A stretch of 64,000 nucleotides of DNA from Clostridiales bacterium (GTDB taxonomy: Bacteria > Bacillota > Clostridia > Oscillospirales > Acutalibacteraceae). The DNA is taken from assembly GCA_021199275.1 (NCBI GenBank), contig JAJQIJ010000001.1, positions 90,473 to 154,472 on the forward strand, given 5' to 3'. Below are positions 1 through 64,000 of this stretch, piece after piece. Position 1 is the stretch's first letter. Each line of letters opens with the position of its first letter. Made by a program: the position numbers and the translations under genes. The notes under the pieces were generated by a model, which worked only from the letters and a program-made list of their open reading frames with translations, was not told where the DNA came from and ran no database searches.

Positions 1-3000
1 GGCGGCTCTGTTTCGGGCAACACCGCGCTGACTTACGGCGGCGGCGTTTACATTCAAAACGGCAGCAGCTACAGCACTTATTGGAATGTGTTTGAAATGA
101 GCGGCGGCACAATCAGCTCAAACAGCCTTGCCAATGACGACGCAAGCTACAGATACGGCGGCGGGGCATTTGTCGGCAATTACAGCACCGTGACTCTTTC
201 GGGAGGTAAGATAAACGAAAATTACAATGTGCGCGAAGGCGCAGGTATATATGTTGGGCGCTATGCAACCGTGACTGTTGAGGGCGACATGGAAATTTCC
301 GGCAACCGCATGTATATGGAAACCTATGCCACATGCAGCGGCGGCGGCATTTACGTTTACACTTACACCAACATTACAATTTCAGGAAATGCCCAAATTA
401 CCGGCAACACGGCGAAAAAAGGCCGCGGCGGCGGTGTGTATGTTTATATGAGCAGCACATTGTCAATGACGGGCGGCACTGTTTCCGGCAACACGTCGGG
501 CAACTATGGCGGCGGAATTTATTTTGAACAGGCAACTGTGACTTACGACTCGGAAATCAGCGGCGGCACAATAAGCAACAACACGGCCGTTTACGGCGGC
601 GGCGTGGCTTTGGGTTACAGCTATGCCGCAACAAACGCGCCGTTTTTACTGACAATCAGCGGCGGCACAATAAGCGGCAACACCGCCAATTTAGGCGGCG
701 GCGTTTACACATATTGCTCTTATGTGGCAATGTCGGGCAGCGCCGTTATAACTGAAAATTCAGCCACGACTTACGGCGGCGGCATATATGCTGACAGATA
801 TGCGTCTGAAGTCTGGGCTTCCGGCTATGAAGAGCCGCAAGACGGTTATTCCGTTATTGTGTCGGGCGGCAGCCTTTGTTCAAATACGGCGGGCACCGGC
901 GGAAACGACATTTGCACGGTTGAATATTACAACAATGCCGCCAGCTATCATTTTCCTTACATAAAGCTTGCCGCCGCGCAGGACATGAACAGCAGCAGCG
1001 AAGATTCCGCATGGCTTTACGAAGTCAGCGCCGGCAGTTGGGGCGGCACGGGCCTTGTTTATGAATCAATAGACACTAAAGACGAAATGACTTCTATTGA
1101 ATATTCAAGCAGCTATAACCATTACCGCTATTATACATTTACAGCTGACACAAACCCCGTGGCGCAGATAAACAGCACAGTTTACACCAGCGTGCAGGCT
1201 GCGGTTAACGCTATTGCCGGCGGCAGCCAGGAAAACGGTGCGGAAATAGTAATGATTGCAAACAGCAGGGAAGATGTTGTAATTCCGGCTCAAACAGACA
1301 GCGGCGAGAGCTTCAGCGCAACCATAAACCTTGCGGGCTATGAGCTGCGCGGGCTTATGTCAAGCGTTATTACGGTAAGCGCCGGGGCAGCCCTTACCCT
1401 TAAAGACACTCAGGTTAATTTTGACGAAAGCGGCAACATGGAAATAACCGACGCCGAAACCGGCACCGGAAAAATAACAGACGGCAACGGGCAGGCCCTT
1501 ACATTGGGCAGCAGCGAATGCGTTTGCGGCGGCGGCGTCTTTGTTGCCGGCAGCTTTATTTTTGAATCGGGCACAATAACGGGAAATGAGTGCAGCAATG
1601 TTTCAACCGCTGCCAATGCCTGCGGTACAGCCGTTTATGTGGCGTCTGGCGGCAGCTTTACAATGACCGGCGGCGAAATTTCAGGCAACGGCGCTAACAG
1701 CTATAACCACACGGTTTGCGCTGTTGCGGCGGCAAACAGCTTAGAGTCGTCTGCAACGGCGCAGCTAAAGCTGACTGGCGGGTGCATAACAGGCAACACA
1801 GGCCACGGCCTTACAGCCGCAGGTCAGGCTGAAATCACCCTGGAAAATTTTGAAATTTCATCTAACACGGCTGCGTCATACGGCGGCGGCGTATTTCTGT
1901 GCGATTCGGCGTCTATGGTTGCAACAGACAGCAAAATAATAAAAAACACCGCGTCGTACGGCGGCGGCATGTCGCTTTACGGGGCCAACACGGTTGAACT
2001 TTACGGCACGTTAATTGAATCAAATGCCGCAAGCAGCGACGGCGGCGGCATAAAAGTTGAAAGTTCCGGCACGCTGACTGTCGGCGCCGGAACCGTTATC
2101 ACAGGCAACGCGTCAAATTCACAGGGCTCACTGGGCGGCGGCGGAATTCAGCTGTACAGCACGGCGGGCACGCTGATTATGGCGGGCGGGCAGATTTACG
2201 GCAACACGTCTCTTGACACATATTCGGCAAACGATTTGTGCATTTCCGGCAAATTCTGCTATGCTGACAATGAAGACAGCGTTGATTACCGCGCCGCAGA
2301 AAACATGGCTGTGTCCGGCATAAACAGCTGGCAGAGCATTTACACAGGCGTTTATTATGTAGGCGAGCTTGATTCAGCAATGGGCTCTGACGTCAAGGCG
2401 CTTTCTGATATGTTTGCAAGCGACGGGGTTACGCTTAACACACGCTATTACCTTACCGCGGCAGACTATACAGATTCCAATATTGTTGCGGGCGTTGTGC
2501 AGGAATATGACGAAAGCGATTCTACAGCCGGCTGTTACAGCAGCGTAAGCGCGGCAGTTGACGCTGCGCTGACATACAGCAAACAAAACGGCAATGCAGA
2601 CGTAACCGTGGAACTGCTTTGCGACACCTCAGATTATATTTATTACAAAAACACTCTTGGCTCAAACGTTACGCTTGACTTAAACGGCTATACACTTACA
2701 GGCAGGGTTGCGGGCGGCTATGTTATTTATATTCAGGCGGGCAGCTTTGTTTTAACTGACAGCAGCGCGTTTGATGAAAGCGGCGAGCTGGGCTATGACA
2801 GCGATTACTGCGTGTCCGGCACGGGCGCTTTAGTTTGCGACGAAAACAACACAGACTGCCGCGCAGTTTATGTTTACACGGGTGTGTTTGAAATGAAAGC
2901 GGGCACAATATCCGGCTTTAATTTGCAGTCGGGCAGCGGCGCCGCAGTTTACGTAAACAGCGCAAACAACGGCAGTTACAGCAATAACGCAGCAACATAT

Positions 3001-6000
3001 AAAAACGACAATTCAGTAAGCTATAACACATTTGTTTTTTCAGGCGGCACCATTAAAGACTGCACTGCAAGCAGCGGCGGCGGGGCAATTTATGTTGCCA
3101 GCGCAGACAATTCAAGCAAAACTTATTCCGGCGCGCTTAAAATGAGCGGCGGCAGCATTGTAAACTGCACTGCAAACCAGGGCGGCGCCATGTATCTGGC
3201 ATTTGGCTCTCAATACACCAAATCTTATGCCGAAATAACCGGCGGCGTTATAAGCTCTTGCACGGGCAACACAAGCGGCGGCGGAATTTATTATGCCGGC
3301 AGGGGCCGTTCAACATATGAAGCGCGTTATGACATGGTTGAAATATACGGCGTTACAATAACCGGCTGCGCTGCGGGTGATTACACAACCCAAAGCTATG
3401 CCGGCGGCGGTATTTATGCCGTGCACCCGGCAACTGCCGTGACATATAATGACGACAACACGCAAGACGGCGGCAGCACCGGCACAAACGAAGTTTACGG
3501 CTATTTCATTATAGGAGACATTACGGGCGAAAGCGAAACCATAATTGAAAACAATTCCGCTTATTACGGCGGCGGCATTTATTTTTACACAAATTACCAG
3601 GGCGCGGCGCAGTTTTCGGCTGAAATTTATAATGTGACGTTTACGGGCAACACGGCGCAGCACGGCGGCGGGCTTTATTCTGACATTACGGATTTAATTA
3701 TGAGCGGCTGCACATTCAGTGAAAATTCAAGTTCGCTTTCAGGCGCGTCCGGCATGGGGGCTATTGTTTATGGCTTTGCGGCGGTTATAGAAGACTGCAC
3801 TTTTGAAAAAAACACAGCAACCATAGCGGGCTACGGCGCCGGCTTGAGGCTGTATTCGCGCGCAAACAACTACGGGCGTGAAGACGGTAAAATGACAGTG
3901 CGCAACTGCACTTTCCAAGATAACGAAGCGGCTTACGGCGCCGGCGTAAGAATTGATTTGGCAAAGAGCTCGCAGATTCCCGTTGTGTTTGAAAATGTTT
4001 CGGTGCTAAATAACACGGCGGGGCTTTACGGCGGAGGTATTTGTTTCGGCGACAACACTACTGACGCCAGGCGCGCCGTTACATTGACAGGCTGCACTGT
4101 TTCAGGCAACACGGCGCGTTATGGCGGCGGCATTGCCACATATGCCATGATGGGGATTGACCTGGTGCTGGAAGACACAACCGTGTCAAACAACACCACA
4201 TACAGCAGCGGCTACGGCGGCGGCATATATTTTTATTCGCGTTACAGCACAAGCGCTTATGAATATGTTCAAAACAAACTGACCTTACTTGGCAGCACGC
4301 AAATTACTGACAACTTTTCTTCTTACAACGGCGGCGGGGTGTATATCAGCGCAGCCAGCCTTATAATTGGCAGCGGCGACGGCGAAGACAGCGTTACAAT
4401 TTCCGGCAATACAGTAACTTCGTCCGGCTACAACGGGGGCGGCATTTACATGACGTCCGGCTCAATGACCGGGTGTGAATTTACAATGTACAGCGGCACA
4501 ATTTCAAACAACAGCGCATACAGCGGCGGCGGCGCATATCTTTACAGCAGCGATTCCACCGGAATTCGCATAACCGCCAATATTTATGACGGCACGTTTT
4601 CCGCCAACACGGCAGACAATATGGGCGGCGCGCTGTTCATAAGCGGCTATCAAAATGCGTCATACACTTCTTACCTTGCCCCGTCAGTCAATATCACGGG
4701 CGGGCTGTTTACAGGCAACACTGCGCTCAGCGGCGGCGCTATTTATATGCATTACCAGTCAACCGACGTAAACGTTTCCGGCACGGCTGTAATCACCGGC
4801 AACACCGCCACAAGCTATGGCGGCGGTGTGTATCTGCAAAGCTACAACACATATTTTACCCTGGGCGACGGCGGCAAAATTTACGGCAACAAGGCGGCGC
4901 TCGGGCAAGATGTTTACGGCAATTATTCGGCAAGCTATAAAAATTCAAACCTTTCATTGATTTCAGCTTCAAGCATGTTTGAAGACGGAAACGAACAGGG
5001 AATTACAGCCACTGCATGGCTTTACGAAATGACAGGCGACACTTATACCACGGCGCTTAATTTTGCGCCCATGACAAAAATATATGCGCTGACTCTGCAA
5101 TATGCCATGGAAGCCATTGTGGCGGTGGTAAACGGTGTTGCGTACACGTCTGTTCAGTCTGCGGTGGACGCTATCAATGCGGGCAGCACCGGCTCTGACA
5201 CCACCATTATTTTAGTGGCAGACCCCACGGAATGCGTCACCATTCCGTCAGGCTTGTCTGTCACGCTTAATCTTAACGGCTATACCCTGACAGGCGGCGG
5301 CAACAGCGCCATAACCTGTTACGGCAATCTTGAAATTATAGACGAAGCAACGTCCGGCACCGCAACGGCAGACGCAAACGGATTTTACGGCACAGACGAA
5401 AACGGCGACGCTGCCATTGTAACTGCGGGCAGCGAGCTTGAATATGCAAACGGCGGCGGCACCGGCACAATAACGGGCACCACTGCCATTGCCGGCGGCG
5501 GTATATATATTGACAACGGCGGGCAGGTAACAATGAAAAGCGGGCAAATTGCAAACTGCTATGCCGGCGGCACAACCAATTCTTCAAGCTACGGCGGCGG
5601 CGCCGTTGCAATTGCGGCGGGCACGTTTACGCTTGAAGGCGGCAGCCTTAATAACAATTCGGCAATACGCGGCGCGGCGGTCACCCTAATGGCTTCTTCC
5701 GCCAAATTCGTAATGACAGGCGGCGTTATTGAAGAAAACCAGGCGGTTTCAACGGCTTCCGTAACCACGGGCTACGGCACTATATGCAACAACGGCGGCA
5801 CAGTGCTTATAAGCGGCGGCACAATTCAAAACAACCATGCGGGCAACCAGGGCGGCGCAATTTATAATGGGTCAGGCACGCTGACTATTGCCGGCACTTC
5901 GGCAGACAGCCCCGTCATTATAACCGGCAACACTGCGGGCAACACGTCCGGCTCAGACGGCTCAAGCCAGGGCGGCGCCATTTATGTAAACGCCGGCACG

Positions 6001-6450
6001 GTGCGCATAACAAACACCCAAATCAGCAGCAATTGCACAATATCAACAAAAAGCGCCAGCACAACCACTAAAAACGGTGTGGCAAAGGGCGCGGGCGGCG
6101 CCGTTTATGTAAATAACGGCACCGTTACCCTTGGAGACGGCACCACAATAACAAACAATTCGGCAATACGCGGCGGCGCTGTTTACCAAAGCGGCGGCAC
6201 GGTTACTATTATGGGCGCGGTTATAACCGAAAACACAGCGCTTATGGGCGGCGGTGTGGCGCAAAACCCATTTCCCGGCAACACAACCACCAAAATGAAT
6301 ATTGTTTCAGGGCAGATATATGGCAATTCATCGACCCTGACTAACACCGGCAACGACATTTATTCGCGCTATGAGGGCGGCAGCGGCACTCTGGAAGAAT
6401 ATTATGCTTTTCTGGGCAACAACACATCTGTGCCTTATCTTACGGCGCTG
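1..6450 (+). repeat. Tandem beta-helix coding repeats of the giant surface protein
   Basis: Degenerate repeats of roughly 60-110 bp, recognisable at DNA level by recurrent ggcggcggc(a/g)ttta blocks that encode GGGIY/GGGVY after an N-T/N-S turn. They are protein-coding repeats in a single frame, not a CRISPR or satellite. They make the region prone to recombination and to assembly collapse. Confidence 0.8.
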
Positions 6451-9400
6451 GGCGCGGCAGACATGGGTGTAGACGGTGTGAATGTTTGGAAAGACGACTC
6501 TTACACAGGCGAAAACCGCACCGCCGAATATGTAACCGAAGGGCAGTTTATTATAAAGTCCGTTAAATCGTCTACAAATTTGACCCTGACTGCCGAATAT
6601 TATGAAGTAGACGTTACAAGCGACTATTCAAGCGACAAAAAAATCAGCAGTGTTTACATTTCTTCAATGACAGACGGCACAGGCGTGTGGGACACCGGAG
6701 ACGATGTGGCGGCGGCGGAAATTTCAGCTGAATATATGCTTGAAAATGCCACAAACGGCGTTTACACCGCAGCAGACGGCACGGCTTATACAGTCAGCGA
6801 ATCAAGCAGCACATATTGCGATTCGACTTCATATAAAAACGAACTCAATTATATAAGCGTCAGCGCAGACGGCGGCGACGCAGTGCTTTATGAAAGAACA
6901 CAGGCGGTAAGCTGGTCTGCCGGGGACGACCAAGACGCATACAATTACATTGTGCGCAGCTGGGACACTGTGTCTTACAACCTGGGCTATGTCTGCGCCA
7001 ACACAAATGAAGAAACTTCCAATGAAGGCAGCGAAGAAAAAACTTACAGAATCTGGCTGACTGCAACGCTTGACTGTTCCACATCGGAAGGCACGTTTAC
7101 AACAATTCCGCTTGACAGCTATATTCTGACTGAATCAGACGGGGTGCAAACTCTTTACGGCTATTTTGACATAACAACCTCGTCAGACAGCATAACAGAC
7201 ACCCTGCGCCTGGTTGTAAGCGTATATGGCCTGACAGACGGCACACTTATCAAGCCCACATTCACCATGTGGGTTGACGGTAATACAGACAATGAACAGA
7301 CCCCTGCCGAAAGCGAATCTGCCACAATAACCGTTTCGGCAGCTCCGCGTTATAATATTGAAATAGATTACAATTCCACGCTTACATATACAGGCTATTT
7401 CAACCTTGAAGCCGGTGTGGAAGTTTCAAGCGGCGAAGCATTAGACGACAATGGTGACGTGAAAGACGGCTATATTTACGGCACGGTGCTTGGCTATGGC
7501 ATTACGCTTGAACTTTACAACAGCAGCAACAGCAAGGGCTTAAAGGGCATTGAAATACCCACAGACAGCCTGTCTTTTGAACTGAGCTTCAAGGGCGCTC
7601 TTGTAACAACAGAAAGCAGTTCTACAGACACTACTATGTCAACCGACACCACCGTGTTAAGTGAAGCCGCGCCTTATATTTGGGCTTATAAGGAAAACAA
7701 CACGTCTGAATACGGCACGGCGCTCGGCGGCACCAAAGCCACGGTTAACATGAACTGGAGCGATGAAGACGAGCTTACACAAACAACGCACTATGCATAT
7801 AACGCTGCGCCTTATAACACCGGCAGCAACAGCTCTTCGTGCTATAACGGCGGCGGCTGGAGCATGACAGGCAGCCAGCCCGAAAGCACAGACACTGAAA
7901 CCACCGTAACTGTAACGGTAAGCAATTACCAGTTCAACACAGACACAAACCCGACTAAAAATTCAGACGGAGTAACTGACACAACTCTTGCGCTTTCAAG
8001 CGTAAAGGCATTTTCGGCAGGCTATGTGCAGGTTATTTACCCGATTGACACGTCTTTAACAACAGAAGAAACAGGCGACACCGAATATGTTCAGATTTTA
8101 ATGCGCGCCGCTGTTTCAAAGCTTGACGTCACAAGCACAAGCGGCAAGTCGCCGTCTGATTATATTGACTCTGCCGGCAGCGAAGACCTTGAAACGCTTA
8201 ACAAGTTTTTTGAGGCAGATGATTCCGGCGATTTAACCCAGTCTTCATATACGTATACAACGCAGGACGACAGCGGGGCAGAAGTCACCGAAACCGTTAC
8301 CGGCGGGCCGTGGGCGGTAAATGAAATACGTTATGACGACAATTATTCGCAAATGACAACGGGCTTTTATGTTTTTGACGGCGACAACGGCGACTGGCTG
8401 TGGAAGCTAAACCATTTTTATAACACAGCGGGCAGCACCGCCCTGACTAATGACGCCGGCAGCGGTTCCACCCCTATAGGCAGCGTTGTTTATATGGACG
8501 GGGAAATGACTTTCTACAGCGGCACAACAGACAATTCAGATTATATGGATTCGCTTGATTCCCAGTATTTCAGCGCCATTGAATATAATTATATGACTGC
8601 CATGAATATGTTGCAGAAATTTGACGCAGACGCTTACACCCCGGTGGGCGCAGATGCCGTTGTGGGGCAGACATATACGGTTACGTCAAACACAAATTTG
8701 TCAATAGGCAACGGCGCATTTTTGATAAAAACAGACGAAACCGCGCTTGGCACAGACGCAACATGGGCCAATGGGGAAGACCCCACGCTTACGTTCGATT
8801 TAACTATTTTGTATGCCGCAAAGCCTGACGGCAGCAATTGGGACAATATTGATTTGTCCATAAACGGCGACGCCTATGAAGTCACCACCACGTCTTCAGG
8901 CACTGAAAAGGGCGGCGACGGCGGAGTTACAGACATGGACTCATACCGTGAGGAAAACCTGATTTATTTCACCACGCTTGACGATTTGTATGACTATTTC
9001 GGTTATGACGAAGACGGCAACCCCAAGGGCCAGTGTGTGGCGATTTTATATGAATTCAGAAACTGCTGCATCAGAAACGGGCGCTCAATTTATTGCAAGG
9101 CCCAGATGAATGTGACAGATGACTTTGAAATGACAGGCGAAACATATTGCACAACAAACGATGTGCATATATGGACAACTTACCGCCCATATTATAAAAT
9201 TCTTTATTGGAACGGCGTAGACAAGTCTGAATATTTATATAATTTCACATGGACTGACTATAAATATTCAGACAGCAGCGGTGTTGACGTTTACGGCGTG
9301 GCGCTTGACGAGGGCACGGTGTTTTTAACGGACTCAAGCAATGATTCAGACGACAAATATAAAACACTGTACACAGTGGGCACAGACGCCGACACAGACG

Positions 9401-12012
9401 CTGTTTATGAGGCGTTTACAGCAGAGCCAACATATAAACTTAATTTCGGCACAGACGCAGACGGCAAAAACGGCACGCTTACCACCAACAGGGTAACAAC
9501 TTATGTAGACGGCTATGTAAAAACGACATATTCAGGGGGCAGCATTGTAAGCGGCTCGCACAATGGCGCATACAGCGGCAATTCGCTGCTGCTTTATACG
9601 CTTGACACATCTATAACGCTGATGGTGGCGGACACTGTGGGCAGCGGCAGTAACGCCGTTAAAACAACTTATGACGTGGCGCTGGGCGAAACCACCGTAA
9701 ATTACACCGTAACGCCTGACATAGACATTTCAAGTCTTGTAACGAACACATTAGTTAATAACGGCACCCAAAACACTGAAATTACCATAACGCTGGACAT
9801 ACCGGACTATTTGACATATGTAACCGGCAGCATTGAATTTGACTATTCAGTTTGTGACTATGAAGACGGCGATTTGCAATGGACTGTCAGCGTTGTTGAA
9901 AATTCCGACGGCACGCAGAGCGTAGCCCTTACGACCTATGTGTCAGACGTTGAAAAAGGCCTGCCGTCTTTCGGCTTTTCGGCTAATATTGACACGTCAA
10001 ATGACTATGAGGTGGTTGGAAAGACGCTTACCGTAACAGGCTCTATTTCCGCTGTTTATGAAGAAACGCAGACATATGCGCAGCAAATGCATTCTTCCAG
10101 CGCGTCAGTTCAGGTAACAATGTCAACGGCAGACGGCATTTCAAAAACCATTTATGAAAGGCTGACTGAAATAGGCGAGTCGTTTACATATAACCTTTCA
10201 TACACCAACAACACGGGCGTTGAAAAGGTGCTTGAATTTACAGATGTGCTGCCATATAACGGCGACGGGCGCAGCAGTGTAATAACCGGCGGTTACCGTG
10301 TGGAAAGCATTGTTATAACGCTTGACTCGGAAAGCTGTGCGCTGTGTGACAGCTATAGCCTAATACTGAAATATATGACCGGCATTACAAGAAGCGAAAA
10401 TACGGAAGACCAAGCGGCGCTGCTTGACAGCTTCGGCGGCGCTGAAAGCGCGGCAGACAGCGGCTGGGGCGAAATAACCTTAAGCGAATCAGATTCGGCT
10501 GCTTACACGCTGACTTATTACCCAATCGGCCTAATATATTATGATTATGAAACGGCGGGAATTGCCCTGTTTTCAAATATTTGGGTTGCTGACAACGGTG
10601 CTGTTGACATAACTGTTACGCTTTCCCCGCTTACGGCTGACAGCGGCGTGCTGATTACCGGCAGCAGCAATTCCACACAAGACGACGAATGCATTTATTA
10701 TAACGACTTTTTCTACAGAAGCGCTAATCTTACAGTCAGCGGCGGCGAAGCGGTTATCAGCAGCTTCACTACGCCCGCGCCGTCTAAAGCAGTCAGCGTA
10801 AAGCCAATCAGCAGGGTCTTGTCCGGCACGGTTTGGCTTGACCAAAATAAAGACGGGCTTTATGACGACGGCGAAGAAGATGTGCTTAAGGACATTGACG
10901 TTTATCTTTACACCGTAACCGAAAGCATTGACTCAGAGGGCAACACGGTGTATTCGCCGTGGCTGACCGTTGATTCCGCCGGCCGGTTGACAGATTCGAC
11001 CGGCAATGAAGTTACCCTTACTGACACGGGCGAAACAGATGATTCCGGCTATATTATTGCAGAGCTTGACTCAATTTCGATTTCATGCATTGAAATAGAC
11101 GGCGTGCTGATTCCCGCAGCTCTTACAGATGTGCTGGGCAATGTGGTTTTGCCAACGGCTACCGACTCGCAAGGCAAATACAGCTTTAAAAATCTGCGCC
11201 AGGGCGACTATATTGTTATGTTTACAGACGACGCCGGCAGCGCTTACACATTAAACGACAGCGGCGAATCCGGGCTGCGCAGTTTTGAAAACCTTATAGT
11301 TACAAATCTTGACTACAAAACGCTTAATAACGGCAACAGGTCAACCGCCGTTTCAGACGGCGACGCATTGCTTGGCGCAGTGCTTTACACTTCTGTTTCA
11401 TTGCCGGAAAAAAGTGCCATTCAGTCAAGCCCGTACACCAGCGCAAACTGGAACTTGGGGCTTTATTATGACAGCTTTGATTTCATTTTCAGCAAAACGG
11501 TTTACCAGGCAGACGAAGACAGCACCCAATTTGAATTTGTGCTTTCACTTGTAATGCCGACAAACAATTTGGGCACGGCTGTAACCGGCGAATATGATTA
11601 TGTCATTTTAAACAGCGACGGCACTACTGCGTCAAGCGGCACTTTGTCAGTTACTGACGAAAACAGCGGTGACTTTTCGGCAAACTTTACGATGACTCAC
11701 GGGCAAAGCGTATATGTTTACGGCCTGCCGCCCGGCACACAATATACTATTGCCGAAACTCTGTGCCCGGGCTACACTGCCGCTTATGCGGTGACAACGG
11801 AAAGCGAACAGCTTTCAAAGGGGCTTACCGCCCCCAGCGGCACTATAGAAGACGCAGACATATATGTGCAAATTGTCAATTTCACGGGCGCGCTGCTGCC
11901 CGGTCTTGGCGGCGCCGGCACGGCATTGATTATTTTTACGGCGGCTGTAATAATGGCATTTGGCGTGTTCTTTGCCATAAAGTCGCGCAAAAAGCGCAAA
12001 GCAGGCGCATAA
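1..12012 (+). CDS. Giant beta-helix repeat surface protein, 5' truncated by window
   Basis: The frame is open from base 1, so the track's ATG at 88 is internal and the real start lies upstream. About 4,000 codons are visible. The first half is built of short turns of the type GGxIxxNTAxxGGGIY, typical of right-handed beta-helix, Pmp-like adhesins. These are grouped into modules that each open with a (Y)TSVQxAVDA segment followed by LNGYTLTG (near nt 1170, 2530 and 5140). Residues of roughly 2,200-3,600 look like DUF11-like or isopeptide-type beta domains. Next comes an SdrD-B-like domain (SGTVWLDQNKDG, nt about 10825) and a Cna-B-like domain. The C-terminus has LPGLGG, a hydrophobic segment and a KSRKKRK tail, so it is probably wall- or membrane-anchored and exposed. 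The motif is LPGLG, not LPxTG. A ligand cannot be deduced. A hairpin terminator follows. Confidence 0.88.
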   Translation, partial: GGSVSGNTALTYGGGVYIQNGSSYSTYWNVFEMSGGTISSNSLANDDASYRYGGGAFVGNYSTVTLSGGKINENYNVREGAGIYVGRYATVTVEGDMEISGNRMYMETYATCSGGGIYVYTYTNITISGNAQITGNTAKKGRGGGVYVYMSSTLSMTGGTVSGNTSGNYGGGIYFEQATVTYDSEISGGTISNNTAVYGGGVALGYSYAATNAPFLLTISGGTISGNTANLGGGVYTYCSYVAMSGSAVITENSATTYGGGIYADRYASEVWASGYEEPQDGYSVIVSGGSLCSNTAGTGGNDICTVEYYNNAASYHFPYIKLAAAQDMNSSSEDSAWLYEVSAGSWGGTGLVYESIDTKDEMTSIEYSSSYNHYRYYTFTADTNPVAQINSTVYTSVQAAVNAIAGGSQENGAEIVMIANSREDVVIPAQTDSGESFSATINLAGYELRGLMSSVITVSAGAALTLKDTQVNFDESGNMEITDAETGTGKITDGNGQALTLGSSECVCGGGVFVAGSFIFESGTITGNECSNVSTAANACGTAVYVASGGSFTMTGGEISGNGANSYNHTVCAVAAANSLESSATAQLKLTGGCITGNTGHGLTAAGQAEITLENFEISSNTAASYGGGVFLCDSASMVATDSKIIKNTASYGGGMSLYGANTVELYGTLIESNAASSDGGGIKVESSGTLTVGAGTVITGNASNSQGSLGGGGIQLYSTAGTLIMAGGQIYGNTSLDTYSANDLCISGKFCYADNEDSVDYRAAENMAVSGINSWQSIYTGVYYVGELDSAMGSDVKALSDMFASDGVTLNTRYYLTAADYTDSNIVAGVVQEYDESDSTAGCYSSVSAAVDAALTYSKQNGNADVTVELLCDTSDYIYYKNTLGSNVTLDLNGYTLTGRVAGGYVIYIQAGSFVLTDSSAFDESGELGYDSDYCVSGTGALVCDENNTDCRAVYVYTGVFEMKAGTISGFNLQSGSGAAVYVNSANNGSYSNNAATYKNDNSVSYNTFVFSGGTIKDCTASSGGGAIYVASADNSSKTYSGALKMSGGSIVNCTANQGGAMYLAFGSQYTKSYAEITGGVISSCTGNTSGGGIYYAGRGRSTYEARYDMVEIYGVTITGCAAGDYTTQSYAGGGIYAVHPATAVTYNDDNTQDGGSTGTNEVYGYFIIGDITGESETIIENNSAYYGGGIYFYTNYQGAAQFSAEIYNVTFTGNTAQHGGGLYSDITDLIMSGCTFSENSSSLSGASGMGAIVYGFAAVIEDCTFEKNTATIAGYGAGLRLYSRANNYGREDGKMTVRNCTFQDNEAAYGAGVRIDLAKSSQIPVVFENVSVLNNTAGLYGGGICFGDNTTDARRAVTLTGCTVSGNTARYGGGIATYAMMGIDLVLEDTTVSNNTTYSSGYGGGIYFYSRYSTSAYEYVQNKLTLLGSTQITDNFSSYNGGGVYISAASLIIGSGDGEDSVTISGNTVTSSGYNGGGIYMTSGSMTGCEFTMYSGTISNNSAYSGGGAYLYSSDSTGIRITANIYDGTFSANTADNMGGALFISGYQNASYTSYLAPSVNITGGLFTGNTALSGGAIYMHYQSTDVNVSGTAVITGNTATSYGGGVYLQSYNTYFTLGDGGKIYGNKAALGQDVYGNYSASYKNSNLSLISASSMFEDGNEQGITATAWLYEMTGDTYTTALNFAPMTKIYALTLQYAMEAIVAVVNGVAYTSVQSAVDAINAGSTGSDTTIILVADPTECVTIPSGLSVTLNLNGYTLTGGGNSAITCYGNLEIIDEATSGTATADANGFYGTDENGDAAIVTAGSELEYANGGGTGTITGTTAIAGGGIYIDNGGQVTMKSGQIANCYAGGTTNSSSYGGGAVAIAAGTFTLEGGSLNNNSAIRGAAVTLMASSAKFVMTGGVIEENQAVSTASVTTGYGTICNNGGTVLISGGTIQNNHAGNQGGAIYNGSGTLTIAGTSADSPVIITGNTAGNTSGSDGSSQGGAIYVNAGTVRITNTQISSNCTISTKSASTTTKNGVAKGAGGAVYVNNGTVTLGDGTTITNNSAIRGGAVYQSGGTVTIMGAVITENTALMGGGVAQNPFPGNTTTKMNIVSGQIYGNSSTLTNTGNDIYSRYEGGSGTLEEYYAFLGNNTSVPYLTALGAADMGVDGVNVWKDDSYTGENRTAEYVTEGQFIIKSVKSSTNLTLTAEYYEVDVTSDYSSDKKISSVYISSMTDGTGVWDTGDDVAAAEISAEYMLENATNGVYTAADGTAYTVSESSSTYCDSTSYKNELNYISVSADGGDAVLYERTQAVSWSAGDDQDAYNYIVRSWDTVSYNLGYVCANTNEETSNEGSEEKTYRIWLTATLDCSTSEGTFTTIPLDSYILTESDGVQTLYGYFDITTSSDSITDTLRLVVSVYGLTDGTLIKPTFTMWVDGNTDNEQTPAESESATITVSAAPRYNIEIDYNSTLTYTGYFNLEAGVEVSSGEALDDNGDVKDGYIYGTVLGYGITLELYNSSNSKGLKGIEIPTDSLSFELSFKGALVTTESSSTDTTMSTDTTVLSEAAPYIWAYKENNTSEYGTALGGTKATVNMNWSDEDELTQTTHYAYNAAPYNTGSNSSSCYNGGGWSMTGSQPESTDTETTVTVTVSNYQFNTDTNPTKNSDGVTDTTLALSSVKAFSAGYVQVIYPIDTSLTTEETGDTEYVQILMRAAVSKLDVTSTSGKSPSDYIDSAGSEDLETLNKFFEADDSGDLTQSSYTYTTQDDSGAEVTETVTGGPWAVNEIRYDDNYSQMTTGFYVFDGDNGDWLWKLNHFYNTAGSTALTNDAGSGSTPIGSVVYMDGEMTFYSGTTDNSDYMDSLDSQYFSAIEYNYMTAMNMLQKFDADAYTPVGADAVVGQTYTVTSNTNLSIGNGAFLIKTDETALGTDATWANGEDPTLTFDLTILYAAKPDGSNWDNIDLSINGDAYEVTTTSSGTEKGGDGGVTDMDSYREENLIYFTTLDDLYDYFGYDEDGNPKGQCVAILYEFRNCCIRNGRSIYCKAQMNVTDDFEMTGETYCTTNDVHIWTTYRPYYKILYWNGVDKSEYLYNFTWTDYKYSDSSGVDVYGVALDEGTVFLTDSSNDSDDKYKTLYTVGTDADTDAVYEAFTAEPTYKLNFGTDADGKNGTLTTNRVTTYVDGYVKTTYSGGSIVSGSHNGAYSGNSLLLYTLDTSITLMVADTVGSGSNAVKTTYDVALGETTVNYTVTPDIDISSLVTNTLVNNGTQNTEITITLDIPDYLTYVTGSIEFDYSVCDYEDGDLQWTVSVVENSDGTQSVALTTYVSDVEKGLPSFGFSANIDTSNDYEVVGKTLTVTGSISAVYEETQTYAQQMHSSSASVQVTMSTADGISKTIYERLTEIGESFTYNLSYTNNTGVEKVLEFTDVLPYNGDGRSSVITGGYRVESIVITLDSESCALCDSYSLILKYMTGITRSENTEDQAALLDSFGGAESAADSGWGEITLSESDSAAYTLTYYPIGLIYYDYETAGIALFSNIWVADNGAVDITVTLSPLTADSGVLITGSSNSTQDDECIYYNDFFYRSANLTVSGGEAVISSFTTPAPSKAVSVKPISRVLSGTVWLDQNKDGLYDDGEEDVLKDIDVYLYTVTESIDSEGNTVYSPWLTVDSAGRLTDSTGNEVTLTDTGETDDSGYIIAELDSISISCIEIDGVLIPAALTDVLGNVVLPTATDSQGKYSFKNLRQGDYIVMFTDDAGSAYTLNDSGESGLRSFENLIVTNLDYKTLNNGNRSTAVSDGDALLGAVLYTSVSLPEKSAIQSSPYTSANWNLGLYYDSFDFIFSKTVYQADEDSTQFEFVLSLVMPTNNLGTAVTGEYDYVILNSDGTTASSGTLSVTDENSGDFSANFTMTHGQSVYVYGLPPGTQYTIAETLCPGYTAAYAVTTESEQLSKGLTAPSGTIEDADIYVQIVNFTGALLPGLGGAGTALIIFTAAVIMAFGVFFAIKSRKKRKAGA

Positions 12013-12018
12013 TAAAAC

Positions 12019-12051
12019 ACGGCGGGGCGGCATTTAGCCTTGCCGTTTTTT
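12019..12051 (+). terminator. Rho-independent terminator of the giant surface gene
   Basis: An ACGGC...GCCGT stem with an inner GGC/GCC pairing is followed directly by TTTTTT, starting 7 bases after the stop codon. Confidence 0.6.
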
Positions 12052-12057
12052 GCAATA

Positions 12058-12190
12058 AATTAGGGGGGAATGGCCCCACATCGTAAGGCTTCGGGGCGAT
12101 TTTTAATCAGCGGTGAGTACAATCTCCCGCTGGGGGGGGGCGACAGTGGCTGTCGCCACCACGTTGAATAACGGGCAAGCCCTTATTGAA
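12058..12190 (+). repeat. Dispersed structured intergenic repeat, copy 1
   Basis: One of six near full-length copies. It starts ttaggggggaatg and ends TTATTGAA. Visible stems are GCCCC/GGGGC, AGCGG/CCGCT, CGACAG(tgg)CTGTCG and the terminal TTGAATAA/TTATTGAA hairpin. It also holds an unusually long G tract before cgacag. It lies between the terminator of the surface gene and the promoter of the ABC-F gene, and is the copy most similar to the one at 55953. Confidence 0.85.
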
Positions 12191-12216
12191 AAAGCTAAAC
12201 TTCCGCTTGAAAAGGC

Positions 12217-12245
12217 TTGACGGCAGGGCTACATTTTGATAGGAT
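12217..12245 (+). promoter_or_regulatory. Sigma-A-type promoter for the ABC-F gene
   Basis: TTGACG, a 17-base spacer, then TAGGAT. It implies a leader of about 100 bases before the TTG start at 12353. Confidence 0.5.
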
Positions 12246-12249
12246 AAAC

Positions 12250-12317
12250 GCGCAGCAAAAAAATTTCCGCGTGTGTAATTGTGTGCCGCTGCCGGTAAAT
12301 GCTGCGCCGCGGAAATT
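12250..12317 (+). promoter_or_regulatory. Leader with interleaved, mutually exclusive inverted repeats
   Basis: GCGCAGC (12250-12256) is perfectly complementary to GCTGCGC (12301-12307). AATTTCCGCG (12262-12271) is perfectly complementary to CGCGGAAATT (12308-12317). The two pairings interleave, and a 5-base connector cannot bridge the coaxial arrangement, so only one stem is likely to form at a time. That is the layout of an attenuator or translational switch just upstream of the ABC-F ribosome binding site. No U-run follows the second stem, so control at translation is at least as likely as termination. The function is inferred. Confidence 0.45.
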
Positions 12318-12352
12318 AAAAACAGATTTTATTACGGTAAGGGGGCGGTGTT

Positions 12353-14245
12353 TTGAGCATTTTAAGCGTGCAGAATTTGGAACTTTCATTCGGCGACGAA
12401 GTTATATTTGCCGGCGTGACTTTTAATGTGGAAGAAAAAGATAAAATCGCGCTTATTGGGCAAAACGGCGCCGGAAAGACATCTCTGTTAAAAATAATAA
12501 AGGGCGAGCTCGAGCCGGGCAGCGGCAGTGTTTTTATGCCTAAAACCCTGAAGCTGGGTTATATGGAACAGCATGCCTGCCGCGATGACAAAACCGTGTG
12601 GGACGAACTCCTTTCAGTGTTTTCAAATCTTTCCAAGCTGGAAATACAGCTTAAAGAAACGGCTGATGAAATAATTAAAAGCCCGACGGCTGAACTGATT
12701 GCAAAGCAAGACGAAATGATGCAGCGCTTTAACAGCGGCGGCGGGCTGACATATAAGAGCCAGACCCGTTCGGCACTAATGGGGCTGGGCTTTTCAGAAA
12801 ATGAGTTCGGCAAAAAAACGTCTGCCCTGTCAGGCGGGCAAAAATCAAAGCTTTCTCTTGCAAAGCTGCTGCTTTCAGGGGCCGATTTGCTGCTGCTTGA
12901 CGAGCCGACAAACCACCTTGACATCAAGGCGCTTGAATGGCTTGAAAAATTTTTGGGCGAATATTCGGGCGCTGTCATAGTTGTGTCGCATGACAGGTAC
13001 TTTCTTGACAGGGTAACAGGGCGCACAATCGAAATTATAAACAAAAAAATATATTCATACCGCGGCTCATATTCCGAATTTATAAAGAAAAAAGAGGCCC
13101 TGCAAAAAAGCACTGAGGAAAAGTATAAAAACGATTTAAGGGAAGTTCAAAGGCTTGAAAAGGTAATAGAGCGGGAAAGACAATGGAACCGTGAAAAAAG
13201 CATAAGAGCCGCCGAAAGCAAGGAAAAAATGTTAGAGCGCCTGAAAGCGCAAATGGTGCCGCCTGACAGGGCCGAACAAACAATCACCTTTGATTTTAAA
13301 CCCAAATGCGTGCCGGGCGAAGATGTGCTGAGTGTAAGCGGGCTGTCTTTTTCATTCGGCGAAAAGCAGATTTTAGACAATGTGGAATTTGAAATTAAAA
13401 AGGGGCAGCGCGTGTTTCTGATTGGCGAAAACGGCGCGGGGAAAACCACGCTTTTAAAAATTCTGCAAAAGCAATATAAGCCCGGCAGCGGCAGCGCAGT
13501 GTTAGGCGCCAATGTTTATTGCGGCTATTTTGACCAGGTGCAGTCAGATTTACATCTTGAAAAAACTGCAATTGACGAAGTGTGGGCGGCTTTTCCTGCC
13601 CTTACGCAAACAAAAGTCAGAAACGCCATGGCGGCGTTTCTGTTTAGGGGAGACGACGTTTTTAAGCGCCTTGCAGACTGTTCCGGCGGCGAAAGGGCAA
13701 GGGTGGCTCTGATAAAGCTTATGCTGGGCGGCTATAATGTGCTGCTGCTTGACGAGCCTACAAACCACCTTGACTGGGCTTCACGGGAAGAGCTTGAAAA
13801 AGCCCTGCTTTCATACAGCGGCACCATGCTGATTGTGTCGCACGACAGATATTTTATAAACAAGCTTGCAACTCATATTTTAGTTATAAATAATAAAAAA
13901 GTTGAAAAATTCAGCGGAAATTATGACGACTATCTGTTATCTGAAATCAAAGCTTCGGCAAAGCCTGTGCAAAAGCGCAGTGAAAAAAAGGTAAACGAAT
14001 ATCTGCTAAGAAAAGAATCTGCCGCCAAAATACGCCGCCTTAAGGGGCAGATTGCCAAGACAGAGCAAAAAATCGACGCCATTGAAAATGAAATTAACGA
14101 AATTGAAAGCTTTCTTTCATCAGGCGGCTCATATGAACAGCTCGGCGAAGCTGCAAAACGTCTTGATGAAAAGCTTGTTGAACGCGACGCACTTTATGAA
14201 GAATGGGAAAAAATGAGCGGCGAATTGACAACGTTAAATAAATAA
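12353..14245 (+). CDS. ABC-F family ATPase (ribosome-associated)
   Basis: 630 residues with two ABC cassettes and no membrane segments, the hallmark of ABC-F translation or antibiotic-resistance factors. Walker A motifs are GQNGAGKT (residues 36-43) and GENGAGKT. Signatures are LSGGQ and CSGGE. Both Walker B motifs read LLLLDEPTNHLD. A charged linker lies between the cassettes and a coiled-coil tail covers the last 70 or so residues. The TTG start fits best because GGGGGCGGTG lies a few bases upstream. The protein probably acts at the ribosomal E site, either rescuing stalled ribosomes or protecting them from drugs. The drug-resistance and housekeeping subfamilies cannot be separated by eye. 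The structured leader upstream favours inducible expression. Confidence 0.92.
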   Translation: MSILSVQNLELSFGDEVIFAGVTFNVEEKDKIALIGQNGAGKTSLLKIIKGELEPGSGSVFMPKTLKLGYMEQHACRDDKTVWDELLSVFSNLSKLEIQLKETADEIIKSPTAELIAKQDEMMQRFNSGGGLTYKSQTRSALMGLGFSENEFGKKTSALSGGQKSKLSLAKLLLSGADLLLLDEPTNHLDIKALEWLEKFLGEYSGAVIVVSHDRYFLDRVTGRTIEIINKKIYSYRGSYSEFIKKKEALQKSTEEKYKNDLREVQRLEKVIERERQWNREKSIRAAESKEKMLERLKAQMVPPDRAEQTITFDFKPKCVPGEDVLSVSGLSFSFGEKQILDNVEFEIKKGQRVFLIGENGAGKTTLLKILQKQYKPGSGSAVLGANVYCGYFDQVQSDLHLEKTAIDEVWAAFPALTQTKVRNAMAAFLFRGDDVFKRLADCSGGERARVALIKLMLGGYNVLLLDEPTNHLDWASREELEKALLSYSGTMLIVSHDRYFINKLATHILVINNKKVEKFSGNYDDYLLSEIKASAKPVQKRSEKKVNEYLLRKESAAKIRRLKGQIAKTEQKIDAIENEINEIESFLSSGGSYEQLGEAAKRLDEKLVERDALYEEWEKMSGELTTLNK

Positions 14246-14298
14246 TTTATAATATTTATAAGCCGTTTTTTCCTCTTTAGGCAACGAACAGAACAGCC

Positions 14299-14372
14299 TA
14301 AATCAATAATTGCGGCGCCACGCCGTTAAACGCGGCAGGCAAGGCGGGGCATTTCCACCCAAGCTATTTAAA
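14299..14372 (-). repeat. Probable shortened, inverted copy of the dispersed repeat
   Basis: Read on the minus strand it opens atagcttgggtggaaatgcccc, minus a few bases like the full-length copies, and ends attattgattt, resembling their 3' hairpin. The middle stems are largely missing or replaced by a GCCGCG/CGGCG pairing. It lies between the ABC-F and flavoprotein genes. Similarity is limited to the two ends, so this is tentative. Confidence 0.4.
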
Positions 14373-14393
14373 ACTGACGGAGCAATAATAAAT

Positions 14394-15617
14394 ATGCGAA
14401 CATGCGTAATAATAGGCGCCGGTGCGTCAGGGCTTATAGCAGCCGCAGAAAGCGCCAAGCGCGGCAATAAAACCGTGTTGGTTGAAAAAATGCCCAAATG
14501 CGCGCGTAAGCTTATGATAACGGGCAAGGGGCGCTGCAATGTTACAAATAATTGTAACGACATTGAAAAATTAGTTGCCTGCACCCCTAAAAACGGGCGC
14601 TTTTTATATTCGGCTTTTTCGGCTTTTATGCCGCGCGACACAATTAAGCTGCTGGAAACTTTGGGCGTTAAAACAAAGGTGGAACGCGGCGGGCGTGTTT
14701 TCCCCGTTTCAGACAGGGCGTCAGACGTGGTTGACGCGCTGGTTAAAAATGCAAGGGGCTCAGGCGTAAAATTTGTGCACACGGCCGCACAGGCGTTTGA
14801 ATTTAAAGACGGGCTTATAAGCGCAATTTTGCTTGCAGACGGTCGTAAAATTCCGTGCGACAGCGCCGCCGTTTGCACCGGCGGTGTGAGTTACCCGCTT
14901 ACAGGCTCCACAGGAGACGGCTATAAGCTTGCCGAGTCAGCCGGGCACAGCGTTACCGAAATAACGCCCAGCTTGGTTTCGCTCAGGTGCAGTGACTCTT
15001 TCATTTCCGCGCTTCAGGGGCTCAGCTTAAAAAACGTGCTGATAAAGCTGCAAAAAAACGGCAAAACTATATACAAAGATTTCGGCGAAATGCTGTTTAC
15101 GCATTACGGAATAAGCGGGCCTGTTGTGCTGTCTGCTTCAAGCCACATAAGAAGCTTCGGCAGTGCCGAATATAAGTTTATTATAGATTTTAAAAGCGCG
15201 CTTGATGAACAGGCGCTTGACAAAAGGCTCTTGCGCGACTTTGCCGCTAATTCAAATAAAACATTTGAAAATGTGCTGGCGCTTTTACTGCCGAAAAAGC
15301 TTATCGGCACCGTGGTTTTGCTAAGCGGCATAGAGCCGAGGCGCAGGGTAAATGAAATAACCAAAGAAGAACGGCGCAGTCTTATATATCTTTTAAAAAA
15401 CTTCACAGTGAACATAAGCGGCTTTTATGACATAAAAACCGCGGTAATAACAAGCGGCGGTGTAAATGTAAAGGAAATAAACCCTAAAACAATGCGCTCA
15501 AAGCTGGTTGAAAATCTGTATTTTGCAGGCGAAGTAATTGATGTTGACGCATATACGGGCGGCTTTAATTTGCAAATAGCTTTTTCAACAGGCTATCTGT
15601 GCGGAAAAAACATTTAA
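14394..15617 (+). CDS. HI0933/BaiN-family NAD(P)/FAD-dependent oxidoreductase
   Basis: A flavoprotein of about 407 residues. The N-terminus MRTCVIIGAGASGLIAA is a dinucleotide-binding GxGxxG motif and is followed by KLMITGKGRCNVTNN, typical of the HI0933/TIGR00275 family. The C-terminus AGEVIDVDAYTGGFNLQIAFSTG is the second FAD-binding motif. The track start at 14310 would add 28 residues before the Rossmann motif. The ATG at 14394, preceded by GACGGAG, is preferred. Members have been linked to bile-acid or quinone-type reductions and to rRNA dihydrouridine formation (RdsA), but the substrate cannot be read from sequence. It probably starts its own short unit ahead of cmk. Confidence 0.85.
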   Translation: MRTCVIIGAGASGLIAAAESAKRGNKTVLVEKMPKCARKLMITGKGRCNVTNNCNDIEKLVACTPKNGRFLYSAFSAFMPRDTIKLLETLGVKTKVERGGRVFPVSDRASDVVDALVKNARGSGVKFVHTAAQAFEFKDGLISAILLADGRKIPCDSAAVCTGGVSYPLTGSTGDGYKLAESAGHSVTEITPSLVSLRCSDSFISALQGLSLKNVLIKLQKNGKTIYKDFGEMLFTHYGISGPVVLSASSHIRSFGSAEYKFIIDFKSALDEQALDKRLLRDFAANSNKTFENVLALLLPKKLIGTVVLLSGIEPRRRVNEITKEERRSLIYLLKNFTVNISGFYDIKTAVITSGGVNVKEINPKTMRSKLVENLYFAGEVIDVDAYTGGFNLQIAFSTGYLCGKNI

Positions 15618-15713
15618 ATGTGGTTATAGAGCCAAAGCAATAATTTTGCACCGCCGTGCGCCATGTCCGGCTTAATTACAGACTGCTTAAATCAAAACAG
15701 AAAGGTGTTAATC

Positions 15714-16385
15714 ATGATAAACGTTGCAATAGACGGCCCCGCAGGCGCGGGCAAAAGCACAATTTCAAAGGGCGCGGCAAAAAAGCTGGGCTATATTTAT
15801 GTTGACACGGGCGCGCTTTACAGAACGGTGGCGCTTTGTGCAGCCAGAAATTCTGCCGTGGGGGACGCTGCTAAAATTGAAAAAATGCTTTCTAAAGCAG
15901 ATATTGAACTTAAATTTGACTCTGCGGGCACCCAGCGGGTTTATCTTAACGGCGAAGATGTGTCAGATTTAATACGCACACCTGAAATTTCAATGCAGGC
16001 ATCTGCGGTGTCGCAGCTTGTGCCGGTGCGCAAATTTTTGCTTGGGCTTCAAAGAAATATTGCAGAAAAAAACAATGTTATTATGGACGGGCGGGACATT
16101 GCCACAGTTGTTTTGCCCGGGGCAGACGTTAAAATATATCTTGACGCTTCAGCCGAATGCCGCGCCGAACGCAGATACAGGGAACTTGTGCAAAAGGGCG
16201 AAAAAGTCACGTTTGACGAAGTTTTGAGCGATGTAAATAAGCGAGACCACCAGGACATGACCAGGGAAATAGCGCCGCTGAAGCCCGCGACTGACTCGAT
16301 TATTGCAGACACCACAGGCTATAATCTGGACGAAAGCATAGATATGGTTGTAAAAATAATAAAAGGCAAAATAAATGCCGAATAA
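15714..16385 (+). CDS. cmk: Cytidylate kinase
   Basis: Phosphorylates CMP and dCMP with ATP in the cytoplasm. The protein is 223 residues from the ATG at 15714, which follows AGAAAGGTG. The track start at 15663 adds 17 residues without family support. The P-loop is DGPAGAGKST (residues 5-14), followed by YVDTGALYR. The central MDGRDIATVV and the LID-type region AERRYRELVQKGE are characteristic. It heads the cmk-plsC-ispH/rpsA cluster common in Clostridia, and the next gene starts 25 bases downstream. Confidence 0.95.
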   Translation: MINVAIDGPAGAGKSTISKGAAKKLGYIYVDTGALYRTVALCAARNSAVGDAAKIEKMLSKADIELKFDSAGTQRVYLNGEDVSDLIRTPEISMQASAVSQLVPVRKFLLGLQRNIAEKNNVIMDGRDIATVVLPGADVKIYLDASAECRAERRYRELVQKGEKVTFDEVLSDVNKRDHQDMTREIAPLKPATDSIIADTTGYNLDESIDMVVKIIKGKINAE

Positions 16386-16410
16386 AAGCGTGACTTGAGG
16401 GGTAATTAAG

Positions 16411-17079
16411 ATGAAAGAGTTTGACTATTCCGTTGTAAAGCATTATAAATTTTACGGCTTTGTAAAAACGGTTTTTGCGCCGTTTTTCCGCGCCGCTTAT
16501 AAGCTTACATATAAAGGGCTTGAAAATGTGCCGGCAGAAAAAGACAAAAGGTACATAGTTGCAATAAACCACACTTCGGCATTTGACCCCGTGTTTGTGT
16601 CAATGCCAAAGTCGGTGCCGCCGCTGCATTTTATGGCAAAGGTTGAACTTTTTAAAAACCCGGTAGTGGGCTGGGTTATAGAACATCTTTACGGCTTTCC
16701 GGTAAAACGCGGCAAAGGAGATAATTCGGCTATAGAATACGGCGAAAAAATTATTGAAGAGGGGCATGTAATGGCAATCTGCCCGGAAGGGCGGCGCATA
16801 AAAGACAAAAACGGCGTGCCGCAAAAAGCCAAGGCGGGCGTTGCCGTTATTGCCAAAGCCACAAATGCAGACGTGCTGCCGGTGGCGATTTACTGCGACG
16901 GGCCTATAAAGTTAGGCAAGAAAGTCACCATTTCATATGGCAAAATGATAAGCATAAGCGACATGGGCCTTGACAAAGAAGACGCCGCCCCAAGCGACAT
17001 AAAAAACGCCGCCGCTATGGTTATGAACAGTATACATTCCCTGTGGGAGGCTGAACAAAGTGCAAATAAAAGTTGCTGA
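16411..17079 (+). CDS. plsC: 1-acyl-sn-glycerol-3-phosphate acyltransferase (PlsC)
   Basis: Acylates lysophosphatidate to phosphatidate in phospholipid synthesis at the membrane. The protein is 222 residues. The catalytic block NHTSAFDP (HX4D) lies near residue 52. The second block is GFPVKRGKGD and the third is CPEGRRIKD, where most homologues have FPEGTRS. The gene starts after GAGGGGTAATTAAG and its 3' end overlaps the GTG start of the ispH-rpsA gene by 20 bases, so the two are translationally coupled. Confidence 0.9.
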   Translation: MKEFDYSVVKHYKFYGFVKTVFAPFFRAAYKLTYKGLENVPAEKDKRYIVAINHTSAFDPVFVSMPKSVPPLHFMAKVELFKNPVVGWVIEHLYGFPVKRGKGDNSAIEYGEKIIEEGHVMAICPEGRRIKDKNGVPQKAKAGVAVIAKATNADVLPVAIYCDGPIKLGKKVTISYGKMISISDMGLDKEDAAPSDIKNAAAMVMNSIHSLWEAEQSANKSC

Positions 17080-19261
17080 AACAGCCGGCTTTTGCTTCGG
17101 CGTAAACAGGGCGGTAAATTATGTTTATGAACGCATTGAACAGGGCGAAAAGCTGTGCACGCTGGGGCCGATAATTCATAACAAACAAGTTGTGGCTGAC
17201 CTTGCAGGGCGTGGCGTTTATGCCGCAAAAGGCCCAAATGACGTCAGGGCGGGTTACAGCGTTGTAATAAGAACTCACGGCGTTGAAAAAAGCGTAACAG
17301 ACGCACTTGAAAGCCGGGGCATTGCATATAATGATTTAACATGCCCGTTTGTTTTGAAAATACACAAAATTGTCATGTCTGCCCCTGAAGGCACAGTGAC
17401 TTTGATTGCGGGTGACGAAAGCCACCCCGAAGTCAAAGGAATCCGTTCGCGCTGCGTCGGAAAAAGCTATGTGTTTTCAAATGAAGAGCAGCTTAAAGAA
17501 ATTTTAAAAAATTTAGAAAAAAATGAAAACGCTTCATTAATTTGTGTTTCGCAAACGACTTTCGACAAAAAAATTCTAAAAAATTGCTTAAAACTTTTGA
17601 AAAAGGTATGTACAAATTGTGAAATGTTTGATACAATATGTAATGCGACGTCTGAAAGACAAGCAGAAGCGTCAGACTTGTCAAATCAGTGTGACGCCAT
17701 GGTTGTAATCGGCGGGCGCCATTCTTCCAACACTTGTAAGCTTAAAGATGTCTGTTCCCAAAACGCGCCTACATTTCATATTGAAAGTGCGGCGGAGCTT
17801 GCGGGAATTGATTTCACGCCTTACAAGACAGTTGGCGTTACTGCCGGGGCTTCGACACCCTCGGCCATTATTAAGGAGGTACTCAAAACCATGTCCGAAG
17901 AAATCAAAGAAATTAATGAAAAGGAAGTTGAAGCAGCCGAAGTTGCTGCCGAGACAGCAGAAGCACAGGCACAGTCCACTGAAACGTCAGCGCAAGCCAA
18001 TGCTGCTGATATTGCCGAAGAGGCTGTTGTCGAAGCAGATGCTGATGGTGAGGCGTCCTTCGCAGAAATGCTTGAGGAATCAATGCGTGATTATGTTCCC
18101 GATAAAGTCGTAAAGGGAACAGTTGTTAACATCACCCCGACAGAGGTGTATGTTGATGTGCCCAGAAGAAAGCAGGCGGGCATAATTCAAAAGGAAGACC
18201 TTTCTTTTGAAGACTTTGAAAACTGCAGCGACGTTGTAAGCGTCGGAGATGAAATTGACCTTATTATCATGAAGGTTGACGACCAAAGCGGCACGCTCAA
18301 GCTGTCAAAAAGGCTGGTAGACCGCTATAAGGTTTGGAATGACATTTACAGCGCAAAAGACACCGGCGAAGTGCTTGAGGGCGTTGTAACAGGCGCCAAA
18401 GATTACGGTGTGTTTGTTAAAATCAAAGGCGCGGGCATATTCGTTCCGTCTCCGCTGACAGGGCTTCGCCGCGGCGAAAACAACGCACAGCTGCTTGGGC
18501 AAACCGTTCGCCTTATAATAATTGAAATAAATAAAGCTAAACAGCGCGCAGTCGGCTCAATTAAAGCCGTCTTGGCGCAGGAAAGGCGTGCCGCTGCCGA
18601 AGCCATGTGGGACACCTTTGAAGAGGGCATGACTCTTACAGGCACCGTTAAATCACTTACACAATACGGCGCATTTGTTGACGTGGGCGGCATTGTGGGG
18701 CTTATACATATTTCTGAAATTTCATGGGCTCATATAAAGCACCCGTCAGACGTGCTGGAAGTGGGGCAGGAAGTTCAGGTTACGGTTATTTCCGCAAACA
18801 AAGAAAAGAACAAGCTTTCGCTGAGATTCAAGAAATTTGAAGACAGCCCGTGGGAAATCATGAAACGCGATTACACTGTCGGCGCAGTGGTTGACGTTAA
18901 AATTGTAAGGCTCACTGATTTCGGCGCCTTTGCCGAAGTAATTCCCGGAATTGACGGGCTTATTCACATCAGCCAAATCAGCCTTAACAGAATAAAGAGC
19001 CCGCACGAATGTCTCAGCGTGGGTGATGTTGTGGCGGCTAAGATAGTTGAAATAGACTATGACAGAAAGCGCGTCGGCCTTTCAATAAAAGCGCTGCTTC
19101 AGGAAAAAGAGCAGGAAACAATTGACGCCGAACGGGAAGAAATTGAAAAATACCTTTTAAACCAAAATGCTGACGAGGAAGCGCCGGCTGAAGACGCTGT
19201 TGCTGACGAAGCACCGGCTGAAACCGAAGAAGCACCGGCTGAAGACGCCCAAGCCGAATAA
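17060..19261 (+). CDS. ispH-rpsA: IspH-ribosomal protein S1 fusion (HMBPP reductase / 30S S1)
   Basis: 733 residues. Residues 1 to about 275 are IspH, which reduces HMBPP to IPP and DMAPP in the MEP pathway. The three iron-sulfur cysteines are visible as GFCFGV (C12), TCPF (C95) and CNATSE (C194). After an Ala/Glu-rich linker come four S1 RNA-binding domains (roughly residues 350-690), each with the GxV...GxFV pattern, then an acidic EAPAE-repeat tail. This fusion is known in Clostridia. A GTG start overlaps plsC. Unusually, AAGGAGGT and ATG sit exactly at the domain junction (residue 278), which could yield free S1. A terminator follows. Confidence 0.95.
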   Translation: MQIKVAETAGFCFGVNRAVNYVYERIEQGEKLCTLGPIIHNKQVVADLAGRGVYAAKGPNDVRAGYSVVIRTHGVEKSVTDALESRGIAYNDLTCPFVLKIHKIVMSAPEGTVTLIAGDESHPEVKGIRSRCVGKSYVFSNEEQLKEILKNLEKNENASLICVSQTTFDKKILKNCLKLLKKVCTNCEMFDTICNATSERQAEASDLSNQCDAMVVIGGRHSSNTCKLKDVCSQNAPTFHIESAAELAGIDFTPYKTVGVTAGASTPSAIIKEVLKTMSEEIKEINEKEVEAAEVAAETAEAQAQSTETSAQANAADIAEEAVVEADADGEASFAEMLEESMRDYVPDKVVKGTVVNITPTEVYVDVPRRKQAGIIQKEDLSFEDFENCSDVVSVGDEIDLIIMKVDDQSGTLKLSKRLVDRYKVWNDIYSAKDTGEVLEGVVTGAKDYGVFVKIKGAGIFVPSPLTGLRRGENNAQLLGQTVRLIIIEINKAKQRAVGSIKAVLAQERRAAAEAMWDTFEEGMTLTGTVKSLTQYGAFVDVGGIVGLIHISEISWAHIKHPSDVLEVGQEVQVTVISANKEKNKLSLRFKKFEDSPWEIMKRDYTVGAVVDVKIVRLTDFGAFAEVIPGIDGLIHISQISLNRIKSPHECLSVGDVVAAKIVEIDYDRKRVGLSIKALLQEKEQETIDAEREEIEKYLLNQNADEEAPAEDAVADEAPAETEEAPAEDAQAE
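17873..17893 (+). promoter_or_regulatory. Internal Shine-Dalgarno and ATG at the IspH/S1 junction
   Basis: aaggaggt (17873-17880), a 10-base spacer, then ATG at 17891 in the same frame, giving MSEEIKEINEKE. The ORF from here is 456 residues and contains only the linker and the S1 domains. It is a near-perfect SD at a biologically sensible position, which suggests a second translation product. Confidence 0.55.
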
Positions 19262-19276
19262 AAAATAAAATTATTT

Positions 19277-19320
19277 AAAATCTGCTTCGCTTAAAGGCGG
19301 GGCAGATTTTTGCTTTTTTT
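19277..19320 (+). terminator. Terminator after ispH-rpsA
   Basis: An AAAATCTGC...GCAGATTTT stem is followed by TGCTTTTTTT. Confidence 0.8.
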
Positions 19321-19375
19321 AACATTGCTTGAATTTTAGAGCTGCAACAGTGCCTTTACATTTCCAAAGAGTCAT

Positions 19376-19508
19376 AACTTAGTGGGAAATGCCCCCGCCT
19401 CTACAGGCGGCGGGGCCCGATTTTGAAGGAGCGGTGGGCACAATCCCCGCTGATTAAGACAGCATTGCTGTCGCCCCTGCGTTGAATAACGGGCAAGCAC
19501 TTATTGAA
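19376..19508 (+). repeat. Dispersed structured intergenic repeat, copy 2
   Basis: Starts aacttagtgggaaatgccc and ends TTATTGAATT. Stems are CCCCGCC(tctaca)GGCGG-GGGG, AGCGG/CCGCT, GACAGC(att)GCTGTC and TTGAATAA/TTATTGAA. It lies between the rpsA terminator and the zapA promoter, and so outside both predicted transcripts. Confidence 0.85.
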
Positions 19509-19522
19509 TTTTTTTGTTTTCA

Positions 19523-19551
19523 TTGACAAGAAAATGCTAAATTGTTATACT
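19523..19551 (+). promoter_or_regulatory. Sigma-A promoter for zapA
   Basis: TTGACA, a 17-base spacer, then TATACT, about 80 bases upstream of the zapA start. Confidence 0.8.
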
Positions 19552-19638
19552 ATATACAGCAAATATACTGCAAAAAGTTTATAAATCGGCAATAATATTA
19601 CCGGTGGGATTAAAAATTCATGTAAAGGCGTGAAAATC

Positions 19639-19989
19639 ATGGAAAAAAACAGAATAAAGCTTAAAATTTGCGGTGCGACATATTCAATCATTACGGAAGA
19701 TGATGAAAATTATGTTTTAAAGCTGGGTGAAACTATAGACGAAGAAATGGGTGAAATTTCAGCGGCAAACCCCACGCTTTCTTTAATGCAGTGCGCCGTG
19801 CTTGTTGCGCTTGACCAGGCTGACGCCTGCCAGAAAGCAACCGCTTCGGCAGACAATCTGCGTGCGCAAATTAAAGACTATCTTGAAGACAGCGCGCGAG
19901 CCCGCATGGAAGTGGACGTTGCAAGACGTGAAATTGAAAGGCTCAACCGCGAAATCAGCAATTTAAGGGAAAAGCTCAGCCACAAATAA
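19639..19989 (+). CDS. zapA: Cell division protein ZapA
   Basis: A 116-residue Z-ring-associated protein that bundles FtsZ. The N-terminal part KLKICGATYSIITEDDENYV matches the ZapA globular head. From about residue 65 a long charged heptad region forms the coiled-coil stalk. The track begins at a GTG nine bases upstream, but that codon abuts the AAAGG sequence. The ATG at 19639 has a more usable spacing. It has its own promoter. The stop codon directly touches the next copy of the dispersed repeat, which may supply the 3' end of the transcript. Confidence 0.85.
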   Translation: MEKNRIKLKICGATYSIITEDDENYVLKLGETIDEEMGEISAANPTLSLMQCAVLVALDQADACQKATASADNLRAQIKDYLEDSARARMEVDVARREIERLNREISNLREKLSHK

Positions 19990-20114
19990 CTTAGGGAAAC
20001 CCCCACAGCTAAAGGCAGCGCCTTTTGCTTTTTATCAGCGGTGATTAAAATTTTTCGCCGGGGGGGCAGCATTGCTGCCGCCCCACGCTGAATGACGGGC
20101 AAGCCCTTATTGAA
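19988..20114 (+). repeat. Dispersed structured intergenic repeat, copy 3
   Basis: Starts aacttagggaaac at the zapA stop and ends CCCTTATTGAAA. Here the first stem is replaced by AAAGGC(agc)GCCTTT and the third reads GGCAGC(att)GCTGCC. The terminal hairpin is TGAATGACGGGC/GCCCTTATTGA. Confidence 0.82.
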
Positions 20115-20245
20115 ATTGCCGGCTGTCAACAGGCGAATGTATTTGCCTTTTAGCCGGCGGTAAACGCAGCTTTCTTTATGCCGGCTTTATTTTAATGCCG
20201 GGTCGGCTTTTAAACTGCCACATTTTAATGAAAACGAATTGAATT

Positions 20246-22252
20246 ATGAATTTTGAAATTTTAGCCCCCGCTGGGTCGTGGGGCGCGCTTATTGCCGGCG
20301 TAAGATGCGGCGCAGACGCGGTTTATTTTTCAGCTAAATCGCTCAACGCCCGTCAAAATGCCGGCAATTTTAATGAAACTGAATTTGAAAATGCTATTTT
20401 CTATTGCCGCAGCCATAATGTAAAGGCATATATTGCACTGAACACGCTTTGTAAAGACAGCGAATTTGACGAGGCATATAGCATAGTAAAAACGGCGCTG
20501 TCTTGCGGGGCAGACGCATTTATTGTGCAGGACTTGGGGTTGGCGAAAATGATTAGGCAGTGCTTTCCCGGCGCTGTGCTGCATGCGTCAACGCAAATGA
20601 GCGTAATGTCGCCGGCAGGCGCAGCGCAGCTGCAACAATTGGGCTTTTCAAGGCTTGTGCTTGCACGCGAAATGTCAAAAAATGAAATTAAGGAAATAGC
20701 GCAGCAAACAACTCTTGAACTCGAAGCTTTTGTACACGGCGCGCTGTGCATGAGCGTGTCCGGGCAATGCTATCTTTCGTCCATTATAGGCAGGCGCAGC
20801 GGCAACCGCGGGCTGTGCGCACAGCCGTGCAGGCTGCCGTTTTCAGCCGGCGGGGGCAGGGAATGCGCATTGAGCCTGAAAGATTTAAGCCTTGTCAATT
20901 ATGTGCAAGAACTTGGCCGGGCCGGTGTTTACAGCCTGAAAATAGAGGGGCGAATGAAACGCGCCGAATATGTCGCAGCCGCCGTAACCGCCGTCAGGCG
21001 GGCGATAAACGGCGAATATGACGCCCAATTTGAAAAAACGCTGAAAGATGTTTTCAGCCGCAGCGGCTTTACAGCGGGCTATTTTACGGCGCAGCGTGGC
21101 AGCGAAATGTTCGGCACAAGGCAAAAAGAAGACGTTGTTGCCGGCACAGCCGTTTTAAAAGAACTGTCGCATTTATATGAAAAGGAAACGCCGCGTGTGC
21201 CGCTTGACATGCAGTGCTGCATAAAGGCGGGCGAACATTGTGTGCTGAAAGCTGCAACGCCGTTTAAAAGCGTGAGCGTGCGCGGCGCCGTGGCAGAAAA
21301 GGCAATAAACAAAGAGCTTACCGAAAGCGACGTGGGCTCGCGCATTTCAAAGCTGGGCGGCACGCAGTTTTATGCGGAAAGGCTTGACATTCAGCTTGAT
21401 GGCGGGGTTATGCTTTCGGCAGCAAAAATAAACGAGCTCAGGCGCATGGCTGTTGAAAAACTGAACGAAGCCGAAAAATTCCCGGTTGAATGCCGCGGCT
21501 TTGAAATAAACAGCCGCCAAAGCATAAAAGAAAATGAAAAATATTACACAGCGCGTTTTTCAAGCGCTGCGCAAATTCCGAAAAAGCACCCCTTCAGGCG
21601 CGTCTTTATACCGCTCAATTCAGCTGATTCAGACTTTGAAAAGCACAACGCCGGGGTTGAGCTGCCGCGTGCATTTTTCGGCAGGGAAGCTTCTGTTCAA
21701 AAACGGCTCAAAGAGCTGAGAAAAGCCGGGGTGACAATGGCGCTGTGCGGCAATTTGGGCAGCTGCGCCCTTGCACAAAAGCTTGGTTTTGAAGTGTTCG
21801 GCGACTTTGGGCTTAACATTATGAACAGCGCGTCAGCCGCGGCGGTTAATCAGCCTGTTTTGTCGTTTGAACTGGCTTTAAGCGAGCTGAACGCTATTTC
21901 AACGCCGCATTGCGGTGCGATTGCATACGGCTTTTTGCCGCTTATGCTTATGAGAAACTGCCCTGTCAGCGCAGACATAGGCTGTAACGCCTGCAACAGG
22001 CACGCCGTGCTTACAGACCGAACAGGGGCGCGCTTTCCAGTTAAATGTTCGCCGTTTGGCTATTGCGAACTTTTAAACAGCGTGCCGCTTTATATGGCTG
22101 ACAGGCAAGATGAAATCAACACCGAATTTCTGCATTTTTATTTTTCAAACGAAAGCGCAGCGCAGGTTGGGCGCATAATCAGCCTTTATGAGCGCGGCGC
22201 CAGTGCTGACTTTGAATTTACCCGCGGGCTTTATTACAGAAAAACGCGTTAA
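20246..22252 (+). CDS. Peptidase U32 family protein
   Basis: 668 residues. The N-terminus MNFEILAPAGSWGALIAGV, with ADAVYF, is typical of the U32 TIM-barrel domain. The family signature is present as EAFVHGALCMSVSGQCYLSS (around residue 160), with cysteines that in relatives bind an iron-sulfur cluster, followed by GNRGLCAQPCR. A collagenase-like DUF3656 region fills the middle. Related proteins (RlhA, TrhP) act in RNA hydroxylation, and older annotations call them collagenases. No strong SD precedes the ATG. maf follows 19 bases downstream, so they probably form an operon. Confidence 0.88.
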   Translation: MNFEILAPAGSWGALIAGVRCGADAVYFSAKSLNARQNAGNFNETEFENAIFYCRSHNVKAYIALNTLCKDSEFDEAYSIVKTALSCGADAFIVQDLGLAKMIRQCFPGAVLHASTQMSVMSPAGAAQLQQLGFSRLVLAREMSKNEIKEIAQQTTLELEAFVHGALCMSVSGQCYLSSIIGRRSGNRGLCAQPCRLPFSAGGGRECALSLKDLSLVNYVQELGRAGVYSLKIEGRMKRAEYVAAAVTAVRRAINGEYDAQFEKTLKDVFSRSGFTAGYFTAQRGSEMFGTRQKEDVVAGTAVLKELSHLYEKETPRVPLDMQCCIKAGEHCVLKAATPFKSVSVRGAVAEKAINKELTESDVGSRISKLGGTQFYAERLDIQLDGGVMLSAAKINELRRMAVEKLNEAEKFPVECRGFEINSRQSIKENEKYYTARFSSAAQIPKKHPFRRVFIPLNSADSDFEKHNAGVELPRAFFGREASVQKRLKELRKAGVTMALCGNLGSCALAQKLGFEVFGDFGLNIMNSASAAAVNQPVLSFELALSELNAISTPHCGAIAYGFLPLMLMRNCPVSADIGCNACNRHAVLTDRTGARFPVKCSPFGYCELLNSVPLYMADRQDEINTEFLHFYFSNESAAQVGRIISLYERGASADFEFTRGLYYRKTR

Positions 22253-22271
22253 CGAAAGGCTTGAAAACAAC

Positions 22272-22826
22272 ATGATTATTTTGGCGTCTAAGTCCCCCAG
22301 GCGAAGGGAGCTTTTAAAACTTATTACCCCTGATTTCATTGTAAAAAGCGCAGATGTTGATGAAAGCCTGCCGCCCGGTGCCACGCCGGCACAGGCGGTG
22401 CTGCACCTTTCCGAAATAAAAGCGCGCGAGCTGTTTAACGGGCGTGACTGCATAATAGGCGCAGACACCGTGGTGGCTTTTGGCAACAGAATTTTAGGCA
22501 AGCCGAAAAATGAAAGCGAAGCCGGCGCAATGCTTAAAATGCTGTCTGCCGGGCAGCACAGCGTATACACAGGCGTCACGGTTTTATGCCCGGCGGGCAG
22601 CAAATCGTTTTTCTGCGAAACAAAGGTTACATTTTATGATATAAGTGCCATGATAGGCGACTATATAAAAACAGACGAGCCCTATGACAAGGCGGGCGCA
22701 TACGGAATACAGGGCCGCGCTGCGCTTTTTGTTGAAAAAATTGACGGCGACTATAATAACGTGGTTGGGCTGCCGGTTTCGCGGCTTTATAAGGAACTTT
22801 GCAGTCTTGGCGTGTTAGGCGTTTGA
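22272..22826 (+). CDS. maf: Maf nucleoside triphosphate pyrophosphatase
   Basis: A 184-residue house-cleaning pyrophosphatase (dTTP/UTP or modified nucleotides). The start MIILASKSPRRRELL carries the SxxR motif. GADTVVAF and YDKAGAYGIQG are the other substrate-binding blocks. The track start at 22188 lies inside the U32 gene and adds 28 unsupported residues. The ATG at 22272, after GAAAGGC, is preferred. It is probably co-transcribed with the U32 gene. Confidence 0.92.
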   Translation: MIILASKSPRRRELLKLITPDFIVKSADVDESLPPGATPAQAVLHLSEIKARELFNGRDCIIGADTVVAFGNRILGKPKNESEAGAMLKMLSAGQHSVYTGVTVLCPAGSKSFFCETKVTFYDISAMIGDYIKTDEPYDKAGAYGIQGRAALFVEKIDGDYNNVVGLPVSRLYKELCSLGVLGV

Positions 22827-22863
22827 ATTTAAATTATTTTCGTTGTTTATTTTTAAATATCTA

Positions 22864-22892
22864 TTGAAAGAAAGCAATAAAAATGGTAAAAT
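22864..22892 (+). promoter_or_regulatory. Promoter upstream of the PHP phosphoesterase
   Basis: TTGAAA, a 17-base spacer, then TAAAAT. A second AT-rich possibility lies about 40 bases downstream. Confidence 0.6.
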
Positions 22893-22955
22893 ACTATATA
22901 TAGATGTATTGAAAAGTTTTGCATACTAATTACTATATATGAAAGAGGGTATGTT

Positions 22956-23837
22956 ATGGCGGCGGACTTGCATTGTCACACAAAGCTGAGCGACGGCTCT
23001 GTCGGAATAGAGGATTTAATTGTAATTGCACAAAAAAGCGGAATTGATACAATAGCTATAACTGACCATGACTGCCTTGCAGGCACAGTGCGCGGGCAGG
23101 TAATCGGCAAAAGATACGGCGTTACAGTAATACCGGGCGTTGAAATTTCGGCATTTGATTTTGAAACGGGGAAAAAAGTACATATTTTGTCATATCTTGC
23201 AGATGTGCCGGACAGGCTTGAAGGCATTTGCAAGCGCACTTCGGTTGCACGCAAGCGTGCAGGCCAGATAATGATGTTAAAGGTGGCAAGCAGATTTCCC
23301 ATTACTTCCGACTTTATAATCAGCCATGCTTCCGGATCAACCAACCTTTACAGGCAGCATATCATGCATGCGCTTATGGACGCGGGTTATACAGACAAAA
23401 TTTTCGGCGAACTTTTTCATGCGCTGTTTGACCCTGAAAGTGAAACAAACATCTTAGCCCCCACAAAATACCCAAGCGTGGAAGAGGCTATAACGGAAGT
23501 TCATTCCGCAGGCGGCATAGCTGTGCTTGCCCACCCGGTAAAGTCAAATCTTATAAAAGATATAGACAGATATATTGACATGGGGCTTGACGGAATTGAA
23601 GTTTGGCACCCCTCTGCCGGTGAAGCAGATATACAGCTGCTGACTCAAATTTGCAAAAATAAAAAGCTGCTTTTGACAGGCGGCTCAGATTTTCACGGAA
23701 TATACGGCGAATCTGCCGTTACGCTGGGCTCCTGCTCAACACCGCAGGAACACCTTGACAAGCTGCTGGGTTATAAAGCAAAAAAGAAAAGGGCTATGCG
23801 CCGTGCTCAAAAGGAAGCTCAGGCAGCAGGCGAATAA
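22956..23837 (+). CDS. PHP-domain phosphoesterase (YciV/TrpH-like)
   Basis: 293 residues. Metal-binding motifs of the PHP domain appear in order: DLHCHTKLSDG (residues 4-14), ITDHD, PGVEISAF, LAHPV and GGSDFHG near the C-terminus. The size and motif set match the YciV/RNase AM and 3',5'-nucleoside bisphosphate phosphatase group, acting in the cytoplasm on RNA ends or nucleotides. The ATG at 22956 follows GAGGGT. It has its own promoter and the dispersed repeat at its 3' end, and is probably monocistronic. The exact substrate is not determinable here. Confidence 0.85.
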   Translation: MAADLHCHTKLSDGSVGIEDLIVIAQKSGIDTIAITDHDCLAGTVRGQVIGKRYGVTVIPGVEISAFDFETGKKVHILSYLADVPDRLEGICKRTSVARKRAGQIMMLKVASRFPITSDFIISHASGSTNLYRQHIMHALMDAGYTDKIFGELFHALFDPESETNILAPTKYPSVEEAITEVHSAGGIAVLAHPVKSNLIKDIDRYIDMGLDGIEVWHPSAGEADIQLLTQICKNKKLLLTGGSDFHGIYGESAVTLGSCSTPQEHLDKLLGYKAKKKRAMRRAQKEAQAAGE

Positions 23838-23849
23838 ATTTTAAAAGCA

Positions 23850-23974
23850 GTGAAACACCCCGCCGTTAACAGCGGGGTCCGATTTTTAATAAGCAAAAAG
23901 TGCAATCTGCCGCCCGGGGCGGCAGTTTTGCCGGGGCTTGCTATGCTGAATGACTATCAGGCTCTTATTGAATA
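23850..23974 (+). repeat. Dispersed structured intergenic repeat, copy 4
   Basis: The most diverged near full-length copy. The 5' stem is CCCCGC(cgttaaca)GCGGGG, followed by the conserved GTCCGATTTTTAAT. The central stem GGCAgttttGCC is retained and the 3' part reads TGAATGACTATCAGGCTCTTATTGAATA. It sits between the PHP gene stop and the abfA promoter. Confidence 0.72.
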
Positions 23975-24004
23975 AAATTAATAAAATAAAATTGCGATTT
24001 TTGA

Positions 24005-24033
24005 TTGACAACACATCTATTATATGGTAATCT
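24005..24033 (+). promoter_or_regulatory. Sigma-A promoter for the arabinofuranosidase gene
   Basis: TTGACA, a 17-base spacer, then TAATCT, about 45 bases before the ATG. Confidence 0.75.
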
Positions 24034-24077
24034 AAACAAGAATAAGCGGCTTCACGGCTGCCCGAAAGGAAATAGCA

Positions 24078-25562
24078 ATGGAAAAGTATTTAATTAACCC
24101 AAATCAAAAAATCAGCAAAATTAACAAAGACATTTACGGCCATTTCAGCGAACACCTGGGCAGGTGTATTTATGAGGGCTTGTATGTCGGCGAAAATTCT
24201 GAAATAGACAACGTAAACGGCATGAGAAGCGACGTTGTGAATGCGCTCAAAGAAATGAAATTGCCCGTGCTGCGCTGGCCGGGCGGCTGCTTTGCAGACG
24301 AATATCACTGGAAAGACGGCATTGGTGAAAAAAGCGCCAGAAAAAAGATGATTAACACCCACTGGGGCGGCGTTGTTGAAGATAATTCTTTCGGCACGCA
24401 CGAATTTTTTGAGCTTTGCAGCCAAATCGGGTGCGACGCTTATATTAACGGCAATGTGGGCTCAGGCACTGTGCAGGAAATGAGCGAGTGGGTTGAATAT
24501 ATGACTTTCGGCGGTTTGTCACCCATGAGCGAGCTCAGGCGCAAAAACGGCAGGGAAGAGCCGTGGCGCGTTAAATATTTCGGTGTGGGCAACGAAAACT
24601 GGGGCTGCGGCGGCAACATGACCCCGGAATTTTATGCAAACCTTTACAGGCGCTTCCAGACATATGTGCGTGACTATGACCGAGACAACAGAATTTACAG
24701 AATCGCCTGTGGCCCCAATGCGTCAGACTATAACTGGACTGACAAGGTGCTGCAAATAGCCGGCAATAAAATGAACGGCCTTTCACTGCATTATTACACT
24801 GACATGCGCGGCAGAAGGAAAGACGGATTCAGCTGTTCAGCCACCGAATTCGCCACCCAGGATTATTATGAGGTGTTAAAGAGCGCATACAGAATTGAGG
24901 AAATCATTTCACGCCATATAGACGTTATGAATGTGCGCGACCCGCAGCGCAGGGTAGACCTTATTGTTGACGAATGGGGCACTTGGTTTGATGTTGAGCC
25001 GGGCACAAACCCGGGCTTTTTATACCAGCAAAACACAATGCGCGACGCTATTGTGGCAGGGCTTACGCTTAACATTTTCAACAAGCACAGCGACAGAATT
25101 AAAATGGCAAACATAGCCCAGACTGTAAATGTGCTGCAGGCGGTTGTTTTGACAGACGGCGAAAAAATGCTTTTAACGCCAACATACCATATTTTCAAAA
25201 TGTATGCTGACCACCAGAACAATACGCTGCTTGGCTCTTACATAACAACGCCGGACGCCGGTGAAAGCACACGGCCGTTGCCGCAGCTCATTGAATCTGC
25301 TTCAATGGCTGAAGACGGCAAAATTATCGCCACGGTAGTTAACACAAGCGACTGTGAAAAGGCAGCGATTTCCTGCCAGGTGGCAGACAGAGCTGTAAAG
25401 CAGGTTAAAGCACAAACTCTTTGCGGCAAAATAGGCGACTATAACACATTTGACAGCAAGGAAAATGTAAAAACCGCCGAATTCACTGATTTTGTTATTA
25501 AAAACGGCTGTATTGAAGCCACATTGAGCCCATGTTCGGTTACAAAATTTGTAATTGAATAA
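24078..25562 (+). CDS. abfA: GH51 alpha-L-arabinofuranosidase
   Basis: A 494-residue glycoside hydrolase that releases terminal arabinofuranose from arabinoxylan or arabinan oligosaccharides. No signal peptide is seen, so it acts on imported oligosaccharides in the cytoplasm. The acid/base Glu is in GNENWG (E173) and the nucleophile in VDEWGTW (E299), both at positions expected for GH51. [19 protein letters not shown] is a conserved TIM-barrel segment and a C-terminal beta domain follows. The ATG is preceded by GAAAGGAAATAGC. The stop overlaps the next gene's ATG (TAATG), indicating coupling. Confidence 0.93.
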
Positions 25563-25819
25563 TGGAAGGGCGAATTTGCAAAAAATGCCTGTTGCTTGAA
25601 GCCGGAGAGGAAGCTTCATATCGCGGCGTTGCAGATTATCTTGCAGGGCTTGACCCGCAAAAAAAAGTTGCAGACGGTGAATACCGCCGCAGGCTTGAAA
25701 TCTGCCGGGCATGTGATTTTCTTATTGCGGGCATGTGCCTTAAATGCGGCTGCTATGTTGAAATCCGCGCTGCGCTTAAGGGCAGCGACTGCCCTGATTA
25801 TGGCAACAGAAAATGGTAA
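25562..25819 (+). CDS. Small zinc-ribbon-like protein, DUF6171 type
   Basis: 85 residues. Cysteine pairs CKKC (residues 6-9), CRAC, CLKCGC and a final C suggest two metal-binding knuckles. The length and pattern resemble the DUF6171 family of Clostridia, which has no known function. The start overlaps the abfA stop by one base, so it is translated from the same mRNA. A strong terminator follows. There is no evidence that it takes part in arabinose metabolism beyond this linkage. Confidence 0.7.
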   Translation: MEGRICKKCLLLEAGEEASYRGVADYLAGLDPQKKVADGEYRRRLEICRACDFLIAGMCLKCGCYVEIRAALKGSDCPDYGNRKW

Positions 25820-25828
25820 ATTAAGCTT

Positions 25829-25856
25829 AAAGCGGCAGCCAAACGGCTGCCGTTTT
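25829..25856 (+). terminator. Terminator after abfA operon
   Basis: A GCGGCAGCC(aaac)GGCTGCCGT stem followed by TTT. Confidence 0.75.
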
Positions 25857-25934
25857 CAATTACAAATTAACCCGGCGCCCAGCCGTGCGCAGTGCGAGTA
25901 GTTTAAAATTTTATAAAAGAGCCATAATATTTAT

Positions 25935-26759
25935 ATGGCAAAATTTAGCATTAATTTTAAACACAAATTTACTTTTTTATATAACGCACTGGTGCTTTTG
26001 TCTTTTATTAGCGCCGCACTTTATGCTGCAAGGCTGTTGGGCGCTGCCAATACAGACAAAATAATGCTTGCCTTTTCAATAGCTGTGTTAAGCCTTTACG
26101 CGTTGGCAGCGGCGGGAACTATTTACCAAAAGCTAACAGTTATATTGGTGTTTTTAATTCTTATTACATTTTATATTGCCGTTTGGCAGGACTTTAGTGC
26201 ATATTTGGCGGCGCACATTGCCGGCAGCGCCGTTAAATACGGCGTGCTGAACATGGTTTTAAACACTTTTTCGCTTGGCGATATTGAATATATGTTCGCC
26301 TTTACTTCATATGGCGGCAGCGCTTTTATTGACGGCGAAATAGTTAACGGCGCAGTCAATTTGTTTAATTCCGGCTCCGGCTATAACACGCCGCTTTATT
26401 TAACAGGTAAATTCTTTTTGCATTTTGCGGCGGCCGGCATTGCACTTTCTTTTAAAGAACACAGGCGCCAAATACTTATAATAGCCCTTTTCGCTGTTGT
26501 AAGCGGCAATTTCACTTGCTTTCTTATTTTGCTGATGTTTTGCAAAACGCCTTATTACTTTATATTTTTGGTTTTCAGCTTTTTGTCATATTTGCTTTCG
26601 TATATGGCAAATTTAAGCGCCGGCTATTTTTGCAGCGGCGGCATAATTGAATTTTATGCGAAAAATGACGCCGTTATTTATATAACAGCGCTCGGCGTTT
26701 TGATATTGTGCATTTCATATTATGTTTCAAGGCTTGTGCATGAAAGAAAGAAATGTTAA
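25935..26759 (+). CDS. Multi-pass membrane protein, possibly a divergent PTS EIIC-like protein
   Basis: 274 residues with about seven hydrophobic segments. From memory, the stretch GEIVNGAVNLFNSG...YLTGKFFLHFAAAGIALSFKEHRR, and later LSAGYFCSGGIIEF, resembles in order and spacing the second half of glucose/maltose PTS EIIC (GDI.RF...GxFPxMMFGLPAAALAMY...FSAGLIDY). The TEPxE substrate motif expected between them is absent. There is no EIIB domain, and the protein is far shorter than a normal EIIC. It could be a non-transporting relic, a repurposed receptor, or unrelated. No clear SD is seen before the ATG. Copy 5 of the dispersed repeat follows the stop. Confidence 0.7.
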   Translation: MAKFSINFKHKFTFLYNALVLLSFISAALYAARLLGAANTDKIMLAFSIAVLSLYALAAAGTIYQKLTVILVFLILITFYIAVWQDFSAYLAAHIAGSAVKYGVLNMVLNTFSLGDIEYMFAFTSYGGSAFIDGEIVNGAVNLFNSGSGYNTPLYLTGKFFLHFAAAGIALSFKEHRRQILIIALFAVVSGNFTCFLILLMFCKTPYYFIFLVFSFLSYLLSYMANLSAGYFCSGGIIEFYAKNDAVIYITALGVLILCISYYVSRLVHERKKC

Positions 26760-26769
26760 AATAACTTAA

Positions 26770-26892
26770 TAACTTAAGGGGGAATATCCCAGCCCCCTAC
26801 AGGCTTCGGGGCCGGCATTTAATCAGCGGCGAGCATAATTTCACGCCCGGGGGCACAGCTTTGCTGATGCTTGCCACGTTGAATTTATTGAA
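26770..26892 (+). repeat. Dispersed structured intergenic repeat, copy 5
   Basis: Starts aacttaagggggaatat. Stems are GCCCC(ctacaggcttc)GGGGC, AGCGGC...GCCCG and CAGC(ttt)GCTG. The terminal hairpin has lost its apical part and reads TTGAATTTATTGAA. It ends just upstream of the AlkD-like gene, whose track start at 26861 lies inside the repeat. Confidence 0.82.
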
Positions 26893-26917
26893 GCAGATAT
26901 CGAAAAAGGGTGGTGTT

Positions 26918-27574
26918 ATGGACTTAAGACAGCAGCTTTTTGCAAAGCGTGACTTGAAATACAGGGAATTTCATAAAAAATTAATTCCCAATATTGACGA
27001 AAACAAAATAATAGGCGTGCGCGTGCCGGAACTCAGAAAAATTGCCAAGCGCCTGAATGGCAATGATTTCGCCTGGGATTATTATGAGGAAAAAATGCTG
27101 CATGGCTTTTATATAGGCTATTCAGATGAAAGCTATGAAAAAAAGCTTGCCATGCTTGATGATTTTGTGCCCAAAATAGACAACTGGGCAGTTTGCGACT
27201 GCGCGGTGGCTTCTTTTAAATTTATTAGTCAAAACCAAAAAAGCTTTTTGAAATATTTGCAAAAATATATTGAATCTGACAGAGAATATGAGCTGCGCTT
27301 TGCCGCCGTTATTTTGATGGACTATTATTTGACGGACACATATATTGACTATTGTCTTGATTTTTATTTAAATGCAAAAAGTGAACATTATTATGTAAAA
27401 ATGGCTGTTGCATGGGGACTTTCAAAGGCCTTCGCTGAATATGAAGACCGTGTATTGACCATGCTACAAAGGCATTTGCTTGACAAGGACACCGAAAGAA
27501 TGACAATAGGGAAAATCAATGATTCCTATAGAGTGAGCGCTGACGCGAAACAGCGCTTGAAATCCATAAAATAA
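26918..27574 (+). CDS. DNA alkylation repair family protein (AlkD-like HEAT repeats)
   Basis: 218 residues from the ATG at 26918, which follows AAAGGGTGGTG. The track's first 19 residues are translated repeat sequence and are left out. VRVPELRKIAKRL near the N-terminus, DNWAVCD in the middle and YVKMAVAWGLSKAF later match the AlkD-type alkylpurine glycosylase family, made of helical HEAT-like repeats. It probably removes alkylated bases, though many short clostridial members are untested. A bidirectional terminator follows directly. Confidence 0.85.
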   Translation: MDLRQQLFAKRDLKYREFHKKLIPNIDENKIIGVRVPELRKIAKRLNGNDFAWDYYEEKMLHGFYIGYSDESYEKKLAMLDDFVPKIDNWAVCDCAVASFKFISQNQKSFLKYLQKYIESDREYELRFAAVILMDYYLTDTYIDYCLDFYLNAKSEHYYVKMAVAWGLSKAFAEYEDRVLTMLQRHLLDKDTERMTIGKINDSYRVSADAKQRLKSIK

Positions 27575-27577
27575 AGA

Positions 27578-27608
27578 TAACGCCGCAGGGGAACCCTGCG
27601 GCGTTTTT
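27578..27608. terminator. Bidirectional terminator between convergent genes
   Basis: AACGCCGCAGGG(gaa)CCCTGCGGCGTT followed by TTT. The perfect 12-base stem serves the AlkD-like gene on + and the small membrane protein gene on -. Confidence 0.85.
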
Positions 27609-27610
27609 GC

Positions 27611-27793
27611 CTAAAATATGGCGGCTATGGCGCAGACAAAAGCGGCGACAGCCGCAATTGCACCCAGCACATAAACAAGGCAGCCCGGCATGCAGCCGCG
27701 CCTATACCTTCTTGGCGGTGGCGGCGGGCGATGCCCTGGGTGCCCCATTCCGGGGCCGCCCATTCCCGGGCCACCCATTCCGGGGCCTGGCAT
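27611..27793 (-). CDS. Tiny Gly/Pro/Met-rich single-pass membrane protein
   Basis: 60 residues. The track uses a TTG at 27814, but GGAGG seven bases before the ATG at 27793 fixes the start at MPGPGMGG. The first third is a GPGMGGPGM repeat, followed by RPPPPPRRYRRG, CMPGC, and one hydrophobic helix VYVLGAIAAVAAFVCAIAAIF to the end. It is probably tail-anchored with the Pro/Gly part in the cytoplasm. It lies 45 bases after the sulfatase gene on the same strand. I do not recognise the family. GC-rich repeats also leave the other frames open, so confidence is moderate. Confidence 0.6.
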   Translation of the reverse strand: MPGPGMGGPGMGGPGMGHPGHRPPPPPRRYRRGCMPGCLVYVLGAIAAVAAFVCAIAAIF

Positions 27794-27838
27794 AAGCATA
27801 CCTCCATTCTGCAAGTAAACTTCAGCGGCGTGTTTTTC

Positions 27839-29164
27839 CTATTTTTTCCTGACTGTTATTGCCGGTAAAATAACAGGGCGTTCCTCTTCGGCCGCTACCA
27901 TTTGTTCAATAAGCAGCTCGCGCAGCTCCTGACGCACATGCTTATATTTTTTATCTTTAATGAGGTTGTACTTTTCTATAGGGTCGTGTTTCAGGTCATA
28001 AAGATAATCTTCAAAATAAACGCTGCTCTTGCTGTGGGCATAGCCTGTAATTCCCAAATCTCTTACGGCATATTTGAAACGCTCTGTTCTTATTGCCCTG
28101 CCGCACTGGCTTTCGCTTATTTGCATAAATACGCAGGTGCGCTTTTCGTCCGGGTTATTAATCTGCTTTGTCAAATCAACGCCCATATAATGTTTGGGAA
28201 TGTCTATTCCTGCCATTGACAGCAGAGTCGGCGGCATGTCAATAAGGCTTGAAAGGCGTGTTTCGGTTTTTCCGCCCTCAAAACCGCCGCCCTTTATTAT
28301 AAGCGGCGTCCTGCTGGCGCTTTCATGGCAGCTGCGTTTATATTCAAGGTTTCTTGTTTTGAAATGGCTGCCGTGGTCGCTTGTGTAAACTATTATTGTG
28401 TCGTCATATATTCCAAGCTCTTTAAGCTTTGCAACAAGCCTGCCAACATTATAGTCAAGCCTGTTTATGGCTGAAATATAGTCGGGGTACATTTCATTGT
28501 AATCGCCCTTTAAAAACGTCAGGTCGTCAGGAATGGGGTAATCCTTGAATTGGTCTATGGTTTCCTTGAAACCCTCATAACAATGGCGGTCGTTTTGGTG
28601 GTGCGGCTCCAGCTGGCTGACAAACATGAAAAACGGCTTTTCCTTGTCGCAATTGTCAAGATATTCAAGCGCATAGTCGTTTATGCAGTCTGCACGGTAT
28701 CCTTTGAAGTCAAGCTGATTCCCGTCTCCGTCAAACACATAGCCGTCATAACCGTGAGATGTGAATTCAAGACAGTCAGCCGCGCGCCAATATTGGTATT
28801 CGCCTTGGCGCTCTTTCGGAATTGCAGTCTTTTCACAGTGCAGCCCAATGCCCGGGTAACGGTCAGACGCAAGGTGCCATTTGCCTATGTAAGCCGTTTG
28901 GTAACCCGCTTCGTTAAAATATCTTGCAAGCGGCGGAATGTCGCGCGGCAGCGCGATTCCGTTCCAGCAGCAGCCCACCTGCGTTGCATACATTCCGCTT
29001 TGCAGGCAAGACCTTGCCGGGCCGCAAACAGGCTGGCAGGTGAAATTGTTTTCAAACATAACGCCCTCATCTTTAAGCTTCATTAAATTAGGCGTTACGC
29101 GCTCGTTTACAGTGTCCCACCTCTGTTGGTCTGAAAAATAAAAAATTATATTTTTTCTGCCCAT
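27839..29164 (-). CDS. Sulfatase (alkaline-phosphatase superfamily), Cys-type
   Basis: 441 residues. The N-terminal NIIFYFSDQQRWDTV holds the first metal ligands. CGPARSCLQSG (C47) is the CxPxR motif whose Cys becomes formylglycine, here with Ala at the fourth position. GKWHLA and TSDHGSHF are further active-site blocks. No signal peptide is evident, so the substrate is probably an imported sulfated sugar or a small sulfate ester. Maturation needs an anaerobic sulfatase-maturing enzyme, which is not in this window. The TauE/SafE permease gene just upstream on the same strand could export sulfite, sulfate or a sulfonate product (inference). Confidence 0.88.
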   Translation of the reverse strand: MGRKNIIFYFSDQQRWDTVNERVTPNLMKLKDEGVMFENNFTCQPVCGPARSCLQSGMYATQVGCCWNGIALPRDIPPLARYFNEAGYQTAYIGKWHLASDRYPGIGLHCEKTAIPKERQGEYQYWRAADCLEFTSHGYDGYVFDGDGNQLDFKGYRADCINDYALEYLDNCDKEKPFFMFVSQLEPHHQNDRHCYEGFKETIDQFKDYPIPDDLTFLKGDYNEMYPDYISAINRLDYNVGRLVAKLKELGIYDDTIIVYTSDHGSHFKTRNLEYKRSCHESASRTPLIIKGGGFEGGKTETRLSSLIDMPPTLLSMAGIDIPKHYMGVDLTKQINNPDEKRTCVFMQISESQCGRAIRTERFKYAVRDLGITGYAHSKSSVYFEDYLYDLKHDPIEKYNLIKDKKYKHVRQELRELLIEQMVAAEEERPVILPAITVRKK

Positions 29165-29238
29165 GTTTTAACCTCCGTTTTATCTAAATTTATTAACTGA
29201 ATTAGGTGCTTTCGCGAAAACACGCCGCCGAAACAGCG

Positions 29239-30021
29239 CTATGCCAAAAAGCCCGTAATGGCGTTATAAAAATTAATTGCAGCCACAAAAGATATTGCCA
29301 CTGTAAAGACCTTTGACAGGAATTTGTCGCTGCATTTTTTATTAAGCCGCGCGCCTATAACCCCGCCTATGCCCGCGCAGGCTATCGCTATAACAAGAGT
29401 CAGCCAATTCACGTCAGGAATGCTGCCGGTAACTGCCATTGTAATCAGCTTTGTAAGCTGGCTGAAAAAAATCATGCCAACGCTGTAAACAGCGGCGTCT
29501 TTAATGTTAATTGAAAAGAACAAAACAAGAAACGCCACGTTTATAGGCCCGCCGCCAATGCCCAAAAAAGACGCTATAACGCCAATAAACAGCCCCACAG
29601 CTGCCGTGCCGGCAATGCCCTTTACCTGAAAGCTGCGTTTACTTTTTGCATTCATGCATATCAGCGCCACAATCAGCAGCGTGCCAAGCACTATGCCCTG
29701 TATGCTTTTGAGCAATGAATTGTCAACCAAAGCGCTAAGCTTGTTAAACAGCAGTGTGCCAAGCATGCCCCCAACAACAGACCCGGCTGAAAGAGTCAGC
29801 AAAAACTTTGCGTCAATTTTTGTTTTTGAAATAATATGCTTTGCCGACGAGGTTATGCTCATAAAAAACACTGAACAGGAAGATATGAAATTAACCACAG
29901 CCACCGTGTCGTAACCTATTAAGTCAAGCACCGGCTTTATTATAACGCCGCTGCCTATTCCGACAAGCGCGCCTAAAAGGGTTGAACAAAAAATAATTAC
30001 CGCATAAACTAAATTAATCAT
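29239..30021 (-). CDS. TauE/SafE family permease
   Basis: About 260 residues with eight or so hydrophobic segments arranged as two repeats: LLGALVGIGSGVIIKP at the N-terminus and IGVIASFLGIGGGPINVAF in the middle, both typical of TauE/SafE (DUF81) exporters for sulfite, sulfoacetate and other organic anions. The ATG at 30021 overlaps the MscS stop (ATGATTAA). The track's TTG five codons upstream is less likely. It lies between mscS and the sulfatase gene in one minus-strand unit, which fits handling of sulfur anions. The substrate is unproven. Confidence 0.85.
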   Translation of the reverse strand: MINLVYAVIIFCSTLLGALVGIGSGVIIKPVLDLIGYDTVAVVNFISSCSVFFMSITSSAKHIISKTKIDAKFLLTLSAGSVVGGMLGTLLFNKLSALVDNSLLKSIQGIVLGTLLIVALICMNAKSKRSFQVKGIAGTAAVGLFIGVIASFLGIGGGPINVAFLVLFFSINIKDAAVYSVGMIFFSQLTKLITMAVTGSIPDVNWLTLVIAIACAGIGGVIGARLNKKCSDKFLSKVFTVAISFVAAINFYNAITGFLA

Positions 30022-31093
30022 CTTTACCGTTTTCAACTATAATGCTTTTGGTGTCGAAAGCAAAATCAGTGTCGTTGCTTTCAATAATTTCCTTTAGCTT
30101 ATAGTTGATTTCCTCTGTAATTTTATAATATTCTTCGATGTCAGTAACATTGACATAGCAGCGTATTTCCAGCGCCAGGGCAGACGCTTCATATTCGGCA
30201 AAGCGCACGCGAATATTGCCCTTGTCTGTTTCGGGCAAAGACTCAAGGTATTTTCTTATTTCATTTTCGCATTTTAACAGCACGTCTGACTTTGTTGAAT
30301 AAACCAACCCGACTTTAATTTCAAACAGCCGCTTTGTAAGCATGGCGTGGTTTATTATTGACGCGTTTGAAAGCGTTGTGTTCGGCACTATTATAACAGA
30401 ATCGTCAAACAGGCGAACCCTTGTTGAACGCATTGTAATGTCTTCAACAGTGCCCTTGAAGCAGTCTGTTTCAATTACGTCGCCAACGTTAAACGGGCGG
30501 TCAAAAATAAGCACAAAACCTGAAATAAGGTCTTGCAGGGTGCTTTGAGCCGCCAACGAAACCGCCAGCCCGCCAACTCCGAGCCCGGTGATAAGCCCGC
30601 TTATGTTATAGCCAAGCTCTGACACAACCATAACAATTGCCAGCATTACTATAACTGCTTTAAGTATGTTTGAAATGAATTTAACCGCGGCGCCGTTTAC
30701 TGAGCCGGAATCATCGCCAAGGTGCAGCACCGAAGTCAAATTTTCTGAAATAAATGAAACTATGCACCATGAAATAATTAATATGCAGGCAATCTGAAAC
30801 GCGCTTACAACCGCGCTGTTTGTGAAATTAATATAAACCCCTATGAAAAGGCCTATTATAATAAACAAAATGCGCACGGGGCGTTCCAGGCTTGTGTTGT
30901 AAGTTAGGCGCAGATTTTCATTTTTTGAAAAGAAAATTTTACCTGTTATTTTCAGAAAAAGCTTTGATAGAGTTTTGCTCAGCAGGCAGAAAAGGGCGAA
31001 AATTATAATTCCGCCGCCGATTTTAAAAACGGCAGAAAATGTTTTTATAAAATCAATAACGGAATTTAAAATGTGAAACACCGCCTTTTTCAT
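30014..31093 (-). CDS. MscS-type mechanosensitive channel
   Basis: 359 residues. Several N-terminal membrane segments are followed by a pore-lining helix rich in Gly/Ala (ISGLITGLGVGGLAVSLAAQSTLQDLISG), the MscS TM3 pattern. The beta domain (FNVGDVIET...STRVRLFDDSVIIVPNTTLSNASI) and a C-terminal alpha/beta vestibule complete the fold. It releases solutes on hypo-osmotic shock. It starts 19 bases after the FkbM gene and overlaps the TauE gene start, so the three genes are probably one transcript. Confidence 0.9.
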   Translation of the reverse strand: MKKAVFHILNSVIDFIKTFSAVFKIGGGIIIFALFCLLSKTLSKLFLKITGKIFFSKNENLRLTYNTSLERPVRILFIIIGLFIGVYINFTNSAVVSAFQIACILIISWCIVSFISENLTSVLHLGDDSGSVNGAAVKFISNILKAVIVMLAIVMVVSELGYNISGLITGLGVGGLAVSLAAQSTLQDLISGFVLIFDRPFNVGDVIETDCFKGTVEDITMRSTRVRLFDDSVIIVPNTTLSNASIINHAMLTKRLFEIKVGLVYSTKSDVLLKCENEIRKYLESLPETDKGNIRVRFAEYEASALALEIRCYVNVTDIEEYYKITEEINYKLKEIIESNDTDFAFDTKSIIVENGKDD

Positions 31094-31112
31094 GTTTTGT
31101 CATAGCGCCATT

Positions 31113-32216
31113 TCAGTCTGCAATACAGTAAAAATTGCTTTCCCAGGCAGGCACATAGGGGCTGTGGCGGAAATATATTTTATATCTGTCGCTGAGCTTT
31201 AATATTGCCTGCGGAATTGAAAATAAATCTTCGCTTCTGTGGTATGCGCATATATAAAGCTTCGGCAAATATTTTTTAATGGTTTTTTCACAGCCGGCAA
31301 GCGCTTTTAATTCGGCGCCTTCAATGTCCATTTTCAGCAATGTAACTTCGCTGCCTATTAATGAATCAATGTCGCACACTTCAATGGCACTGCCGCTTGA
31401 AGACATGTGCGAATTGCGCCCCTCGCCGGCGCTGAAAATCAGCCGGTCGCGTTTTGACCAGGCGCCGATATTGTAAAGTGTTATGCCTTGCATGCCGGCG
31501 GTGTTTTTTTGCAGCTTGCAAAAATTTTTACTGTCCGGCTCAAGGGCGTATATATGCCTGTAGCTGTTGTTTGTGTATTCGGCAAATTCCCGCACAGTGT
31601 CGCCGTTGTAGGCGCCCATGTCAACTATTGTTTCATTGCCTGTCAGGCGCAATATGTTTTTGTAAATGCTTGCCTTGTCGGGCACGAAAGATGTGTAAAG
31701 GTATTTTACTTTACCGCTTATTTTATAATTAATTATGTTTTCATATACGCGGCGGCTTTCATCGTCAGCCAGGCGGGAATATACAAAGTCAAAGCTTCCT
31801 TTGTTTTCGCAAAAAAAAGACTTTGTAAACATAGTGCTGCCGCAAACCGGAATGTCAGGTGCAAACAGGGTGCGGCATTTTGAATAAAATTCAATTTTTT
31901 GCAAAACCTCAGGCACGTTGGTTCCGAATGAAACCACTATTACAAAGTCTTGAAAACGCGAACATATGTCTGAATACTTAACAACAGTCATGCCGTGAAA
32001 GGTTTGATATCTTACGAAGTCATCGCTTGCGAATATGCCGGCGGCTTTTATGCCAAGGCGCGCAAATTCTGCCAAAATTCTGTCAGCACCGTTGCCCATG
32101 CCGTACAGCACTATGGGGCGCTTTTCGTTTAACAGTGACTGCCATACGTCAGTTTCGGTAATATTAAGTTCGGCGCGTTTATTAAACGTGGGTAAACACC
32201 TGCCATAAATAGACAA
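31113..32216 (-). CDS. FkbM-family methyltransferase with N-terminal Rossmann-like domain
   Basis: 367 residues. Residues 30-110 (VLYGMGNGADRILAEFARLGI... VIVVSFGTN) look like a nucleotide-sugar-type Rossmann segment often found before FkbM domains. Residues 190-360 are the SAM-dependent methyltransferase: IVDMGAYNGDTVREF, HIYALEPD and LLKMDIEGAELKALAG. Such proteins usually O-methylate polysaccharides or small metabolites. It is first in the minus-strand unit, behind a good promoter. The target is unknown and no capsule genes are adjacent. Confidence 0.85.
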   Translation of the reverse strand: MSIYGRCLPTFNKRAELNITETDVWQSLLNEKRPIVLYGMGNGADRILAEFARLGIKAAGIFASDDFVRYQTFHGMTVVKYSDICSRFQDFVIVVSFGTNVPEVLQKIEFYSKCRTLFAPDIPVCGSTMFTKSFFCENKGSFDFVYSRLADDESRRVYENIINYKISGKVKYLYTSFVPDKASIYKNILRLTGNETIVDMGAYNGDTVREFAEYTNNSYRHIYALEPDSKNFCKLQKNTAGMQGITLYNIGAWSKRDRLIFSAGEGRNSHMSSSGSAIEVCDIDSLIGSEVTLLKMDIEGAELKALAGCEKTIKKYLPKLYICAYHRSEDLFSIPQAILKLSDRYKIYFRHSPYVPAWESNFYCIAD

Positions 32217-32239
32217 AATCAGACAAAATCCTTAACTTG

Positions 32240-32268
32240 ATTATAGCACAGCCCATATTACTTTACAA
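32240..32268 (-). promoter_or_regulatory. Promoter of the FkbM-MscS-TauE-sulfatase unit
   Basis: On the minus strand TTGTAA, a 17-base spacer, then TATAAT, about 24 bases before the start codon. Confidence 0.75.
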
Positions 32269-32269
32269 G

Positions 32270-32460
32270 TGGAAATATTGCGCTAAGGGCCCTGCTCGGC
32301 GCGGCAATGAAAAGCAAAGCATGCCGCCTGTAAAGGTGAAAAGCCTTTCAAAGGCGGCGGCGCAGCCGCATGCGCCATAAAAACAGCTAAAAACACATTG
32401 CATGCCGGCGGGCACTGCATTTTTTGTTTAAAACCAAATAAATTATATCATAGTTTATAG
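32270..32460. other. Hairpin-rich, GC-rich stretch in a divergent intergenic region
   Basis: There is no gene here. A long imperfect stem joins GCATGCCGCC to GGCGGCGGC...GCATGC, with an inner AAAGG/CCTTT loop. Downstream, TGCATGCC(ggcg)GGCAcTGCA is followed by TTTTTTG, a terminator-like end on the + strand although no + gene precedes it. This could be an unannotated small RNA. No promoter of quality is seen directly before it. Confidence 0.35.
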
Positions 32461-32463
32461 TAC

Positions 32464-32492
32464 TTTACAAGCAAAAAAAAATGGTATATAAT
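32464..32492 (+). promoter_or_regulatory. Promoter of the CBS-phoH-ybeY-era block
   Basis: TTTACA, a 17-base A-rich spacer, then TATAAT, about 160 bases before the first ATG. The long leader holds GC-rich hairpins around 32505-32600. Confidence 0.75.
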
Positions 32493-32650
32493 TAATATAC
32501 ATGTCACCGCCGTTTGGGCGGCAGCGCTTGTAATGGCCGCCTTTACAGCTTTTTCCTTGCAGCTAATCGGCAAGGCACTGCACCTTGCCGGCGAATGTTT
32601 AAGTCGGCCAATCTGCCGAAAACGTTAAAACACAGGGGGTTTGTGCCTTT

Positions 32651-33454
32651 ATGGCAGGCAATCTATTAAAAAGGTTCAGAAAAAATTCAACTGAAGACGA
32701 AATCAAGCAGCTTGTTGACGAAGACGAAAATGTGGGCGAGCTGCAGGTGTCGCAGCGCAGAATGATAAATAATATTTTCCGTTTTGACGATATTACCGCC
32801 GGTGAAATAATGACCCACAGAACAGACATTGAAGCTTTGTCTTCGTCTGCGTCTGTTACAGACGCCGCGCGAATGTCAATAGAAAACGGCTTTTCACGAA
32901 TTCCTGTTTATGACGAAGATTTAGATAATATAACAGGCATAATCTATGTAAAGGATTTGCTTAAATTTGTCGGCAAGCCGCTTTCCGGCAGCGAAAAGCT
33001 TACAGATTATATGCGCAGCGCCCTTTTTGTGCCCGAATCCATTCCGTGTCTTACTCTTTTTTCAAAAATGACTGAAATGCATATACAGCTTGCCGTTGTT
33101 ATTGACGAATACGGCGGCACTGCGGGCATAGTTTCCATGGAAGATATATTGGAAAGCATAGTGGGCAGCATTCAAGACGAATATGACGACGAAGGGGCGC
33201 AATTCAAAAAAATAGACGACAATAATTATATTTTTGACGGAATCACCCCAATTGAAAAGGTTGAAAAAATAATAAACATGCGCCTGCCCAGGGGCGACTA
33301 TGACACGCTGGCAGGGTTTTTCATAAATCTTTTAGGCTTTCTGCCCGAAGGCAACGAGCCGGAAACCCCGGCCGCCAAATATGAAAAATTGAAGCTTACC
33401 GTGTTAAATGTTGAAGACAGACGAATTGAAAAAATTAAGGTAGAGATAGATTAA
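32651..33454 (+). CDS. CorC/YbeX-like CBS-domain protein (soluble)
   Basis: 267 residues with no membrane segments. Residues 45-185 hold a pair of CBS domains (ITAGEIMTHRTDI... VVIDEYGGTAGIVSMEDILESIVG) and residues 190-267 the CorC/HlyC transporter-associated domain. The DUF21 membrane domain of the usual clostridial hemolysin-like proteins is missing. It stands directly before phoH and ybeY, the same neighbourhood as E. coli ybeX (corC) beside ybeZ-ybeY. That points to a role linked to ribosome or RNA metabolism, or to magnesium. The stop overlaps the phoH ATG (TAATG). Confidence 0.85.
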   Translation: MAGNLLKRFRKNSTEDEIKQLVDEDENVGELQVSQRRMINNIFRFDDITAGEIMTHRTDIEALSSSASVTDAARMSIENGFSRIPVYDEDLDNITGIIYVKDLLKFVGKPLSGSEKLTDYMRSALFVPESIPCLTLFSKMTEMHIQLAVVIDEYGGTAGIVSMEDILESIVGSIQDEYDDEGAQFKKIDDNNYIFDGITPIEKVEKIINMRLPRGDYDTLAGFFINLLGFLPEGNEPETPAAKYEKLKLTVLNVEDRRIEKIKVEID

Positions 33455-34413
33455 TGGCAGAAAAAATAATTTCTTTTGACACGGCGAATCAGCCGGTCCT
33501 TTTCGGCGCGTTTGACAGGAATATAAAAATAATAGAAAATGAATATTCCGTTTCGGTTGTCAGCCGTGGGGACGAGCTTAAAATAATTGGCGGCGAAGCG
33601 CAGGCCGAAGCTGCGGCAAAGGCAATTTTTGGGCTCATTGAAATAATAGACAGGGGCGAAACACCGACAGACCAAAACGTGCGCTATGTAATAAGCCTTG
33701 TAAACGAGGGAAATGAGGGCAAAATTAAATCTCTTCCGGCTGAAGCCATATGCGTCTCTTCCGCCGGAAAGCCCATTAAGCCTAAAACCATAGGGCAGAA
33801 AAAATATTGCGAAGCTATTGACAAAAACACAATCACAATCGGCGTGGGGCCGGCAGGCACGGGCAAAACTTATCTTGCGGTTGCCATGGCGGTCAGCGCG
33901 TTTCGCGCAAAGCAGGTTGGCAGAATTATTCTTACGCGCCCTGCCGTTGAAGCCGGGGAAAAGCTTGGCTTTTTGCCGGGTGATTTGCAAAGCAAGGTTG
34001 ACCCTTATTTGCGCCCGCTTTATGACGCGCTGTTTGAAATGCTTGGCGCAGACGCGTTTCAGCGCTGCCAGGAACGCGGTGTAATTGAAGTTGCGCCGCT
34101 TGCTTACATGCGCGGGCGCACGCTTGACGACAGCTTCATAATTCTTGACGAAGCGCAGAACACCACGCCGCAGCAGATGAAGATGTTTCTTACCAGGCTT
34201 GGCTTTAATTCAAAAATGGTTGTCACCGGCGATATTACGCAGATAGATTTGCCTGACGGTAAAAAGTCGGGGCTGAAAACCGTTATGAAAATTCTTAAAA
34301 ATATTGACGACATAGAAATTTGCAAATTCAGCCAAAAAGACGTTATACGCCATAAATTAGTGCAGGACATAATTAATGCCTATGAAAAGTATGAAACGGA
34401 GGTGCGCCGTTGA
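33454..34413 (+). CDS. phoH: PhoH-family ATPase (YbeZ-like)
   Basis: 319 residues. A short N-terminal RNA-binding-like segment precedes the PhoH ATPase: Walker A GPAGTGKTYLA (about residue 131), Walker B FIILDEAQNTTPQQMKMFLTRLG and VTGDITQIDLP. It partners with YbeY in rRNA maturation and quality control in other bacteria. It is translationally coupled on both sides, with the start overlapping the CBS gene stop and the stop overlapping the ybeY TTG. Confidence 0.93.
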   Translation: MAEKIISFDTANQPVLFGAFDRNIKIIENEYSVSVVSRGDELKIIGGEAQAEAAAKAIFGLIEIIDRGETPTDQNVRYVISLVNEGNEGKIKSLPAEAICVSSAGKPIKPKTIGQKKYCEAIDKNTITIGVGPAGTGKTYLAVAMAVSAFRAKQVGRIILTRPAVEAGEKLGFLPGDLQSKVDPYLRPLYDALFEMLGADAFQRCQERGVIEVAPLAYMRGRTLDDSFIILDEAQNTTPQQMKMFLTRLGFNSKMVVTGDITQIDLPDGKKSGLKTVMKILKNIDDIEICKFSQKDVIRHKLVQDIINAYEKYETEVRR

Positions 34414-34910
34414 CATCTGTAAAAGTAATAATTTCAAACGACCAAAACAAGGTTAAAATACCCGCTGGGATACGCCTGCTGATAAGGCGCTGCTGCCACG
34501 CGGTGCTTGAAATGGAAAATTTTGCCGGCGCTGCCGAAGTTTCTGTCAGATTTGTTGATAATGAAGAAATAAAAAAGCTCAACAGTCAATACAGAAACAT
34601 TGACAGGGAAACAGACGTGCTTTCTTTCCCGCTGTGTGAAAACGGGCAATATGACGTTAATTTGGACACCGGCGCAAAGCTGCTGGGCGACATTGTTATT
34701 TCAGCCGAAAAAGCGTTTGAACAGGCTGAAAGTTACAACCATGCGATTCAGCGTGAAATTGGATTTTTGACTGTGCATTCAATGCTGCATCTGCTTGGAT
34801 ATGACCACGAGGGCGGCGGAATTCAGGAAGTCAGAATGCGCGAAAAGGAAGAAACGGTGCTGACAAAAATAGGCTGGCGGCGAGACAGCAGCTATTATAT
34901 GGGTGACTGA
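34410..34910 (+). CDS. ybeY: Endoribonuclease YbeY
   Basis: A 166-residue metallo-endoribonuclease needed for 16S rRNA 3' processing and ribosome quality control. The zinc site HSMLHLLGYDH (HxxxHxxxxxH) is intact. FRxIDRETDVLSFPL-type sequence (YRNIDRETDVLSFP) is the other family block. The TTG start overlaps the phoH stop, with ACGGAGG upstream. It lies between phoH and era as in most Firmicutes. Confidence 0.94.
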   Translation: MTSVKVIISNDQNKVKIPAGIRLLIRRCCHAVLEMENFAGAAEVSVRFVDNEEIKKLNSQYRNIDRETDVLSFPLCENGQYDVNLDTGAKLLGDIVISAEKAFEQAESYNHAIQREIGFLTVHSMLHLLGYDHEGGGIQEVRMREKEETVLTKIGWRRDSSYYMGD

Positions 34911-34911
34911 A

Positions 34912-35799
34912 ATGCTAAAATCAGCTTTTATTACCATAGCGGGCAAGCCGAATGTCGGCAAATCAACAATACTAAACAGTCTTATAGGCGCTAAAGTTTC
35001 AATAGTGTCGCCAAAACCACAGACCACCAGAACTAAAATTATGGGCATTGTGACTGACGGCGACACACAGCTTGTTTTCACGGACACACCGGGTTTTCAC
35101 AATGCCAAAAACAAGCTGGGGGACCACATGAACACTGCTGTTGGAGACAGCATTTCAGGCACAGACGCAATTTTATTTGTGGTTGAGCCGCAGGGTCAAT
35201 TAAACGAACGTGAAATGAGTCTTATTGAAAAGTTTAGCCATGAAAAAGCGCCTGTGATTCTGGCAATCAATAAAATTGATTTATTAAAAGACAAACGCGA
35301 TTTGCTGCCGCATATTTCATATCTTGCCGGGCTATATGACTTTGCTGCGGTTGTGCCGGTTTCTGCAAAAAAGAACACCGGCATTTCAGAACTGATGTCT
35401 GAAATGAAAAAATTTGCAAGTGAAGACGTGCACTATTTTGACGATGACGCGCTTACAGACCAAAGCGAGCGGGCGCTGGCGGGTGAAATCATAAGAGAAA
35501 AGCTTTTACTTTACACAGACAGGGAAGTGCCGCACGGAATTGCAGTTTCAGTTGAAAAAATGCATGTTCGTGAAAACAGGGAAATTATGGATATTGAAGC
35601 CGTAATTTACTGTGAAAGAAAAACGCACACGTCAATAATAATAGGCTCCGGCGGCGACATGATTAAGCGCATTTCCACCGCCGCCAGGGCGGAAATTGAA
35701 AAATTTTTCGGCATTCAGGTCAATTTGCAGCTTTGGGTTAAGCTTAAAGAAAACTGGCGCAACCGTGAGGGGCTAATTCACAACTTCGGGCTGGATTAA
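34912..35799 (+). CDS. era: GTPase Era
   Basis: 295 residues from the ATG at 34912. The SD GGTGA lies five bases before it, making it better than the track's GTG at 34903. G1 GKPNVGKST, switch TTRTKI, G3 DTPGFH and G4 NKID are all present. The C-terminal KH domain (IIIGSGGDMIKRISTAARAEIE) binds the 3' end of 16S rRNA. It acts in 30S assembly. Coupled to ybeY. Confidence 0.95.
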   Translation: MLKSAFITIAGKPNVGKSTILNSLIGAKVSIVSPKPQTTRTKIMGIVTDGDTQLVFTDTPGFHNAKNKLGDHMNTAVGDSISGTDAILFVVEPQGQLNEREMSLIEKFSHEKAPVILAINKIDLLKDKRDLLPHISYLAGLYDFAAVVPVSAKKNTGISELMSEMKKFASEDVHYFDDDALTDQSERALAGEIIREKLLLYTDREVPHGIAVSVEKMHVRENREIMDIEAVIYCERKTHTSIIIGSGGDMIKRISTAARAEIEKFFGIQVNLQLWVKLKENWRNREGLIHNFGLD

Positions 35800-35853
35800 T
35801 ATGGCACAAATTTTACCGCCGGCATAGGATAAAATATTAACGGCGGTGATAAA

Positions 35854-36024
35854 ATGCCTGATGAAAATTGGCTTAAATTTGAACAAAGCGGCAGTGTTGC
35901 CGATTATCTTATATATAAAAAACATAAGTCAGCGGCAGCCGCCGTGCTTGATGAAAAGGCTGAAAAGCATGCTGGTAACAACAAAAGCGCTTGTAATAAA
36001 AGAACAGTCGGTGGGGGAGAGTGA
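35854..36024 (+). CDS. yqzL: YqzL-like small protein
   Basis: 56 residues, too short for the ORF track. The start MPDENWLKFEQSGSVADYLI, followed by YKKHK, resembles Bacillus YqzL (WNVFSQTGNVDTYLLFKE), and the position between era and recO is the one YqzL has in Firmicutes. The SD GGCGGTGAT lies five bases before the ATG. Its last 55 bases overlap the recO start region in a different frame, so recO is probably translated by coupling. The function of YqzL is unknown. Confidence 0.7.
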   Translation: MPDENWLKFEQSGSVADYLIYKKHKSAAAAVLDEKAEKHAGNNKSACNKRTVGGGE

Positions 36025-36712
36025 CCGTTTAGTTACTCTCCTTACTTCTGATTTGGGAATTATAAAAGCTTTTGTAAAAAGGGCAAAGATTATGAACAGC
36101 CGCTTAAATGCCGCAACGTCGCTTTTCGCATACAGCGACATGGTGCTTTATAAAGGCAAATCGTCTTACAACGTCAATTCGGCAGAGCCAATTGAAATGT
36201 TTTTTGATTTGCGGCGCGACATTGACCGGCTTGCCCTTGCCCAGTACATTGCCGAACTTTCCGGCGAATTGATTGCAGCAGAACAGCCCAATGAAGAGCT
36301 GCTCAGGCTTGTGCTCAATTCGTTTTATCTTTTATGCACGGGTAAAAGGAAAAATATGCAGATTAAAGCCGTGTTTGAAATCAGAGCCTTGGCGCTTACC
36401 GGCTATATGCCGTCTCCCATAGCGTGCGAAGTTTGCGGCACATATGAAACAGACCCCATGTTTTTTGACGCGAAAGAGGGCAAAATATATTGCTGCAACT
36501 GTAAAAGCGGCGCAGCCTGCCGGCTGAGCCTTTCGGCTGTGAAAGCTCTGCGGCTTATTTGCTTTGGCGACAGTGCAAAGGTGTTCAGCTTTACACTGGG
36601 CGACGGCGATTTAGAGCTGCTTTCATATGCGGCAGAGCGCTTTGCTTTAAATATTATAGGGCGCCCGCTTGGCACCCTTGAATTTTACAATTTGGGCAAG
36701 CAGCTGCCTTAA
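35969..36712 (+). CDS. recO: DNA repair protein RecO
   Basis: 247 residues from the ATG at 35969 (MLVTTKALVIKEQSVGESDRLVTLL). The track's first 41 residues are the YqzL gene read in another frame. An N-terminal OB fold is followed by a helical region and a zinc-finger-like CEVCGTYE...CCNCKSG. It loads RecA onto SSB-coated DNA with RecR. An upstream AAAAGG and the overlap with yqzL support coupled translation. Confidence 0.92.
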   Translation: MLVTTKALVIKEQSVGESDRLVTLLTSDLGIIKAFVKRAKIMNSRLNAATSLFAYSDMVLYKGKSSYNVNSAEPIEMFFDLRRDIDRLALAQYIAELSGELIAAEQPNEELLRLVLNSFYLLCTGKRKNMQIKAVFEIRALALTGYMPSPIACEVCGTYETDPMFFDAKEGKIYCCNCKSGAACRLSLSAVKALRLICFGDSAKVFSFTLGDGDLELLSYAAERFALNIIGRPLGTLEFYNLGKQLP

Positions 36713-36755
36713 TGGGGAAAAGCATTGCTTAATTCGGAAAGATATGTGAATTTAT

Positions 36756-39119
36756 ATGAACAAACATTACAAAGCTCTTGAACTTGACAGCGTGCTGAAA
36801 ATGCTTTCGGAATGCGCTGTTTCCAAAGAGGCAAGGCAGAAAGCTTTACAGCTAAAACCCTGCTGCGAAATTGGCAGTGTGCGCGCTTGTCTTGACAAAA
36901 CAGCCTGCGCCTATTCGCTGGCAGTGCGTTATGGGTTTGCCCCTTTTTCAAATATAAATAATGTGCAGCAGTCTCTTCAAAAAGCGGCGGCGGGGGCCAT
37001 GCTTGGGGCTGATGAATTGCTGGAAACAGGCACGCTTTTACGCGCATTCAGAAAGCTTTTAGCATGGTATGCTTCCTGTGCCGAAAAAAGCGGCGAGCTT
37101 GACATTTATTTTGATTCCGTTTACCAAAACAGATATTTTGAAGATAAAATTTTTTCAATAATTCTAAGCAGCGACGAAATTGCAGACAAAGCTTCAGCTG
37201 AGCTTTATGAAATCAGGCGCAAAATCAGGGCAAAAGAAAACGGTGTGCGCGAAAAGCTTGATTCAATGATACATAGCGCATATTACCAGAAATTTTTGCA
37301 GGAAGCAATTGTAACCCAAAGAAACGGCAGGTATGTGCTGCCGGTAAAGGCAGAAAACAGGGGCGAAATAGACGGGCTTGTGCACGACACTTCATCGTCA
37401 GGCGCAACTGTGTTCATAGAGCCCGCGTCAGTTGTTCAGGCAAATAATGAAATCAAGATTTTGCAGGGGCAGGAACGCGATGAAATTCAAAGAATCCTGC
37501 TTGAGCTTTCAGGCGAAGCGGCTTGTTTTGCAGAAAATATAAATATTTCTTATTCGGCAGCGGTGCAGCTTGATTTGATATTTGCAAAGGCCTCTCTTGC
37601 TTTCAAAATGAAAGCGGCAAAGCCGCAGCTTAATGAAGACGGCGTTATTGACCTGAAAAAAGCGCGCCACCCGCTCTTGGAGCCGCAAAAGGTTGTGCCA
37701 ACTGACATATCGCTTGGCACAGGCTTTGACACGCTTGTAATCACGGGGCCGAACACAGGGGGCAAAACGGTTTCGCTAAAAACCTTGGGGCTGCTGACTT
37801 TAATGACGATGTGCGGCATGATGATTCCGGCGCTTGAAAATTCCACGGTCTGCCCGTTTGCCAAAGTACTTGCCGACATTGGCGACGAACAGAGCATTCA
37901 GCAAAACCTTTCAACATTTTCAGCGCATATGGTAAATATAATAGAAATCATAAATGCGTCTGACGAAAACACCCTGATATTGATTGACGAACTCGGCGCC
38001 GGCACAGACCCGGTGGAAGGCGCGGCTCTTGCCGTTTCAATTATAGACACCCTGCGCGCCCGGGGCGCAAAAATTGCCGCCACAACCCATTACACAGAAT
38101 TAAAGGCTTACGCCCTTGAAACACCCGGAATTATGAACGCGTCGTGCGAATTTGACGTCAATACTCTTATGCCGACTTACAAGCTTTTAATGGGCGTGCC
38201 CGGCAAGTCAAACGCTTTTGCTATTTCACTGCGTTTGGGCATGGACAGCAGAATTGTTAAAAATGCAAAAAGCCTTGTAAATTCGCAAAGCCGTTCGTTT
38301 GAAAGTGCGCTTACCCGGCTGGAAGAGGACAGGCGCCGCCTGCAGCAGGAAATAAGCCGCGCCGAAAAGGAAGCCGAAACGGCTGACAAAATGAAACGCG
38401 CCGCCCAGTCTCAAAAAGACAAGATATTAAGCATTGAGGAAACTGAAATCAAACGCGCAAAGCATGAAGCGCAGAAAATAATCAATGAAGCAAAGCGAAA
38501 AAGCAGCGAATTTTTGCTTGAGCTTGACAGGCTGAAAAACGAAGCAACAGCGGCTGACTATGTAAAGCGGGCAAAGCGCAAAATTAAAAATTCCGTTGCC
38601 GGGCTGGAAGACGTTATAAGAGATTCCACAGAAATAAGCGAATGGCCGCAGGACTATAAGCTGCCGCGCAGCCTTCAGGTGGGAGACAGCGTGAATGTCA
38701 GAAATATAGGCAAAGGCGAAGTGGCCGAAGTTAAGGCAGACGGCAGTGTGCTTGTGCAGTGCGGGCTTATGAAAATGCGCGTTGATTCTGGCGAACTTAT
38801 GCTGTTGCCAAAGCAAAAAACGAAAGCGCCAACTCAGGTAAGAGTTGTGCGAACGTCTTCAAAATCAGACGGCAGCGTTAAATCGCAAATTGACCTAAGG
38901 GGAAAAACCGTTGACGAAGCGCTGGGCGAGCTTGACGCGTTTATTTACAGCTGCATTTTGTCTAACATTGAAACAATAAGCATTATACACGGCAAGGGCA
39001 CCGGCGCGCTGAGACAGGGCGTGCATAAAATGCTGCGTACGCACAAAAGCGTTAAAGAATTTCGCCTTGGCGAATACGGAGAGGGCGATTCGGGCATAAC
39101 AATAGCCACGCTTAAATAA
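36756..39119 (+). CDS. mutS2: Endonuclease MutS2
   Basis: 787 residues. The MutS core and clamp lead to the ATPase (TGPNTGGKTVSLKTLG, residues near 330; LIDELGAGTDPVEGAAL). A long coiled coil (about 510-630) and a KOW-like strand region follow. The C-terminal Smr nuclease domain reads QIDLRGKTVDEALGELD and IIHGKGTGALRQGV. It lacks mismatch-recognition domain I, as expected. Roles known for the family are anti-recombination and splitting of collided ribosomes. A good terminator follows. Confidence 0.95.
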   Translation: MNKHYKALELDSVLKMLSECAVSKEARQKALQLKPCCEIGSVRACLDKTACAYSLAVRYGFAPFSNINNVQQSLQKAAAGAMLGADELLETGTLLRAFRKLLAWYASCAEKSGELDIYFDSVYQNRYFEDKIFSIILSSDEIADKASAELYEIRRKIRAKENGVREKLDSMIHSAYYQKFLQEAIVTQRNGRYVLPVKAENRGEIDGLVHDTSSSGATVFIEPASVVQANNEIKILQGQERDEIQRILLELSGEAACFAENINISYSAAVQLDLIFAKASLAFKMKAAKPQLNEDGVIDLKKARHPLLEPQKVVPTDISLGTGFDTLVITGPNTGGKTVSLKTLGLLTLMTMCGMMIPALENSTVCPFAKVLADIGDEQSIQQNLSTFSAHMVNIIEIINASDENTLILIDELGAGTDPVEGAALAVSIIDTLRARGAKIAATTHYTELKAYALETPGIMNASCEFDVNTLMPTYKLLMGVPGKSNAFAISLRLGMDSRIVKNAKSLVNSQSRSFESALTRLEEDRRRLQQEISRAEKEAETADKMKRAAQSQKDKILSIEETEIKRAKHEAQKIINEAKRKSSEFLLELDRLKNEATAADYVKRAKRKIKNSVAGLEDVIRDSTEISEWPQDYKLPRSLQVGDSVNVRNIGKGEVAEVKADGSVLVQCGLMKMRVDSGELMLLPKQKTKAPTQVRVVRTSSKSDGSVKSQIDLRGKTVDEALGELDAFIYSCILSNIETISIIHGKGTGALRQGVHKMLRTHKSVKEFRLGEYGEGDSGITIATLK

Positions 39120-39124
39120 TATAA

Positions 39125-39160
39125 GAGCCGGCTGCATGCAGCGCGGCTCATTTTTTGTTT
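39125..39160 (+). terminator. Terminator after mutS2
   Basis: A GAGCC-GCTGC(at)GCAGC-GGCTC stem followed by ATTTTTTGTTT. Confidence 0.85.
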
Positions 39161-39206
39161 TTGTGCTCAGCATGCTGAAAAATAAAAAACAATATTGAAT
39201 TTTGTC

Positions 39207-39235
39207 TTGACAAGCCGGCGGTTGTTATGTATAAT
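39207..39235 (+). promoter_or_regulatory. Consensus sigma-A promoter for ylxM-ffh
   Basis: TTGACA, a 17-base spacer, then TATAAT, both hexamers perfect consensus. Confidence 0.92.
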
Positions 39236-39296
39236 AGTCAAGCGATGTAAAGACCATGTACTTTACACGCTTTTTGCTGATAAGGGGGTCAGGGCA

Positions 39297-39659
39297 GTGC
39301 CAAAGAATCTTGAAATTTCATATTTGCTTGATTTTTACGGCGACATGCTTACTAAAAAGCAGCAGGATTTCCTTGACCTTTATTATAATAACGACCTTTC
39401 GCTGTCAGAAATAGCAGAAAACGAGGGCATTACGCGCCAAGGTGTGCGCGACGCTGTAAAACGCGCCGAATGCCAGCTTTATGACATGGAAAGCAGGCTT
39501 GGCTTCGCCAAATTTTTCACCGAACTCAAAAAGGGGCTGGGTGAAATTAAGGAATGTGCTGAAATAATTAATGAATATAATCTTTCGCACAGCCTGTCGC
39601 GTGAAATTAACGACAGCGTCAGCAGAATTAAATCGCTTGTTGATTACCTGGGCGAATAG
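39297..39659 (+). CDS. ylxM: YlxM/p13-like SRP-associated regulator
   Basis: 120 residues from the GTG at 39297, eight bases after AAGGGGG. The track's upstream 34 residues overlap the promoter region and are rejected. MLTKKQQDFLDLYYNNDLSLSEIAENEGITRQGVRDAVKR is a helix-turn-helix typical of YlxM. Always beside ffh, it may modulate signal-recognition-particle function or expression. Confidence 0.9.
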   Translation: MPKNLEISYLLDFYGDMLTKKQQDFLDLYYNNDLSLSEIAENEGITRQGVRDAVKRAECQLYDMESRLGFAKFFTELKKGLGEIKECAEIINEYNLSHSLSREINDSVSRIKSLVDYLGE

Positions 39660-39699
39660 CTGCTTCGCCTGCAAAAAATAATTATTCGGGGGTGAGCTT

Positions 39700-41088
39700 T
39701 TGGCTTTTGAGGGGCTTTCCGAAAGGCTTGAAAATTCATTTAAAAAGCTTCGTGCCAAAGGCAAGCTGACTGAAGCGGACGTTAAAGAGGTAATGCGCGA
39801 GGTGCGCCTTGCCCTGCTTGAAGCAGACGTCAATTACAAAGTTGCAAAGGATTTTACAGCCAAAGTAACAGAACGCGCCATAGGCAAAGACGTTATGGAA
39901 TCATTAACGCCGGGGCAAATGGTTGTAAAAATAGTTAATGAAGAGCTGACAGAGCTTATGGGCTCAACCGAAAGCCGGCTTGCCAAATCAAACCACCCGC
40001 CGGTGGTTATAATGATGTGCGGCTTGCAGGGCTCCGGTAAAACAACCCACAGCGCAAAGCTTGCCCTTAAGCTGAAAAACGAAGGCCACCGCCCGCTGCT
40101 TGTTGCTTGCGACGTTTACCGCCCCGCAGCCATTAAACAGTTGCAGGTTGTGGGCGCGCAGGCAGGCGCCGCCGTTTTTGAAATGGGCGCGCAAAACCCG
40201 GTAAAGATTGCCGAAGAGGCTGTAAAATATGCCAAAGACCATGGCTGCGACTATGTGCTTTTAGACACTGCCGGGCGGCTGCATATAGACGAAGAGCTTA
40301 TGCAGGAGCTCAAAAACATTAAAAGTGAAATTCACCCGCATGAAATATTGCTTGTAATTGACGCAATGACAGGGCAGGACGCCGTAAACGTTGCAAAAAG
40401 CTTTAACGACAGCCTGGGCATAGACGGCGTAATTCTTACAAAGCTTGACGGCGACGCAAGGGGCGGCGCAGCGCTTTCGGTGCGCGCCGTTACGGGCAAG
40501 CCAATTAAATTTATAGGCACCGGTGAAAAGCTGGGCGACCTTGAAGCGTTTCACCCCAACAGAATGGCGTCCAGAATTCTCGGCATGGGAGATGTGCTTT
40601 CTCTTATTGAAAAGGCTGAACAAAGCCTTGACGAAAAGAAAGCTGCCGAACTTGAAAAAAAGCTTGCTAAAAACAAGTTTGACCTTGAAGATTTGCTTTC
40701 CCAATTTGAGCAAATTGAAAGAATGGGCAGCTTAAAGGACACAATAAAAATGCTGCCCGGAATAGGCTCAAAAATCAAAGATTCAGACATTGATGAAAAC
40801 GCCATTACAAAGCCGCGGGCAATAATTTACTCAATGACGGCTAAGGAAAGGCAAAAGCCTGAAATAATCAACCCGTCAAGAAAGCGCAGAATTGCCGCAG
40901 GCAGCGGCACAAGCGTGGAAGATGTAAACAGGCTGCTTTCACAATTTAAGCAAATGAAAAAAATGATGGGCAGCTTGACATCAAAGGGCGGCTCAAAAAT
41001 GAATAAAAAAATGCGCCGCATGATGCAGCAAAACCCCGAAATGGCGCAGAAAATGATGGGCGGCGGCAAAAACCCTTTCGGCTTTTAA
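39700..41088 (+). CDS. ffh: Signal recognition particle protein Ffh
   Basis: 462 residues. The TTG start has GGGGGTGAG upstream. The N domain is followed by the G domain (GLQGSGKTTHSAKLA, DTAGRLHID, TKLDGDARGGAALS) and a Met-rich M domain ending RMMQQNPEMAQKMMGGGKNPFGF, which binds signal peptides and SRP RNA. It targets membrane proteins co-translationally with FtsY. It lies 40 bases after ylxM in the same operon. Confidence 0.96.
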   Translation: MAFEGLSERLENSFKKLRAKGKLTEADVKEVMREVRLALLEADVNYKVAKDFTAKVTERAIGKDVMESLTPGQMVVKIVNEELTELMGSTESRLAKSNHPPVVIMMCGLQGSGKTTHSAKLALKLKNEGHRPLLVACDVYRPAAIKQLQVVGAQAGAAVFEMGAQNPVKIAEEAVKYAKDHGCDYVLLDTAGRLHIDEELMQELKNIKSEIHPHEILLVIDAMTGQDAVNVAKSFNDSLGIDGVILTKLDGDARGGAALSVRAVTGKPIKFIGTGEKLGDLEAFHPNRMASRILGMGDVLSLIEKAEQSLDEKKAAELEKKLAKNKFDLEDLLSQFEQIERMGSLKDTIKMLPGIGSKIKDSDIDENAITKPRAIIYSMTAKERQKPEIINPSRKRRIAAGSGTSVEDVNRLLSQFKQMKKMMGSLTSKGGSKMNKKMRRMMQQNPEMAQKMMGGGKNPFGF

Positions 41089-41205
41089 AGCAACTAAAAA
41101 AGCAAAACGCGCCGCATAAAAACGGCATGTCACAATGTTATTAACAGGTTATAACCCGCAGCGGTTAGACTTTGATTAGTAAATAATTTTATGGAGGTAA
41201 ATATA

Positions 41206-41448
41206 ATGGCAGTAAAAATCAGACTTCGCAGAATGGGTGCAAAGAAAGCGCCGTATTACCGTGTGGTAGTTGCAGATTCTCGTTTTCCGCGCGACGGGCG
41301 TTTTATTGAAGAAATCGGCACATATAACACAATGGTTGACCCGGCTGAAATCAAAATTGACGCTGAAAAAGCTAAAAAATGGCTTGCAAACGGCGCACAG
41401 CCCACAGACACTGTTAAAAGCATTCTTAAAAAAGAAGGCATTATGTAA
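41206..41448 (+). CDS. rpsP: 30S ribosomal protein S16
   Basis: 80 residues, [26 protein letters not shown]. The ATG at 41206 follows ATGGAGGTAAATATA. The track's extra MEVNI overlaps this SD. An ordinary S16 located between ffh and khpA as in other Firmicutes. Confidence 0.97.
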
Positions 41449-41588
41449 TTTTGCAAGTAAGTCCCCGCCTGTCAGGGCGGCGGCCGCCCCAACCGGTGGG
41501 CATGTAAGCTTTCGCCGGTTGCCGGCAGCGCATGCCTTTGGGGTATTAATGGCTAAATGCCATTATTTAATTTAATTGAGGTGTTTTT

Positions 41589-41822
41589 ATGGAAGAACTT
41601 TTAATCAACATGGCGAAAGGCCTTGTTTCAGATAAAGACGCAGTAAGCGTGCAGAAAGACGAGCCAAACGAGCTTGGCGTAACGGTTTACCACCTGCATG
41701 TTGCTGAAGATGACATGGGGCGCGTAATAGGCAAGCAGGGCAGAATTGCAAAGGCAATTCGCGTTGTCATGCGCGCCGCAGCTATGAGAAATGACGTTAA
41801 GATTTCAGTTGAAATTGACTGA
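41589..41822 (+). CDS. khpA: KH-domain RNA-binding protein KhpA
   Basis: 77 residues. The KH motif GRVIGKQGRIAKAIR contains the GxxG loop. It binds RNA, usually with KhpB/EloR, affecting division and elongation. A 140-base spacer after rpsP holds GC-rich hairpins (CCGCC/GGGCGG; GCATG...CATGC) but no gene. Normally rimM-trmD-rplS follow; here the operon ends in terminators and meets convergent genes. Confidence 0.93.
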   Translation: MEELLINMAKGLVSDKDAVSVQKDEPNELGVTVYHLHVAEDDMGRVIGKQGRIAKAIRVVMRAAAMRNDVKISVEID

Positions 41823-41880
41823 CGGCCGCGCCCGGCTGTTAACAGCCGGCGCCCTAAATCGCATGTTTTCAAAAAAAATA

Positions 41881-41908
41881 AGAAAGGCTTTTGAGCCTTT
41901 CTTTTTTT
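41881..41908 (+). terminator. Terminator after khpA
   Basis: An AGAAAGGCT...AGCCTTTCT stem with TTTTTT. A further inverted repeat GCCGGCTGTTAACAGCCGGC-like lies about 40 bases upstream. Confidence 0.85.
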
Positions 41909-41949
41909 CGCAAAAACACCCTGCGATGTTTTCGCAGGGTGTTTTTGCG
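41909..41949. terminator. Second, bidirectional terminator
   Basis: CACCCTGCG/CGCAGGGTG flanked by AAAAA and TTTTT, so it can act on + (khpA) and on - (iolC-like gene). Confidence 0.75.
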
Positions 41950-42018
41950 AATTGTAAGTTCTTTTCGGGCGGCAGCGCCAAACCAAGCGCAGCTTTACCG
42001 GGCAAGTCACATGAAACG

Positions 42019-43035
42019 CTATGCGCGGGCAACCATGTCGCCATAGCGTTCCTTGCTTTCTTTAATAAATTGTTCAACCTGCATTGCAGTCGGCATGGCG
42101 TCTGAACAGCTGTGCGCCGAAATCAAAATTGAAGCAGAGGCAGAGCCGAATTCAAGGCAGTCTATTATTTCCTTGCCGTTGAGCAGGCTGTAAAGGAAAG
42201 ACGAGCCATAGCCGTCTCCGCCGCCAAAGCCTTTTAATTTAACGGCTGGGAATGGCTTGATTGTGTAAAACTTGCCGTCGTTTGTATAAGCCGTTGAGCC
42301 GTCTTTTCCATGCTTGATAACGCATATTGCCGCGCCGAACGACTGCCAGTATTTGGCAGATTCCATGTCGCTGCTTTTTACGCCGACTATTCTTTCGGTT
42401 AAATCAAATTCTTCGCGCGAGCCCATAATTATGTCTGCATTTTGCGCAAGCAGGGTGTAATAAACGGAAACTTCGTCCATTGACTGCCATGTGTATTCGC
42501 GCCAGTCAATGTCAAAAACTATGCGCACATTGTTCTTTTTTGCCAGCATAACGGCCTTTAAACAGGCTTCGCGGCTGGGGCTTTTGGCAAGCGCTGTGCC
42601 GCTTATAACAATGGCTTTGGCAGACGCTATATAATTTTCGTCAACATCTTCGGGGCTCAGGCAAAAGTCGGCAACATTGTCTCTGTACATAAGTATTGAC
42701 GACTCTTCTTTAGAAAGTATTTCAGTGAAAGTAAGCCCTGTGCACTCGCCGTTTTTCGCCCTGGTAACATGGCTTGTGTCAATTCCTTCATTTTCAAAAT
42801 ATTCCGTTACATAGTCGCCGAACTGGTCGTTTGAAACACAGCCCAGAAAACCAACCTTGCAGCCCAGCCGAGCAAGCCCCACGGCAATATTTGCGGGCGA
42901 GCCGCCGACATATTTATTGAAATTGGCTGACTTTGACAGCGGCATATACATGTCAGTCGGGTTGAAATCAATGGCAATTCTGCCCACCGGAATAAAGTCA
43001 ATGGGCTTAGACGAATCAAAGCTGACGTAATTCAT
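42019..43035 (-). CDS. iolC: PfkB-family sugar kinase, IolC-like (5-dehydro-2-deoxygluconokinase)
   Basis: 338 residues. KYVGGSPANIAVGLARLG and LTFTEILSKEESSILMYRDNVADFCL are very close to IolC, which phosphorylates 5-dehydro-2-deoxygluconate in myo-inositol breakdown. ISGTALAKSPSREA is another IolC hallmark. The C-terminal PfkB motif reads GFGGGDGYGSSFLYSL, keeping the catalytic Asp though altered from the usual GAGD. It follows a class II aldolase gene on the same strand by 46 bases. The two would form the kinase and aldolase steps. No other iol genes are in the window. Confidence 0.82.
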   Translation of the reverse strand: MNYVSFDSSKPIDFIPVGRIAIDFNPTDMYMPLSKSANFNKYVGGSPANIAVGLARLGCKVGFLGCVSNDQFGDYVTEYFENEGIDTSHVTRAKNGECTGLTFTEILSKEESSILMYRDNVADFCLSPEDVDENYIASAKAIVISGTALAKSPSREACLKAVMLAKKNNVRIVFDIDWREYTWQSMDEVSVYYTLLAQNADIIMGSREEFDLTERIVGVKSSDMESAKYWQSFGAAICVIKHGKDGSTAYTNDGKFYTIKPFPAVKLKGFGGGDGYGSSFLYSLLNGKEIIDCLEFGSASASILISAHSCSDAMPTAMQVEQFIKESKERYGDMVARA

Positions 43036-43081
43036 AATTATATCCTTTCATATTTGGTTAATTAAGTCAAAGACATGCATA

Positions 43082-43924
43082 TTAAGCTTTGTTGTCGCAG
43101 CCGAAAATAAGCATGTGCCGTTTGGCATTCAGGTAAGCACCTTCTATTTCTGCTGCGTGCAAATCATAATAATTTGTAATTTCATTTCTTCCATAACGGG
43201 CGGCAACATTGTGTTCAACACTGTCAAACGTTGCGGTGGCTATGTTTATTTTTTTTATGCCGGTTTCGGCGCATTTTTTAAAATCACAGTCGCTTATTCC
43301 GGTGCCGCCGTGCAAAACCAGCGGAACCTGCACAAGCTTGCTGCACCTTTCCAAAATGTCAAAACGCAGTTTGGGCGTTTCTTTATAATTCCCGTGCGCA
43401 TTGCCTATTGCAACGGCAAGCGCGTCAATGCCTGTTTCATTTGCAAACAGCTGTGCTTCCTGGGGCTTTGTGCAGTTTACGGCAATGTCTTCGCTGCCGT
43501 CTTCAGAGCCGCCCACAGCGCCTATTTCAGCCTCAACCGCCGCGCCGTATTTACGCGCTGCTGAAACTATTTTCTGCGTGCCGGCTATGTTTTCTGAAAG
43601 GCTCAGGTGGCTGCCGTCAAACATAACCGAAGTAAAACCAAGTTCAAGCGCTTCGTCAATTTTTTCTTCTGTTTTACCATGGTCAAAATGCACGGCAACA
43701 GGGGTTTTAGCCGCCTTTGCCGCCGCCACCATTAACGGGCCTATAATTTCCAGCGGGGACTGCTTTAAACGCACCTCTGCTATTTGAATTATTGCCGGCG
43801 CTGACAGTTCGCGGGCGGCTTTTAAAACGCCAAGCACCATTTCCATGTTTGCAACTGAAAATGAACCAACTGCCCAGCCGCCGCTTTTTGCCGCGCTGAG
43901 TAAATCACGCATATTTACAAGCAT
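43082..43924 (-). CDS. iolJ: Class II aldolase, IolJ/FbaA-like
   Basis: 280 residues from the ATG at 43924, after AGGATTTGATTTT. The track's first 27 residues are rejected. VHFDHG (H79, D81, H82) holds the zinc ligand region, EIGAVGGSEDG the loop, LHGGTGISD and INIATA the phosphate and zinc sites. It is a class II fructose-bisphosphate or 6-phospho-5-dehydro-2-deoxygluconate aldolase. The adjacent IolC-like kinase favours the latter. It is the first gene of this two-gene minus-strand unit. Confidence 0.85.
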   Translation of the reverse strand: MLVNMRDLLSAAKSGGWAVGSFSVANMEMVLGVLKAARELSAPAIIQIAEVRLKQSPLEIIGPLMVAAAKAAKTPVAVHFDHGKTEEKIDEALELGFTSVMFDGSHLSLSENIAGTQKIVSAARKYGAAVEAEIGAVGGSEDGSEDIAVNCTKPQEAQLFANETGIDALAVAIGNAHGNYKETPKLRFDILERCSKLVQVPLVLHGGTGISDCDFKKCAETGIKKINIATATFDSVEHNVAARYGRNEITNYYDLHAAEIEGAYLNAKRHMLIFGCDNKA

Positions 43925-43969
43925 AAAATCAAATCCTAAAAAACAAAAATGTTTGGGCCGCTTTAACAG

Positions 43970-44015
43970 CTTATGGGAAACGCCCCGTTGCACAATGGCA
44001 GGCAAAACATATTAA
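43970..44015 (+). repeat. Possible miniature copy of the dispersed repeat
   Basis: cttatgggaaacgcccc at the left and ggcaggcaaaacatatta at the right resemble the two ends of the full repeat with the middle removed. Very similar in layout to the segment at 45980. Low certainty. Confidence 0.3.
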
Positions 44016-44124
44016 AGCTTATTTCCAAATTTTTAACATGCAAAATCTGCCTGCCGGCTGCGGTAATGGCAGGCAATTACTTTGAAACGCGCTGCCGTCG
44101 CGGCGCAGCTGTTAACTAAATTAT

Positions 44125-44456
44125 GCGGGCCGGCTGGTAAGCCGAGTTCTGTTTCAGGCAGTTATCTATCTAGGCATACCGTTGCCGATATGCTCAAGCC
44201 ACATTTCGGGATTATGTGTCGAGCAAACAACTTCCCATTCTGTGTTGCAGCGGATAGGGTTTACATGGCAGCGCACGTTACCGCGCGCTCGGTGGGCTCT
44301 TACCCCGCCTTTCCACCCTTGCCGCAAAAGCGGCGGTTTATTTCTGTTGCACTTTCCCTAAGATTACTCTCGGCGGCCGTTAGCCGTTACCCTGCTCTGT
44401 GCTGCTCGGACTTTCCTCACATTAAAAAATGCGCAACTGCCCCACCGGCCCGCCGT
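44125..44456 (-). ncRNA. rnpB: RNase P RNA
   Basis: Read on the minus strand: GGCGGGCCGG pairs with CCGGCCCGC at the 3' end (P1). Conserved blocks follow in order: GAGGAAAGTCCG, CAGGGTAACGGC, GGGAAAGTGCAACAGAAA, AAACCGCC, GGTAAGAGCCCACC, GGTAAACCC and the 3' end AGATAGATAACTGCC...ACAGAACTCGGCTTAC. It is the catalytic RNA of tRNA 5' processing. The 149-residue ORF on the + strand here is a shadow. Confidence 0.96.
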
Positions 44457-44516
44457 TCAACAACGGGGCAAAAAGCCCCCTTAATTAAACGCTTTGTCAA
44501 AAGCTCGGTCGCATAT

Positions 44517-44545
44517 ATTTTAATTAATTAAAACTTATATGTCAA
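44517..44545 (-). promoter_or_regulatory. Promoter of rnpB
   Basis: On the minus strand TTGACA, a 17-base spacer, then TAAAAT. Transcription would start about 55 bases before the mature RNA. Confidence 0.8.
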
Positions 44546-44564
44546 CAATTTTTGGAATATATGG

Positions 44565-44593
44565 TTGAAAATATTTTCAATATGTAGTAAAAT
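44565..44593 (+). promoter_or_regulatory. Promoter of the LCP gene
   Basis: TTGAAA, a 17-base spacer, then TAAAAT, divergent from the rnpB promoter with the -35 boxes 19 bases apart. Confidence 0.7.
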
Positions 44594-44676
44594 CAAAGCA
44601 ACACGGCTTGTTTTATTGTTTGATTTATTCTTTCTTTTATTGCACGGCCGTGCGCTTTGTTTAAGGAGGTATAATT

Positions 44677-45909
44677 ATGGACAACGGCGATGAAAAATAT
44701 TATAACCCCGACGAAAGAGACAGGACCGTGCCGCCGGAAGAAAATTATTATCAAAAAAGTAATTTATATAGCGACATTGACTTGAATTTTAATTCAAGGC
44801 AGCGCAGCGACGTTCAAAACGAAATAATAAACCACCAGGGCGACGGGACATACAGCCCAGACGCTGAAAATTACATGGCCGAAGAGCCGGCCGAGCCGCG
44901 GCGCGTTTCGCGCGGCACAGGAAATAACAACACTGCGTCACTGGGGCAGCCGGGTGCGGGCAAACAAAAGAAAAGCCGAAAAAAAGCTTCAAAAACAAAA
45001 AAAAGGCTTATCGCAGCGCTTATAATAATTTTAATTCTTTTGGTGTTGCCGGGGCTGCTGGTTAATTCGGTTTTGTCACGCATAATATATGACGACAGGG
45101 AAGAGGACTATGTTTCATCTTCCGAACTTTATTCAGACAGCAGCGTAAAAAATATTTTACTGCTTGGGGTTGACGCCAGGAGCGAAGACAGCGACGACAG
45201 CAGCCGCTCTGATTCAATGATTTTGGTTTCCATTGACTCTGCAAACAACTGCATAAAAATGACGTCTTTTCTGCGCGACACATGGCTTTATATTCCGTGT
45301 CTGGGCTACAACCAGCGGCTGAATGCCGCATGCAGATACGGCGGTTACCAGGGCGTTGTTGACGCAATTGAATATAATTACGGCATTGAAATAGAGGGCT
45401 ATGTTGTAACCGACTTTGAAATGTTTCAGATTATGGTAGACAGCATTGGCGGAATTGAAATTGAAATTACCGAAGCGGAAGCAAACGAAGTTACCAACCA
45501 CCCCTCAACATACGGCGATGTTACGCTTGAAGCCGGCACGCAGACTTTAAGCGGCGAACAGGCGCTTGCATATTGCCGAATCAGAAAGGTGGGCACAGAC
45601 TGGGCGCGCACAGAACGCCAGCGCACTGTAATGCAGGAAATTTTAAGCGAACTGCTTTCGTCTAACCCGTTTACAGCGTTTAAAACCGTTTTCAATGTTG
45701 CGCCTTATATTGAAACAAACCTTTCAAAGTCTGAAATAATCAGCGCTGCGCTTAAGGCCCTTTTCAGCATAAGCGGCGGTTTTGAAACAGCGGCTTGCCC
45801 GTTTGACGGCACATGGAGCTATTCCACAATAAACGGGGCTGATGTCATTACAATAGATTTGGAAGCAAACCGGGAAGAACTCATAAATTTCATATACAGC
45901 AGCGACTAA
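44677..45909 (+). CDS. LytR-CpsA-Psr family protein
   Basis: 410 residues. A long, charged cytoplasmic N-terminus of about 108 residues leads to one membrane helix (RLIAALIIILILLVLPGLLV). The external LCP domain (about 155-330) shows ILLLGVDAR, SRSDSMILVSID, SFLRDTWLYIP and RIRKVGTDWARTERQR, the Arg residues that bind pyrophosphate of lipid carriers. It attaches anionic polymers or polysaccharides to peptidoglycan. The start has AAGGAGGTATAATT. It is monocistronic behind its own promoter. Confidence 0.93.
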   Translation: MDNGDEKYYNPDERDRTVPPEENYYQKSNLYSDIDLNFNSRQRSDVQNEIINHQGDGTYSPDAENYMAEEPAEPRRVSRGTGNNNTASLGQPGAGKQKKSRKKASKTKKRLIAALIIILILLVLPGLLVNSVLSRIIYDDREEDYVSSSELYSDSSVKNILLLGVDARSEDSDDSSRSDSMILVSIDSANNCIKMTSFLRDTWLYIPCLGYNQRLNAACRYGGYQGVVDAIEYNYGIEIEGYVVTDFEMFQIMVDSIGGIEIEITEAEANEVTNHPSTYGDVTLEAGTQTLSGEQALAYCRIRKVGTDWARTERQRTVMQEILSELLSSNPFTAFKTVFNVAPYIETNLSKSEIISAALKALFSISGGFETAACPFDGTWSYSTINGADVITIDLEANREELINFIYSSD

Positions 45910-45914
45910 AAAGC

Positions 45915-45936
45915 GGCAAATTTCATTAAATTTGCC
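45915..45936 (+). terminator. Hairpin after the LCP gene
   Basis: Perfect GGCAAATTT(catt)AAATTTGCC right after the stop. There is no U-run directly behind it; further GC-rich pairing (GCCGG...CCGGC) precedes CTTTTT at about 45957. Confidence 0.4.
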
Positions 45937-45979
45937 CGCCGGCTGCGCCCGGCACGCTTTTTCGCCCGGCGCAGATTTT

Positions 45980-46025
45980 CTTATGGAATGTGCACCGCTG
46001 CACGGCAAAAAGCATATTAAATTTT
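45980..46025 (+). repeat. Possible miniature copy of the dispersed repeat
   Basis: cttatggaatgtgcaccg... cggcaaaaagcatattaa resembles the segment at 43970 and the ends of the full repeat. It immediately precedes the SD of the serine hydrolase gene. Low certainty. Confidence 0.3.
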
Positions 46026-46036
46026 AGGAGTAAATT

Positions 46037-47629
46037 ATGGAAATGTTAAAAAACTGTAATCTTGAACGCCAGACCCCGGAAGAGGCTGGCGTTGACAGCG
46101 CGGCGATTAAAGCTTTTATTGATGAAATAAACGAAAAAAAGCTTGGGCTGCAAAGCTTTACTATAGTCAGAAACAATAAAATCTGCGCGCAATGTTTCTG
46201 GAAGCCCTATGCCGCTGAATGGCCGCATGTGCTTTATTCCATGAGCAAGTCAGTAACCTCAACCGCAGTCGGCTTTGCTGTGGAAGAGGGGCTTATTCAT
46301 CTGGACGACAGGGTGTCAGACTTTTTCCCCGAATATGCCATGGCGAAACGCCCCGGCAACAGAAAGCTGACTGTTCGCATGCTGCTTACAATGCGCTCAG
46401 ACAAATTTATTACGGTTTTGGAAGAAAAGGAAAACAAAGACTGGATTAAACAGTTTTTCGCAGCCGGCTTTATTGCCCCGCCGGACACTAAATTTAATTA
46501 CATATCTGAAAACACATTTATGCTTTCCGCCATTATTTCAAAGGTTACCGGCATGAGCATGGTTGATTACCTTTACCCCAGAATGTTTGAGCCGCTGGGC
46601 ATTGAAAAGCCGTTTTGGGAACAAGACGGAAAGGGAAACAATGCCGCCGGCTGGGGGCTTTATATGCGTTCGGAAGACCTTGCAAAATTCTTTTTGCCAT
46701 ATTTAAACGGCGGAAAATGGATTGACGGCACGCAGCTCATTCCCGAAAACTGGGTAAAAGAGGCTACCAAAAAGCAAACCGACTCTGTGGGAGACGGTTA
46801 CATAGACAATATGTGCGGCTATGGCTATCAGTTTTGGCGCAATCAAGACGAAAAAAGCTTTCGCGCAGACGGGCTTTTCGGCCAGCGCTGCTATATGTTC
46901 CCGCAACACAACGCGCTGGTTGTGCTCAATTCAGGCGAAAGCGAAGACTATAAAATAATGAAAGTTTTCTGGAAACATTTCCCCAGATGTTTTCAGGATT
47001 CGCCGTTGCCGGAAAACAAACAGGCTTTTCAGGAAATGCAAAAATGCATTTCAGCATGCCAGGTTGAAAGGCTTGAAAGCGCGCCGCGCAGGGCAGACCT
47101 TGAAGCAAAAATCAGCGGCAAAAAAATTAAATGCCATTCAAACAAATATACATCTCTTATATCTATTTCAATTTATAACATGCTTTATAAAAAACCGGGA
47201 AATATAAAAGAAATGCAGTTTGACTTTACCCCGGGCGGGCTTAGCTTTACCTGGCGCGAAAAGCAAGACGTTAACACAATAAACGTTGGAATGGACGGCA
47301 GCTGGCGGCAAAGCGAAATTAATTTGCGAGATTTGCATTACCACACCTTTGCCGAAGCCGCATGGCAGGCAGACGGCAGTCTGGAACTCTGGATACGCCC
47401 GGTGGAATCTGCCCATGTAAGAAAGTGGACTTTTGTTTTCAGCGAAAACTGCAAAAACGTTAAAATTACGAACACCATGTCGCCAACGTTTGAAGAGCTG
47501 GTTATTTATTACCTGACCTTTGCGGGGCAGCCGGTAAAGCATGAAGCTTCTGAAAAATTTATTAAAAAAGCAATAGTTGACCTTGGGCTTCCGGTGCTGG
47601 AGCCTGACTTCAGCGGCAAGCTTAAATAG
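46037..47629 (+). CDS. Serine hydrolase, class C beta-lactamase/PBP-like
   Basis: 530 residues. The nucleophile block is YSMSKSVTSTAVGFAVEEG (SxxK, near residue 71) and the second motif YISEN (Y-x-N-like). TKQQTD-region and GYGYQFWRN match the beta-lactamase-related serine hydrolase family (EstB/AmpC-like). About 170 C-terminal residues form an extra beta domain. No signal peptide is visible, so a cytoplasmic esterase or peptidase role is as likely as cell-wall work. AGGAG lies six bases before the ATG. A terminator follows. Confidence 0.85.
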   Translation: MEMLKNCNLERQTPEEAGVDSAAIKAFIDEINEKKLGLQSFTIVRNNKICAQCFWKPYAAEWPHVLYSMSKSVTSTAVGFAVEEGLIHLDDRVSDFFPEYAMAKRPGNRKLTVRMLLTMRSDKFITVLEEKENKDWIKQFFAAGFIAPPDTKFNYISENTFMLSAIISKVTGMSMVDYLYPRMFEPLGIEKPFWEQDGKGNNAAGWGLYMRSEDLAKFFLPYLNGGKWIDGTQLIPENWVKEATKKQTDSVGDGYIDNMCGYGYQFWRNQDEKSFRADGLFGQRCYMFPQHNALVVLNSGESEDYKIMKVFWKHFPRCFQDSPLPENKQAFQEMQKCISACQVERLESAPRRADLEAKISGKKIKCHSNKYTSLISISIYNMLYKKPGNIKEMQFDFTPGGLSFTWREKQDVNTINVGMDGSWRQSEINLRDLHYHTFAEAAWQADGSLELWIRPVESAHVRKWTFVFSENCKNVKITNTMSPTFEELVIYYLTFAGQPVKHEASEKFIKKAIVDLGLPVLEPDFSGKLK

Positions 47630-47770
47630 CCCATGCGTGTTTGCCGAAAGACAAGCTTTAAGTCAAATATCGGCTTAAAGTTAACCGCTGTTTTTTAAAA
47701 TATTGGCTTTGAGCAAACAGCAAACAAGCTGTGCCTGAATTCAAATAACTTTCTGTTGCACTATCAATAA

Positions 47771-47812
47771 AAACCCCTTGCGGCAGATTAAACTGCCATA
47801 AGGGGTTGCTTT
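47771..47812. terminator. Bidirectional terminator between convergent genes
   Basis: AACCCCTTgcGGCAG(attaaa)CTGCCatAAGGGGTT, with T-rich sequence on both sides. Confidence 0.85.
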
Positions 47813-47855
47813 AATTTTAATAAGTATTGGGGCAGGAGCCGGTGCCAAAGCTTAT

Positions 47856-48599
47856 TTAAGACCACTGCATTGCCTTTATGGAAAAGCCAAGGGTTGAATC
47901 AAGCTTGTTTTTTTGAATTACAGCTGTAAGCGCGCTGTATTCGCAGCCGGAAGAGTTTTCGGCGGTAACCATGGCTGTTACTTTGTAATAATTATTATTG
48001 CCCAGATATTCTATTTTCTGAATTTCAACGCTGTGCGTTGCCTGCTCGCTGAATTCAATATTAAATGTTTTAGACTCTTCGCTATAAGTTATGGGCGTGT
48101 TTTCCAGAAAAGCGCAGCTTTCGTTAAAATCTGTTACTGCACCGCCGAAATATTTGAACAGATAAATGGTGATTTCACCGTGAGACAGGCCTGTTGTTTC
48201 TTCGGGCGACTTTCTTTCAGCCATCCACACAGCAACATGGCAGGCAACTGACGCCGGCACGCCGTCTGAATTTTCAAAGCTTTCAGCATATAAATACGGC
48301 ACGCTCAGCATTTCTGTAAGCTTTTCAATGTCGCTGTCTGAAAACTGCACCGCTTCGCCGCTGTCTGTGCTCAGCGGCACACGGTCATCGTCTGCGTCAA
48401 GCATGGTAAGGGCATTTTCGGTTTCCCCCTCAGCGCCGGCGGTGTTGTTTACCACGGTGCTTTGGCCGTTATAAAGGCTGTTTTTAGCTGCAAAAATATT
48501 GGTAATAAGCCCCATTTTATTCATAACATATGCAAGCGTAAGTGTTAAAGTAATTCCGACAACGAATATCGCAACAGATTTTTTCAGCACTTTGAACAA
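47856..48599 (-). CDS. Unrecognised membrane-anchored extracytoplasmic protein
   Basis: 247 residues. A single N-terminal hydrophobic helix (SVAIFVVGITLTLTLAYVM, about residues 9-27) is followed by a mostly polar, acidic external part with a low-complexity segment near residues 45-75. DIEKLTEMLSVPYLYAESF and SLGFSIKAMQWS are distinctive but match no family I know. It has its own promoter, divergent from the next membrane protein gene. A role at the cell surface is the most that can be said. Confidence 0.75.
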   Translation of the reverse strand: MFKVLKKSVAIFVVGITLTLTLAYVMNKMGLITNIFAAKNSLYNGQSTVVNNTAGAEGETENALTMLDADDDRVPLSTDSGEAVQFSDSDIEKLTEMLSVPYLYAESFENSDGVPASVACHVAVWMAERKSPEETTGLSHGEITIYLFKYFGGAVTDFNESCAFLENTPITYSEESKTFNIEFSEQATHSVEIQKIEYLGNNNYYKVTAMVTAENSSGCEYSALTAVIQKNKLDSTLGFSIKAMQWS

Positions 48600-48627
48600 C
48601 TCTTTTATGAAAAATTTCTATATCTAT

Positions 48628-48655
48628 ATTTTAACACCAGGCATATATTTGTAAA
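48628..48655 (-). promoter_or_regulatory. Promoter of the minus-strand anchored protein gene
   Basis: On the minus strand TTTACA, a 16-base spacer, then TAAAAT. Confidence 0.6.
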
Positions 48656-48671
48656 GCAATATCCGACTTTT

Positions 48672-48701
48672 TTGAACAAATATTTAAAGTTCATTCATAA
48701 T
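48672..48701 (+). promoter_or_regulatory. Promoter of the plus-strand membrane protein gene
   Basis: TTGAAC, an 18-base spacer, then CATAAT. Confidence 0.5.
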
Positions 48702-48843
48702 ATTTACATAATTTTAGCGGCGGCGTGTTCTTGCATGGGCGCTTTTGCATAAAAAAGCGTTGGCGCCCGACACTCAAAAAATGTTCGGCGCTGCCGTTCA
48801 GGGCATAAAACAGCTTTACATATTGCCGAAAGGGGTGTTTTTT

Positions 48844-49377
48844 TTGAAAGCTTCACTTAAGGCGGCTGCGTGCGGGCTTGTAACGGCAGCTTCAGTGGTG
48901 CTTATGTTTTTAGGCGGTGTTCTTTATATTTTTTCTTACGCCGTGCCTGTGGTTTTGGGCGTGCTGCTGTATATGTTTAAAAAAACTTTTAAAACACAGT
49001 GCGCCGCTGCGGTTTATGTTTCCACCTGCGTGCTGTCGCTGCTTTTTGTGCCGGAAAAGGAATGCGTGCTTATGTACATTTTGTTTTTCGGCTATTACCC
49101 GCTTTTTAAAGAAAAGCTTGACAAAATCAGGCCTGCATTTTTGAAATGGCTTGTTAAATTAGCTGTTTTCAATATTAGCATATTTATAATTGAACTATTG
49201 TGCGTTGTAATATTCAATATTGAATTTTTTGACGGCGGCGTTTTTTCATCTTCAATGCTTGCCATTTTTGCTGTCTGCATGAATATTTTGTTTTTGACTT
49301 ATGAATTCCTGCTGAAATACTATTTGATTTTATATGAAAAAAAGCTTGAAAAAAAGATAAAATCAATTTTCAGGTAA
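48844..49377 (+). CDS. Unrecognised multi-pass membrane protein
   Basis: 177 residues from the TTG at 48844, seven bases after AAAGGGGTG. The track's upstream 33 residues have no SD. Five or so hydrophobic segments are visible: AAACGLVTAASVVLMFLGGVLYI and four more, with the conserved-looking FGYYPLFKEKLDKI between them and a KKLEKKIKSIFR tail. It is probably an integral membrane protein of unknown function. It lies between a divergent gene and a lipoprotein gene and shows no operon partner. Confidence 0.7.
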   Translation: MKASLKAAACGLVTAASVVLMFLGGVLYIFSYAVPVVLGVLLYMFKKTFKTQCAAAVYVSTCVLSLLFVPEKECVLMYILFFGYYPLFKEKLDKIRPAFLKWLVKLAVFNISIFIIELLCVVIFNIEFFDGGVFSSSMLAIFAVCMNILFLTYEFLLKYYLILYEKKLEKKIKSIFR

Positions 49378-49595
49378 GCCCTTTACAAAGCTCGCCCCTT
49401 TTTCCTTTCGCTGCGCCGTGGCTTTGGAATTTTTAGCGGCGGGGCTTTTTTAATACGGCGCTTTAGCCGAAATATGATATTTTATTTCGTTTTATGAAAA
49501 ACTATTGCATTATTAATTTTTATTTGCTATTATTAAAAAGTAAATATATTTTACCTGCGCTCTTTCAGGGCGCAGCGCGGAAAGGCTCTGAAAAA

Positions 49596-51422
49596 ATGAA
49601 AAAATCAATTTGTGTTGTAATGTGTTTCTTGCTTGCGGTGTCGTCTGCGTTTATGTTTGCCGGCTGTTCAAAGGCGCAGGAACTTACATATGACGTTGTG
49701 CTGATTACAGACGGCGGCACTATAAGCGACGGGTCATATAATGAAAGCGCATGGAACGGAATAGTTCAATATGCTGAAAACACCGGCGCAAGCTACAGGT
49801 ATTACCAGCCGTCTCTTGACAATGATGTGCTGACTGACGAAGTTGCGGAAAAATATATTGAACTTGCCGCTGCCGCCGGCGCCAAATATATAGTTTTGCC
49901 CACAGACGCGTTTGATTCGGTAATTGAAAGCGCGGCGCTTCTTTACCCGGACATTAATTTTATTGTGGTAGACGGTAATTACGGCACAGACAGCGACTTT
50001 CAAAATGTTATGACTGTTTCGTTTGACACTATGCAAAGCGGCTTTCTTGCCGGGTATATGGCAGTTCTTGCCGGGAACACAGAGCTGGGCTATTTCGGCT
50101 CTTTCCTGAGCGACAGCTCATCAAGCTACGGCGCGGGCTTTGTGCAGGGCGCTGCATATGCCGCAAATGAGCTTGGGCTGCCCGTAACGCTTGACTATGC
50201 AGATTATGACAGCGAAAGCCTTACATATGACTATTCGGTAACCATAACCGCGAATTATGAAAAAATAGCAGATGTTGAAGAAGACTGCTTTGTTGTAAAT
50301 GTTGTAAACGGCAGCGGCTCCGGCACTTACACAGACGGCACAAATGTAACCCTTACAGCAGACCCGGCGCCCGCCGGCATGGTGTTTGACCACTGGGAAT
50401 ATGTAAGCGACACACAGGGCGTCAAAGACAGCAAGGTAAACCTTTCCACCACGAAAAAAACAGAAACAAACCTGCTTGTTGAAAAATGTGACTGCACAAT
50501 TACCGCGGTTTATGCTGAAGCTGAATCTGAAACATATTCCGTAACGGTTATGGCTGCAAACGGCACAGACGTTTATTCGGTGCAAAATATAACGGCAGAC
50601 TCTTCATGCACAATAACCGCACCGGCAGCTGAAAGCGGCATGGTGTTTGACCACTGGGAAGACAACAGCGAAGTTTCCGGCGCATTGTTATATGAAAGCG
50701 ATTCCGCCAGCACAACGTTTGAATTTATAGACGTTTATTGCGCTGACATTGTGCTGACGCCTGTTTATGTTGAAAGCGACGCCCCAACATTTGACGTTAC
50801 GGTTGTAACAGGCGAAGGCGGCAGCGGTGAAAGCACCGGCAGCGGCTCATATCAAAGCGGCGACTATGTTGAGCTTGTTGCCGCTGTTCCGGAAGAAGGC
50901 TATATCTTTTCAAGCTGGAGCAACACAGCGTCAGACGGCTATTCGGCAGGTCTTTCGCTTGAAAATGAATATTCGGCTTCAACTTCGTTTTCCATGGTAA
51001 ACCGCTGCCAGGCAGTTGTGGAAACCATGTATGACAGCGGCGTTACGCTTGTATATGCCGCCGGGCATGATGAAATCAGCGCCGTTTCAGACGCCACATG
51101 GAATTACAGCTTTCAGCTGTGGGCAATCGGCTCTGAAAATTACCAGTCAAGCTGGACTAATTATTACACAACCACTATTAAAGATTACGGCAGCGCGGTA
51201 TTGCAGTGCCTGGAAGCTTTTGCAGGCGGCACTGTGTTTACGGCAGACTGCTCAAACGGCAGCATTTCGCTGAGCTATGTTGCAGAAGATTATCAAGATT
51301 CATATGACGCGCTTTACCAAAGCTTGGCAAACGGCGGCATAAAGTTAAACACTGTTGACAGCAGCGAAGATATTGCCGCATGTTATTCGTCCAACCTTTT
51401 GACTTTTAATTATTGGGCATAG
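49596..51422 (+). CDS. BMP/PnrA-type lipoprotein with three inserted InlB-like repeats
   Basis: 608 residues. The start MKKSICVVMCFLL leads to a lipobox FAGC (Cys24). GGAAAGG precedes this ATG; the track start at 49494 is rejected. Residues 30-210 look like the first lobe of a BMP/PnrA nucleoside-binding protein (LITDGGTISDGSYNESAWNGI, SFDTMQSGFLAGYMA, YGAGFVQGAAYAA). Residues 479-585 continue that fold (GVTLVYAAGHDEIS, DYGSAVLQCLEAF). Between them are three Listeria-Bacteroides/InlB-type repeats with GMVFDHWE, VFDHWED and YIFSSWSN cores. No transporter genes are adjacent, so a sensing or surface-binding role is possible. Confidence 0.85.
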   Translation: MKKSICVVMCFLLAVSSAFMFAGCSKAQELTYDVVLITDGGTISDGSYNESAWNGIVQYAENTGASYRYYQPSLDNDVLTDEVAEKYIELAAAAGAKYIVLPTDAFDSVIESAALLYPDINFIVVDGNYGTDSDFQNVMTVSFDTMQSGFLAGYMAVLAGNTELGYFGSFLSDSSSSYGAGFVQGAAYAANELGLPVTLDYADYDSESLTYDYSVTITANYEKIADVEEDCFVVNVVNGSGSGTYTDGTNVTLTADPAPAGMVFDHWEYVSDTQGVKDSKVNLSTTKKTETNLLVEKCDCTITAVYAEAESETYSVTVMAANGTDVYSVQNITADSSCTITAPAAESGMVFDHWEDNSEVSGALLYESDSASTTFEFIDVYCADIVLTPVYVESDAPTFDVTVVTGEGGSGESTGSGSYQSGDYVELVAAVPEEGYIFSSWSNTASDGYSAGLSLENEYSASTSFSMVNRCQAVVETMYDSGVTLVYAAGHDEISAVSDATWNYSFQLWAIGSENYQSSWTNYYTTTIKDYGSAVLQCLEAFAGGTVFTADCSNGSISLSYVAEDYQDSYDALYQSLANGGIKLNTVDSSEDIAACYSSNLLTFNYWA

Positions 51423-51467
51423 CTTAGAAAATGCCGGGGTGCCCAAACGGCAAGCCCTTATTGAACA
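51423..51467 (+). repeat. Shortened copy of the dispersed repeat
   Basis: cttagaaaatgccgggg followed by acggcaagcccttattgaac: the 5' and 3' ends of the repeat joined, with the middle about 85 bases missing. It lies directly behind the stop of the lipoprotein gene. The 3' half matches full copies almost exactly. Confidence 0.6.
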
Positions 51468-51475
51468 GCAAAATA

Positions 51476-51507
51476 AAACCCGCCTCGATAGAGGCGGGTA
51501 TTTCTTT
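51476..51507. terminator. Terminator between lipoprotein gene and mntP remnant
   Basis: ACCCGCCTC(gata)GAGGCGGGT followed by ATTTCTTT, with AAATAAAA before it, so it may work in both directions. Confidence 0.75.
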
Positions 51508-51525
51508 AGACTGCTTTGTGTGTTC

Positions 51526-52088
51526 TCATTGCGTCAAATGCTCTATTAAAATTTTTGTTCCCATAAAAATTAAAATCAAGCCGCCTATAAGGTGTGCTTT
51601 ATTTTCGTATTTTTCACCGAATTTGTTGCCGGCTTTCACGTCTGCCAAAGATATGACAAACGTAACGATGCCTATAATTGGCGCTATAAGCCAGATATTG
51701 ACGTTCAAAAAAGCGAAGGATATTCCGCCCGCCAGAGCGTCTATGCTTATGGCTATGGCCAAAACAATCATTGTTTTAAAGTCGACATTATCGTTGACAT
51801 TTTCAGCTCCACTGCCTTTTTTCAGCGCTTTTTTCATAATATTTGCTCCGATAACAGAGAGCAAGCCGAAAGCAATCCAGTGGTCTATTTATGTAACTAC
51901 GCTTTCAAACGTGCTTCCCAAAAAACAGCCGGCAGTCGGCATCAGGACCTGAAATATTCCTAAATACAGCCCTATGACAACCGCCTTTTTCCAATCAAGT
52001 TTTTCATTGAAAGCCCCTTGCACACGGAGACGGCGAACGCGTTCATAGCTAGCCCCAAGCCTATTAAAAAAATTTCGGCAAATCCCAT
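51526..52088 (-). pseudogene. mntP: mntP manganese efflux pump, degraded
   Basis: The minus strand from the ATG at 52088 (after AAGGAGAGCGG) reads MGFAEIFLIGLGLAMNAFAVSVCKGLSMKN and then shifts frame. Adding one A to the A-run (atgaaaaacttg) restores KKLDWKKAVVIGLYLGIFQVLMPT. A second lesion is an in-frame TAA after STFESVVT, followed by IDHWIAFGLLSVIGANIMKK. The remaining 112-residue ORF (51526-51864) holds the C-terminal helices, including AISIDALAGGISFAF. MntP exports Mn2+. Two independent disruptions make function unlikely, unless one is a sequencing error. Confidence 0.88.
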
Positions 52089-52143
52089 AATCGCCGCTCT
52101 CCTTTTTCAGATTACGTTCCTATTTATGATTGCAAAAAAAGAA

Positions 52144-52260
52144 AAGACTTATTTGCAATTCCATATTTGCAAACAAGTCTCGTAATTTAAAATAAAACCA
52201 GATATATTTATCAGTATGTTGACTCTATTATGTATTAAATATGCTAACTACTCCCTCATT
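52144..52260 (-). ncRNA. yybP-ykoY manganese riboswitch with terminator
   Basis: On the minus strand the conserved blocks GGGAGTAG, GTCAACATACTG and ACGAGACTTG occur in order. P1 forms from AAATGAG with CTTGTTT. The P1 3' strand is shared with a terminator stem, AGACTTGTTTGCAA/TTGCAAATAAGTCT, followed by TTTCTTTTTTT. This is the layout of a Mn2+ ON switch: metal stabilises the aptamer and prevents termination. It sits directly upstream of mntP, its usual target, which is broken here. Confidence 0.88.
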
Positions 52261-52267
52261 TAGCAAA

Positions 52268-52297
52268 ATTATACTACTGCCTCTTGCCGCTTGTCAA
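52268..52297 (-). promoter_or_regulatory. Promoter of the manganese riboswitch transcript
   Basis: On the minus strand TTGACA, an 18-base spacer, then TATAAT. Confidence 0.75.
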
Positions 52298-52310
52298 TAT
52301 ATTTTTTGAT

Positions 52311-52348
52311 AAAAAAGCCGCCGCGAGCTTAATATTCGCGGCGGCTTT
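52311..52348 (-). terminator. Terminator of the PHP-ADP-ribosylglycohydrolase operon
   Basis: On the minus strand AAAGCCGCCGCGA...TCGCGGCGGCTTTTTT, a 13-base perfect stem with a U-run. Confidence 0.88.
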
Positions 52349-52404
52349 GTCGTTACGGCTGCTTCATCAACATTCAAACGCGCCTCGAAAGGCACGGTGC
52401 CTTT

Positions 52405-53943
52405 TTAACGAGTGTAATGTGAAACCGTTTTATCAATAAGCTGCTCGATTGGAATTGTGTGTTTTCCGCAGATTGTTGTTTCAAGAGTAGAATTAAGGGG
52501 CGCCGTCCACTTTTCCTTTATCGCCTTGCGACCTAGAAATGCGCCGAGAACGGAGCCAACGGTCGCGCCGTTGCAGTCTGTATCAAAACCGGTTTGTACG
52601 GCAATGCAGACAGCTTTGTCAAAATCATTAGGATAAGATATGAGCGCAGCGGTTACAATCATGGCATTAGGAATTGTGTGAACAGCTATGCGTTCAAGCG
52701 ACGCATCATATTTGCTGCCGATATAACGTAAAATTTCGTTGCAGGTTTTACCGTCGGTATGCATTTTTAAGACGGCCTTTATTGCCTCAAAAAGACGAGA
52801 AGTGGCCGGAATAACAGAAAGCCCGGCATTTACTGCCTGCTCTATTGTCTCACTGCCAAAGGCTGCTGCGATTGTTGCTGCGATATACATTTCGCCGTAT
52901 ATTCCGTTTTTAGTGTGAGAAAGTGCGGCGTCACGAAAAGCCATATCTGCGGCCGTTTCCGGGTCGCAGGGATTTATATATCCAAAGTAGTCGCCCCTGA
53001 TTTGCGCGCCTATCCACTCGCGATAGACATTTTTATATTTTGCCGTTGTGGGCGGGACCAGTCCGTTGCATAGATTTATAAAAGCGATTCTTTCGGCTGT
53101 ACAGTAAGGAGATTTTGGTTGAAGAGACATCCAAAGCTCACCAACGTCATTTGTCTTAAAATCCCTGCCGTATTTATCTATAAGCATTTGCGCCATGACT
53201 GTATAGTTTGTATCGTCGTCAAAAACAGCAAACCCCATCTCGTCTGCAAGAAGTGATTGCGCAACAAAATTTACCTGTTTTATGCTTTCGCCTGAAAAAT
53301 CCTTTTTGCATATATATCTGTCCATGGGATAGTTGTTTGATACCTTCAGTATATCCTCAATCTCTTTCGGTAAATATCCTTCAATCGGCTTTCCCAGGAT
53401 ACAGCCGCAAATTCTGCCATACCATGCTCCGGCAGCCATGTTTCTGTATTTTTCCTTGTCGTCAGGTGCTTTTAAAACAGGCCTGAGGTTTTTGTCACAC
53501 AGTTTTTTAATTTCTTCAAGGTCTGATGGCTCGTTATACTTATAATGAGCTGTTATGCTGTAGTTCTGAGAAAGTCTGAACAGGATATCGCAAAGCGTTT
53601 CTTTCAGAACGCCTTCTTCCATTTGCGCCGCTTTTTCGTAGAATTCTCGGTAAGGCTCAACATCAAAGCCTTCGTCGGCAAGCTGAGCAAACTCATTCAT
53701 TATGTTTTTTGAAAACGATTCCCATGACGGTCTTCCCACATAGTCTATTTCACAATTCGGAATTTCGTCCGTAATAAGGCCGTAGGTTGAATAAATTTTT
53801 TCATATTCCGCAGGATTTGGTTCTGCGTCGCCGTTTTCCCACGCAATATAGTCCTTTTCGGGCAAATCGGCTTTTTTTGCGAATTCTTCTGCTGTGATAC
53901 CTTCTTTCAGGCGCAGCAGAGCAAGCTGATTACTGATTTTCAT
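52405..53943 (-). CDS. HTH-ADP-ribosylglycohydrolase fusion protein
   Basis: 512 residues. Residues 1-60 resemble an XRE-type helix-turn-helix (LRLKEGITAEEFAKKADLPEKDYIAWENG). Residues about 165-510 are an ADP-ribosylglycohydrolase domain: AAGAWYGRICGCILGKPIEGYLP, DDDTNYT (metal ligands) and FDTDCNGATVGSVLGA (residues 453-468), the paired Asp-rich loops that hold two Mg ions. It may remove ADP-ribose from a target, or cleave a ribosylated or glycosidic metabolite, and may sense or regulate through the HTH part. It starts one base after the PHP gene stop, in an operon divergent from the two-component and ABC genes. Confidence 0.85.
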   Translation of the reverse strand: MKISNQLALLRLKEGITAEEFAKKADLPEKDYIAWENGDAEPNPAEYEKIYSTYGLITDEIPNCEIDYVGRPSWESFSKNIMNEFAQLADEGFDVEPYREFYEKAAQMEEGVLKETLCDILFRLSQNYSITAHYKYNEPSDLEEIKKLCDKNLRPVLKAPDDKEKYRNMAAGAWYGRICGCILGKPIEGYLPKEIEDILKVSNNYPMDRYICKKDFSGESIKQVNFVAQSLLADEMGFAVFDDDTNYTVMAQMLIDKYGRDFKTNDVGELWMSLQPKSPYCTAERIAFINLCNGLVPPTTAKYKNVYREWIGAQIRGDYFGYINPCDPETAADMAFRDAALSHTKNGIYGEMYIAATIAAAFGSETIEQAVNAGLSVIPATSRLFEAIKAVLKMHTDGKTCNEILRYIGSKYDASLERIAVHTIPNAMIVTAALISYPNDFDKAVCIAVQTGFDTDCNGATVGSVLGAFLGRKAIKEKWTAPLNSTLETTICGKHTIPIEQLIDKTVSHYTR

Positions 53944-53944
53944 G

Positions 53945-55639
53945 TTACCCTCCGAAAACGCTTATTGGACTTGACCAAGCATATTCGCCGTCCTCCTGCC
54001 GAATTTGAATCCAATACATGGTGTTAGGCTTTATTTCAATTTCTCCGCTGAAATCGGCGCTTCTGCCCGCCGTCGAAATATCCATTTGCTTTTCACCGTT
54101 TGCAAACAACTCGGCACTAAGCAGCTTTTGCGTGCCCTCCGCCCGAACGCTTAAGACGACCGAGGCAGCGCCGTATTTAAATGATTCTCCCATAAAAGCG
54201 TCTCCCATTTTCATGTCGAGAAGAATGGGCTCTCCTGTGACGGCGTAGCATCTGCGGGAATAAATGGCGTCGAAAATATCGTTTCTTTCGAGCCTATCGC
54301 AAAGAACCGCAACTCTTCCGCTTCCCATATAATGCCCGAGATGTCGTTTGTAAATGGAAACATTTGCGTCACCCGCATTGCCGTCGTGTCCGTCACTTGA
54401 GGCAACAAAGCCGAAGTGCAGCTTTCCGCTGTATCTCGGAATGCTGTAATTTTCTATTTTTTCACTGCAAATATTCAATGCGTGTTCAGCCTTTAACGCT
54501 GTACCCCATGAGGAATAAATTTCAACGCAACGGTCATACTCTTCGCTGAAATAATGATACAAATCCATAACAAATTGCTCTGAATTCGAATGATGGGGGA
54601 TAGTAAGCGCCGGTAGATTGTTCTTTTTTAACCATTGCCACAAGTCGGCAGGGGAAGGGTCGCTTTCAGAACGAACTCCGTATTTCGTGAAAACAAACGG
54701 CTCTGCCTGATAGTTGAATGGCTTCAGGGAAGCGGGGATTTCAGAACCGTCTCGGAAGTAAACGTTTCTGTGTCCATAGCTTGATGAGGTCCACTCATAT
54801 GCATTAAGCGTTACAAATCTGCCCGGTTCGTTAAATAAATCATTTAAATCCCGTACAGACTTCCAGCCCTTTGCGTCAAGCTGCCAATCGTGGTCGGTGA
54901 CGGCACAAAAGTCAAGCAGGGACACATCTTTTGCATAGCTGAGATTGTCGTAAAGAGTTCCAATCCCACAGCCGTCGTTGTTTAAAACGGCGGATTGTGC
55001 GGTATGGACATGTATGTCGCCGAAATATATATTTTGACCGTCAAGCGTTCTTCTGTCAAAGCCATGCAGCAGAGAATGTACCGTTTCGTGTATAGCACCG
55101 CTCAGCCAGTAAAAGCCGTAGCCGAGCCTGAACCATCTTTCGGAGCTCTCGCCTTTCTGTGGGTGAGCCGTAACTTTAAGCTTTACTCTGTCATGACCGC
55201 CGAGACATTCCTGCGGAATATGCAGATATGCGAGACCGTTGACATAGGCGCTTTCATTTTCAATAAAAGAATCTAAAGAAAACTGCTCTCCGGGCGTTGC
55301 AGAAAATCTGGTTCTTTTTATTTCGAGATACAATTGAATACCGTTGTTGCCGGTAAACAGACTGTTGTGTTTTTTCATGCTGAAACGTACATGATATTGA
55401 TTTTCGATTGACAGTTCAAACCAACCGTTTGGTTGCGGATATGTAGCGCCGTTGCCCATTGCATACTCAAAAATGAGCACGGCGCCCTTCGGCGCCTTGG
55501 CATCGATAAGCGTTTGCGGCATCTCATCACTGAAGCTGTTCCATGAAATGTATTGCCCCTCCTTCATTTTTATAGCTGCGGCGTCGAATATCTGCCCAAA
55601 CGAATCGGCATGTCCGTTAGTGTATCGGTAACCGTTCAT
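53945..55639 (-). CDS. CehA/McbA-like PHP metallohydrolase
   Basis: 564 residues from the first ATG. Metal-binding motifs are FGDIHVHTAQSA, AVTDHDWQLD, LNAYEWTSS, TIPHHS and ASSDGHDG, as in the CehA/McbA-DUF3604 group of hydrolases. An N-terminal beta domain of about 200 residues precedes the PHP barrel and a small C-terminal beta domain follows. The real start is probably 39-40 codons upstream: a good coding frame runs from a TAA at about 55770, AAGGAGG sits there, yet only ATC/ATT codons lie at the right distance (see the separate entry). The substrate is unknown; the genes around it suggest a glycoside or phosphoester. Confidence 0.82.
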   Translation of the reverse strand: MNGYRYTNGHADSFGQIFDAAAIKMKEGQYISWNSFSDEMPQTLIDAKAPKGAVLIFEYAMGNGATYPQPNGWFELSIENQYHVRFSMKKHNSLFTGNNGIQLYLEIKRTRFSATPGEQFSLDSFIENESAYVNGLAYLHIPQECLGGHDRVKLKVTAHPQKGESSERWFRLGYGFYWLSGAIHETVHSLLHGFDRRTLDGQNIYFGDIHVHTAQSAVLNNDGCGIGTLYDNLSYAKDVSLLDFCAVTDHDWQLDAKGWKSVRDLNDLFNEPGRFVTLNAYEWTSSSYGHRNVYFRDGSEIPASLKPFNYQAEPFVFTKYGVRSESDPSPADLWQWLKKNNLPALTIPHHSNSEQFVMDLYHYFSEEYDRCVEIYSSWGTALKAEHALNICSEKIENYSIPRYSGKLHFGFVASSDGHDGNAGDANVSIYKRHLGHYMGSGRVAVLCDRLERNDIFDAIYSRRCYAVTGEPILLDMKMGDAFMGESFKYGAASVVLSVRAEGTQKLLSAELFANGEKQMDISTAGRSADFSGEIEIKPNTMYWIQIRQEDGEYAWSSPISVFGG

Positions 55640-55753
55640 GTCGATTTCATTTGCATAGCAGCTGGCGTTTACAAGGCTGATGTGCTCCTCTTTTTTAAAT
55701 TCTTCGATTATTTGTTCCTGTGTGAAAAGCTTTCCAGCTTTTGAAAGATATTT

Positions 55754-55773
55754 AATGATATGTACTCCTCCTT
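55754..55773 (-). promoter_or_regulatory. Strong SD without an ATG: probable non-AUG start of the PHP gene
   Basis: On the minus strand AAGGAGG (55773-55767) overlaps an in-frame TAA. Seven bases on is an ATC (55759) and ten bases on an ATT (55756), both in frame with the ATG at 55639. The 39 codons between read as ordinary protein (KYLSKAGKLFTQEQIIEEFK). The ATG itself has no SD. Confidence 0.5.
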
Positions 55774-55883
55774 ATGAATAAACAGATACACTCTTAATTC
55801 TATCTTATCACCTGTTCGTCCGGCGTTCCATACAAAACGACTACTTTTTTGTTCGATATAATACTGCTTTGTACTGCTGAATA

Positions 55884-55912
55884 TTGAATAAAAATCCGAA
55901 AACTGATATGAT
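55884..55912 (+). promoter_or_regulatory. Promoter for the response regulator operon
   Basis: TTGAAT, a 17-base spacer, then TATGAT. It places repeat copy 6 within the 5' leader of the response-regulator mRNA. Confidence 0.65.
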
Positions 55913-55952
55913 AATTAAGGGAAAATAAAATTGAGCGTCCGTTGGGATATAA

Positions 55953-56084
55953 CTTAGGGGGAAATGTTCCCAGCCTCGTAAGCTTCGGGGTCCGATTTCT
56001 AATCAGCGGTGAGTACAATCTCCCGCTGGGGGGCGGCAGCGGCTGTCGCCCACACGTTGAATAACGGGCAAGACCTTATTGAAT
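55953..56084 (+). repeat. Dispersed structured intergenic repeat, copy 6
   Basis: Starts cttagggggaaatgttccc and ends ccttattgaatt. Stems are GGCG(gcagcggctgt)CGCC with inner CAGCGGCTG, AGCGG/CCGCT, and TTGAATAACGGGC/CCTTATTGAA. It is very similar to copy 1, 44 kb away. It sits in the 430-base divergent region, between a promoter and the response regulator start. Confidence 0.87.
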
Positions 56085-56194
56085 TTTCCGATGAATGCTT
56101 GCCGCTTCGAATGGAAAACAAGCCCCTTAATTGCCAAAACCGTCGGACTGCTTTTTTGCTGCCGAAATATTACCAAACAGATTGTAGGTGCGCT

Positions 56195-57808
56195 ATGATT
56201 ACATTTATTATTGTTGACGATGAACCGTTGGCACGTGAAAACTTTGCGGCGCTATGTGATTGGCGCCAAAAAGGATACGATTTGGTAGGCTTTGCGGCTA
56301 ACGGTGTGCAGGCTCAGAGGCTTATCAGAGAAAAAAGGCCAGATATCGTTTTTACCGATGTAAAAATGCCGGTAATGGACGGCCTGGAGCTTTGTGACTG
56401 GCTCCATAGGGAATATCCGTATATCCGCAGTGTGATATTGTCCGCTTATCAGGATTTTGAATATGTTCGTGACGCATTAAAGCATGGCGTAAAAGAGTAT
56501 ATTATCAAAAATCATTTAACTGCCGATGCTGTACTGAAGCTCATGGACAGACTTTCAGATGAAATAAATAAAGAAAAGTCAGAAGAAAGCAGAAAAAAAG
56601 AAGACCAAATCCAAAGAACGATACTCGGCATGGAATCGGGGCATATTGCGGCGAATGGTGATGGGGCGCAGCAATGTCTTTGTATGCTTATCCAATTTCG
56701 CACTTCCTATATAATCGAGTACTTTGATGTGCCGCAGGCGTTCGACATAAAGCTTAGCCGTTCACTGCTGCGTGACATGCTTCCTGAAGGCAGCGGCCTT
56801 TGTGTTTCGCAACTGCTTTGGACAAGCGAAACTTCAAGAGCAATTATTTTCAAAGGAATGCCGGACACCCGCATGAGCTTTAGCTGGCTTAAAAGAGACA
56901 TTACGGTGTTTGCCGACAATCTCAACACCTACTTTAGTGAAAATGCGCAAATTGAAGTGTTGGAGCTTATGGATTTTTGCAAAGCGTCGATGGAGAAAAT
57001 CAAAGAAAAGATAGAACACTTAAAAAAGGTTGCAGCCCATACGCCGTTTATCTATAAAACTTATATTGGCTCGGCCAAAGAGATAGAAGCGCGCTTTACC
57101 GGCAGCAGTTACAGAAAATCCGATGTCAACGAATGTATGCGTTCTTTGGAGGCTCAGGTCAAAGTCGGAAATGTTGACGGCGTAAAGGAACTCCTTAATG
57201 CGGTCAAAAGAAAATTTATTGTTAATGAGCCTGATTTAAAGCTGTTCCGTTATCTATGCGGGAAAGTGTTTGACTATTTGGAATTTCAGATGAAGGACTG
57301 TTCGATTTATGATTTGAAGCAGCATATTACGTCGCACAAGGAATATTTCATGCGAATTGTAATGGCGGAACAAATTTGGCTCTGGATAGAGCAGAAGCTG
57401 ATTGAACTCACGGAAATATTTGCAAATTCGGGGATTAAGACGGAAAATGTAAAAATTCAACAAGTATTGCAATATATCAGAAAGAACTATTCAAAGCCGC
57501 TGACCGCAAAAGATGTCGGGGAGGCAGTCGGACTCAGCACGGTATATTTCAGCAATCTTTTCAAGCGGGAAACCGGCGTTAATTTTGGCGAATATTTGAG
57601 GAACTATCGAATCAATGTCGCCAAATATTTGCTTGCCGAACAGGATTATAAGATTTACGAGATATCGGAAATGATAGGCTATGCTTCACCGCAGTATTTC
57701 AGTCAGGTTTTTCAGAAAAAAGTGGGCATGACGCCACTGATGTATAAAAATTACCATAGCGCTTCAGCTCAGCGGAATGAGGTGAATCATAATGTGGACC
57801 TTAAATAG
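56195..57808 (+). CDS. YesN-type response regulator (REC plus AraC HTH)
   Basis: 537 residues from the ATG at 56195, with AGGTG five bases upstream. The track's first 62 residues are translated repeat and leader. The receiver domain is FIIVDDEPLARENF with phospho-acceptor D55 in FTDVKMPVMDG. A helical middle section follows. The C-terminal AraC/XylS DNA-binding domain (about residues 425-525) has LTAKDVGEAVGLSTVYFSNLFKRETG and IYEISEMIGYASPQYFSQVFQKKVG. It should activate the adjacent ABC genes when phosphorylated by the kinase encoded next, whose gene overlaps its 3' end. Confidence 0.93.
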   Translation: MITFIIVDDEPLARENFAALCDWRQKGYDLVGFAANGVQAQRLIREKRPDIVFTDVKMPVMDGLELCDWLHREYPYIRSVILSAYQDFEYVRDALKHGVKEYIIKNHLTADAVLKLMDRLSDEINKEKSEESRKKEDQIQRTILGMESGHIAANGDGAQQCLCMLIQFRTSYIIEYFDVPQAFDIKLSRSLLRDMLPEGSGLCVSQLLWTSETSRAIIFKGMPDTRMSFSWLKRDITVFADNLNTYFSENAQIEVLELMDFCKASMEKIKEKIEHLKKVAAHTPFIYKTYIGSAKEIEARFTGSSYRKSDVNECMRSLEAQVKVGNVDGVKELLNAVKRKFIVNEPDLKLFRYLCGKVFDYLEFQMKDCSIYDLKQHITSHKEYFMRIVMAEQIWLWIEQKLIELTEIFANSGIKTENVKIQQVLQYIRKNYSKPLTAKDVGEAVGLSTVYFSNLFKRETGVNFGEYLRNYRINVAKYLLAEQDYKIYEISEMIGYASPQYFSQVFQKKVGMTPLMYKNYHSASAQRNEVNHNVDLK

Positions 57809-59555
57809 AAAAATAATTACGCTCGTTTTATCTGTTATCATACTAATTGTAACGATGCTCTCAACGGTTATCTTTGCATTCTCTCGCTCTTCGGTACTGG
57901 ACAATATCAAAAATACGTGTCAGGTCGATATTGAAAAGCTTGCCTGCGATATATACGATATATATGACTCCGCTGTGAAAACTGCACAGGAAATGGTTAT
58001 TTCAAACTCTGTTCAAACCCTGATTACGATGAACGACGACTCCGAAGAAACTGCCGAAAATATACAAAATGCAATTTCGGAAATTAACAAAATACTCTAT
58101 ATTCAGCAAGAAATATCCAGCATTGCTTTAATCAAAAACGGAGAACTGGTTTTTTGGACACGCATTCCGTTTATCGATCAACAGAGCCTTTTTGAATGTG
58201 AAAAATGGTATGACATCTTTTTGCAGGCCGCCGGCAATCCGGAACCGGAACAATATGCTGTCACCAGTCCGTTTCAGTGTTACATTCCTTTTTATATTGC
58301 CCGGGATGAGAATATGATAGGCATACAGGTTCCAATTTATTCGATATCTGATCCGAGTAATTGCTACGGCAATATTATAGCGGTTCTCAACATAAACAAT
58401 ATCTCAAACGTTATTTCTGAAAATGCGGATTATTTTGACGAAATCGCTTATTATTTTGATGATTTATGTCTGTATTCATCAAGCGCCGATTCTGATGGAG
58501 CGCTTATAACCTCGTCTGAATTTGAGCAGAATAATCAATATATCACTGTAGAAGCACAAACGGTTCTCGGCGGGAAGCTCATTTCGGTTGTTCAGGAAAG
58601 CGGGCTGTTCAGTTTATCGTTGGAAAACGTCAGTCTTTTGCTTGCGACGGTGATTGGTATTACAACTCTGATAGTTCTTGCGCTGATTCCGCTTTTGCTG
58701 AGGCTTACCAAACCGGTCAAAACACTGAAAAATGCTATGGAAGCAATCGGCGTGGGCGATTTGACTACAAGGGTCAATATTAAGACTGGCGATGAATTTG
58801 AAGTTCTCGGCAAGTCCTTGAATCAAATGGCGTCAGAGCTTGAAATGAATTTGAAATTGGCTATCCAGCGGGACAATGAAAAAAAGGAGCTTGAATATGA
58901 GGTGCTTGTTGCGCAGATAAATCCGCATTTCATTTACAACACGCTCAACACGATTAGCTATCTTGCCAAAAAAGAAAGATATAAAGATGTTGAATGTGTG
59001 ACATATGCGCTGATTGAATTGCTAAAAGACGGAATAAAGCTGTCCGGCGACAAAAACTTTTCTTCTGTCCGTGAGGAAATAGGCATAATTAACAACTATG
59101 TTTATATTCAAAACTACAAATATAATGATATATTCGAGCTTTCCATATCCTGCCCCGACCATCTGCTGAATTGTATGATTCCGACATCAATTATTCAGCC
59201 TTTGGTTGAAAACGCCCTGTTTCATGGGATTGTTCCACTCGAAAAGAAGGGATTTATAAAAGTCGTCATAGATGAACTGTTTAAGAATGACAAGAAATAT
59301 ATACGTATTAGTATCAACGATAACGGTGTAGGATTTGAAGAAAATAAACTAAACAAAATTTTGAGCGGGGAACTGAACGCAGGGAGCCATTCAAGAAATC
59401 ATGTCGGCGTTCAGAATATTATCAGGCGGCTGTCTCTCCTTTATGGAAACGAGTACAGCTTTAATATATATTCACAGCCGAGGCATGGAACCGAAGCTGT
59501 TTGTGTCATTCCATTTAAAGAGAAATGCAACGAACAGGAGAAATTTTCTTTTTAG
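57792..59555 (+). CDS. YesM-type sensor histidine kinase
   Basis: 587 residues. Two membrane helices (about 9-29 and 280-305) enclose an external sensing domain of roughly 250 residues. A HAMP linker follows (LKNAMEAIGVGDLTTRVNI), then the His_kinase domain with NPHFIYNTLNTISYLA, the phospho-acceptor His, and an HATPase with NALFHGI and DNGVGF. Such kinases sense extracellular sugars, often through a binding protein. The gene overlaps the response regulator gene by 17 bases. Confidence 0.93.
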   Translation: MWTLNRKIITLVLSVIILIVTMLSTVIFAFSRSSVLDNIKNTCQVDIEKLACDIYDIYDSAVKTAQEMVISNSVQTLITMNDDSEETAENIQNAISEINKILYIQQEISSIALIKNGELVFWTRIPFIDQQSLFECEKWYDIFLQAAGNPEPEQYAVTSPFQCYIPFYIARDENMIGIQVPIYSISDPSNCYGNIIAVLNINNISNVISENADYFDEIAYYFDDLCLYSSSADSDGALITSSEFEQNNQYITVEAQTVLGGKLISVVQESGLFSLSLENVSLLLATVIGITTLIVLALIPLLLRLTKPVKTLKNAMEAIGVGDLTTRVNIKTGDEFEVLGKSLNQMASELEMNLKLAIQRDNEKKELEYEVLVAQINPHFIYNTLNTISYLAKKERYKDVECVTYALIELLKDGIKLSGDKNFSSVREEIGIINNYVYIQNYKYNDIFELSISCPDHLLNCMIPTSIIQPLVENALFHGIVPLEKKGFIKVVIDELFKNDKKYIRISINDNGVGFEENKLNKILSGELNAGSHSRNHVGVQNIIRRLSLLYGNEYSFNIYSQPRHGTEAVCVIPFKEKCNEQEKFSF

Positions 59556-60065
59556 TGACCTTCCTTGCTCGGGGGGGGGACAGTATCTATTACAGCTCTC
59601 CGCACGCAAATGCTTAATTTCACCTCTTTTTCTAAGTCTCTCAGTGTATAGAAATTTGCAAATTTAAATATTTTTGCAGTTTTTGCCTTGAAAACGTCGG
59701 GATTTGCCGCTAAAAGCGGAGCACCGGCGTTTTCTCATATGTTTTTGTTCAAGACAGGCGGAATTCGCAAACGGGACAGTGCATGCCGATTTTTATGAAA
59801 GCGTCAAATTGCAGCATAATAAACACAGACGGCGCAGCTTCGCCGTACCTTGTTTTGTGAACAGAACGACGCCGAATTCGCAGCACATGACTTTGTAATT
59901 TTTGACGCGTCATATGTTCAATAGTGAAAGACCATAAGAACCTTTAGTAGGGCAAAAGGCACATATTTATGCTTTGAGGCGCAAAAAAATTAGCAAAAAT
60001 GTCTAATAATAATGCTTTTTTAAACAAAATAGTTGTTTTATCTAGTTTTTTTGGTTTTTTCATTT
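59556..60065 (+). other. Gene-poor stretch between kinase and binding-protein genes
   Basis: About 500 bases with no convincing gene. A tract of nine Gs lies at about 59570, with T-rich sequence around 59670-59690. A hairpin is present at 59691-59735. ORFs at 59704-59898 and 59999-60214 have no SD and no protein-like composition; the second encodes YPDG repeats only because of the direct DNA repeats. Remnants of a lost gene around 59740-59920 cannot be excluded. Confidence 0.5.
59691..59735 (+). terminator. Probable terminator after the two-component genes
   Basis: AAAACGTCGG...CCGGCGTTTT with an inner CCGC(taaaa)GCGG stem, then TTTCTC. Confidence 0.6.
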
Positions 60066-60074
60066 TGGTACAAT
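60066..60074 (+). promoter_or_regulatory. Extended -10 promoter of the ABC sugar importer
   Basis: TGGTACAAT, an extended -10 (TGnTACAAT), behind a T-rich stretch without a good -35. This suits a promoter that needs an activator such as the adjacent AraC-type regulator. Confidence 0.5.
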
Positions 60075-60079
60075 TGAGG

Positions 60080-60109
60080 TATCCTGACGGAGGAAAGTAT
60101 CCTGACGGA
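60080..60109 (+). repeat. Tandem direct repeat in the leader of the binding-protein gene
   Basis: tatcctgacgga occurs at 60080-60091 and again at 60098-60109 (18-base period). A third partial aagtatcctg lies inside the coding start. They fall just downstream of the -10 and before the SD. Confidence 0.7.
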
Positions 60110-60134
60110 AAAATTTTAGTTGGAGGAAAAGAAA

Positions 60135-61421
60135 ATGAAAAAGATTCTAAGTATCCTGTTGGCTGCAATGCTGGTTGTCGGATGTTTCGCAGGCTGTTCA
60201 AGCGGTGGCTCTGATGAAGAAACCTCAAACACAGATACAAGTACGCTCACAGGCACGTTGGTTATTTGGAAGTGGACGGCGGAACCCGAAATCATTGAGG
60301 CCTACGAAGAGTCGCATCCAGGCGTGGAAATTGAAGAAGTCATTGTTGATTCGGGCGATTATCTCAGCAAGATTTCAACAACAATCGCTTCCGGTGGTAC
60401 GCTTCCGGACATTCTCTATGGGGAAATTCTCTCAAGAGGTCAGATTTTTTCCATGGATATTCTTGAGGACTTGAGCGAAGACCCCTATAACATTGATCTG
60501 TCCCTTGTTGACGAGAGTGTTGTCAACACCATGTATGACGATGAGGGCAGAGTTTTAGGCGTTGAAGTTGCCGTCAATCCGGCCGGTCTTGCTTATGACC
60601 GCAGTCTCGCAGAGGAATATCTGGGCGTTTCCGAGCCTGAAGATGTTTCGGCGCTTTTCACTGACTGGGACACGGTTTTGAAAATCGGCAAAGACATTGT
60701 TTCCGAGAGCAACGGAGAGGTGACACTGTTCACTTCGCTTGGCGAGCTCTATTATATCTTTGATGGTCAAAGCTCCGATGCCCGCATATCCGGCACAACA
60801 ATAAACAGCTCGGTTGTATCCGACCTTTTCACGCAGATTGCAAAGTTCAGAGACGCGGGCGTTGTCAGCAAAATTGAACAGTGGACTCCGTCATGGTATG
60901 CGTCATTCGGTACAGAGGCTTCTCTTCTTATCGCACTTCCCTCATACGGCGTTGCCAACTGGCTTGCGCCCAACGAGGAGGACGGTGAAGCCGACTGGGG
61001 TCTGATTGTTCCTCCCGGCGGCGGATTTAACTGGGGCGGCACATCTGTTTCCATTACAAAAGACAGTACGAACAAAGAATTGGCTTGGGATTTTATTCAG
61101 TGGTATGCGTTTGGTGAAGGCGCTGATATAAGAGCCGAGCAGGAGGAAACCGTCAGTGCGGCCGGCTATTATACCGAGGAGCGTGTCAGCTCGGGCAGCA
61201 GCGATCTATTCTCGGGGCAGAATATTACAGATGTTTTTATTAGCGAAATTCTTCCTACAGTCGAAACAAGAACAACAACTGCTTACGATTACGCGGACAT
61301 CTGTGCCATTGAAACAGTCCTTTCACAGATGAATTCCGATTACAGCTTCACAGCGGAAGATGCAACAAATTATTATATTCAGCTGATGCAGGAGCAGGCG
61401 GAAGAGCTTACGGTAGCTTAA
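60135..61421 (+). CDS. ABC sugar-binding lipoprotein (family 1)
   Basis: 428 residues from the ATG at 60135, eight bases after TTGGAGGAAAA. The signal peptide MKKILSILLAAMLVVG ends in a lipobox CFAGC, with the lipidated Cys near residue 21. LVIWKWTAEPEIIEAYEESHPGVEIE and GGTLPDILYGEIL match the family 1 extracellular solute-binding fold. It captures an oligosaccharide or similar solute for the two permeases encoded downstream. No ATPase gene is present, so a shared MsmX-type ATPase elsewhere is likely. A strong intercistronic hairpin after the gene may keep its mRNA level high. Confidence 0.92.
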   Translation: MKKILSILLAAMLVVGCFAGCSSGGSDEETSNTDTSTLTGTLVIWKWTAEPEIIEAYEESHPGVEIEEVIVDSGDYLSKISTTIASGGTLPDILYGEILSRGQIFSMDILEDLSEDPYNIDLSLVDESVVNTMYDDEGRVLGVEVAVNPAGLAYDRSLAEEYLGVSEPEDVSALFTDWDTVLKIGKDIVSESNGEVTLFTSLGELYYIFDGQSSDARISGTTINSSVVSDLFTQIAKFRDAGVVSKIEQWTPSWYASFGTEASLLIALPSYGVANWLAPNEEDGEADWGLIVPPGGGFNWGGTSVSITKDSTNKELAWDFIQWYAFGEGADIRAEQEETVSAAGYYTEERVSSGSSDLFSGQNITDVFISEILPTVETRTTTAYDYADICAIETVLSQMNSDYSFTAEDATNYYIQLMQEQAEELTVA

Positions 61422-61430
61422 ATGATTAAA

Positions 61431-61463
61431 ACGGTGAGGGGCGAATCCTTTTCGCTCCTCCGT
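61431..61463 (+). terminator. Intercistronic hairpin after the binding-protein gene
   Basis: ACGG-GAGG-GCGAA(tcctt)TTCGC-CCTC-CGT. A long stem with a weak U-run, typical of partial termination or mRNA stabilisation between a binding protein and its permeases. Confidence 0.6.
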
Positions 61464-61484
61464 CTATTATTAAGGTGGTTTTCC

Positions 61485-62435
61485 ATGAAAAAGAAAAAAA
61501 AACGAAGGCTGAATGATCATACCGGTGCAGTCCTTTTCTTTTTGGCTCCGTTTACGATACTTTTTATAATATTCGGATTATATCCGATGCTTTCTTCTCT
61601 GCAAATTAGTTTGACAGATTGGACTTTCGGAAGCGAAGCCAACTTTATCGGCCTTGAAAACTATAAAAATCTGATTTTTAACGACCCCTTGTTTTGGAAA
61701 TCTGTTTTAAACACCCTGATTCTCATGGCGCTGTATATTCCGCTTTCACTTGTGGTAGCTTTGCTTCTTGCAAACCTGATTTTTCAGAAGCATACGAAAT
61801 TCAAACGCTTTTTTCAGGTGGCATTTTTCCTGCCCAATGTAACCACAACCGTTGCGATTGGTCTGATTTTTGCACTCATTTTCGATTGGCAAACGGGGTT
61901 TATTAACAGTACGCTTTTGAAATGGGGCGTGATTGATGAGGCAATCAACTGGCTCGGGCAGCCCGACACTGCAAGAAGCGTCACGGGGCTTATGCTCTTT
62001 TGGGCATATTTCGGCTACTGCATTGTTTTTTACCTTGCCGGAATGGCGGGAATTTCCGAGGACCTTTATGAAGCCGCAATGATAGACGGCGCGGGACGCT
62101 GGAAACTGCTGACCAAAATAACTCTGCCAAACCTTCGTTCCACGACATCTTTCTTACTTATGACCAGCTTTATATCAGGCAGCCAGGTTATGGCGGAGCC
62201 GCAGCTTCTTCTTAACGGCTGGGCTTCGGTAGGGCAAGTGGTCGGTGGGCCCGAACGTTCCTGCTTAACGGTTGTCTGGTATCTGTATGACGTTGCTTTT
62301 GGCAACGGCACGACGCTCAGATATGGCAAAGGCGCCGCTATCGGCTACCTTTCATTTATTTTAGTAATGCTTGTGGTATTCATGTGGAGAAGAGTGCAAG
62401 CGGTTCTTGCTAAGCGCAGAGGTGATATAGACTGA
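61485..62435 (+). CDS. ABC sugar permease 1 (MalF-like)
   Basis: 316 residues from the ATG at 61485, after AAGGTGG. The track start at 61422 lies in the hairpin and is rejected. About six membrane helices begin at AVLFFLAPFTILFIIFGLYPM. The EAA loop that docks the ATPase reads YEAAMIDGAGRWKLLTKITLPNLR. It forms the channel together with permease 2. Its stop overlaps the next start (TGATG). Confidence 0.93.
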   Translation: MKKKKKRRLNDHTGAVLFFLAPFTILFIIFGLYPMLSSLQISLTDWTFGSEANFIGLENYKNLIFNDPLFWKSVLNTLILMALYIPLSLVVALLLANLIFQKHTKFKRFFQVAFFLPNVTTTVAIGLIFALIFDWQTGFINSTLLKWGVIDEAINWLGQPDTARSVTGLMLFWAYFGYCIVFYLAGMAGISEDLYEAAMIDGAGRWKLLTKITLPNLRSTTSFLLMTSFISGSQVMAEPQLLLNGWASVGQVVGGPERSCLTVVWYLYDVAFGNGTTLRYGKGAAIGYLSFILVMLVVFMWRRVQAVLAKRRGDID

Positions 62436-63259
62436 TGAAAAAAATAAAATTAAAAAAGGGATGGGGAACCACAATATTTCTTTTTGTTTTAGCTGCGTTC
62501 ACGATATTGCCGTACTACATCATGATTTGCATGGGGACGCATACAAACGCCGAGCTCTTTCGAGGCGTTACGATGTTTCCCGGCTGCGCTCTGTGGGATA
62601 ATTTGAAAACGGTCGCATCTTCCTCTATGGGACGCTTTTACATTAACAGCCTGATTGCGTCAACGGTAGCGACTTTTGTGGGCACAATGACCAGCGCGAT
62701 GGCAGGCTTCGCCCTTTCAAAATACCGTTTTAAAGGCAGGGAGTTTTACATAAATGCTATCATGGTCCTGCTCATGGTTCCCTCACAAATCAGCCTTATT
62801 GCTTATGTTGTTGAAATGCGTGAGATGGGGCTTATGAACACACTTTGGCCGGTTATCATTCCGTTTTCTTACAGTGCTTTCGGAGTTTATTGGATGAAAC
62901 AAAGCATTGACGGGTCAGTTCCGAACGAGGTCATTGAAAGTGCAAGAATCGACGGAGCTTCCGAAGGCCGCTTATTCTTTTCAATTGTTATTCCTTATAT
63001 CAGGCCGGCTATTGTCACAATAGCGCTTCTTCTTTTCCTATGGTCATGGAACAGCTATTTACTGCCGCTCATTACCATTAACGACATGGACTGGTATACG
63101 GTTCCCCTTGGCGTTGCAATGCTCAACGGAATGTACACAACCGACTATGCCGCAAAAATACTTGCGCTGACCGTCGGCACTTTCCCGCTGATTATTATGT
63201 TTATTTTTGGTTCAAAATATTTCCTGCGCGGTCTTACCGGCGGCGATATCAAAGGTTAG
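62435..63259 (+). CDS. ABC sugar permease 2 (MalG-like)
   Basis: 274 residues. Six membrane helices beginning at TTIFLFVLAAFTILPYYIM. The EAA loop is ESARIDGASEGRLFFSIVIPYIRPA. Coupled by one base to permease 1. It partners with the binding protein encoded at 60135. The C-terminus ends shortly after a typical GSKYFLRGLTGGDIKG. Confidence 0.93.
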   Translation: MKKIKLKKGWGTTIFLFVLAAFTILPYYIMICMGTHTNAELFRGVTMFPGCALWDNLKTVASSSMGRFYINSLIASTVATFVGTMTSAMAGFALSKYRFKGREFYINAIMVLLMVPSQISLIAYVVEMREMGLMNTLWPVIIPFSYSAFGVYWMKQSIDGSVPNEVIESARIDGASEGRLFFSIVIPYIRPAIVTIALLLFLWSWNSYLLPLITINDMDWYTVPLGVAMLNGMYTTDYAAKILALTVGTFPLIIMFIFGSKYFLRGLTGGDIKG

Positions 63260-63267
63260 CCTGAAAT

Positions 63268-64000
63268 ATGAACGCAATTCTTCTGTTTATATTTCTTCTC
63301 TTTATCGGCATTGGGCTCCCTGATTCTATTTTGGGAGCCGCGTGGCCGTACATGAGCGAAGATTTTGATGTAAATGTCGGCGACGCGGGCGTTATTTCAA
63401 TTATGATTTCTGTCGGAATCATTTTAGCCAGTCTTTACGTAAGCAGACTGAAGAAAAGAATGAGCTTTTCCTTGCTGTCCAAGCTGGGTCTGCTGCTCAT
63501 GAGCATCGCTCTTGCGCTGTCTGCCGTGGCTGACAATATTTATGTTATCGCATTTTGCTCTCTGCCATTGGGCTTTGGCAGCGGAATTCTCCAGACAACC
63601 TGCAATGAGTATGTATCAAATCACTATGAATCAAAGCATATGTGCTGGCTTCACGGCGCATGGGGAATCGGAGCGGTTACAGGTACTGCATTGATTTCTT
63701 ATATGGCGGAAACAGTGCTCTCGTGGAGAACGGGATATTGCATAGTTGCCTTGCTTGAAATCTTTGCCTTTATCGGAGCTTTTTTTGCGTTCAGGAATAA
63801 ACCTGCGCTTTCCCGCGTTAAACAAACTCAAACAAACGGTATGTTTAAGCTGACCCTGAAAGAAATGCGGACAAAAATATTTGTGGTTTTCCAGTATTTT
63901 CTTTATTGTTCTATGGAAAATTCGGTCATGCTTTGGGGCGCCAGTTATTTGATTGCAGCGAAAGGCTTTGAAGCTGATGTTGCCGCTAAAACCATATCTC
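63268..64000 (+). CDS. MFS transporter, 3' truncated by window
   Basis: Starts at ATG 63268, eight bases after the permease stop, and is open to the window end, so the track misses it. The 244 visible codons begin MNAILLFIFLLFIGIGLPDSILGAAWP. They include FGSGILQTTCNEYVSNHY and CWLHGAWGIGAVTGTALISY, a pattern of sugar-type MFS proteins of the FucP/YbjJ kind. At least six membrane helices are visible. The close spacing suggests it belongs to the ABC operon, as an alternative importer or as an exporter of a breakdown product. Confidence 0.82.
   Translation, partial: MNAILLFIFLLFIGIGLPDSILGAAWPYMSEDFDVNVGDAGVISIMISVGIILASLYVSRLKKRMSFSLLSKLGLLLMSIALALSAVADNIYVIAFCSLPLGFGSGILQTTCNEYVSNHYESKHMCWLHGAWGIGAVTGTALISYMAETVLSWRTGYCIVALLEIFAFIGAFFAFRNKPALSRVKQTQTNGMFKLTLKEMRTKIFVVFQYFLYCSMENSVMLWGASYLIAAKGFEADVAAKTIS

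Follow-up and report, generated by a model that had tools for sequence, protein, structure and literature searches.

An InlB-type repeat array nested in the ligand-pocket loop of a BMP/PnrA-family lipoprotein from a Clostridiales bacterium

The gene at positions 49596-51422 (forward strand) of the window, the whole 64,000-nucleotide stretch analysed from a Clostridiales bacterium of the Acutalibacteraceae, is a single intact open reading frame for a 608-residue lipoprotein in which three InlB-type repeats split one BMP/PnrA domain at the loop that bears the second base-stacking aromatic of the ligand pocket. The original prediction, made from the letters of the window, had proposed one BMP fold in two parts around three such repeats, an arrangement borne out by collinear profile matches, and had taken the protein to be turned to surface recognition or ligand sensing. 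Ligand sensing is possible, and an adhesin-like role is less well supported than a nucleoside-related one. We consider it somewhat probable that this is an orphan lipoprotein for the capture or sensing of purine nucleosides, perhaps 5'-modified, that has been remodelled by the InlB-type array within its pocket.

The N-terminus is that of a lipoprotein, with a start codon, signal peptide and lipobox (...FMFAGC24) at 49596-49667 on the forward strand; the lipobox Cys24, encoded at 49665-49667, is an invariant column in an alignment of 40 sequences. Upstream, on the same strand, lies a promoter-like element (49505-49533) comprised of a -35 hexamer TTGCAT at 49505-49510, a 17-nt spacer and a -10 hexamer TATTAT at 49528-49533. 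This is a consensus match only, and pairs of the TTGCA...TATTAT type are also present upstream of most homologues. An alternative in-frame ATG at 49494 sits 5' of the promoter-like pair, making 49596 the likelier start. The protein occurs in one copy in its own genome, and a frame-shift or assembly artefact is ruled out by 43 homologues from different genomes that display the same architecture. Rfam returned no match tied to the locus, a glmS ribozyme being found near one homologue only (L045, 14906-15058), and the window contains a further open frame of 3974 residues at 88-12012.

Pfam assigns the protein to the Bmp family (PnrA-like, PF02608) with an E-value of 1.3e-25 and 90.5 bits against a cut-off of 24.1, the best stretch being residues 34-192, and in a genome-wide Bmp search the frame is matched twice, at profile positions 3-155 and 161-252, and the repeats occupy the stretch that separates the two matches. 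On a profile built from 17 uninterrupted BMP relatives, residues 1-200 correspond to positions 8-208 and the C-terminal half to positions 209-348 (E 1.8e-9, 30 bits; the top score of 200 shuffled C-terminal halves was 5.2 bits), while the two halves joined in silico gave 1.5e-58 over positions 8-347. Since the first half ends at position 208, the second starts at 209 and the joined halves match so strongly, they constitute a single domain with a sharp insertion point. The N-terminal part spans residues 28-208 (49677-50219, forward strand) and carries the pocket residues D45, Y48 and N49, and the C-terminal part spans residues 465-589 (50988-51362, forward strand). The insert, approximately residues 209-464 and about 256 residues in length, is found in none of the 17 relatives compared, so the two-lobe domain is not uninterrupted here; these relatives align flush with both flanks of the insert. 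The boundaries first proposed, residues 30-210 and 479-585 around an insert of some 265 residues, were correct in layout and are refined by these matches, and the absence of repeats from all 17 relatives agrees with the earlier view that such a nested insertion is unusual.

InlB B-repeats (Flg_new_2) usually occur as serial units in surface proteins. Here, Pfam matches the divergent B-repeat family Flg_new_2 in three places (PF18998; E 9e-18, 64.4 bits against a cut-off of 23.6), together with a List_Bact_rpt match that falls under its cut-off. The β-rich units of about 75-85 residues are typical of this repeat type and are designated R1 (residues 232-310; 50289-50525), R2 (residues 313-396; 50532-50783) and R3 (residues 398-467; 50787-50996), all on the forward strand, but the array differs from the usual form in two ways, its nesting inside a binding protein and its one-strand permutation. 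The terminal strand of R1 and R2 is of the type CDCTITAVYAEA or ADIVLTPVYVES, and a third copy, YDYSVTITANYEKI, precedes R1 at residues 211-224 (50226-50267, forward strand). The Pfam match on R3, in turn, ends at position 60 of 73, and R3 passes into a BMP helix without a last strand. A profile-profile comparison of the leading strand with the ends of R1 and R2 scored 28.7, against 12.4 for the best of 293 BMP windows (mean -24, s.d. 10), and a hidden Markov model of R1 and R2 detected the leading strand weakly. At the level of sequence, then, the array is in a permuted register in which the last strand of a repeat leads and R3 is left without one. The simplest structural reading, and most likely the correct one, is that the leading strand would complete R3 and so draw the two ends of the insert close to each other. 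An AlphaFold model from a two-sequence alignment with one homologue (L034) reached a pLDDT of 43 for the mature protein and 51 for the insert, values at which packing cannot be judged; set against the beta-grasp-like fold of InlB B-repeats, the low-confidence model of the insert is all-β, with the leading segment as a strand and a strand order that agrees with the permuted reading.

A survey of homologues found the gene, with its split architecture, in 63 of 80 genomes of the genus. The architecture was not seen among 38 genomes of other genera and a 391-genome sample of the class (more than 400 genomes), where matches were confined to the N-terminal half or to the repeats, in other proteins. 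In a tree of the BMP parts, all 44 genus members form one clade with a long stem, within which the three two-repeat forms make up a single nested clade (support 0.94). The array was inserted once, on the stem of the genus, and R2 was most likely lost once, because the two-repeat forms share that nested clade. R1 and R3 are retained genus-wide at 40-60% overall identity and with many invariant residues. Mean majority-residue conservation, calculated with approximate segment boundaries, is highest in R1 (0.75), followed by the BMP N-terminal half and R3 (0.67 each), the C-terminal half (0.57) and R2 (0.49). The variable repeat number and the absence of R2 from a clade of three genomes would suit a selectively neutral decoration, recombined into the gene and then tolerated, but the genus-wide retention of R1 and R3 and a conservation of R1 that exceeds that of the BMP parts make this very improbable.

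Alignment with the uninterrupted relatives, rather than a structure, locates the insert in the loop whose last residue is the Phe matching BmpA F176, which is the second of the two base-stacking aromatics (pocket residues are numbered after PMC13325309 and PMC7093131). The equivalent residue here is F465, on the C-terminal margin of R3, which puts the array's point of attachment at the ligand cleft. Pocket columns were compared between 44 genus sequences and the 17 uninterrupted relatives. The base-stacking pair (BmpA F27 and F176) is retained, with Y48 in 42 of the 44 and Phe or Tyr at 465 in every one, and D45 and N49 are likewise conserved throughout (44/44). D126, which corresponds to the ribose-contacting D98 of BmpA, is present in 37. 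The equivalent of BmpA D225 is Gly or Glu, with one Val and in no case Asp, and that of K242 is Lys in 20 and Asn in 19 of the 44, whereas these positions are Asp and Lys in 17 of 17 uninterrupted relatives. To judge from these substitutions, base recognition looks to have been kept and sugar recognition altered; since residues that touch the ribose are missing or vary, it is not certain that a nucleoside is bound.

The protein resembles PnrA/TmpC, BmpA, BmpD and Lbp (PF02608) in its sequence similarity to the solved chains, its lipobox, its stacking aromatics and its equivalents of D24 and N28, but it differs from each of them in the insert of about 256 residues, in not keeping the D225 and K242 equivalents and in lying outside an ABC operon. 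The closest relatives found are the uninterrupted BMP proteins of NupABC operons from the same class (L079-L095), with which it shares roughly 32-41% identity over the N-terminal half and sequence on both flanks of the insertion point. In contrast, these relatives are 359-417 residues long, are free of repeats and are mostly encoded just upstream of, and adjoining, NupA, NupB and NupC homologues, an operon to which the window gene does not belong. Two of the 17 (L080 and L094) have no full-length NupA match alongside. A separate arrangement of the BMP domain was encountered in another family of the order, where proteins of 1761-1780 residues (L067, 1596-6935; L068, 4570-9852) combine GH16, a WD40-like propeller and a dockerin with a C-terminal BMP domain, a placement after a dockerin that looks unusual.

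The earlier statement that no permease lies nearby holds for the neighbours in the window and for 21 genus neighbourhoods, in which distant ATPase matches were all that appeared. The window's own genome does encode a NupABC-type BMP-ATPase-permease-permease operon on contig 12 (L069, 5420-12525), which could supply a candidate permease in trans; this operon has its own 420-residue BMP protein and a permease-like open reading frame in front. The neighbours in the window are not shared with the homologues and were dropped as candidate partners. The genes shared among the 21 genus neighbourhoods are instead a purine nucleoside phosphorylase (PNP), MtnA and an amidohydrolase, present as a set in 15-16 of them (e.g., L034, 2847-5957) and possibly serving 5'-deoxyadenosine or methylthioadenosine salvage. 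Routes for methylthioadenosine and 5'-deoxyadenosine via a deaminase, a phosphorylase and MtnA have been described in P. aeruginosa and M. jannaschii (PMC6302742). The amidohydrolase matches deaminase-type families of NCBIfam, including 5'-deoxyadenosine deaminase, all below their cut-offs, so its substrate is a lead only. In 52 of the 63 gene-bearing genomes the PNP gene is divergent on the same contig, with 142-287 nt between match edges and zero same-contig exceptions, and it is usually followed by mtnA and the deaminase-type gene. The PNP match falls on another contig in two further genomes, and the PNP query found no match in nine, including the window's own genome, where the MtnA query also found none. 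The function cannot depend wholly on the PNP operon, given these nine genomes, but the pairing is not mere synteny either, since the flank opposite PNP differs between clades.

These observations bear on the surface-recognition role suggested originally, in which the BMP part would be a mere scaffold and the InlB repeats would engage a partner on the host, in the community or in the cell wall. The InlB B-repeat, arguably the least understood domain of InlB according to a structural study of that protein, has been proposed as a protein-interaction module (PMC8900821), and such a role would be in keeping with R1 as the best-conserved part, with the degraded ribose contacts and with the lack of a linked permease. 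Against it stand the retained base-stacking residues, the divergent PNP gene and the NupABC-type operon elsewhere in the genome. Moreover, the two or three repeats lie in a pocket loop instead of being displayed at an end, and a Pfam scan of the protein reveals none of the internalin-type hallmarks, namely LRR, GW or sortase-anchor domains, nor any other adhesin domain. We judge this role to be quite unlikely.

A ligand sensor akin to Med or P48, in which closure on the ligand would shift the repeat array and signal to a membrane partner, draws on the same lack of a linked permease and on the placement of the array on a moving cleft. Mycoplasma P48 and Bacillus subtilis Med are PnrA-like proteins for which roles beyond transport have been proposed, a sensory role for P48 being discussed by analogy with Med (PMC12892991), and Med (2hqb) is a weak profile match to the present protein. 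P48 differs in its linkage to ABC transporter genes, and no InlB insert is mentioned for either protein in the passages of that source consulted here. No kinase or regulator is prominent among the gene clusters common to the 21 neighbourhoods, and a sensor of this specific kind appears rather improbable.

The capture or sensing of purine nucleosides by an orphan lipoprotein thus remains the preferred reading. The protein would be an extracytoplasmic binder, held by a lipid anchor, whose ancestor served a NupABC-type nucleoside ABC transporter as its substrate-binding protein and whose pocket loop was entered, once, by an InlB-type array. With the leading strand completing R3 and the insert ends meeting, the BMP domain could close around the array, while Y48 and F465 would sandwich the base in a pocket that keeps D45 and N49 and has changed its ribose contacts. 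The ligand is most likely a purine nucleoside or a close relative, possibly a 5'-deoxy- or 5'-methylthio-purine nucleoside, since such compounds are what the products of the adjacent PNP-MtnA-deaminase genes would be expected to act on; the ligand may then pass to a permease encoded elsewhere, or its capture may be relayed to a partner that docks on the repeats. A narrower version, in which the protein is a dedicated extracellular binder of purine nucleosides modified at the 5' position, namely 5'-deoxyadenosine, methylthioadenosine or the inosine form of either, and the self-closing array supplies part of the pocket wall while also serving as a docking platform, is conceivable, if on the doubtful side.

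No account of a BMP-family protein with InlB was found in the library of papers searched, which leaves room for one elsewhere, and the titles and opening lines of abstracts on InlB B-repeats together with substrate-binding proteins describe no such arrangement. The protein offers a clear example from nature of a solute-binding protein that houses adhesin-type repeats within its pocket loop and has retained them throughout a genus, and the one-strand permutation is a sequence signature that would account for the accommodation of an array in a single loop. Because the gene is linked to a salvage operon, its ligand can be tested for directly, and the family could give InlB-type repeats a function outside host-cell adhesion.
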